Source: a virus
Strand: one strand, 5' to 3'
IMG/VR virus record: IMGVR_UViG_3300006810_000251
Location: 1 to 29,863 of that record
Length of the DNA stretch: 29,863 nt
In this document: piece by piece, positions 1 through 29,863 of the stretch
How positions within the stretch are numbered: the first letter of the stretch is position 1
How the letters are laid out: every line of letters begins with the position of its first letter
Notes under the pieces: generated by a model
The model's database searches: none
The model's input: only the letters and a program-made list of their open reading frames with translations
Told to the model about the DNA's origin: nothing
Position numbers and translations under genes: made by a program

Positions 1-477
1 CGCCTCGAGCTGCCAGGACACCTCCGCCACGTCCGATAGCGGGGACTCGCTCCCGTTCCCCAGCAGGAAGCTCACGCGGTAGCGGAACTGGGCGGCGTTT
101 CCGGCCCCACTGGAGGGGGCGGTAGCAAAGCCCAGGCCGTACGCCTTGGGGCGGCTGATGGCGCCAGGCTGGTCCGGCCACCACAGTGTCACACTGTCAC
201 CTGTGACCGTGTTGGCGGAGGCTGGCGGGGCGCCGGACGCGCTGGTGATGGTCTGCACGTTCAGCAGGCCGGGTGCGGCGGCCTGGGCCGCCCAGCCCAG
301 GGGGCGGAGGACACCAACACCCACAGCCACAGCCGCGTGGGTGGCATCAGGCAGTGGCCACGGGCGCACCACCACGGGAGTGTCCCGCCCATTGGTGACC
401 AGGACGCCGTCCGCCAATGCTGTGTACTGGCTGGGGGCCTCACCGGGCGCTGGGATGGTGCGGCCGTCCTGAAGCCC
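1..477. repeat. Left copy of imperfect terminal direct repeat
   Basis: This segment aligns without frame disruption to 29384-29863. By eye there are roughly 25-30 substitutions and one 3-base length difference, where the left copy reads APSSGAGN and the right copy APSATVAGN. Both copies encode the same part of the nozzle protein and most changes are silent or conservative. The match extends exactly to both window ends, as expected for a circular or permuted genome assembled slightly past one full turn. It is not a fixed terminal repeat in the T7 sense, whose copies would be identical. Confidence 0.85.
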
Positions 478-789
478 GTACTTGGTGCCAACGCCACCCA
501 CTTCCCAGTACAGGAACAGGGTTCCGCCACTCTCGAAGAGGATGGTGTAGCGCTGCCCACCTGGCGCCTGTTCGTACACAAACAGGGAGTCAATGGGGCC
601 AAGCGCCTGGAACGGCTTGAAGCCTACGGCCGGGTCCGGCCGGTACTTCTCGAAGCCCACGCGCGTGGACCAGCCGAACGTCTGCGGGTCCACTGTGACG
701 TTCTCCAGCCGCGTGAAGCTATCGGCCGGCTGCGGTAGGAACTCGACAACGGCGCCAAGTTCCCGGAACTGTTGAGTGATTCCATGCAC
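1..789 (-). CDS. Tail nozzle / DNA-stabilisation-like protein, N-terminal part (cut by window edge)
   Basis: This is the first 263 codons of a protein whose remainder is found at 29386..28013, giving about 719 residues if the window is closed into a circle. The GTG start at 789 begins VHGITQQFRELGAVVEF and lies a few bases after the adaptor stop. Residues from about 139 onward (VVVRPWPLPDATHAAVAVGV) match the right-hand copy almost exactly. The fold looks all-beta and propeller-like. Gene position after a neck adaptor, size, and the C-terminal motif LGVVFLAQDGVYALQGG suggest a P22 gp10 / T7 gp12-like nozzle or stopper. The assignment is by general resemblance and synteny, so it is moderate. 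No ORF on the other strand here is convincing. Confidence 0.65.
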   Translation of the reverse strand, partial: MHGITQQFRELGAVVEFLPQPADSFTRLENVTVDPQTFGWSTRVGFEKYRPDPAVGFKPFQALGPIDSLFVYEQAPGGQRYTILFESGGTLFLYWEVGGVGTKYGLQDGRTIPAPGEAPSQYTALADGVLVTNGRDTPVVVRPWPLPDATHAAVAVGVGVLRPLGWAAQAAAPGLLNVQTITSASGAPPASANTVTGDSVTLWWPDQPGAISRPKAYGLGFATAPSSGAGNAAQFRYRVSFLLGNGSESPLSDVAEVSWQLEA

Positions 790-797
790 TTAGGGCC

Positions 798-2159
798 TCA
801 CGGCGTGAAGGTCAGAGGCCCGAACGGGTTCGGGTAGGTGCGGAAGTCCGACCCACCACGCTGGATGCGCCGGGGAGGCTGGCCCAGGTACCGGGCCTCC
901 ATCTCACGGGTGAGCGTGGTCCGCTTCCGCTGGTAGACGTTGGACAGCGCCGCGTTGTCATGCTTCAGCGTGACCTGCTCGAGGGCGGCGTAAGCGATGG
1001 CCTGGGCGAAGGCTGCGGGGACCAGGGGAATGTCCGTGTCCTCCCGCATGGGCCGCGGGGCCACCAGGCGCCGGACGCCCATGGACGTGTCCGCGCTGGG
1101 GTGCGGGTACAGCTGGAAGGACGGGTACACGCCATTGGCGTCCTGGTACCGGATGCTGGCGGACTGGAAGGCCTGGCCCTCGAGGATGGACACGCGCGTG
1201 TCCGGGACCAGCGTGACACCACCAGGGGGCGCCACTGTGTCCGTGTTGGCCGTGATGCCGCCGCTGCCATCATGGCGGAGACGCTGGGGGGCGTTGATGC
1301 CCAGGGCCGGGGCGGTGAAGTAGTACCGGCGGTATAGGCCGGTGGAGCTGGGGACCGTCTCCGGCGCCAGCGCCAGCTCCTCATTGTCCTGCAACGTGAT
1401 GGACAGGACAGCGGACAGGCTGGACTCCAGGCCGGCGGAGACGCCGGGGCCGTAGCTCTCCGGCGTATACGCCCCAGGCCCCAGGACGTTCACCATGTAC
1501 ACGTTCAGCGTGCGGACTCCTCGGCCAGCTCCTGGCGTGGTGACAGTCACGCCCCGGGCCTTCCCGGGTGCGGTCACCCGGGCGCCCTCGCTTGGTAGGT
1601 AGGCCTCTGGGGTGCCCAGGAGCGTGCGGGACAGGCGGCTGTAGTCCCTCTGGTACTTGGACAGCTGGAACTGGGGCGTGGGGGTGCCCGTGTCCAGGTC
1701 ATTCACCATCATGATGGTGGCCGTATCGCCCCCCAGGTACACCTCCCGCTGGGTGATGGTGACGGCGTACGTGCCTGTGGTCCCCTCAAAGTCCCGGTCC
1801 AGGAACAGCTGGTTGGCGCTGGCCACGTACCGGACCGTGTAGTCCCCCTCCAGGCCGTTGGCGTCCGTGATGGTGACCTTGCCACCTTCCCAGGAGCTAC
1901 CCGGGACGACAGTGGAGCCGGACACGGGGAACCCGGCGCCGGCCACCGTGGCGGACCCACCCACCACAGCAAACGAGCTGGTGGAGTCCGTGGGAACCGT
2001 GACCTCCCCTTCCCGCTGGCAGAACATCCAGGCCCTGTCTGTCAGGAGGCGGGTCTGGGCGTCATTCAGCAGGGCATCCAGCTGCCCATCGTAAGTACTG
2101 TTCGTGGGGTCGTAGTCCAGGAGGTTCCCGACGTACGCCCGAAGGTCTGCGAGGTTCAC
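798..2159 (-). CDS. Head-to-tail adaptor-like protein
   Basis: A 453-residue protein starting at GTG 2159 (VNLADLRAYVGNLL). That start is preceded by AGGAG six bases upstream, which is better than the upstream GTG at 2192. The N-terminus (LLDYDPTNSTYDGQL, then LLNDAQTRLLTDRAW) is helical and resembles the adaptor that docks under podovirus portals, though T7 gp11 is only about 200 residues. The last 100 residues (AFAQAIAYAALEQVTLKHDN...) are again helical. The middle (about 60-350) looks beta-rich and may be an inserted domain exposed on the neck. It lies between the decoration protein and the nozzle gene, the expected place. Function is inferred from position and N-terminal pattern. Confidence 0.6.
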   Translation of the reverse strand: MNLADLRAYVGNLLDYDPTNSTYDGQLDALLNDAQTRLLTDRAWMFCQREGEVTVPTDSTSSFAVVGGSATVAGAGFPVSGSTVVPGSSWEGGKVTITDANGLEGDYTVRYVASANQLFLDRDFEGTTGTYAVTITQREVYLGGDTATIMMVNDLDTGTPTPQFQLSKYQRDYSRLSRTLLGTPEAYLPSEGARVTAPGKARGVTVTTPGAGRGVRTLNVYMVNVLGPGAYTPESYGPGVSAGLESSLSAVLSITLQDNEELALAPETVPSSTGLYRRYYFTAPALGINAPQRLRHDGSGGITANTDTVAPPGGVTLVPDTRVSILEGQAFQSASIRYQDANGVYPSFQLYPHPSADTSMGVRRLVAPRPMREDTDIPLVPAAFAQAIAYAALEQVTLKHDNAALSNVYQRKRTTLTREMEARYLGQPPRRIQRGGSDFRTYPNPFGPLTFTP

Positions 2160-2177
2160 GATGGGCTCCTGTGTGAA

Positions 2178-2209
2178 GGCCCCGCCCCGCACGGAGACGG
2201 GACGGGGCC
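2178..2209 (-). terminator. Strong GC-rich hairpin before the adaptor gene
   Basis: In the leftward transcript the arms 2209-2198 and 2189-2178 form a 12-bp stem (GGCCCCG U CCCG against CGGG G CGGGGCC, one U-G wobble) around an 8-base loop. No run of U follows, so it is not a classical intrinsic terminator. It may attenuate transcription or define an mRNA end between the capsid genes and the neck genes. Confidence 0.45.
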
Positions 2210-2212
2210 AGT

Positions 2213-2235
2213 GTAGCGCGTGGGGTGGGCGCTAC
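2213..2235 (-). other. Second inverted repeat after the decoration gene
   Basis: A perfect 7-base inverted repeat (GTAGCGC / GCGCTAC) with a 9-base spacer, just downstream of the decoration-gene stop and three bases from the hairpin at 2178-2209. Together the two fill most of the non-coding 2160-2240 gap. It could protect the 3' end of the abundant capsid message or help terminate transcription. Confidence 0.4.
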
Positions 2236-2240
2236 GTCGC

Positions 2241-2696
2241 TTAGAACTGGGGCTTCACCATCATTGCGACCTTGTTGGCCGTGGTGGCGCCCTTGGCCTC
2301 CAGGCTGACGCCGAAGCAGCCAGCCAGGTCGGTGTTGGCGGAGGCGTTGACCTGTCCCGCGGCGCCCTTTCCGGCGCTGAGTGCGAGGCCAGCGGCACCG
2401 ATGGTGCCAGCCGTACAGTTCACGCCTTCGACGTAGCCGGAGACGACCACGCGGACGCGGTCACCAGCGGCGGCAGCGTCAAGCGCCACACCGATGGCCA
2501 GGGCGTTGCCCGTGGCCACGTTGGCGGCCTGGATGACGTACAGGGCCTTGTCCGGGCCAGTCTTGGACGGCTCGGAGGACACAACGTCACCAGCGACGAT
2601 GGTACCGCCGGCCAGGAAGGTCTCAATCTGGCGGCGGTGCGACTGGTCAGCCGTGGCGCCGATGATGAGGGACTGGATGAGGGTGCTGTCAGCCAT
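2241..2696 (-). CDS. Capsid decoration-like protein
   Basis: A 151-residue protein from ATG 2696 (MADSTLIQSLIIGATADQSH); the stop of the capsid gene (2698) is one base upstream. It is rich in Gly, Ala and Val, with the pattern GDVVSS...ALYVIQAANVATGNALAIGVALDAAAAGDRVRVVVSGYV. This recalls small beta-barrel head decoration or capsid-fibre proteins in which a GDxVxVxxxG turn recurs. It is placed directly after the major capsid gene, and two hairpins follow it. It probably binds the outside of the capsid shell. The exact family is not identified. Confidence 0.6.
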   Translation of the reverse strand: MADSTLIQSLIIGATADQSHRRQIETFLAGGTIVAGDVVSSEPSKTGPDKALYVIQAANVATGNALAIGVALDAAAAGDRVRVVVSGYVEGVNCTAGTIGAAGLALSAGKGAAGQVNASANTDLAGCFGVSLEAKGATTANKVAMMVKPQF

Positions 2697-2697
2697 T

Positions 2698-3714
2698 TCA
2701 GGCCTCCGCGTCGAGGAGGACACCGTGCGACGCAAGGTGACCAGTGGCGAGCTGCATGCGGCAGAAGACCATGGCGGCCTCCGTCGCGGTGCCGGGGACG
2801 GGCATCATGTCGCCCAGCTCGAAGAATCCGTCCGTGTCCGCGTAGAGGCGGAACTGGCTGGAGGAGAGGACGTACGCGCTGACCGGCTTGGCCGGGTTCT
2901 GCGCGGTGAAGCCCAGGTTGGGCTCCACGTAGATGCGGGCGCCGCGCCACATGGCGACCATGTCGCGGTCCAGGCCGGCCCGGTCGGACTCGGACGTGTA
3001 CCGAACCTGGCTCTGCTGCTGCGCCTGGAAGGTGGCGAAACAGTTCGGGCTCATGAGGATGATGTCCGGGAAGGTCCCGTCCGGGCTGTACAGCTGGCAC
3101 TGGATCATCAGCTCGTCAAGGTGGGACAGGTCGAAGTTGGCCCCGCTGTCCTTGACCTGGTTGAACCAGTTCTGGCTCCGGTACGTGACCTTGGAGAGGC
3201 CACCAACCACGTTCTGCTGGCTGCCCGTGGCCACGCCCTCAAGCCAGCCAGTTCCGGCGGCCGTGGTGGCACCGTACAGGGACTCCAGGGAGGTGATGGC
3301 GGTGCTGGTTCCGGCGATGACCTGCTTGGACACCTCCTTCTTCAGCGACAACATCACGTTGTTGACCTTGCTCTCCAGGATGTTCACCACGGCCAGGTCG
3401 CCCTTGTTCGCTGCCTTCTCGACGGCGGACAGGATGATGGGCTGGGTGAAGTTGGCGAACTCGAACCGGCTCTGGTTGAACGGGTCGGTGACGGCCATGG
3501 AGACGGGGTTGAACCCGGCGCCAGTCAGCTCGGTGATGGACGTGTGGTCCCCGAAGATGACGGGCTCATCGATGCGGGAGCCGCCCGCGACCTTGACGAG
3601 GTTCCCGGAGGCCTCGATGGCGCGGAACAGGGGGTGGGCCAGGAAGGAGTTGTCCACCAGCTTGTCGCGGAGAAGCCGCAGCGTGGTGGAGAGTACGGAA
3701 CTGGGGGGCGCCAT
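2698..3714 (-). CDS. Major capsid protein
   Basis: A 338-residue protein from ATG 3714 (MAPPSSVLSTTLRLLRDKLV) with GGAGG at about six bases. Length, position after scaffold and before decoration, and sequence fit an HK97-fold capsid subunit. There is an N-terminal helical arm, an E-loop-like stretch (SITELTGAGFNPVSMAVTD), and a long spine-type helix (about 110-150: KGDLAVVNILESKVNNVMLS). A P-domain-like segment follows (DIILMSPNCFATFQAQQ, then RGARIYVEPNLGF). No protease gene is seen nearby, so the shell probably assembles from full-length subunits on the separate scaffold. It has its own candidate promoter upstream (3823-3852), suiting the need for high expression. Confidence 0.8.
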   Translation of the reverse strand: MAPPSSVLSTTLRLLRDKLVDNSFLAHPLFRAIEASGNLVKVAGGSRIDEPVIFGDHTSITELTGAGFNPVSMAVTDPFNQSRFEFANFTQPIILSAVEKAANKGDLAVVNILESKVNNVMLSLKKEVSKQVIAGTSTAITSLESLYGATTAAGTGWLEGVATGSQQNVVGGLSKVTYRSQNWFNQVKDSGANFDLSHLDELMIQCQLYSPDGTFPDIILMSPNCFATFQAQQQSQVRYTSESDRAGLDRDMVAMWRGARIYVEPNLGFTAQNPAKPVSAYVLSSSQFRLYADTDGFFELGDMMPVPGTATEAAMVFCRMQLATGHLASHGVLLDAEA

Positions 3715-3727
3715 GGAGGGCCTCCAT
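3713..3727 (-). promoter_or_regulatory. Palindrome covering the capsid ribosome-binding site and start codon
   Basis: ATGGAGG-C-CCTCCAT is a perfect 7-base inverted repeat with one central base, read on the minus strand. It contains the Shine-Dalgarno GGAGG and the AT of the capsid start codon, so the RBS could pair with the adjacent CCTCC and lower initiation. As RNA it would form about a 6-bp stem with a 3-base loop. It could also be a coincidence of a GGAGG and a CCTCC. Confidence 0.35.
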
Positions 3728-3822
3728 CGGTTGGGGTTGACCAGTGTTTAGGTGGCGTGTTCCGCGAGGGAGTGCCGTGGCGCCCATGGGTCCGCGATGG
3801 GGTGCCCGGGGTAGCTGTGGCC

Positions 3823-3852
3823 ACTGTATTCCACAACCCCCCGTAATGACAA
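3823..3852 (-). promoter_or_regulatory. Candidate sigma-70-type promoter for capsid gene
   Basis: On the minus strand TTGTCA (3852-3847, five of six to TTGACA) is followed by 18 bases and TACAGT (3828-3823, four of six to TATAAT). It lies in the 143-base gap between the scaffold stop and the capsid ATG, giving an untranslated leader of about 100 bases. The gap 3715-3857 contains no convincing ORF. The match is reasonable for a GC-rich genome but was found by eye only. Confidence 0.4.
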
Positions 3853-3857
3853 GGGAA

Positions 3858-4682
3858 TCACCCGTTCCCGTGCATCTGCTGGGCCAGTCGGTACAGGTCC
3901 GTGGCGCTCATCCGCTTGATGTCCGCGCGTGATGCGGCCGGAGCTGTGGCCCCGCGGCGTGGGACACCCACGGCCTGGGCTGCCTGGCGGTCCGCGCTGC
4001 GCTTGGCGCGGCGCTTCTCCGCCTGGGCGGCGGCCTCCACCTTCCCGCGGCGCCCCTTGGCTGCCCAGTACGCCGTCTCCAGGTCCAGGGCCTCGTTGGC
4101 CTCCAGGAGTGACTGGACCTCACCGCGCAGGCCCTCGTCCGTCTGGAACTCGGGGTGCTCCTCCACAAACCCCTGATAGCTCTGCTCCGCCTGGCGGGCC
4201 TCGAACTCCCGCTGGACGGCCTCCGTCATCTGGTTGATGCGCTCCTGGGCCGCACGCTCCACTCGGGCCATCACGCTGGCCTCGTCCCACGGGTCGTACT
4301 GGGGCAGGTCCTCGGGGAGGTCCTTCCGCACGGACAGGAGGGCAGCGCGCTCCGCCTGGAGTTCCTTCCGCAGCGTGGCCAGCTCCTGGGTCTTCTTGGT
4401 GTAGTCCGCGTGCATCCCCTTCATTAGGTCCGCGGCGCCTGGGTCCAGCTCCTTCACGGACTCGAGGGCGGCGGACCAGCTGGGGCGCTTGGGCGGGGCG
4501 TCGGCGCTCTCCGGGGCGTCCGGGGCGTCGCTGGTGACCTCGGGGGCCTCCTCGACGGGCGCGGCCGTGACCACCTCCGCGGCTTCTGCTGGTGGGAGGG
4601 CATCGGCCGGGGCGTCGAAGCCCAGGGGGCCGGTCTGGGCCAGGACGGCCTCTGCTGTGGTCTGGTGGTTCGGGGTGGTCAC
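3858..4682 (-). CDS. Capsid scaffolding protein
   Basis: A 274-residue protein from GTG 4682 (VTTPNHQTTAEAVL) with AAGGGAG about seven bases upstream. The in-frame ATG at 4739 lies inside the previous gene. The N-terminal ~85 residues are acidic and Pro/Ala-rich. A long predicted coiled coil follows (about 95-185, e.g. KKTQELATLRKELQAERAAL). The C-terminus is basic (KRRAKRSADRQ... ADIKRMSATDLYRLAQQ), as in scaffolds whose C-terminal helix-turn-helix binds the capsid subunit. It sits directly upstream of the capsid gene. Composition and position make the role fairly secure although there is no sequence motif as such. Confidence 0.75.
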   Translation of the reverse strand: MTTPNHQTTAEAVLAQTGPLGFDAPADALPPAEAAEVVTAAPVEEAPEVTSDAPDAPESADAPPKRPSWSAALESVKELDPGAADLMKGMHADYTKKTQELATLRKELQAERAALLSVRKDLPEDLPQYDPWDEASVMARVERAAQERINQMTEAVQREFEARQAEQSYQGFVEEHPEFQTDEGLRGEVQSLLEANEALDLETAYWAAKGRRGKVEAAAQAEKRRAKRSADRQAAQAVGVPRRGATAPAASRADIKRMSATDLYRLAQQMHGNG

Positions 4683-4707
4683 TGGGACTCCCTTGGTGGT
4701 GGGTTGA

Positions 4708-5193
4708 TTACTCGGCCAGCTCAATGGGCTGACCCACACGCCGGTACCAGGGCGGGTTGTACCCAGGCGCTAGCGTGAACTTGATGGGCTCCCCGAAGAA
4801 CGAGCTGCCCAGGGTGATGACGCTGGCGTTCTGGACACGGTCCAGCAGGAACGTGCGCCACCCAGGGAGTCCTCCAGTGGCGGAGGCGGACCTGGGGTCC
4901 ACGTACAGGTGGACGTAGGTACGCCCGGTCCGATTGTCCCTCCAGATGGCGTGGGGGTTCCCCTCCCGCTGCCCTCTGGCTCCCGGCTTCTCTGGCGGCT
5001 GCCACTTGTCCACGTAGTAGTACGAGACGGGAAGCCGGTTCCTGATGGCGTACTTCAGGTTCTCGACAGTGGAGCCTCCGCCCACGTCGAAGTCCAGGCG
5101 CTGGCCTCCACGGCCTGCGCGGGGGATGACGCTCTTGGGGCGCTTCCCAATGCCGAACAGGCCCAGGAGACGCTGGCGGAGGGACCTGGCCAT
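4708..5193 (-). CDS. Small protein with WYL-like domain in head module
   Basis: A 161-residue protein from ATG 5193 (MARSLRQRLLGLFGIGKRPK), between the acidic protein and scaffold. Residues 45-125 follow the order of a WYL domain: helix NLKYAIRNRLPVSYYYVD, then GNPHAIW, then RTYVHLYVDP, then WRTFLLDRVQNASVI. These resemble the family pattern of a helix, Y.., PY.L, a strand, and F.LDRI. WYL domains usually sense ligands in regulators such as PafBC or phage-defence regulators. Here it stands alone, with no HTH. A basic N-terminus (20 residues) is present. Its real role in this head-gene cluster is unknown, and the match is by eye. Confidence 0.5.
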   Translation of the reverse strand: MARSLRQRLLGLFGIGKRPKSVIPRAGRGGQRLDFDVGGGSTVENLKYAIRNRLPVSYYYVDKWQPPEKPGARGQREGNPHAIWRDNRTGRTYVHLYVDPRSASATGGLPGWRTFLLDRVQNASVITLGSSFFGEPIKFTLAPGYNPPWYRRVGQPIELAE

Positions 5194-5196
5194 GGT

Positions 5197-5694
5197 TCAG
5201 CCCATCCGCGGGCGCATACGGGCGCGGAAGTCGAAGTCCTCCTCCACCTCCATCTCCTCGTCCTCGTCCGGGAGGTCCGTGGGCGCCTCCTCGTCCGGCT
5301 CCACCTGGGCCAGGAAGTCCCGGAAGTCCCGGTCCCGGGCCAGCGTCATGAGGGCGGCCGTGATGGCGGTCAGCTCGTTGTCCCCCTTGATGTCCTCGAG
5401 GGCGACGGGGAGCGGGCTGCCGAACTCCTCCGCGGCCTGGCCCAGGACGGCCAGGAACCGGACCATCTCCGGGTCCATGGCGTCCACGTCCTCGGAGTAC
5501 TCACCGTCCCCCAGGTCCAGGCCCAGCATCTGGGCCACCTGGCTGATGGCGCGACCCAGGGCGGTCACCACGCCAGCCTTGTACGGCTTCTCTGGGACGG
5601 GGACCACGACGGCCAGGGACTCCCCCACAATGTCGTTCTCGTCTGTGGCCAGCTCCTCGAACTGGGGAGGGAGGGCGGGCGGGGAGTAGTTCAT
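5197..5694 (-). CDS. Hypothetical acidic protein following portal
   Basis: A 165-residue protein from ATG 5694 (MNYSPPALPPQFEELATDEN). A GTG two codons upstream (5700) has better spacing to GGAG and may be the real start. The middle is helical with aliphatic residues (AGVVTALGRAISQVAQMLGL; TAITAALMTLARDRDFRDFL). The C-terminus is very acidic (PDEEAPTDLPDEDEEMEVEED) before an Arg-rich end. It begins just after the portal stop and is likely co-translated. It could be a small head-assembly or minor virion protein. I do not recognise a family. Confidence 0.6.
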   Translation of the reverse strand: MNYSPPALPPQFEELATDENDIVGESLAVVVPVPEKPYKAGVVTALGRAISQVAQMLGLDLGDGEYSEDVDAMDPEMVRFLAVLGQAAEEFGSPLPVALEDIKGDNELTAITAALMTLARDRDFRDFLAQVEPDEEAPTDLPDEDEEMEVEEDFDFRARMRPRMG

Positions 5695-5701
5695 GGGCAC
5701 G

Positions 5702-7393
5702 TCAGACTCCGAAGGGGGAGGGGAAGGGAAGGGCAGCAGGTGGGGCGCCGTCCACGGGCGCCTCCTCGAGGGGCGGAGCTGGTGGAGGCGGGGGAGCCTC
5801 GGCCAGCGCCATGGGGAGGTCATAGGTGCGGACCAGTTCGTCCCGGACCTGGGCCGGGTCTGCGCCCAGCTGGATGAGGAGCGGCGCCAGGCGCTCGAGG
5901 GACTGGCGCTTGATGTCGTCGGACATCGGCGTGGACCCAGCGTCCTGCGCCCAGTACCCGAAATCCCCGGTGAGGTCATCAGCGGACAGCATGGTGGGGC
6001 CTACGGGGTTGGGCAGGGCCAGGGGCTCCGCCTCGTCTCCCAGCATGATAGCCAGCATGATGTTGAACGTACGGGCCACGGCTGTGACCACCTCGTCCCG
6101 GGACCTGGCCATCCGGCCCACTTCGCTGGACGTGTAGTCCGCCAGCAGGCGCTGTTCTGTGGCCGTGGTGTTGGTGACCTCGCCTCTGGTGAACGGGGCC
6201 ATCAGACCGGCGTCGTTGATGTCCGCTGTGACCGTCTGCGCGTACAGGGGAATGTCCGCTGGGATGGGCGCGTTGGGGACGGGCAGGATGTTCCCCTCCA
6301 GGGCGGCGCCTGGTGGCAAGTCCACTTCGATGAACTCCCCGTCCCGGCCCTCGGCCACCTTGGCCGCTGCCGTGTCGTCGAAGAACCCAGCGCGGACCAT
6401 CCACTGGCGGGCCATGCGCCGGACGCCCCGGGACTGGTACGTCCGCAGGATGTTCAGCTCCTCGAACTGGTCGTAGCTCCGGTCCAGGAGGGAGTACCCA
6501 CGCAGCGGCGTGTCCGGGTCCCGGGACAGGTACAGCGGGATGATGGGGACCACAGGCCGGCCGGACGCCGTCTTGAAGGGGATGCCCGTGGTCACGTGCT
6601 CCACCTCGAAGTCCTCCGGGGACTCCTCGTCTGGGTCTGGCGGCAGTGCGCCCACCTGGACCCGGATGCCTTCAAACAGGAACTCCTGTCCGTTGGCGTA
6701 GTCCTCGGACCAGACCAGCAGGTGGTCTTCCTGGAGGTCGTACACCTCGAAGACCCGTACCCACTTGTCCGTCTCGTCCACGCCTGTGTCCCGTGTCATG
6801 GCGGACTGGCCGGCCTGGCCGGTCTGGTCAATCCACTTCACGTAGGGCCTGGCGCGGAGCTGGTCCGCGGAGACGGCGTACCGCTCCAGGGCCTCGTCCT
6901 CTGGCATCAGGTAGACGTGGCCCACGTACCGCTGGGCGCTCCAGCTCCCTGCGGTCACGTCCAGGACCACCTCCCAGGGAGCCAGGGCGGAGGAGCTGAC
7001 GCGCTTGAGCGGGTCCACGCTTTCCACTGGGGCCATCTTGATGAAGCTGCACGGGTAGATAAGGGCCAGCCGCGTGGCGTCCTCGAGCTGTTCCCGGATG
7101 GTCAGCAGGTACTGGTTGGACGTGGCCTCCGCCACCTCCGGGTTCCCGCGGGCGCGGAGGTCCGGCGTGACCACCACGGCCGGGTTCCGTGCAAACAGGC
7201 TGCCCAGGTAGGACTCCACGACGGCGTACGCCTTGGGGACCTGGGTACGTCCGCTCCGGTCCAAAAGGCCTTCCTTCTCTGCCCAGAAGTCCGTCATGTA
7301 CAGGCGCTTCAAGTCCTGCATCCGACGGCGCTGGCCGGTCCAGTAGGCGTCATGGGCCTGGAGGATGTCCTGGACGTGGGACGGCTCGAGCAT
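5702..7393 (-). CDS. Portal protein
   Basis: A 563-residue protein from ATG 7393 (MLEPSHVQDILQAHDAYWTG) with AAGGAG eight bases upstream, overlapping the terminase stop region. Features typical of podovirus portals include an N-terminal helix followed by RRMQDLKRLYMTDFWAEKEG, then PKAYAVVESYLGSLFARNP. Later come ...LALIYPCSFIKMAPV, a wing region with repeated beta strands, and the stem/crown helices near LDRSYDQFEELNILRTYQ. The C-terminal ~80 residues are Pro/Ala-rich. It forms the dodecameric DNA gate at the capsid vertex and docks the terminase motor. Position directly after the large terminase supports it. Confidence 0.85.
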   Translation of the reverse strand: MLEPSHVQDILQAHDAYWTGQRRRMQDLKRLYMTDFWAEKEGLLDRSGRTQVPKAYAVVESYLGSLFARNPAVVVTPDLRARGNPEVAEATSNQYLLTIREQLEDATRLALIYPCSFIKMAPVESVDPLKRVSSSALAPWEVVLDVTAGSWSAQRYVGHVYLMPEDEALERYAVSADQLRARPYVKWIDQTGQAGQSAMTRDTGVDETDKWVRVFEVYDLQEDHLLVWSEDYANGQEFLFEGIRVQVGALPPDPDEESPEDFEVEHVTTGIPFKTASGRPVVPIIPLYLSRDPDTPLRGYSLLDRSYDQFEELNILRTYQSRGVRRMARQWMVRAGFFDDTAAAKVAEGRDGEFIEVDLPPGAALEGNILPVPNAPIPADIPLYAQTVTADINDAGLMAPFTRGEVTNTTATEQRLLADYTSSEVGRMARSRDEVVTAVARTFNIMLAIMLGDEAEPLALPNPVGPTMLSADDLTGDFGYWAQDAGSTPMSDDIKRQSLERLAPLLIQLGADPAQVRDELVRTYDLPMALAEAPPPPPAPPLEEAPVDGAPPAALPFPSPFGV

Positions 7394-7405
7394 GGCGGGG
7401 GCTCC

Positions 7406-9007
7406 TTAGAACGGGAGGCGGGAGGCCCTGATACGGCGGGCGCGGGAGGCGGTCAACAGCTTGTCCACGCGGACCCCCTTGGCCTGGACGGCCTGGTCCC
7501 TCCAGGAGGGAGGGATGTCGCGGAGACAACGGTAGGCCAGTGCGAGGGCCACCGCGGCGTCATCATACCCCCCGGCCGGTGCTTCTGGGGCCACCTTACC
7601 CGTTGATATCGTTAGGGAACGTAGCTCCAGCCAGGTCACGCGGTCCAGTATCTGGATGACGCCCAGGGCCTCCCGGAGCGTATCGAACGCGTCCAGCTTC
7701 GACTGGAGCGTGGTCACCCACGGCTTGCCCGTGGTCGGATGGCGCCACTGGTTCCGGTACCGCGTGTACCCCAGCTCCAGCAGGAAGGCGTGGCCGTGGT
7801 TGTTGGACTCGGCCAGGACCAGGGCGTGGTTGTACCGGGTCGCCACCTGGACGGCCCGGTGTGCCCACTGCGCTGGGGTCACCCGGTTGGACCTCTCCAC
7901 GTAGACAGGCTGGCGAGTGGCCACGGACACCACGGACAGGGCGCTGTAGTCCCCACCCACTCCTCCGCCGATGTCCACGCCCATCACGTAGAGGTCATGG
8001 GCGTGGGGCGCCTCAATCTCCCGGCCCCCATGCTTCCCCAGGGCCTGGTGTTCCACCACAGTGATGTCCTGCATTGTGGCGTCGTCGTAGTACCCGCCCT
8101 CCCGACCCAGGAAGCAATCGTCCAGGCACGCCGGGTACTCCCGCGCGAACTTGTGACGGCTGCCCAGCTGGCCCAGCTTCCGGCGCCTCCAGTGGAGCTG
8201 GCCACGGTCCAGGGCGTACCGCTCCTCCAGCGCCAGCTCCTCCTCCGTCAGCTCGAAGTCCTCCGGGACCATCTCCGGCGGGTCCCGGTACGCTGGGTGT
8301 TCCCACCACCACATGGTGAGGAGGTGCCAGCCGTTCTCCGGGGCGCCCTGGACCATGCGCGCAAAGTGGTCCCCGGGGGAGTTGGCTGTGGACTCTGCAA
8401 TCAACACGCCCTCCCCCACTGCCGCGTCTGCCTGGGCCAGGACCTCCTCCAAGTCTGGAGCGTACGCCGCCTCCGACACCAGGACGGCCGCTGGAGTAAA
8501 TGACCGGAGGCCAGTCTGGCTCCTCGAGGTGAAGGCCTGGAGGCTGGCGCCCGTGTCCCCGTACACGATGCGGTTCCGGGCCTGGGTCTTGATGGGCCGG
8601 CGGAGGAGCTGGGGCGGGTCCCGGAGCCAGCGGCGGCAGTCGTCCAGGAGCATGGACGCGGAGTCATCCCGCATGGAAACAACGGCGTGCATGGCCGCAT
8701 GGCGGGAGGTGTACGCCATGTGATGCAGTACGAACTTGGCCCCCGTCGTGGCCGCCACCTGGCGGGCCTTGATGACGGCTATCCGCGTGTGTCCAGCCTC
8801 CACCGCCTCGAAGATGCGGCGCTGCATCGGGAGGGGGTCGAAGGGGATGGGGCGCTTGGAGTCCTTGTCCTGGACGTGGTGGAGCTTGCAGAACACCGAA
8901 GGCGTGGCCACCAGCTTCCCCACGTCCTCCACCAGCTCCCTGGGGATGGTGCGCGGCAGGTACGGCCGGTTCACTGGAACAGGCCGGCCTGGCCATACCG
9001 GCCACAC
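7406..9007 (-). CDS. terL: Terminase large subunit
   Basis: A 533-residue packaging ATPase-nuclease from GTG 9007; no clear Shine-Dalgarno is visible, and the in-frame GTG at VNRPYLPR (residue 12) is an alternative start. Walker A-like IKARQVAATT lies at about 79-88, a Walker B-like AVLVSEAAY at 174-182, and the coupling motif LIAESTANS at 202-210. The RNase H-like nuclease domain supplies D345 in YVMGVDIGGG, E400 in LVLAESNNHG, and D482/D483 in AGGYDDAAV. Walker B has Ser before Glu instead of the usual Asp-Glu, a small oddity. It cuts concatemeric DNA and pumps it through the portal. Confidence 0.9.
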   Translation of the reverse strand: MWPVWPGRPVPVNRPYLPRTIPRELVEDVGKLVATPSVFCKLHHVQDKDSKRPIPFDPLPMQRRIFEAVEAGHTRIAVIKARQVAATTGAKFVLHHMAYTSRHAAMHAVVSMRDDSASMLLDDCRRWLRDPPQLLRRPIKTQARNRIVYGDTGASLQAFTSRSQTGLRSFTPAAVLVSEAAYAPDLEEVLAQADAAVGEGVLIAESTANSPGDHFARMVQGAPENGWHLLTMWWWEHPAYRDPPEMVPEDFELTEEELALEERYALDRGQLHWRRRKLGQLGSRHKFAREYPACLDDCFLGREGGYYDDATMQDITVVEHQALGKHGGREIEAPHAHDLYVMGVDIGGGVGGDYSALSVVSVATRQPVYVERSNRVTPAQWAHRAVQVATRYNHALVLAESNNHGHAFLLELGYTRYRNQWRHPTTGKPWVTTLQSKLDAFDTLREALGVIQILDRVTWLELRSLTISTGKVAPEAPAGGYDDAAVALALAYRCLRDIPPSWRDQAVQAKGVRVDKLLTASRARRIRASRLPF

Positions 9008-9038
9008 CTAAACAAAGGAAAACACAGAGGGTAGCCCA
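9008..9038 (-). other. Short AT-rich gap between small and large terminase genes
   Basis: This 31-base gap contains a run on the minus strand of mostly T and C (CTGTGTTTTCCTTTGTTTAG), unusual in this GC-rich genome, directly before the terL GTG. It holds no ORF and no clear ribosome-binding site for terL. It could be a minor promoter element, a pyrimidine-rich leader, or part of a packaging signal; nothing decides between these. Confidence 0.25.
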
Positions 9039-9404
9039 TCAGCTCACCAGTGTGAGCAGGTCCCGCAGCTCGGCCACGCCAGCGTCATCTGGCTGGACGG
9101 TCGCGTCCTCCACCTCCATGCCGGCCTCGAGCACGAACCGGGCAGCCAGGAGCTGGGTCTGCTTCCCCGTCCCTCGAAGGCAGGACGCCACGGCCTGGAT
9201 GGCCTCCGGGGTCAGCCTGTCCAGTTCCTGGCGGATGTCGAGGCGGGGGGGGGTCATCGTGGCGCGGTACTCCTCCCGGAGCGCTTGCACGTCCCAGCGC
9301 CTGGCGCTCTTGAGGGAACACAGCCCCCGTTCTACACAATCGTCAATGGTGCTGCCCAGCTCAAGGGCTTCACAGACGCGCAGCTGCGTCAATGACAGTG
9401 CCAT
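9039..9404 (-). CDS. terS: Probable terminase small subunit
   Basis: A 121-residue protein from ATG 9404 (MALSLTQLRVCEALELGSTI) with GGAAGG about eight bases upstream. The N-terminal ~50 residues look like a helix-turn-helix (ALELGSTIDDCVERGLCSLKSARRW). The middle and C-terminus are helical (TPEAIQAVASCLRGTGKQTQ, then LLAARFVLEAGMEVED), as in small terminases with an N-terminal DNA-binding part and a ring-forming core. It lies immediately upstream of terL. It would recognise the packaging site; the phased TGTCC array at 9410-9453 sits directly before its start codon. Identification rests on synteny and architecture. Confidence 0.65.
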   Translation of the reverse strand: MALSLTQLRVCEALELGSTIDDCVERGLCSLKSARRWDVQALREEYRATMTPPRLDIRQELDRLTPEAIQAVASCLRGTGKQTQLLAARFVLEAGMEVEDATVQPDDAGVAELRDLLTLVS

Positions 9405-9409
9405 GGGGA

Positions 9410-9453
9410 TGTCCTTCCCTGTCCCATTCTGTCCTGTGGTGTCCAAGCTGTCC
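9410..9453 (-). repeat. Five TGTCC/GGACA direct repeats at 10-base spacing
   Basis: TGTCC occurs on the plus strand at 9410, 9420, 9430, 9440 and 9449, so four of the five intervals are ten or nine bases and each copy lies on the same face of the helix. They fill the non-coding stretch directly upstream of the terS ATG (9404) and overlap its ribosome-binding site. TGTCC is a fairly common pentamer here, but five phased copies in 44 bases outside a gene stand out. They may be binding sites for the small terminase ring (a pac-like site) or for a transcription factor. Confidence 0.55.
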
Positions 9454-9484
9454 GGGGTGCAGGACTCTCACCGTAGCACGACGA

Positions 9485-9516
9485 AGGCCCCACCCAGCGG
9501 AAGCTAGGTGAGGCCT
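9485..9516 (-). terminator. Strong hairpin between methyltransferase and terS
   Basis: In leftward RNA, AGGCCTCACCTAGC pairs with GCTGGGTGGGGCCT around a four-base UUCC loop, giving a 14-bp stem with two U-G wobbles. It is followed by UUCGUCGUGC rather than a U run. It lies between the methyltransferase stop and terS, and could end or attenuate the methyltransferase transcript before the packaging/head genes. With the repeats at 9410-9453 it makes up the structured part of the 9405-9569 gap, which has no ORF. Confidence 0.5.
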
Positions 9517-9569
9517 GAGTACCCGGAGAGGGCGCCCCGTCTGGACGCCACGATACCCGCGGCAGCCTA

Positions 9570-10583
9570 TCACGTACCCGCCACCTCCATCAGGCGCTCA
9601 CCCACCACACAGGCCAGGGTAGGCGGAACAGCATTGCCCACGCACCGATAGCGGGCCGTCTTGGTGCGCGCTGCTTTCCATGGATGGTCTGCTGGGAAGT
9701 CCTGCAATCTCGCGCACTCCTCGACCGTTAGCCGGCGCCGTCCGGTGGCCATGGCGAGCGCATCACTGGCCCGGTCTGGACCACCTCGAAAAGTCCAGCC
9801 GCTTGCGGCGCTGGCTCGCGTGCCCTTCACCTCCTGCGCTGTGACTGTTGGCGCTGGCCTCAGAAGGTAGGCCGTCCCCTTGGTGCCAATGGTGGGCGCG
9901 GACTCGCTCACATGCCGGGGCATACCTGCGCCTGTCTCGCCTGCTGCTACCAGGCGGCCAGACGATAGCCCCAGCGCCTCACCCATGGACACCCATGGCC
10001 TGGTGAACATTCCAGGTCCATGGGTCCGCGCTGGTGGGGTCAGTGGCGCCGGGCCTGCCCACACGATGACCCGGCGCCGATGCTGTGGGACTCCGAAGTC
10101 CGCAGCGTCCAGCAACCACCAACCCACATGCGCGAACCGGGCGCGCAGGTCACCCATGATGGTGGCGCCGAAGTAGCACCTGGGGCACCTGTCAGGCTCT
10201 GGGTGCGGCTGCGGACAGATGCCCGTATGCGACAGCAGGCCCCGGACGTTCTCACCCATGAACCATGCAGGCTGGAACCGGTCAATGGCGTCCACGGTCC
10301 ACGGCCAGCCGTTCCGCTTGTCCTGGGCGCCCATCCGCAACCCGGCGGAGCTGAAAGGCTGACACGGCCAGCTGGACCACAGCAGGTCACACGATGGCCC
10401 CGCCACGCTCTGGATGGCGTCCAGATCTCGCACGTCCGCCTCCACCACAGGACCCAGGCCCGCAGCGCGCAACACGGCGCAGGCGTCCGGGTCCCTCTCC
10501 ACCAGTGCGAGGTGGTGAACCCCCGCAGCCTCCAGGCCAAGGGCAGCGCCGCCAGCTCCGGCGAAAAGCTCAATACACCTCAT
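9570..10583 (-). CDS. C5 cytosine-specific DNA methyltransferase
   Basis: A 337-residue protein from ATG 10583 (MRCIELFAGAGGAALGLEAA). The ordered motifs are all present: I FAGAGGAALG (7-16); IV with catalytic Cys74 in SWPCQPFSSAG; VI ENVRGL (111-116); VIII QHRRRVIVWAG (167-177). After a target-recognition region (about 185-270) come RLTVEECARLQDFP and CVGNAVPP (motifs IX/X). Between VI and VIII there is a Cys-rich stretch (C123, C133, C136 in CPQPHPEPDRCPRC) that may bind zinc. Its ATG overlaps the previous stop. No restriction endonuclease is adjacent, so it is probably a solitary methylase protecting phage DNA. The target cannot be read from sequence. Confidence 0.9.
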   Translation of the reverse strand: MRCIELFAGAGGAALGLEAAGVHHLALVERDPDACAVLRAAGLGPVVEADVRDLDAIQSVAGPSCDLLWSSWPCQPFSSAGLRMGAQDKRNGWPWTVDAIDRFQPAWFMGENVRGLLSHTGICPQPHPEPDRCPRCYFGATIMGDLRARFAHVGWWLLDAADFGVPQHRRRVIVWAGPAPLTPPARTHGPGMFTRPWVSMGEALGLSSGRLVAAGETGAGMPRHVSESAPTIGTKGTAYLLRPAPTVTAQEVKGTRASAASGWTFRGGPDRASDALAMATGRRRLTVEECARLQDFPADHPWKAARTKTARYRCVGNAVPPTLACVVGERLMEVAGT

Positions 10584-11179
10584 GGAATGGTGAACCTGGG
10601 CTTCCCGACGTTCCCGCGCGTGGTGGGTGGCTCCATGGCGGGCGCCCACCTCGTCCACTCCGGCCTGGCGCCCTTGGTCCCGTCGTCCACGTACAGGGCC
10701 AGGACCCCATCGTGGAACTCACTCTTGGCCTGCTGTCTCGCCGCGATGCTCTCCACCTCTCCACGGGTCAGCCGTTGCTGGTATCGCAACTGGGCACCGT
10801 GGAGGCGCTGCCCTCTCGGGCAGCCACAGGTGACAGCGTAGGTGCGGACCGTCTCCCTGCCCTTCCTTCTGGATGCGACATAGGCCCGCAGCTCCCCGGT
10901 CCCTTCACAGTACAGGCAACCCTCCGAGGCGGCCCGGATGCGCGCGTCCCTCTCCTGTCCGGCCTCCGCCACCATTGCCAGCCACGTCTTCCGCAGCTCC
11001 GCGGGCGTCGGCCGGTAGCTCGAGGAGGCCAGCTGGCGGGCCACCAGCTCCCCCGCCCTGTCCTCCGCCCCATCCAGCAGGGCCACGATGGTGGGCCCCA
11101 GGAGTTCCCGGTATTCCCTGGGGGTACCGGACCCAGGCAACGCTGACAGCTGATGAAGAAGCCGCTTATGCCGGGTCAT
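10580..11179 (-). CDS. Hypothetical zinc-binding protein
   Basis: A 199-residue protein from ATG 11179 (MTRHKRLLHQLSALPGSGTP); its TGA overlaps the methyltransferase ATG (ATGA). The N-terminal half is helical (REYRELLGPTIVALLDG; YRPTPAELRKTWLAMVAEA). A CLYCEGTGELRAYV ... YAVTCGCPRG pattern (about 119-160) resembles the DnaJ-type CxxCxGxG knuckle plus a second CxC pair, so it likely binds one zinc. Similar knuckles occur in phage replication and helicase-loading proteins, but there is no P-loop. Its position in the immunity/early part of the leftward unit would fit a replication-associated role. That is speculation. Confidence 0.6.
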   Translation of the reverse strand: MTRHKRLLHQLSALPGSGTPREYRELLGPTIVALLDGAEDRAGELVARQLASSSYRPTPAELRKTWLAMVAEAGQERDARIRAASEGCLYCEGTGELRAYVASRRKGRETVRTYAVTCGCPRGQRLHGAQLRYQQRLTRGEVESIAARQQAKSEFHDGVLALYVDDGTKGARPEWTRWAPAMEPPTTRGNVGKPRFTIP

Positions 11180-11382
11180 GCCACCCACCTGTTCTGGAGG
11201 GGCGCCAATCGCCTCCCCGCCGAACGTCCGTGGATGGAGAGCGGCAGCGCTGCCCCGCAGGGGGCCGCATGGTGCCACCGTCGTCTAGGTCTTTTGATAG
11301 TACCCAGGTGCGTCAAGCTGGGGACGCCAAGTCCGCGGAATGACGGGGGAAGGATTACCTGGGCCAGTGGCGCGCGGGTCAC
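11176..11382 (-). CDS. Possible small ORF joining repressor and zinc protein genes
   Basis: A 68-residue frame from GTG 11382 (VTRAPLAQVILPPSFRGLG) whose start overlaps the repressor stop (GTGA) and whose stop overlaps the next ATG (ATGA). This is exactly the coupling used elsewhere in the genome. Against it, the protein is Arg/Pro-rich and low-information (KRPRRRWHH) and resembles a shadow frame. The 200-base stretch also includes an AT-rich patch near 11283-11305 that could be a promoter. I cannot decide; if it is not a gene, this is an untranslated region of about 200 bases holding regulatory signals. Confidence 0.35.
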   Translation of the reverse strand: MTRAPLAQVILPPSFRGLGVPSLTHLGTIKRPRRRWHHAAPCGAALPLSIHGRSAGRRLAPLQNRWVA

Positions 11383-11639
11383 TCCTCACCAGCCAGCGGC
11401 GCCATGGGAGTCACGCCCACCACCCGAAGGGCCAGGTGGTCCAGGGGGACCTGGAGGGCATCCGCCAGCGCGGGCCAGGTGGCGCGGTCCGGGGTGCGCC
11501 GGCCGGTGGACCAGCGCCACACGGTCCGCCGGTCCGTGGGGGTCCCACCCTCCTGCATGAGGGTGGCGAGCCCAGAGGGACCAGACAGGCCCAGGGCGTG
11601 AATGCGGCGCTGGAGCCACTCGTGGAAGGGGGTTCCCAT
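11379..11639 (-). CDS. Xre/Cro-CI-type transcriptional repressor
   Basis: An 86-residue protein from ATG 11639 (MGTPFHEWLQRRIHALGLSG) with GGAG six bases upstream; longer upstream frames lack a good start. Residues about 18-70 form a helix-turn-helix of the Xre type: GPSGLATLMQEGG, recognition helix TDRRTVWRWSTGRRTP, then WPALADALQVPLDHL. There is no C-terminal peptidase or oligomerisation domain, so it resembles a Cro-like short regulator rather than a cleavable CI. It is divergent from the early operon across a region with two matching palindromes that are probable operators. It likely represses the rightward operon and its own gene. Confidence 0.8.
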   Translation of the reverse strand: MGTPFHEWLQRRIHALGLSGPSGLATLMQEGGTPTDRRTVWRWSTGRRTPDRATWPALADALQVPLDHLALRVVGVTPMAPLAGEE

Positions 11640-11660
11640 TTTCTTCTCCGTTCGTGTTGC

Positions 11661-11677
11661 GTCACCGCTCCGGTGAC
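11661..11677. promoter_or_regulatory. Palindromic operator candidate 1
   Basis: GTCACCG-CTC-CGGTGAC is a perfect 7-base inverted repeat around three bases (17 bp). It lies in the non-coding region between the divergent repressor gene and early operon. Its half-site GTCACC matches that of the second palindrome at 11694-11710, with the same total length. It is likely a binding site for the adjacent Xre-type repressor. Confidence 0.6.
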
Positions 11678-11680
11678 AAT

Positions 11681-11695
11681 ACCTGTGTAGCAGGT
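11681..11695. promoter_or_regulatory. Short inverted repeat between the two operator candidates
   Basis: ACCTG-TGTAG-CAGGT is a five-base inverted repeat filling the space between the 17-bp palindromes and just touching the second one. It could be a third weaker site with a different half-site, or chance. The start point of rightward transcription probably lies here, but no convincing -10/-35 pair is visible in the region. Confidence 0.3.
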
Positions 11696-11710
11696 CGCCG
11701 CGCTGGCGAC
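11694..11710. promoter_or_regulatory. Palindromic operator candidate 2
   Basis: GTCGCCG-CGC-TGGCGAC is a 17-bp near-perfect palindrome (half-site GTCGCC, extended to GGTCGCC..GGCGACC at 11693-11711). It has the same length as the site at 11661-11677, and its half-site differs in one base (GTCRCC consensus). The two centres are 33 bases apart, close to three helical turns, which would let repressor dimers sit on the same face. It lies just before the first early start codon. Confidence 0.6.
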
Positions 11711-11729
11711 CATGACAACGGGACAACAC

Positions 11730-11846
11730 ATGATTGCGAACCTTGGCCTCCTCCTCACCTGCCTGGGCGTCGTCGCCCTCCTGGCCGTCCCCCTGGCTGC
11801 GGCCTCCGACTACGTCGCCCATGTGGTGTACGGGGCGGACCAGTGA
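11730..11846 (+). CDS. Tiny membrane protein at head of early operon
   Basis: This gene is 38 residues from ATG 11730 (MIANLGLLLTCLGVVALLAV) with GGGA six bases upstream; the in-frame ATG at 11712 would add six residues. Residues about 2-28 are one hydrophobic helix (LLLTCLGVVALLAVPLAAA), so it probably spans the inner membrane with a short tail ASDYVAHVVYGADQ. Its TGA overlaps the GTG start of the next gene (GTGA). As the first gene after the operators it is expressed early. It could be a superinfection, host-takeover or toxin-like peptide, but nothing in the sequence tells. Codon use matches the neighbours. Confidence 0.55.
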   Translation: MIANLGLLLTCLGVVALLAVPLAAASDYVAHVVYGADQ

Positions 11847-12202
11847 ACCCGCGGGCCATCGGCTACCGCTTCACCGCCCTGGCCGCCCTCGGGGTGTCCA
11901 CTGTGGAGGACGTGTCCATCATGCCGTCCCCCGTGCGGCCGTCCACGCTGAACGTGCGCGTTCCCCTACTGGAGTGGCTGGGCGTCGTCCGCCACCTCAC
12001 GGACCTGGACCGTGGCGAGGTCCCCACGGGATGCGCTCGCCTGTCCCACAACCACGTCTGGTGTTCTGTGGACCTCGAGGAGGGGGCCATGCTGTCGAGC
12101 TACTGGCCACTGTCCCAGCTGGGTGAGGCGGAGGGGGTCCTGCGCCTCCTCGGTGTCACTGAGGTGGACGCCTGGCTGGCGTTGGCGGAGGTGGCGGCAT
12201 GA
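11843..12202 (+). CDS. Hypothetical early protein
   Basis: A 119-residue protein from GTG 11843 (VNPRAIGYRFTALAALGVST), overlapping the end of the membrane peptide. The longer upstream frame to 11654 runs through the control region and is not credible. The sequence has a compact alpha/beta appearance (TLNVRVPLLEWLGVVRHLTD; AMLSSYWPLSQLGEAEGVLR) with two Cys (CARLSHNHVWCS). The gene is coupled to ERF by a four-base overlap. I do not recognise a family; its position in the operon suggests early expression. Confidence 0.6.
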   Translation: MNPRAIGYRFTALAALGVSTVEDVSIMPSPVRPSTLNVRVPLLEWLGVVRHLTDLDRGEVPTGCARLSHNHVWCSVDLEEGAMLSSYWPLSQLGEAEGVLRLLGVTEVDAWLALAEVAA

Positions 12203-12888
12203 AGACCTCCGACACCATCAACGAACTGGCCGCGGCGCTGGCCAAGGCCCAGGCCTGTATGGGTCCCGCCATCAAGGGCGCCAAGAACCCACACTTCCGC
12301 AGCTCATACGCTGACCTGTCCAGCGTGGTGGAGGCCATCCGTGGCCCCTTCACCGCGGAGGGCCTGGGCTGGCTCCAGGCGCCCAGCGTCTCCACGGAGT
12401 CCGGCCTGGTCACCGTCACCACGCGCATCATTCACAGCTCCGGCCAGTGGGTGGAGGCGGCCGTGTCTGCCGTCCCTGGCCGTGGCGGGAAGGCGGACCT
12501 GTCTCCCCAGGCTGTGGGCTCCGCCATCACGTACCTGCGCCGCTACGGCCTCCAGGCCATGGCCGGCGTCCCCTCGGCCGATGACGACGGGGAGGGAGCG
12601 CAGGGCCGTGGGCGCCAGGCTCCCCAGCGTCCGCCACAGCGCCGCGCCCCGGCTCCAGCGCCCGCTCCGGCTCCTCCAGTCGAGTTCTCCAAGTGGACGG
12701 AGAAGGAACAGGCCCGGTTCTGCGCCAAGCTCGGGGACATGGGCCTGGAGTACGACGCCGTCGCGGCCTACTGCGAGTCCATCAAGCGTCCGCGCCCGTC
12801 CGTGATGGGTGAGGAGCGCCGCGCCCAGCTCCTGGCCTACCTGGGTGGCGCTGCGGACATTGTGGCCGGCCTCCAGGGTGCGGAGTGA
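12199..12888 (+). CDS. erf: ERF-family single-strand annealing protein
   Basis: A 229-residue protein from ATG 12199 (MKTSDTINELAAALAKAQAC) with GGAGG seven bases upstream. The ERF core is clear: KNPHFRSSYADLSSVVEAIR (about 29-48), then WVEAAVSAVPGRGG, then the family signature VGSAITYLRRYGLQAMAGV followed by ADDDGEG (106-133). A Pro/Ala/Arg linker (135-160) leads to a C-terminal segment. ERF proteins coat single-stranded DNA and pair complementary strands during phage recombination and circularisation. It sits with a RuvC-like resolvase gene in the same operon, making a compact recombination set. This fits a genome that lacks its own polymerase. Confidence 0.9.
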   Translation: MKTSDTINELAAALAKAQACMGPAIKGAKNPHFRSSYADLSSVVEAIRGPFTAEGLGWLQAPSVSTESGLVTVTTRIIHSSGQWVEAAVSAVPGRGGKADLSPQAVGSAITYLRRYGLQAMAGVPSADDDGEGAQGRGRQAPQRPPQRRAPAPAPAPAPPVEFSKWTEKEQARFCAKLGDMGLEYDAVAAYCESIKRPRPSVMGEERRAQLLAYLGGAADIVAGLQGAE

Positions 12889-13499
12889 GGCTGTGCGAGG
12901 TCCGCGGCTGTGTCTCCACGGCTGTGGGCCTCGTCACCATCAAGGCGCCAGCGTGGCGCGTGGCTGAATCGCGCCGGGTCTGCTCCCGGCATCACACGGA
13001 ACTGGGGCCACAGGCCCCGCAGGAGGCGAGCGTGGGGAAGGACAAGGTGTGCGTGGGGTGCAAGGCATCCGGGAAGCCCATCAGGGCGCGGGGGATGTGC
13101 GGGGCCTGCTACCAGAGCTGGCGGCTACACAAAAGGGCGGAGGAGGAGGAGGCGGCGGCTGTGGGCCTCGAGGTGGAACAGGCGCTGCGGGCGCTGCTGG
13201 CGGAGGTGGACCCGTTCCAGGCTCCCCTGGTGGCGGACCTGGCCCCGCTCCAGGTGGTGGCGGCCCTGCGGAAGGCCCACATGGACACCGTGGCCCGCTG
13301 GGCAGACAAGGCGGAGCGACTGGAGGCGGAAGTGTCCCAGGCTCACCACCAGACCGGGGACCGGATGGTGGTGGGCGCTGCCGCGACTGTGGCTGCGCGC
13401 GCTGCGGACGAGCTGGAGCCATGGTCCAGCCAGAAGGAGGCGGCCGTGGGCATGATGCTCCGCACCGTGGTGGACACCCTGGCCTCCGTGGCCGACTGA
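12885..13499 (+). CDS. Zinc-finger protein with coiled coil
   Basis: A 204-residue protein from GTG 12885, overlapping the ERF stop (GTGA). The N-terminus has C4-x4-C9 and C33-x2-H36, and a second cluster C56-x2-C59-x12-C72-x2-C75 (VCVGCKASGKPIRARGMCGACY), so two zinc sites are probable. The remaining 110 residues are helical and coiled-coil-like, rich in Ala and Glu (VVAALRKAHMDTVARWADKA). Such proteins often bind DNA or adapt another protein. It is in the recombination operon directly after ERF, and could be a DNA-binding accessory. No family name is recognised. Confidence 0.65.
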   Translation: MRLCEVRGCVSTAVGLVTIKAPAWRVAESRRVCSRHHTELGPQAPQEASVGKDKVCVGCKASGKPIRARGMCGACYQSWRLHKRAEEEEAAAVGLEVEQALRALLAEVDPFQAPLVADLAPLQVVAALRKAHMDTVARWADKAERLEAEVSQAHHQTGDRMVVGAAATVAARAADELEPWSSQKEAAVGMMLRTVVDTLASVAD

Positions 13500-13514
13500 C
13501 AAGTGGAGGACTCG

Positions 13515-14174
13515 ATGAACAAAGACATCATGGACGCTGTGATGGAGCTGCCGCGGAACCGCTGGCTTCTGCTCTCCAACGGCATGGCCCGGAGCGTGGC
13601 CGCGGCGCTGGGCACCAAGTACACCAACCACACGCTCCTGGACACGCCCCAGGGCCAGCTCCGGGTCCTCCGTATGGGCCGGGTGAGGCTGTCCAACCGG
13701 GGCGGCAGTTCGGACGTGTGGGCCTTCTGTGACCGCCAGCAGGCGCCAGCGAACCCGGCGTGGGACTCCATTGGCCGGCTGACCGTGGACAAGGCCACAC
13801 GGCTGGTGGAGGTCGAAGCGGCGCCCACCCAGGCCCCCCTCCTGTCCTCCTCGAGGGAGGCGAGCGCCCAGGCCGCTGCGGACCTGGCCCAGCTGGAAGA
13901 CGTAAAGCGTCGCCTGTTGGCCCAGAACGTGGAACTGTTCGCCAAGGCTGGAGGCCTCGAGGCGGAGCGGGACGCGCTGGTGGCCACCGTGCGGGAGCTG
14001 AAGAACGCGCCGAAGCTCGAGGGGGCGCGCGCTGACCTCCAGGATGATGTGGACGTGGCGCTGGACCTCCTGCGCGTGGTCGCCAGGATGGTGGACAGCT
14101 GGGACTCCACGGCTGGGCGTGTGGTGGCGTCCGTGGTGGGGTCCGCCATCAAGGCGCTGGAGGGGGAAGCATGA
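13515..14174 (+). CDS. Hypothetical coiled-coil protein
   Basis: A 219-residue protein from ATG 13515 (MNKDIMDAVMELPRNRWLLL), with GGAGG five bases before it. The first ~100 residues look globular (LLDTPQGQLRVLRMGRVRL). Residues about 105-175 are a long helix (LAQLEDVKRRLLAQNVELFAK, then LEAERDALVATVRELKNAPK), followed by an amphipathic C-terminal helix. No catalytic motif is visible. Its ATGA overlap with the next gene implies coupled translation. Family unknown; placement suggests an early DNA-metabolism or regulatory partner. Confidence 0.6.
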   Translation: MNKDIMDAVMELPRNRWLLLSNGMARSVAAALGTKYTNHTLLDTPQGQLRVLRMGRVRLSNRGGSSDVWAFCDRQQAPANPAWDSIGRLTVDKATRLVEVEAAPTQAPLLSSSREASAQAAADLAQLEDVKRRLLAQNVELFAKAGGLEAERDALVATVRELKNAPKLEGARADLQDDVDVALDLLRVVARMVDSWDSTAGRVVASVVGSAIKALEGEA

Positions 14175-14521
14175 AGCGGCGCAAGTGGACCCGTCCCGAA
14201 CTGCGCCGCATCCGGGAGCGTCGGCTGGCCGGGGAGCCATGGGCCACCATTCAGCCAGACTACGGCGTGACCACGGCCGCCCTCCGGCGGGCGCTGAACC
14301 GGAACGGCCTGGGCATTGGCCTCCGTGGCCCGAAGGATGACCGCAGGGACGAGGCCACCATCCTGGAGGCCACGCGGCTGCGGAATGACCAGTGGACCTG
14401 GCCGGCTATTGTCGAGGAGCTGAACTGGCCGCTGACCTGGGACGCCCTCCGGCGGGCCTGTCATGTGTCGGCCCGCCAGAAGGGCGGGAGTGTCTGGTGT
14501 GGAAAGGGGGTGGTGCGATGA
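14171..14521 (+). CDS. Tandem helix-turn-helix DNA-binding protein
   Basis: A 116-residue protein from ATG 14171 (MKRRKWTRPELRRIRERRLA) with GGAGGGGG about six bases upstream. Two similar units follow: LAGEPWATIQPDYGVTTAAL-RRALNRNGLG (about 19-48) and NDQWTWPAIVEELNWPLTWDAL-RRACHV (about 72-100). Each has a W, a short helix, a turn and an ALRRA recognition helix. It is probably a small dual-HTH DNA-binding protein, possibly regulating late genes or guiding replication. Between the units is a short basic/acidic linker (RGPKDDRRDEATI). Its stop overlaps the next ATG. Confidence 0.65.
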   Translation: MKRRKWTRPELRRIRERRLAGEPWATIQPDYGVTTAALRRALNRNGLGIGLRGPKDDRRDEATILEATRLRNDQWTWPAIVEELNWPLTWDALRRACHVSARQKGGSVWCGKGVVR

Positions 14522-15012
14522 AGTGGTACGTGGGAATCGACCCAGGACGGCAGGGCGCCATGGTGGCCCTGTCTGATGACCTGGACGCACTCTGCTACCG
14601 CTCGAGGCTGGCCGCTGGATGGTCTGGTGATGCGGAGCGGCTGGCCGCGTGGCGTGACCTCCTCGAGTCCGTGGAGGGTTCCGCCCACTTGGCCACGGTC
14701 TGGGTGGAGGCCCAGTACGTCCGCCAGGGACAGCGGGGCCAGGTCAAGCACGTACGCGAGGCCGGCATGTGGTGCGGCTGGGCACTGGCCTACGGCGTCC
14801 CCCTCGAGGAGCCGAAGGCGGCGTCCCACGCTGGCTGGCGTGTGGCCGCTGGGATGTCCACGCGGGCGTCGAAGGTGGACGTATTGGCCATGGTGGAGAG
14901 GCGGCTACCCAACCTGGACCTGACACCCGGACGCCTGCGGACTCCCCACATGGGTCTGGTGGATGCGGCTGGCATTGCACTGGGCGCCATGACGCGCCAC
15001 GGGAGGAGCTGA
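14518..15012 (+). CDS. RuvC-like Holliday junction resolvase
   Basis: A 164-residue protein from ATG 14518 (MKWYVGIDPGRQGAMVALSD). The RNase H-like catalytic acids are visible: D8 in VGIDPG, E64 in VWVEAQYV, and D149 in GLVDAAGIALGA; together they follow the usual RuvC/YqgF order. A helical segment with PKAASHAGWRVAAGM lies between. It would cut branched recombination intermediates, working with the ERF protein of the same operon. It overlaps the preceding HTH gene by four bases and its TGA overlaps the next ATG by one. Length matches phage RuvC-type resolvases. Confidence 0.85.
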   Translation: MKWYVGIDPGRQGAMVALSDDLDALCYRSRLAAGWSGDAERLAAWRDLLESVEGSAHLATVWVEAQYVRQGQRGQVKHVREAGMWCGWALAYGVPLEEPKAASHAGWRVAAGMSTRASKVDVLAMVERRLPNLDLTPGRLRTPHMGLVDAAGIALGAMTRHGRS

Positions 15013-15305
15013 TGCCCACCGCGCGGAAGATGGTGGACGGGGTGTCCGTCCTGCTGATGACGGACTCCACCACAGGGCGGTCCCATGTGGTGGCCAGGGT
15101 GCGCGGGAAGCGCATCCACCTGGGGGAGCTGTTCGCCCAGGTGCGGGACGTGCTCCACTTCTGGTTGTCGGACCCGGCCGATGGTGTCGAGGCCTGGGAG
15201 CCGGAGCGTGGTTGGCCGTGGCGGCAGCGCCACGCCACGCTGGACACCCAGCTGGAAGCGCTCCAGTGGTTGGTGGCGCGTGGCCGCGCCCGTGGTGACC
15301 TGTGA
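15012..15305 (+). CDS. Hypothetical small protein
   Basis: A 97-residue protein from ATG 15012 (MPTARKMVDGVSVLLMTDST) with GGAGG just before it and a one-base overlap with the resolvase stop. It starts with two strand-like stretches (VSVLLMT, SHVVARVRGKRIHL), then a helix (GELFAQVRDVLHFWL) and an amphipathic C-terminal helix (DTQLEALQWLVARGRAR). No motif is recognised. Its stop overlaps the next GTG start. Confidence 0.55.
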   Translation: MPTARKMVDGVSVLLMTDSTTGRSHVVARVRGKRIHLGELFAQVRDVLHFWLSDPADGVEAWEPERGWPWRQRHATLDTQLEALQWLVARGRARGDL

Positions 15306-15682
15306 GTGGCGCCACGGAGTTGGACAGGTGGGTCACTGCGTGGTTGTCCCGCCAGAAGGGCGCCCACTGGCCGAAGGTCCCCCACTACCACACGCGGAAG
15401 GATGACCGGTGCTGGTCTGGTGGTGCCCCCTGGGTCTACTCCGGCCACGTCTGGACTGTGGAGCTGGCGCTGGTCAACCATGGGCTGGCCGGGAACGCTT
15501 GGGCGCTCGGACTCCTCCACTGTGTCCCAGTTCACCACATGCCACTGGCCACCAGGGACCTCGGGGACCGTTGGGTGGTCCAGCTGGTGGTGGACGGCCG
15601 CCAGGTCCGCGTGGTGGATGACCACCCAGGCCTGGCTGTGGGTGCGGCGCTGCGGGAGGCCTACGCCACGGGGCCGGACTGA
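15302..15682 (+). CDS. Hypothetical protein, last gene of early operon
   Basis: A 126-residue protein from GTG 15302 (VSGATELDRWVTAWLSRQKG), the last gene of the rightward operon. It has many Trp and His residues (HWPKVPHYHTRKDDRCW; LLHCVPVHHMPLA) and a strand-rich C-terminal half (RWVVQLVVDGRQVRVVDD). The His/Cys content hints at metal binding but no known pattern emerges. Its 3' end overlaps the convergent endolysin gene by 22 bases. A longer plus-strand frame at 15306 covers the same area but lacks a good start. Confidence 0.5.
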   Translation: MSGATELDRWVTAWLSRQKGAHWPKVPHYHTRKDDRCWSGGAPWVYSGHVWTVELALVNHGLAGNAWALGLLHCVPVHHMPLATRDLGDRWVVQLVVDGRQVRVVDDHPGLAVGAALREAYATGPD

Positions 15683-16152
15683 CACGGCTGGGATGGGCGG
15701 TGCGGTGCGTACCGCTTCCGCCCATCGGCGTCCCGGTAGCACCGAAGGAACTGGCCCCGCTGGCGCCCGTCACGCCTGTGGCTCACGTGGACGTGTCCAC
15801 CCACCTCTGGCTCGTACCAGATGCACTGGTCCACAGGGGACTTCATGGCGTACAGGAGGTCCGCCACGCTCTCCGCGTCATGGTCCACCACCAGGACGAG
15901 GTCCGCCGCCTCCCCCGCGCAGTGCTGGGACGTGGAACTGCCGCCAATGGCCCGGTTGACCTCGGGGGAGCGGTACCCGCTGGTGATGCGGACGGGGCCG
16001 GCCTCTCCGCGGAGTGGGTCCAGGACACGCGCCACCAGGGCGCGGAGACACACCACAGCCTGGGCTGGTGGGGTGTTGTCGAGGCCGTGGCGGCTGGCCG
16101 CGCTTGACCGCGTGAACTCGGACAGGTTGAAGTACTCGCCCAGGTCACCCAT
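15661..16152 (-). CDS. Endolysin, M15-type zinc peptidase
   Basis: A 163-residue protein from ATG 16152 (MGDLGEYFNLSEFTRSSAAS). It has a compact M15_3-like domain: ITSGYRSPEVNRAIGG (56-71), zinc-ligand motif SQHCAGEAAD with H77 and D84, then QCIWYE (E114, the likely general base), and GGHVHVSH with zinc ligand H122. These enzymes cut peptide cross-links in peptidoglycan. No signal peptide is seen, so release would depend on the holin-like gene at 16519-16827. The 3' end overlaps the opposite-strand gene by 22 bases. Start and stop overlaps with the next upstream gene support co-translation. Confidence 0.85.
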   Translation of the reverse strand: MGDLGEYFNLSEFTRSSAASRHGLDNTPPAQAVVCLRALVARVLDPLRGEAGPVRITSGYRSPEVNRAIGGSSTSQHCAGEAADLVLVVDHDAESVADLLYAMKSPVDQCIWYEPEVGGHVHVSHRRDGRQRGQFLRCYRDADGRKRYAPHRPSQPCQSGPVA

Positions 16153-16504
16153 GGTCCCCCCTCTCCGTCCTGCGGGCCTTCCGTGCGGCCCTGCGGGCCT
16201 TCCGCTTGGACCGGCGCTTCCCGCGGCGCTCCCGGCGCTCCGCCACAGCCTCCGGGGACTGCGTGGCCCAGGCCAGGCGAAGCATGGCGCCCAGGATGGC
16301 GGCGTCCACCAGCTCGAGGGCGGCGCCGGCCGGACCCAGCATGGACAGGTCCACCATGGTGTCCAGAAGCTCCACCGCGGCCTGGATGGCGTCGTCCTCG
16401 TCCAGGCCGCCCTCCTGGGCCGCCTCGACAAGGTCCACCATCTCGTCCCATGGCAACGTGGCCAGGGCCTGGAGGACACCAATGGGCGCAATAGCGGACG
16501 GCAT
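16145..16504 (-). CDS. Lysis-cassette protein with highly basic C-terminus
   Basis: A 119-residue protein from ATG 16504 (MPSAIAPIGVLQALATLPWD). Residues 1-80 are acidic and helical with a weakly hydrophobic segment (LELVDAAILGAMLRLAW). Residues about 90-115 are almost all Arg and Lys (RERRGKRRSKRKARR). It overlaps the endolysin start by eight bases, and the holin-like gene lies 14 bases upstream. No spanin pair is visible in the cassette, so a role in disrupting the outer membrane is conceivable. Binding of DNA or ribosomes through the basic tail is an equal alternative. Family unknown. Confidence 0.6.
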   Translation of the reverse strand: MPSAIAPIGVLQALATLPWDEMVDLVEAAQEGGLDEDDAIQAAVELLDTMVDLSMLGPAGAALELVDAAILGAMLRLAWATQSPEAVAERRERRGKRRSKRKARRAARKARRTERGDHG

Positions 16505-16518
16505 GGGGCGCTCCCTGA

Positions 16519-16827
16519 TTAGCTGGCGGACCTGTCAGGGAGGCGGGAGTACAGGCCACCCACCTTCCGTTCAATACGGTCAAGGCTCTGGGTCAGCTGC
16601 TCATGCTTGGTGGCGCCGTCCCTCATGGACTCCAGCCACGCCTCCCGGTCTGCCTGATGCTGACCCAGGAGCGTGTCCACTTGGTCCAGGTGCTGGGACA
16701 CCCAGGCCTTCCCCGTGGGGATGAGGCCACCCACAAACCGGTACACGCCCCACAGGATGCCCAGGAGGAGGACCAGGGAGGAGGTGGGGCCAGTGAGGAG
16801 GGACAGGACCGCGGTGTGCTCGTCCAT
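16519..16827 (-). CDS. Holin-like membrane protein
   Basis: A 102-residue protein from ATG 16827 (MDEHTAVLSLLTGPTSSLVL); its start overlaps the preceding stop (TGATG). One hydrophobic segment at about 8-36 (SLVLLLGILWGVYRFVGGLI) is followed by a hydrophilic, helical, coiled-coil-like tail (HLDQVDTLLGQHQADREAW). One membrane segment plus such a tail, placed before the endolysin, fits a class III-type holin or an antiholin. There is no signature sequence, so the call is by architecture and neighbourhood. Confidence 0.55.
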   Translation of the reverse strand: MDEHTAVLSLLTGPTSSLVLLLGILWGVYRFVGGLIPTGKAWVSQHLDQVDTLLGQHQADREAWLESMRDGATKHEQLTQSLDRIERKVGGLYSRLPDRSAS

Positions 16828-17105
16828 CAGAGGCCCTTGGCAGCGTTGTAGGCGTCCCGGACTCTCCCTGCGACGGTGGAGCCGTTGACGTTGCCGGTAT
16901 CGGCCTCCACTCCCGCGCCACGGTCATCCAGGACCATCACCACAGCCACGCGACCGTCCGGGAGTTCGATGCCCTGACAAGAGTAATCGGCGTCACCGTG
17001 TGGGATGTCGGCGTCCGCCTGCTCGTACTGGTCGGTGGTCACTGTGTCGCCGGAGAGCACATCACCCAGGGTGATGGTCTGGGTCGGGCCTGTCACCAGA
17101 ATCAT
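16827..17105 (-). CDS. Hypothetical protein between tail fibre and holin genes
   Basis: A 92-residue protein from ATG 17105 (MILVTGPTQTITLGDVLSGD), coupled by TGATG overlaps to both neighbours. Its strand-like pattern and Gly/Asp turns (ITLGDVLSGDTVTTDQYEQA; GRVAVVMVLDDRGAG) suggest a small beta-rich domain. Being downstream of the tail-fibre-type gene, it may be a small virion protein or chaperone. I do not recognise a family. Confidence 0.5.
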   Translation of the reverse strand: MILVTGPTQTITLGDVLSGDTVTTDQYEQADADIPHGDADYSCQGIELPDGRVAVVMVLDDRGAGVEADTGNVNGSTVAGRVRDAYNAAKGL

Positions 17106-18184
17106 CAGATGATCCCTTTGTAAACGACCGTGCGCACGTCCACATCACCAAACAGGTTCAACTTGAGGTAGTTGCGGTTCTGCGGCAGAGAGGCGTTGTT
17201 GAAGTCGTTGTACTGTTTGTTTCCGTAGCTGGCGAGGTGGTCCCCATCAGTGGGCAGCGCGGCGGTTCCCTGGTCGAATGACGGCTGCCAGCTCCCACCC
17301 ATGAGACGGCAGGCCATCCGCGTGGGCGTGGTACGCAGGTCGGTCAGCGTGTCATTCCAGGCCTTCACGCTGGTGAAGGCGGGGCTTGATGTCGTGTTCT
17401 CGCGGGTGAACATGGACGTGCCATTGATGACGCCGTTGCCCCTCATCCCTGGAAGGAACTGGACCTCATTCCCTGCGTTCACGCCTACGGCATTCTGCCC
17501 GATGTACCACGTCATTGACTGGAGGTCGGCCGCATTCTCAATGCTCACATACGTCATCAGCGGATAGCGCCCTGTCTGGAACCCGCCCGCGCCCATGTCG
17601 ACGTTGACGAGCCCACGCGCGGAAAGCGACCCTTCAAACTCCAACACGCCGCTGGTAATCCGCATGACCGTGGGGCCAGACGTACCAACGTAGTCCAACA
17701 CCCAGTTCTGGTTGCTCCCGCCTGGTCCGGTCGGGAGGACGTGGGTACCAGCGCCGGCCGTCAGGAAGTTGTACGAGCTGATACCGCTGATATCCACCAG
17801 CGTCTCCAGCCCACCACCAGCTCCGGCGGCTGCCCTGCTGTAATCATGGAGCGCAGTGGCCACGACGGTCCCGCCAATGGTGGCATCCAGCGCCAAGACC
17901 CCAGCGTCCCCGTCTGCGTCGCTGCCTGGAGTGTAGGCCCCCAGGCCGCTACCGGCCCAGCTCGTACTGCCCACAGCGTTGACCACTCTAGCGGTGTAGC
18001 CGTCGATGGACCCAGCGTCTGGGCCTGTGAAGGACCCGAAGGTGTGAGCTGTGAGGCTGGCCCCGGAGGCCTTGGCCTGGGTCGTGGCTGCGGGGGGCGT
18101 CACATCGTAGGCGGACCCACCACCACCACCAGAAGCGCCACCGCTGGCGCCCGTGGTGGGGTCAAAACATGGAGTGATTCCCAC
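17105..18184 (-). CDS. Tail fibre / receptor-binding-like protein
   Basis: A 359-residue protein from GTG 18184 (VGITPCFDPTTGASGG) with GGAG six bases upstream. After a Gly/Ser-rich N-terminal linker (GASGGASGGGGGSAYD) the protein is rich in Gly, Thr, Ser and Asn with a beta-strand pattern. A distinctive C-terminal domain follows (MTWYIGQNAVGVNAGNEVQF; RNYLKLNLFGDVDVRTVVYK). No enzyme motif is visible. Base composition of the C-terminal half (17105-17700) is visibly richer in A/T than its neighbours, which is common for receptor-binding domains that move between phages. It probably contacts the host surface. Confidence 0.55.
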   Translation of the reverse strand: MGITPCFDPTTGASGGASGGGGGSAYDVTPPAATTQAKASGASLTAHTFGSFTGPDAGSIDGYTARVVNAVGSTSWAGSGLGAYTPGSDADGDAGVLALDATIGGTVVATALHDYSRAAAGAGGGLETLVDISGISSYNFLTAGAGTHVLPTGPGGSNQNWVLDYVGTSGPTVMRITSGVLEFEGSLSARGLVNVDMGAGGFQTGRYPLMTYVSIENAADLQSMTWYIGQNAVGVNAGNEVQFLPGMRGNGVINGTSMFTRENTTSSPAFTSVKAWNDTLTDLRTTPTRMACRLMGGSWQPSFDQGTAALPTDGDHLASYGNKQYNDFNNASLPQNRNYLKLNLFGDVDVRTVVYKGII

Positions 18185-18187
18185 GGC

Positions 18188-18628
18188 TTACTCCATCCAG
18201 AAGATTTCGGAGCCCGTGAAGACTGCGCCGCTGGTGGCGTCGTCCACCTTGGCGAACAGGTACAGCGTCCCGTTCCCTGGCCCCAGGAGGTCCTGGCGGA
18301 GGGCGGCGCCCACCTTGAACACGGCGCACTTGGTGCCGGCCGTGGTCACACCCGGGGACAGCGGGGCGGTAACGTCCGGGACCAGCTGGATGTCCCCCGC
18401 GGGGTCCTCACACAGTCGGATGGTAACCGTGGTGGCGCTGGTGGCGCTGGTCAACACCACCTGCATGGCGTCCACGATGCCGAAGAAGTTCGTGGTGGCG
18501 CTCTTGAAGACCGGCAAGTACTCCGTGAGGTCGTGCGCGTGCACGTTTCCTGTGGTGTAGCCGGTGCCCAGGGCCTGGGTTCCCACGACGGGGCTGTGGT
18601 GCAGGAATCGGGTGATCTTGGTGGGCAT
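18188..18628 (-). CDS. Hypothetical virion-associated protein
   Basis: A 146-residue protein from ATG 18628 (MPTKITRFLHHSPVVGTQAL) with a strong AGGAGG five bases upstream. The sequence is strand-rich with a jelly-roll look (ATTVTIRLCEDPAGDIQLVP; GNGTLYLFAKVDDATSG). It lies between the giant ejection-type protein and the fibre-like protein, so it may be a fibre base, fibre partner or decoration. A jelly-roll like those of small fibre-tip proteins is plausible. No family is recognised. Confidence 0.5.
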   Translation of the reverse strand: MPTKITRFLHHSPVVGTQALGTGYTTGNVHAHDLTEYLPVFKSATTNFFGIVDAMQVVLTSATSATTVTIRLCEDPAGDIQLVPDVTAPLSPGVTTAGTKCAVFKVGAALRQDLLGPGNGTLYLFAKVDDATSGAVFTGSEIFWME

Positions 18629-18667
18629 TGGTCCCTCCTCGTCTTGGACGGCTGACCTGGCGCTATT

Positions 18668-21600
18668 CTACTCCCGCGCCGCGCCTTCTGCCAATGATTC
18701 TACCGCCTTAGCCTCCCGCATCCGCTCCCCTGGCCCCACCTCGAGGGGGAGGGCAGCCGTAGCGGCGCCCGCAGCTCCCCGGGGGAGGATGGCGTCTGCG
18801 AACACGCGCTGGGACGGGAGGAGGGCAGCGCCCAGCCGTAGTCCGCGCTCCGCCATCTCCGGCGTGATGCTCCGCAGGGCCTGGACATTGCGGAGGCCTG
18901 TGGCGCTGGGCTTGATGACGTAGAACCCGTCCGCCCCATCTGTGGATTCCCCGCCCTTGGCCTTGATGTATGGCACCCCTTCTGGGGGTTGTTGCGCCCA
19001 CTGCCGTGGATGGTTCTCCAGCTCTCCCGTGTCCTCGTTGGGGACCTGGAGCGCCAGGCCCTCCGGCGGGTCCACGTACTCTGGAGCCAGGAGGCTGTGG
19101 ACGCCGTCGTACCATCCAGCCGTCCTGTCTGGGTCCAGGGCGTCCGCCGTTAGGAGCGTGGCGTAAAACATCTGATCGTCCGACAGCTCCGCCATGTCCA
19201 CCTGGCCCGGGTCGTAGTTCCCGGCCTCGTCCAGGCCTCCGAGGATGTCCAGGAGGGTGAACAGCTTCTCCGTCATGTCCTCGGCCGTCTGGGCTCCGGT
19301 GCGTCCAATGCGCTCCCCCAGGTACTGGCTCCCGTCTCCCCACCCACGCTGGAAACCCTCCACCAGATTGGCGGCCACGTAGTTGGCGGCGCCGGTCACG
19401 GTTAACGCCACGTCCAGGGGAGCAAACAGGGGGTTTGCTGGGCCGTAGAACACGCGGCCGTCATCTTCGAAGCGGATGGTGGCGCGGACCTCGTCATCCC
19501 CAGCCAGCCCATACGGGTCCTCGGCCTGGGCGCGCTTGACGTGCGCCCGCATGATGGACCGAACGGCGCCCGGGTTTTCCGCCACCTTGGCCACCATCTC
19601 CGACAGGAGCTGGTAGTGCTGGGCTGCCGTGGCCACGTACTGGCCCAGCTCCGCGGAGACAGCGTCCGGGACCTGGGAGAAGTCCAGCAGACTGCGCCGG
19701 GCCAGGTCCGCCGCCACCTCTGGGGACTCACCGCCAGCCAGCCCAGCCTCAAACACGCCACGCCGGTACGTCAGTTCGATGGCCTCCGCCATGCGGGCAC
19801 CCAGGGAGCGCGTGGCCGGATTGGCCACGTCCAGGGCGCGGCGGAACCTGGCACCCAGGCCGGCCTCCTCTGCTGACCTGCGCGCACTCACTAGGAGGTC
19901 ATTGGCCAGGGAGCCCACGCGCTCGGTGTCGAGCGCCGTAGCCCCCAGGCCGTACTGGTCCACCAGGTCCTGGATGTCGTCCGGGGTGTACACCGTGCCA
20001 TCCGGGGCGCGGAGGATGCCACCATACCGACGGTTGGCCCATTGCCGCGGGTCCAGCCTCCGGCCCAGCTGGCCCAGGGTGCGCGCTGTGTTCTCCAGGC
20101 CGATGGTGGCCACGGACAGGACTGGCGCCCCGACGAGGCGGCCCAGGACCAGTGGGAGGTTCGGGATGGCGTACCCGTAGCGCAGGCCGAACACGGCATT
20201 CCTGGCGGCGGCCACGCCACTGCGGAACAGGTCCCCAGACATCTGGGTCCACCCAGCGCGCTGGCGCACAGGGACAGCGTCCACCAGTGCGGCGAAGTCC
20301 TCCCCATGCTGGGCCAATACGTTTTCGAAGTCGGACGCGGCGGCGTCATACTGGCGGGCCACGTCCCCGAACGCTTCCGTGCGAGGAGCCAGGGGAAGGC
20401 CTGGAGGCGCCACGTTGCGGGCCAGCGCTGTGGCCTCGTCCTCTGCGCGGAGGAGGCCCTGGGCCACGGCCTCCGCTTCCCGGCCCTGGGCTGCAAGGCT
20501 CTTGCGTACTGTCTCCTCCAGGAAGTTCTTAAGGAGCGCCATCTGGGCGTTCTCCTTCCTGATGGTGGCGCCAATGAAGGACGAGGAGGTGGAACTGTCC
20601 CAGCCCTTGACCACTTGCGAGGCCACCAGCTGGCGGTCCAGGTCAAGTAGGCGCTGGACTGTGGGCAGCTCCTCCGAACCCTTGAGGAGGGGAGACACGG
20701 CCTCCCACAGGGAATCCTGGTTCCCGCTGTACAGATAGGACAGCGTCCGCCGCCAGACACTCTCCGCGGACTCACCACCAGACCCCAGCTCCGTCATCTG
20801 GTCCAGCGCCTTGTCCACGCTGCCATACTCCTCGGCCAGCTCGTCCAGGACCTTCCCTGTGGTGCGGAAGGCCTGCGCGGCCGTGGCTTGGATGTTCTTG
20901 CGGGCGCGCTCGACTGACAGCGGGGCGCGCTGGCCGGCCTGGCCCCGCATGGCGCGGAGTCGGCGGCCCACCATGCCGTCCATCAGTCTGGGGTTGTCCG
21001 CTCTGGCCACGTACGTCTGGAGGTCAGACAGGCGCCGCGTGGCCGTGGCCACGTCCGGGGCCGCACGGAGGGCAGCCAATGACCGGACCTCCTCGAGGGC
21101 CAGGCGGAGTGTCTGCGGGTCCACCTCGTCCCATGAGTTCACGCCACGGAGGCGGCCCACGGGCGTGTCCGTCCCGCGGCTGGCCCACTTGCGCGCCACC
21201 TCGTCCGGCGTGGAACGGGTGAACAGCTGCCCAGCCGTCCGTGGGTCCTCGCCCAGCTCCCGCGCTGCCCTCTCCACCAGGGAGCGTGTGGCCTTCCCTC
21301 GAGCTGTGGCCGTGGTGGCCTGGAGCCCATCGGCCGCCACCTGGGCCGCCAGCCTGTCCGCAGCGCGTCCCAGGTCCGCCGCCAGCGCCGGGTCCTCCAC
21401 TGCCGCCTGGAGCCGTCGAAGCTCTCCAGCGATGGCCGGGGCGTCCCGCTCCACCACGCGCGCCACCTCGGCCTGGGCTGCCTTTCGGATGCCCGGGGCC
21501 AGCTTCCGTGGTGCGGCCACGGAGTCCGTGACCATAACGAAGTCCCCCGGGGTGTTCCGTACGATGGCCTCCTGGACGCGCAGGAAGGTGGGCGCAGACT

Positions 21601-23185
21601 CGGCCAGCGCCCCCACGGGTACGTCCGGGTCCTCCCCCAGGGCGCGGGAGACAGCGCGCGCCACCTCGTCCGCGCTCCGCCCTTCCGTGGCTCGGACAGC
21701 CTCGAGGGCGGCGCCTGTGGCCTCCTCCCCCAGGGCGATGGACTCCTTCCGCACCACCTGTTCCGCCACGCGCTTGACCAGGCGCGCGTCTGCCTGTGGC
21801 GTCTTCGACACAGCGGCAGCCACGTCCGCCAGGACGTTGATGGGGCGCACGTCCACGGAGTCCGCAAACCGCAGGAGGTTCTGGGTGGGTGACAGGACCG
21901 GAGCGTACTTCCCCAGGAACGTGCCCAGGCGCTGGGATGCGCGGGCGGCCGTCCCAGGTCCTGCCGGGATGGGGAGGGACGCCAAGGTCCCGGCCCACCA
22001 CGCCGCGTCCTCGTCCCCGTACACCCGGGCGTACTCGTCCCGGAGGGCGGGGACGCTGCGGAACTCGTCACCCAGGCCGCGGCCCACTGTGACGTTCCTG
22101 GCCAGTCTCCGCAGCGTCTCCGGGTCCCCGGAGGCCAGCCGCCTCTCCTCTGGGTCCATTGCGCTGGGGGCCGTCCGTAGTGGTCCCTCCTCTGGGGTGG
22201 GCTCCGTGCGGACTGTGGCCACGCCGGGGAGCGGGATGAATGCCCCCAGGCCCGCGGCCTCCATCTGGGCGCCGATGGCCCGCCGCGCGGCTGGAGTCCT
22301 GGACATAGCGCTGGCCAAGTCGTCCCCGCTGATTGTCTCCGGGAGGCCCAGGCCCCGGCGGACCTCCGCCACCTTGGCGCCGAACTCCTCCGGGTCGATG
22401 GGCTCGCCTGTGGTCGGGTCCGCGTCGTACCCCAGGAGGCCGAAGTACACTTCACTGGCCACGTTCTCCAGGGTGCCCAGGCCTCCGCGCAGGACAGCGC
22501 CCAGCGGCGTCTCCACCACAGCGCCAGTCCCAGCGGGGCGGCTGAGGACACCAGACACGGCCGCCTCCGGCTCCTCGAACTCCGGGACAGGCTGGCCAGC
22601 CGCGCGGGCCTCTGCGATGGCCTGCCGTTGGCGGGCCAGCTCCTCCCCACGCCTGCGGGCCTGGTCCTCTGTCAGGACTGGCTGCTGGGCCAGGGCCTCC
22701 ACGGCCTCCTCCGCCGCTGTGGGCGGGCGCAGTTCTCCCGTGCCTGGGTCCCGGTACTGGCGCTCCACTCGGACAGGCTCCGCCAGCGGGGCCTGATAGA
22801 CGGGGACCTGCTCAATGCGGGAGGGCCGGAAGAACGGCGCCACAAACGGGGGTGCGGCCAGCTGGGGGCGCTCGCCTATCTGGCGCGTGAACTCCAGGGC
22901 CTCCAGTCGGCGCTTCCGCTCCTCCTCGAGGTTCTGGCGGTACGTGGCCTGGGCGGCCTCTGCGCGCTGGCCTGCTGGCGTCGCAAAGTCCGGGAAGGCC
23001 TGGGCGGTCCGCTCCTGGGCGGCCGTCCTGGCCTCGAGCTCGAAGCGGGCGCGGCGCTGCCTGTCCCCCTCAAACTCGGGGAAGGGCGTGGCCGCCCTGG
23101 GGGCGGGAGCCTGCTGGCGGGCCTCTGCCCTGCGGGCCAGTTCCCGGCGGGCCAGTTCCCGGCGGGCCTCGTCTGGAGTGGTCAC
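18668..23185 (-). CDS. Giant internal virion / DNA-ejection-type protein
   Basis: A 1505-residue protein from GTG 23185 (VTTPDEARRELARR), overlapping the previous stop (GTGA). The N-terminal third is Ala/Arg/Glu/Pro-rich and helical, the middle is alpha-helical, and the last ~400 residues contain more hydrophobic helices (NLPLVLGRLVGAPVLSVATI; PLDVALTVTGAANYVAANLV). Size, helical content, and position as the last of three such genes match T7 gp16-like internal core proteins that form the trans-envelope channel. I see no lysozyme or transglycosylase motif, unlike T7 gp16. Long plus-strand frames overlapping it are compositional shadows. Confidence 0.65.
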   Translation of the reverse strand: MTTPDEARRELARRELARRAEARQQAPAPRAATPFPEFEGDRQRRARFELEARTAAQERTAQAFPDFATPAGQRAEAAQATYRQNLEEERKRRLEALEFTRQIGERPQLAAPPFVAPFFRPSRIEQVPVYQAPLAEPVRVERQYRDPGTGELRPPTAAEEAVEALAQQPVLTEDQARRRGEELARQRQAIAEARAAGQPVPEFEEPEAAVSGVLSRPAGTGAVVETPLGAVLRGGLGTLENVASEVYFGLLGYDADPTTGEPIDPEEFGAKVAEVRRGLGLPETISGDDLASAMSRTPAARRAIGAQMEAAGLGAFIPLPGVATVRTEPTPEEGPLRTAPSAMDPEERRLASGDPETLRRLARNVTVGRGLGDEFRSVPALRDEYARVYGDEDAAWWAGTLASLPIPAGPGTAARASQRLGTFLGKYAPVLSPTQNLLRFADSVDVRPINVLADVAAAVSKTPQADARLVKRVAEQVVRKESIALGEEATGAALEAVRATEGRSADEVARAVSRALGEDPDVPVGALAESAPTFLRVQEAIVRNTPGDFVMVTDSVAAPRKLAPGIRKAAQAEVARVVERDAPAIAGELRRLQAAVEDPALAADLGRAADRLAAQVAADGLQATTATARGKATRSLVERAARELGEDPRTAGQLFTRSTPDEVARKWASRGTDTPVGRLRGVNSWDEVDPQTLRLALEEVRSLAALRAAPDVATATRRLSDLQTYVARADNPRLMDGMVGRRLRAMRGQAGQRAPLSVERARKNIQATAAQAFRTTGKVLDELAEEYGSVDKALDQMTELGSGGESAESVWRRTLSYLYSGNQDSLWEAVSPLLKGSEELPTVQRLLDLDRQLVASQVVKGWDSSTSSSFIGATIRKENAQMALLKNFLEETVRKSLAAQGREAEAVAQGLLRAEDEATALARNVAPPGLPLAPRTEAFGDVARQYDAAASDFENVLAQHGEDFAALVDAVPVRQRAGWTQMSGDLFRSGVAAARNAVFGLRYGYAIPNLPLVLGRLVGAPVLSVATIGLENTARTLGQLGRRLDPRQWANRRYGGILRAPDGTVYTPDDIQDLVDQYGLGATALDTERVGSLANDLLVSARRSAEEAGLGARFRRALDVANPATRSLGARMAEAIELTYRRGVFEAGLAGGESPEVAADLARRSLLDFSQVPDAVSAELGQYVATAAQHYQLLSEMVAKVAENPGAVRSIMRAHVKRAQAEDPYGLAGDDEVRATIRFEDDGRVFYGPANPLFAPLDVALTVTGAANYVAANLVEGFQRGWGDGSQYLGERIGRTGAQTAEDMTEKLFTLLDILGGLDEAGNYDPGQVDMAELSDDQMFYATLLTADALDPDRTAGWYDGVHSLLAPEYVDPPEGLALQVPNEDTGELENHPRQWAQQPPEGVPYIKAKGGESTDGADGFYVIKPSATGLRNVQALRSITPEMAERGLRLGAALLPSQRVFADAILPRGAAGAATAALPLEVGPGERMREAKAVESLAEGAARE
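23134..23163 (-). repeat. 15-base tandem duplication in the 5' end of the giant gene
   Basis: The 15-base unit GGGCCAGTTCCCGGC (plus strand) occurs twice in direct succession, giving ARRELARRELARR near the N-terminus of the giant protein. It keeps the reading frame and probably arose by slippage; copy number may vary between strains. Confidence 0.6.
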
Positions 23186-25044
23186 TGTCCGCCGCCCACG
23201 ATGGCCTGGAGTTCCTCGTCTGTCATGTCCTGGAGGGCCTTGGCGGGCGCCGGGGCGGGAGCGGCTACCGGAGCGGGAGCCGGAGCGGGGGCCGGAGCTG
23301 GCCGGCCGGCCAGGATGTCCACGGCCTCGGACTCTGTGATGTCGATGGGCTCCAGGGGCTCCTCTGGTGGTGGCGTGGTGGCTCGGACCCGTGGCGCTGG
23401 GCGTGGGGCGGGAGCTGGAGCTGTGAACGTGGTTTTAGGGAACGTCATCGTGGGCATGGCCGCCGCGGCCCCCTCTGCGGGGGCCTCCTCAGGCTGGACC
23501 ATCATGGAGCGCATCACCTGGCGGGACTGTTCTGGCGTCATGCCGGAAGCGCGCGCCCTCTGGTACGCCCTCCGGGCATCCACTGCGCGAGCCTCCGTGG
23601 CGGCCTCCGCCTCCTTGGCCTGGGCCAGCTGCACGCCCAGCCTCTCCTTCTCGGTGCGCGCGCGCTCCAGCCTTGCCTGTTCCCTCTGCTCGAGGGCGTC
23701 CAGCTTGGCGTCTGCCTGGGCCTCCTGGGCCTTCCGCGTGGCCTGGAGCTGGGACTGGGTGGGGGCGTCCACGCCCTCCCGGCGCTGGCGGTCCAGTGCG
23801 AGGCCGAAGCCCACCGCGGCCTCCAACTCTCCGCCCTTGAGGACCTTCCCCAGCTGGCGCTCCAGGTCCACCACGGTCCACTCCGTACCGGACGCGGCGT
23901 ACTGGTCCAGCAGACGGGACACGGCCACTTGGTCCCGTGTTGCGGCGGACAGCTCCTCCCCGGCCACCTCCTCCAGGAGACGGTCCGCGGTTCGCGCGTA
24001 GCCGTACATGGGGGTGCCCTTGTACTGGCCGTAGATATCGTCCGGGTCCAGGCCCCGCTCCAGCATCTGGCGGCGCAGGCGCTCCAGGCCTGGGTCTGTG
24101 TACCCGGGCTGGAGCTGGGTGGCGCGGCCCTCGAGTTCCGCCACCTTCCGGGCCTGGTCCAAGTACCGCGCGTCGAAGAACTTGCGTTCGTCGTTCCGGT
24201 ACGCCTTGGCCGCCTTGGCCCGGTTGTACGTGGCCTGGGCCACGCGCAGGCCGGCCGCCAGCTCCTCCTCCGAAGCCGTGGGGAACTGCACGGACAGCTC
24301 GTCCGCAGTCACGCGGCCGTCATCCAGGAGGCCCAGGTACGCCCGATAGGCGTCCGCCTCCGTGGCGAATAGCGAACCCTCCGCCAGTGCGGCAGCCTCC
24401 CGCCGGTTGGCCTCGGCCTCCCCCTCGAATCCGCCAGCGATGCCAGCGGGGCCTCCGAACTCGACGATAGCGGCAGCGCGCTGGGTGAGCTCCAGGTCCC
24501 GGGCCTGTTCCGGCGTCAACCCGGCCTCTCCACTGGGGACGGCTGGGCGCTCGCCAGCGGGGAGGCGGGAGCGGAAGTCCGCCACCATGGCCTCCGTGGC
24601 CCCCAGGCGCGTGGCGTCCGCCACCACGGCCTCCACCTGGGCCTGGGTCATGCGCCGCGGCCCAGAGTCTGCGCGGGCGATGGTGTCGAGGGCCACGCCC
24701 ACCTGGTCCGGCGCTCCAGCGGCTGGGTCCAGGGCGGCAGCTGCCCAGGTAGGTGTCCGCTGGGCAGAAGCGCGGGCGCCTCGAGCGGTAGCCACGGAAC
24801 GGGCCGCCGCGATGTTGTCCCGGTTGACCATCTTCAACAGCTCGGAGGCCAGCCCACTCTGGTCCTGGACGGCCGCCAGGGACTGGTCCAGCTGGTTCAG
24901 CTCGCTGCGGGCCTGCGCAGCGTAGGACTGCGCGGCCTGGAACCTCTGCTGTTCGTCGGCCAGGTCCGTGTTGATGCGGTCAATCTGCCGCGCGTAGCGG
25001 TAGCGGGCGTCCAGGGCATCCAGGTACTTGTCTCGGCGTGGCAT
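23182..25044 (-). CDS. Internal virion protein, large coiled-coil
   Basis: A 620-residue protein from ATG 25044 (MPRRDKYLDALDARYRYARQ) with AGGA seven bases upstream; a GTG at 25050 is a weaker alternative. It is dominated by long helices and coiled coils (QQRFQAAQSYAAQARSELNQ; LEQREQARLERARTEKERLG). The C-terminal ~90 residues are Pro/Ala repeats (PAPAPAPAPAPVAA) before AKALQDMTDEELQAIVGG. Gene order 217, 620 and 1505 aa parallels T7 gp14-gp15-gp16, so this is the gp15-like core protein. It lies inside the capsid and would be ejected with DNA. Sequence identity to T7 proteins is not claimed. Confidence 0.6.
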   Translation of the reverse strand: MPRRDKYLDALDARYRYARQIDRINTDLADEQQRFQAAQSYAAQARSELNQLDQSLAAVQDQSGLASELLKMVNRDNIAAARSVATARGARASAQRTPTWAAAALDPAAGAPDQVGVALDTIARADSGPRRMTQAQVEAVVADATRLGATEAMVADFRSRLPAGERPAVPSGEAGLTPEQARDLELTQRAAAIVEFGGPAGIAGGFEGEAEANRREAAALAEGSLFATEADAYRAYLGLLDDGRVTADELSVQFPTASEEELAAGLRVAQATYNRAKAAKAYRNDERKFFDARYLDQARKVAELEGRATQLQPGYTDPGLERLRRQMLERGLDPDDIYGQYKGTPMYGYARTADRLLEEVAGEELSAATRDQVAVSRLLDQYAASGTEWTVVDLERQLGKVLKGGELEAAVGFGLALDRQRREGVDAPTQSQLQATRKAQEAQADAKLDALEQREQARLERARTEKERLGVQLAQAKEAEAATEARAVDARRAYQRARASGMTPEQSRQVMRSMMVQPEEAPAEGAAAAMPTMTFPKTTFTAPAPAPRPAPRVRATTPPPEEPLEPIDITESEAVDILAGRPAPAPAPAPAPVAAPAPAPAKALQDMTDEELQAIVGGGQ

Positions 25045-25046
25045 CT

Positions 25047-25700
25047 TCACTTCCTCGGGGGGGCGCGGAGGGCGTGGGGGTCAGGCTGACGGGCCTGGGT
25101 GGCGCGCCGGTACTCCTCGATGAGTTCCGCGTCTGTCTTGACGGCGCCTTGGCGGATGCCCTCCAGCTCTGTCTGGAACTTCTGGGCGGCCTGGGCCTCG
25201 AGGGCGCCAGCGCCAGCGGCAGCCGCCCCGGTGAACATCGAAGCGACCCCCCCAGCGATACCCGCGCGGCGCATGGCGCGGCCCTCCTTGAGGGCGGCCA
25301 CCTCCGCACGCTGGGCAGCTTCGGCCGCGCGGTCCGCTTCCGTCTCCATCTCCCGGGCGCTCTCCTCGAGCTGCGCGGCCTCCTGCTGGGCGACCTGCTC
25401 CCGCAGGAACACGTCCCGTCCTGTGACCGTGGGGGCCGCGGCAGCCTCCCGCAGCGCCCGGGACTCCTGGCTGCGCAGGATGGCGCCACGCTGGGCCGTG
25501 GCCTCTGCGCGCAGGCCCTCCCGCTCTCCCTCGGCCAGCCCCAGCTCCCCGCGGGACTCCATCTCCTCCAGTTCCTCCAGGCGCTTCCGGTCCTCTGCGG
25601 AGAATGCCTGGCGGGCCTGGGCGATGGTGCCAGCGCCCTGGGCAACGCTGCCCAGAGCCTTCGCGCCAGCCGCGAGGCCAAGAAGGGTTCCAATGGCCAT
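25047..25700 (-). CDS. Internal virion protein, gp14-like
   Basis: A 217-residue protein from ATG 25700 (MAIGTLLGLAAGAKALGSVA) with AAGGAGG six bases upstream. The N-terminus (2-25) and a segment near residue 148-170 (AGIAGGVASMFTGAAAAGAG) are Gly/Ala-rich and could insert in membranes. Between them are long Glu/Arg-rich helices (EQVAQQEAAQLEESAREMET). As the first and smallest of three consecutive ejection-type genes it resembles T7 gp14, which forms the outer-membrane part of the channel. The role is by analogy of order and composition. Confidence 0.6.
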   Translation of the reverse strand: MAIGTLLGLAAGAKALGSVAQGAGTIAQARQAFSAEDRKRLEELEEMESRGELGLAEGEREGLRAEATAQRGAILRSQESRALREAAAAPTVTGRDVFLREQVAQQEAAQLEESAREMETEADRAAEAAQRAEVAALKEGRAMRRAGIAGGVASMFTGAAAAGAGALEAQAAQKFQTELEGIRQGAVKTDAELIEEYRRATQARQPDPHALRAPPRK

Positions 25701-25711
25701 GGGGGGCCTCC

Positions 25712-26413
25712 TTACAGGTACGTGACCTCGATGGATACGCCCCAGTTTAGGACGGCCGACCGGTCAATAGTGGAGAGGGAACACAGGCCCACAGTGTAGC
25801 GCTGGGGGCCGGTTGTGGTGTCGAGGTGGACGCCATCGTGCTGGCCGTACCCGATGTAGGTATAGGGGGAGTCCGCGCCCTTGGCGTCGGTACCAACACT
25901 CCAGCCGTTGGTGTTGTTGACCACCTCCTGGCTGGCTGACGCAATGACCAGGCCCACGTTCCCGACGTACGGGGCGGTGTAGCTGTAGCGGTCGGACGTT
26001 CCAGGCCCGCGGGAGCCGTCATCCGGCCCAGCCTCCACTTCCCACCAGTAGTGGAACAGGATGGTGGCCGGGGCGCGCAGGTCAATGGTGAGGCCGGTCC
26101 CAGGCTGCTGGACCCACTGTTCCGCGCCTGTGTAGCGGCGGCCTGTGATGGCGCTGGTGGTGAAGGACACGCGCACAGCGGCGCCGCCACTCCACTGGCT
26201 GCCCTGCCATCCGCTGACACCGTGTTGGAGGCCTCGGATGGGGTCCCACTCCGGCGCCTGGACGTGGCGGCCGTCCACGAACTGGACAGCGCGCAGGTCC
26301 GCGCCCACCACCTGTTCGTGGAGGTACACGCGCAGGGCGTCCAGGTTCCCCTGGACATCCGCAGCGTCCAGCGGGGTGGCGGTTGTGAACGTGTTGGGCG
26401 GCGTGTAGGCCAT
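25712..26413 (-). CDS. Minor virion protein, related N-terminus (member 3)
   Basis: A 233-residue protein from ATG 26413 (MAYTPPNTFTTATPLDAADV). Its N-terminal ~35 residues (TFTTATPLDAADVQGNLDAL) share a layout with the two genes upstream, suggesting a common docking segment. The rest is strand-rich with Gly/Trp/Tyr (ILFHYWWEVEAGPDDG; PYTYIGYGQHDGVHLDTTTG). It is likely a fibre, tailspike-adaptor or surface protein on the tail or neck. Its stop lies within the Shine-Dalgarno region of the gp14-like gene, implying tight coupling. Family not recognised. Confidence 0.55.
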   Translation of the reverse strand: MAYTPPNTFTTATPLDAADVQGNLDALRVYLHEQVVGADLRAVQFVDGRHVQAPEWDPIRGLQHGVSGWQGSQWSGGAAVRVSFTTSAITGRRYTGAEQWVQQPGTGLTIDLRAPATILFHYWWEVEAGPDDGSRGPGTSDRYSYTAPYVGNVGLVIASASQEVVNNTNGWSVGTDAKGADSPYTYIGYGQHDGVHLDTTTGPQRYTVGLCSLSTIDRSAVLNWGVSIEVTYL

Positions 26414-26417
26414 GCGG

Positions 26418-27299
26418 CTACCCCATGCGCTGGTGTATGGCGGACAGCTGGCCTGTGGTCAGCTCGAGCTTCTGGGACGCGCCGCCCACGGCCGTGAACA
26501 GCTGTAGACGGTTCTGGGATGCCGAAACGGCCGCGTGGTAAATGCCGGTCACCACCACGCGGAGGCCGTAAATGGTGGTTGAGCTGGTGGGATTCAGCCA
26601 GTAGCAGCCAGACACGCCGCCCCATTGCATGGCCAGGAGCGTCCGGTCATTGGTGGCGCCCTCCACCGCGTTCCCCTCCTTGGAGTACTCCAGGTAGGCC
26701 GGAACGATGGTCTGGGCCGCCATGGCGTTCACGTTCTCGAACGAAGGACTCCCGCTCTGGTAGTCCCCCTGTCCAGGAACGGGGACCCAGTTGGCCAGGG
26801 CGCTGGATGTGGTGTCCATCTCGAGGTGGAGGACCCAGCAGGCCAGACAATCGTTTAAGTCGAACTGTCCCCCGGCCCCGTCATCAATGGCGAGCGTCCC
26901 CAGGTTCGGGTCTGCGTAGGGACGGCCCGACACCAGGGGGCGCGCGGACGTGTCCCAGTAGACGCGCAGAACATCCCCTGTTCCGATGGTCCAGCCGCTT
27001 CCGCCGAAGACCAGCCGCGTGGTCCCTCCGCCAATCTCGTACCGAGTAGCGGGGGAGCTGGTGGCGCTGGGGACCGTCTCCACGGTCGCGTGGTCGAAGG
27101 TCCCGGTTCCCAGCGGCGTGTGCAGGGCGTTCAACGTGATGATGGACTGGCCACGGACCTGGGGGAGGTCCACAGAGCCGGCCGCGTGGTTGGCCAGGTC
27201 CAGGGCGCCGGGCTGGGAGTAGGCCGTGAACCGCGTGTTCAGGTCTCCCGCGTCTATGGCGGCGCCTGGGTTGATGCGGTCTTGGATGATGCGGGACAC
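26418..27299 (-). CDS. Minor virion protein, related N-terminus (member 2)
   Basis: A 293-residue protein from GTG 27299 (VSRIIQDRINPGAAIDAGDL) with AGGAGG five bases upstream. N-terminal pattern INPGAAIDAGDLNTRFTAYS parallels its neighbours, and the following segment DLPQVRGQSIITLNALH resembles a beta-helix start. The middle and C-terminus are strand-rich with scattered Asn/Thr/Trp (YWDTSARPLVSGRPYADPNL; CWVLHLEMDTTSSALANWVP). A cluster of Cys (DCLACW) is present. It is probably a tail-attached structural protein. No specific family. Confidence 0.55.
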   Translation of the reverse strand: MSRIIQDRINPGAAIDAGDLNTRFTAYSQPGALDLANHAAGSVDLPQVRGQSIITLNALHTPLGTGTFDHATVETVPSATSSPATRYEIGGGTTRLVFGGSGWTIGTGDVLRVYWDTSARPLVSGRPYADPNLGTLAIDDGAGGQFDLNDCLACWVLHLEMDTTSSALANWVPVPGQGDYQSGSPSFENVNAMAAQTIVPAYLEYSKEGNAVEGATNDRTLLAMQWGGVSGCYWLNPTSSTTIYGLRVVVTGIYHAAVSASQNRLQLFTAVGGASQKLELTTGQLSAIHQRMG

Positions 27300-27308
27300 G
27301 GGGACCTC

Positions 27309-28016
27309 CTACCGGTACCGGGCGATGGCCAGGACCTTGTTGCCAAACAGGTGAGCCTGCATCAAGTGTGGGTTGGGGGCCGGTGTCAGTGTCGTGAACA
27401 CGATGGCGTCATCCTGGCCCGCTGGGGTGTACCTCCACTGGTACTCCACCTGGAGGTCCCCCTGGGGGAACAGGCCGCCACCCACCACGCGGAAGGACCC
27501 CATAGACCGGGCCACGCCCAGCCGTTCCACCATGGTCACGCCAGCCACCTGGATACGGAACTGCATCCGCTTGGGGTTGGCTGGGTGGTAGTTGTTGGAT
27601 GTCTGCTGAAACCCAGGGAACAGGGCCACCTGGCCGCCCCATTCAATGTGGAGGTGGCCACCACGGAAGCCGGTCAGCGTCTGCGTGTGGGCCGTCTCCC
27701 AGCCCCCGCTGTAGTTCTGGTAGGTGATGGCCGCAAACTGGTCAGCCAGGCCGCTGGTGGAGCGGTACTGCGTTTGCTCTCCGCGGGTCGTACCCGTCCC
27801 CCACAGTGGACCCTGGAGGCTGGCCGGAGCGCCACCGCTGGCCCACATCTGGTGGAGGGCGTAGGGCTGCACGTTTGTGGGGTCGTAGGACAGCTGTGGG
27901 GTCTGGGTGCGGTCCAGCGTGGTGATGGCGGACTGGCTGGCCTGCATTTCTGCGTTCAGCTGGTCCGCCTCCGTGGTCTGCGAGGTCCGCGCCTGGTGTT
28001 GGGTCCAGTACTTCAT
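27309..28016 (-). CDS. Minor virion protein, related N-terminus (member 1)
   Basis: A 235-residue protein from ATG 28016 (MKYWTQHQARTSQTTEADQL), overlapping the nozzle stop by four bases. The N-terminal ~50 residues (ARTSQTTEADQLNAEMQASQ then SAITTLDRTQTPQL) form the same docking-like segment as the two genes after it. This is the fullest version and includes LDRTQTPQ, a motif I know only from small phage structural proteins. The C-terminal ~180 residues are beta-rich (GGHLHIEWGGQVALFPGF; DLQVEYQWRYTPAGQDD). It is probably attached to the nozzle and may carry host contacts. Confidence 0.55.
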   Translation of the reverse strand: MKYWTQHQARTSQTTEADQLNAEMQASQSAITTLDRTQTPQLSYDPTNVQPYALHQMWASGGAPASLQGPLWGTGTTRGEQTQYRSTSGLADQFAAITYQNYSGGWETAHTQTLTGFRGGHLHIEWGGQVALFPGFQQTSNNYHPANPKRMQFRIQVAGVTMVERLGVARSMGSFRVVGGGLFPQGDLQVEYQWRYTPAGQDDAIVFTTLTPAPNPHLMQAHLFGNKVLAIARYR

Positions 28017-29863
28017 CCGCGCTTTCCTGCGATGGTGGAGGTTCCTGGCGTCCGGTACTCCACTTCCCAGCCCACCACCAGCAGGTCATCCGTGGTGGAT
28101 ACCTCGAGCGCGAACCACGCACAGGATTGCTGGGCCACGCCGATACGGAGCGGGACCAGCTGGGTGTCCTCCCAGACTGCGGAGCCGATGGTGGCGGAGT
28201 CGAACACGGGGAGGTTCTGGGCGTCGGGAGGCTGGGCCAGGTAGGGGCGGCAGGTCAGGCCCTCCCGCTGGAAGTCCTTGTAGGCCTCCGCGGTGATGTT
28301 GACGGAACCCGTAGTCATGGCCCACAGCGTGGCGTACTGGACGCGCTTCTGGAGCTGGGCGTCCCCCAGGTCCAGCCAGGCCGTCTTCATGATGCTGGTG
28401 GGCGGTCCGTTCTCCACGTAGGCGTCCTCCACGATGGCCCCGCCCATGGTCCGGCGGGAGCTGATGACGAACAGGCCCGCCGGGTCATTGTTCCCCGGCG
28501 TGGTGCCCGTGTTGTGGCCGAAGACCAGCGCCCCGTTGTGGAGGCGGTCCAGGGACCCCACGGGGAAGCCGGTACGCATGGACCAGCCTTCTTTCTCCGT
28601 GTGGAACACCACGCCCAGGTTCGGGCGGTCGTTCCCGTCCACTGGGATGTAACAGTGGTAGGCCCGGTCCATCGGGGAGTACCGGCCCACCGCCCTGGCC
28701 GCACAGTCCGGGGTGAGGCGGCGAAGCGTCCGTTTGATGGGCTCAGACAGGCGTAGCACCTGCATCTCTGAGCCACCATCGAACCCGCCCTGGAGCGCGT
28801 ACACGCCGTCCTGGGCCAGGAAGACCACACCCAGCCCAGGGACCTGGTCAACCGTGTGGGGGGAGCGGCAGGCCACCTGGGACGTGACCGTGGTGGCCTG
28901 GAACCCGCTGGCGTAGTCGCCAGACACCACGTCCACGCCGTTCTCCCGCAGGACCACGAGGACCCGGTAGTGGGCGAACAGGCGCACCACAGCGCCACCC
29001 GGGGCGGACAGGCGGATGTAATCCGCGCCTCCGAACTGGTCAGGCAGTCCCGGCTTGGAGAAGTACAGCGTGTTCGCGTCCGCGGGGCCACCATCCAGGA
29101 ACAGGCAGTCCTGGTAGACGGCTGCCGTCCCAGCTCGAGGAGACGGCAGGGGGACGGAGTCCGTAATGGGCGGAGCCAGCGCACCCACGGCCGTGGACCT
29201 GTACGGGTCGAACCACAGCGCATCGGTGTTGTTGCGGATGGTGTCCAGCAGGTACAGGTCCGTGTCTGCGTACGTCGGACTGTCTGGGCTTACGTTCTGG
29301 GTCCGGTAGACCCGGCGGGCCACGGTCCCCTCTGGTCCGGTCGGCAGCTCCATGGCCACGCAGTACCGGAACCCCTCCGTGTTCTTCTCGAGCTGCCAGG
29401 ACACCTCCGCCACGTCCGATAGCGGGGACTCGCTCCCGTTCCCCAGCAGGAAGGACACGCGGTAGCGGAACTGGGCAGCGTTGCCGGCCACCGTTGCGGA
29501 GGGGGCGGTAGCAAAGCCCAGGCCGTACGCCTTGGGGCGGCTGATGGCTCCAGGCTGGTCTGGCCACCACAGTGTCACACTGTCACCCGTGACCGTGTTG
29601 GCGGAAGCTGGGCCGGCGCCGGTCGTGCTGGTGATGGTCTGCACGTCCAGCAGGCCGGGAGCGGCTGCCTGGGCCGCCCAGCCCAGGGGGCGGAGGACAC
29701 CAACACCCACAGCCACGGCCGCGTGGGTGGCGTCAGGCAGGGGCCACGGGCGCACCACCACGGGAGTGTCCCGCCCATTGGTGACCCGGACGCCGTCCGC
29801 CCATGCTGTGTACTGGCTGGGGGCCTCACCGGGCGCTGGGATGGTGCGGCCGTCCTGAAGCCC
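28013..29863 (-). CDS. Tail nozzle / DNA-stabilisation-like protein, main part (start lies beyond the window edge)
   Basis: The reading frame is open right up to the window end, so the first GTG inside (29761) is not the true start. The homologous left-end copy shows about 138 more upstream residues beginning at position 789. The visible part is rich in beta-strand-like segments and Gly/Asn/Thr. It carries a motif seen in podovirus nozzle/stabilisation proteins around 28780-28840 (VFLAQDGVYALQGG), followed by SEPIKRTLRRLTPD and a DRAYHCYIPV repeat-like strand. It would form the lower tail through which DNA leaves. Its stop overlaps the ATG of the next gene by four bases (ATGA), so translation is probably coupled. 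The exact family is not certain. Confidence 0.7.
   Translation of the reverse strand, partial: GLQDGRTIPAPGEAPSQYTAWADGVRVTNGRDTPVVVRPWPLPDATHAAVAVGVGVLRPLGWAAQAAAPGLLDVQTITSTTGAGPASANTVTGDSVTLWWPDQPGAISRPKAYGLGFATAPSATVAGNAAQFRYRVSFLLGNGSESPLSDVAEVSWQLEKNTEGFRYCVAMELPTGPEGTVARRVYRTQNVSPDSPTYADTDLYLLDTIRNNTDALWFDPYRSTAVGALAPPITDSVPLPSPRAGTAAVYQDCLFLDGGPADANTLYFSKPGLPDQFGGADYIRLSAPGGAVVRLFAHYRVLVVLRENGVDVVSGDYASGFQATTVTSQVACRSPHTVDQVPGLGVVFLAQDGVYALQGGFDGGSEMQVLRLSEPIKRTLRRLTPDCAARAVGRYSPMDRAYHCYIPVDGNDRPNLGVVFHTEKEGWSMRTGFPVGSLDRLHNGALVFGHNTGTTPGNNDPAGLFVISSRRTMGGAIVEDAYVENGPPTSIMKTAWLDLGDAQLQKRVQYATLWAMTTGSVNITAEAYKDFQREGLTCRPYLAQPPDAQNLPVFDSATIGSAVWEDTQLVPLRIGVAQQSCAWFALEVSTTDDLLVVGWEVEYRTPGTSTIAGKRG
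29384..29863. repeat. Right copy of imperfect terminal direct repeat
   Basis: This is the partner of the repeat at 1-477, at about 94 % identity, ending with the same ten or more bases before the window stops. Nonsynonymous differences include LAD to WAD and GVLV to GVRV. It most likely represents a second strain variant of the same locus rather than a real gene duplication. Confidence 0.85.

Follow-up and report, generated by a model that had tools for sequence, protein, structure and literature searches.

Five GGACA words, one helical turn apart, directly precede the candidate small terminase gene (terS) of an uncultivated virus. The array is real and non-random, and comparison of related leaders indicates that its spacing is conserved. 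The reader of the array is most likely TerS. We give a slightly better than even chance to the fuller proposal that this is a TerS docking array with pac or cosB and autoregulatory roles.

A phased pentamer array in the terS leader

We analysed an uncultivated virus record of 29,863 bases and 69% G+C (hereafter the window). It is classed as a virus record and carries no note of end repeats; separately, CACACTGT tandem repeats were seen close to both record ends (182–204 and 29568–29586). The features considered are as follows.

5702–7393, minus strand: portal protein (phrog_156, 2.2e-10)
7406–9007, minus strand: terL, large terminase (phrog_2, 2.7e-27)
9039–9404, minus strand: terS, small terminase candidate of 121 aa (synteny, profile matches and model)
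9410–9453, minus strand: phased array of five GGACA units (TGTCC on the plus strand), with spacings of 9, 10, 10 and 10 towards terS
9412–9416, minus strand: AAGGA, putative Shine–Dalgarno sequence predicted from sequence, overlapping the last array unit
9454–9463, minus strand: conserved CCTGCACCCC element, between the -10-like element and the array
9470–9478, minus strand: TGCTACGGT, putative extended -10 element (sequence comparison)
9472–9574, minus strand: conserved non-coding block of about 100 bp, strongly folding (z -3.0)
9485–9516, minus strand: 14-bp hairpin AGGCCTCACCTAGC-TTCC-GCTGGGTGGGGCCT within the block, possible terminator of the upstream gene
9570–10658, minus strand: C5 cytosine DNA methyltransferase, in an exchangeable cargo slot upstream of the block
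10580–11278, minus strand: gene X, a conserved gene that relatives also have upstream of the terS region (no family match)

On the plus strand TGTCC occurs at 9410, 9420, 9430, 9440 and 9449 (spacings of 10, 10, 10 and 9), exactly where a sequence-only reading of this DNA had placed five copies one turn apart. On the coding strand of terS the array is thus GGACA repeated five times within the 5′ leader, 5 bp before the start codon, and it adjoins terS of a terS–terL module. In array order the minus strand reads GGACAGCTT-GGACACCACA-GGACAGAATG-GGACAGGGAA-GGACATCCCC-ATG; the pentamer alone recurs and the spacers are mutually unrelated. AAGGA in the last unit, seven bases before the ATG, is probably the ribosome-binding site of terS.

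Towards terS the order is gene X, the methyltransferase, the ~100-bp block, TGCTACGGT, CCTGCACCCC, the array and the ATG. The CCTGCACCCC element is common to the leaders of the window, L008, L025, L009, L011 and L010. At the position of TGCTACGGT, relatives carry TACGTT, TACGCT, TACCTT, TACACT or TAACAT, and so share its TAnnnT form. We saw no -35 with TGCTACGGT and a generic promoter scan matched no site there; comparison across relatives makes it a likely extended -10 element. Since the array lies between this -10-like element and the ATG, it would fall within the initially transcribed leader.

Chance, word abundance and coding sequence do not account for the array

Five identical pentamers of any kind, chained at 9–11 bp, did not arise in any of 450 simulated windows (150 each at Markov orders 1, 2 and 4), which bears out the earlier view that the phasing is unusual. 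When any period from 6 to 30 was allowed, 5-chains appeared in 1 of 100 simulated windows; the sole other 5-chain observed in the window was a GCGGG coding repeat near 23,150. No second such array was found elsewhere in the window. In four sequences (the window, L008, L006 and L007), no other stretch of the contig or locus scored as high for lag-10/11 repeats as the terS leader. The accompanying remark that the pentamer is common in this genome holds against dinucleotide shuffles (146 copies against 87) and does not hold against an order-3 expectation of 140 (z 0.5), by which TGTCC is not enriched. The simulated windows and the order-3 expectation together rule out chance and word abundance as the origin of the array.

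An ORF caller would lengthen terS to TTG 9446. Because the 10-bp unit differences of relatives break the TTG 9446 frame and alignments start at ATG 9404, we take ATG 9404 as the true start and the leader as non-coding, as had been supposed. A coding repeat is likewise ruled out, since copy changes in 10-bp units break any frame.

Spacing is conserved among relatives

Relatives were gathered by scans with TerS, TerL and their alignments, which returned eleven TerS of the window's type plus many TerL relatives with other TerS types. The best repeat lag was 10 or 11 bp in nine of ten leaders of the window's TerS subfamily (five of six lineages). In 21 leaders that adjoin related TerL genes but belong to other TerS types, lags were scattered with no preference for 10 or 11. 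The suggestion that spacing rather than sequence would be kept upstream of terS was thereby upheld across lineages.

Arrays of 10-bp period were found in L008 (five units), L025 (three to four), L009 (three) and L011 (three), so that, with the window, copy number shifts by whole units of about 10 bp (5, 5, 3–4, 3 and 3). L006 and L007 carry about six units of the form GGACATG/GTACATG at 11 bp, and L162 and L163 carry GCACC/GGACC-like words, also at 11 bp. Phasing in L025 and L162 is weak taken singly, and L014/L033, which have the window's TerS type, lack a phased array in the leader. Among the 10-bp lineages, 1 of 25 motif columns and 11 of 25 spacer columns varied, in an alignment anchored on the motif, which favours a motif-kept outcome, and with few lineages. 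L010 was not counted as evidence for a link between array and TerS: the array and the TerS HTH are both gone (2340–2610), apparently through one deletion, and no obvious start codon is left. Relatives L192, L214, L236 and L240, whose short TerS proteins have no HTH, bear the word CTGCAC upstream of terS, in one copy or several. Here, CCTGCACC is likewise kept between the -10-like element and the array.

The array type tracks TerS rather than adjoining genes

Between the window and L006, identity is 99.4% (aa) for TerL, 97% for gene X (93 residues compared) and 99% (nt) for the upstream block, but 41% for TerS. Replacement runs from the -10 element across most of terS; the two sequences match again over the final ~45 nt of the gene, which would be its TerL-facing end. 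The array differs between the two, with 10-bp GGACA in the window and 11-bp GGACATG in L006. L006 and L007 present the converse case: TerS is 95% identical and the array is the same, whereas gene X is 69% identical and the upstream sequence is unrelated. Array type therefore changes along with TerS and independently of the neighbours, in few lineages and with a possible contribution from linkage. From these two comparisons we conclude that the array follows TerS rather than the neighbouring genes. Array and terS are immediate neighbours, so crossovers on either side of the pair would transfer them together even without any interaction between them. Linkage accounts for part of the pattern; even so, any regulator that the shared backbone encodes would have been confronted with an altered array. 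The earlier idea of a pac-like TerS site is thus supported in part, by spacing conserved across lineages and by an array type that tracks TerS rather than its neighbours.

TerS and its genomic surroundings

In dozens of loci terS lies immediately upstream of TerL, and a profile of the TerS subfamily picks up the ORFs next to TerL in other relatives (local E 1e-7 to 1e-15). The predicted structure (pLDDT 75, pTM 0.42) has an N-terminal HTH (residues 5–49), a long helical hairpin (57–101) and a C-terminal helix. In a second-look alignment, residues 3–53 matched Sf6 TerS (Z 4.3) and PaP3 TerS (Z 3.7); these matches are weak and suggest the right family. TerS had no significant match among curated families (PHROG, Pfam), the best TerS family being phrog_2538 at a non-significant level (E 0.11 for two members), and no significant match by Foldseek. 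The terS region has no DNA or close protein relative among named phages, and gene X, further upstream, has no PHROG match. A host assignment from a Gemmatimonadota MAG (L165) was rejected, as the match covers TerL only and the sequence has runs of 100 N every 1.3 kb.

The ~100-bp block begins where the exchangeable upstream gene ends, at its stop codon, and occurs only before terS of the window's phage group. Its absence from L025 and L007 led us to set it aside as an obligatory cosN. The hairpin formed by AGGCCTCACCTAGC and GCTGGGTGGGGCCT has one pair altered on both sides in two sequences and others altered on one side; it is possibly the terminator of the upstream gene. An Rfam search, the block included, gave no match. 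The cargo slot between gene X and the block holds the C5 methyltransferase here, a QueC-like gene in L009 and an acetyltransferase-like gene in L006 (both by eye). Among TerL-relative loci, contigs seem to end unduly often in the stretch of about 210 bp that precedes TerL; hypervariability of TerS between strains may break assembly there.

A proposed docking array for TerS

We infer TerS as the reader of the array, the formation of a ring, a role in packaging and autoregulation. TerS, in which a predicted N-terminal HTH sits on a helical oligomerisation core, would assemble into a ring whose neighbouring HTHs read successive GGACA words one helical turn apart. The TerS-bound array would mark phage DNA for the large terminase, in a pac or cosB role, and TerS on the array may also restrain its own synthesis. 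Autoregulation is suggested by the position of the array between a promoter-like element and the start codon and by its inclusion of the ribosome-binding site; an autorepressor role of TerS, earlier raised as an alternative, is compatible with docking. The arrayless L014/L033 and the weak arrays of L025 and L162 count against TerS docking.

In SPP1, pac overlaps promoters as well as the RBS and the start of the TerS gene; the terminase there represses its own synthesis (PMC6316719). The SPP1/SF6 pac, bound by the TerS gp1, resembles the present arrangement in that repeats and the TerS contact region lie over the promoters, RBS and start of the small terminase gene (PMC6316719, PMC4737164). The SPP1 boxes were published as three sets of direct repeats, whereas here there is a one-turn pentamer array, with no sequence relation found to the SPP1/SF6 pac. 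Lambda-type cosB (R1–R3, bound by gpNu1) likewise has several TerS sites upstream of terS, and among related lambda-like phages a difference in the R sites goes with a difference in the TerS recognition helix (PMC4669245). In lambda, however, three sites, one of them inverted, span 120 bp with an IHF bend, whereas the words here are short, one turn apart and in a single orientation, and no cosN was identified.

The question of whether small terminases wrap or thread DNA has been called a major debate (PMC11331095, PMC4737164). In TerS rings, neighbouring HTHs sit roughly one turn of B-DNA from each other, suggesting wrapping (PMC4737164). Against docking, the HTHs of SF6 TerS show little sequence preference in binding pac (PMC4737164). 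In HK97, a small terminase ring recognises a site at cos, as proposed for TerS here, but it reads one short site on DNA emerging from the channel through which it is threaded, not wrapped (PMC11331095), in contrast to the present phased array; a review doubts wrapping of DNA round TerS (PMC9611059), and both points weigh against the docking proposal. A natural array with one word per turn, in 10-bp and 11-bp versions with matching TerS variants, would be a ready substrate for this debate, and it gives a sequence signature for finding packaging sites in uncultivated phages. We also advance, tentatively and as an idea more doubtful than docking itself, that the one-turn array is a ruler for the TerS ring, a nucleosome-like packaging code. 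Its period (10 or 11 bp) and letters would co-evolve with the TerS recognition helix and ring geometry, and array and TerS would move between phages as a packaging-specificity cassette.

Alternative explanations

The main rival to TerS docking is a late-regulator site. The array would then be the operator of a phage or host regulator other than TerS, of the Ltr/RinA/Alt kind or OmpR/PhoB-like, controlling the terS/late promoter through tandem direct repeats of 10–11 bp. Late regulators such as phi13 Ltr and TP901-1 Alt do bind about four direct repeats upstream of a terS-proximal late promoter, beside terS or the start of the late operon (PMC13123087). In unrelated phages, among the matches listed, -10-like sequences follow TGTCC-N5 arrays close to terS or portal, and in two cases (L267 and L279) a phrog_36 regulator is adjacent. 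The known repeats, however, lie upstream of the promoter (-107 to -42 in phi13, -76 to -32 in TP901-1; PMC13123087). Here the array is downstream of the -10-like element, itself assigned from sequence only, abuts the ATG and has the Shine–Dalgarno sequence inside it, an arrangement unsuited to an activator, so a classical late activator fits less well. The array type also differs between the window and L006 despite their near-identical gene X, and the window holds a single array of this kind. We consider such an operator unlikely.

The remaining alternatives are less probable again. We think it very unlikely that the array has no function and is a relic of tandem duplication in the RBS region, or chance: some L006/L007 units do have longer stretches in common, as after duplication, but in the window the spacers are unrelated yet the pentamer is kept, simulation excludes chance, and one-turn spacing is kept in several lineages with different letters. 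Hardly more credible, and if anything less so, is an RNA-level element in which GGA-rich leader repeats serve as extra Shine–Dalgarno-like or protein-binding sites that tune terS translation. The array does lie on the transcript downstream of the putative promoter, with the Shine–Dalgarno sequence as its last unit. However, leader RNA folds no better than shuffles (z +0.79), for which RNA structure in the leader was rejected; a spacing of one DNA turn (10 or 11) and copy changes of unit size have no obvious RNA reason, and the upstream units are too distant from the ATG for initiation. Least probable are origin or recombination iterons, that is, a replication or site-specific recombination site that happens to precede terS. 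Among the matches listed, other phages do carry GGACA-N5 arrays within or next to genes for replication initiators, primase-helicases and integrases, but no replication initiator or integrase was recognised beside the array in the window, and the array tracks the TerS lineage across relatives.

GGACA arrays in other phages

The exact pattern of four GGACA-N5 units occurs in at least 120 stretches of the viral collection. Counts of array context in other phages are exploratory and cover the matches listed, among which arrays lie near packaging genes (L273, L252, L261, L251, L296, L267, L268, L260, L279, L283 and L258), replication genes (L255, L257, L263, L298, L246, L256, L324 and L308) and integrases (L250, L319, L288, L303 and L248). 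Given the arrays near replication and integrase genes of unrelated phages, an array by itself is not a packaging signal. Near terminase or portal genes several of the matches listed read TGTCC, followed 20–40 bp on by a -10-like sequence; this resemblance to late-regulator repeats (PMC13123087) raises the regulator rival. In a control across 395 genomes, the reversed pattern was found in 3 genomes against 9, tandem repeats included. Among the matches listed, phased GGACA-N5 arrays of 4–10 units, often with unrelated spacers, were seen in dozens of unrelated viral contigs (for example, L267:2163–2260, L273:3449–3503 and L255:3744–3838), and in one group a Prim-Pol/AAA_25 gene contains inverted arrays in pairs.
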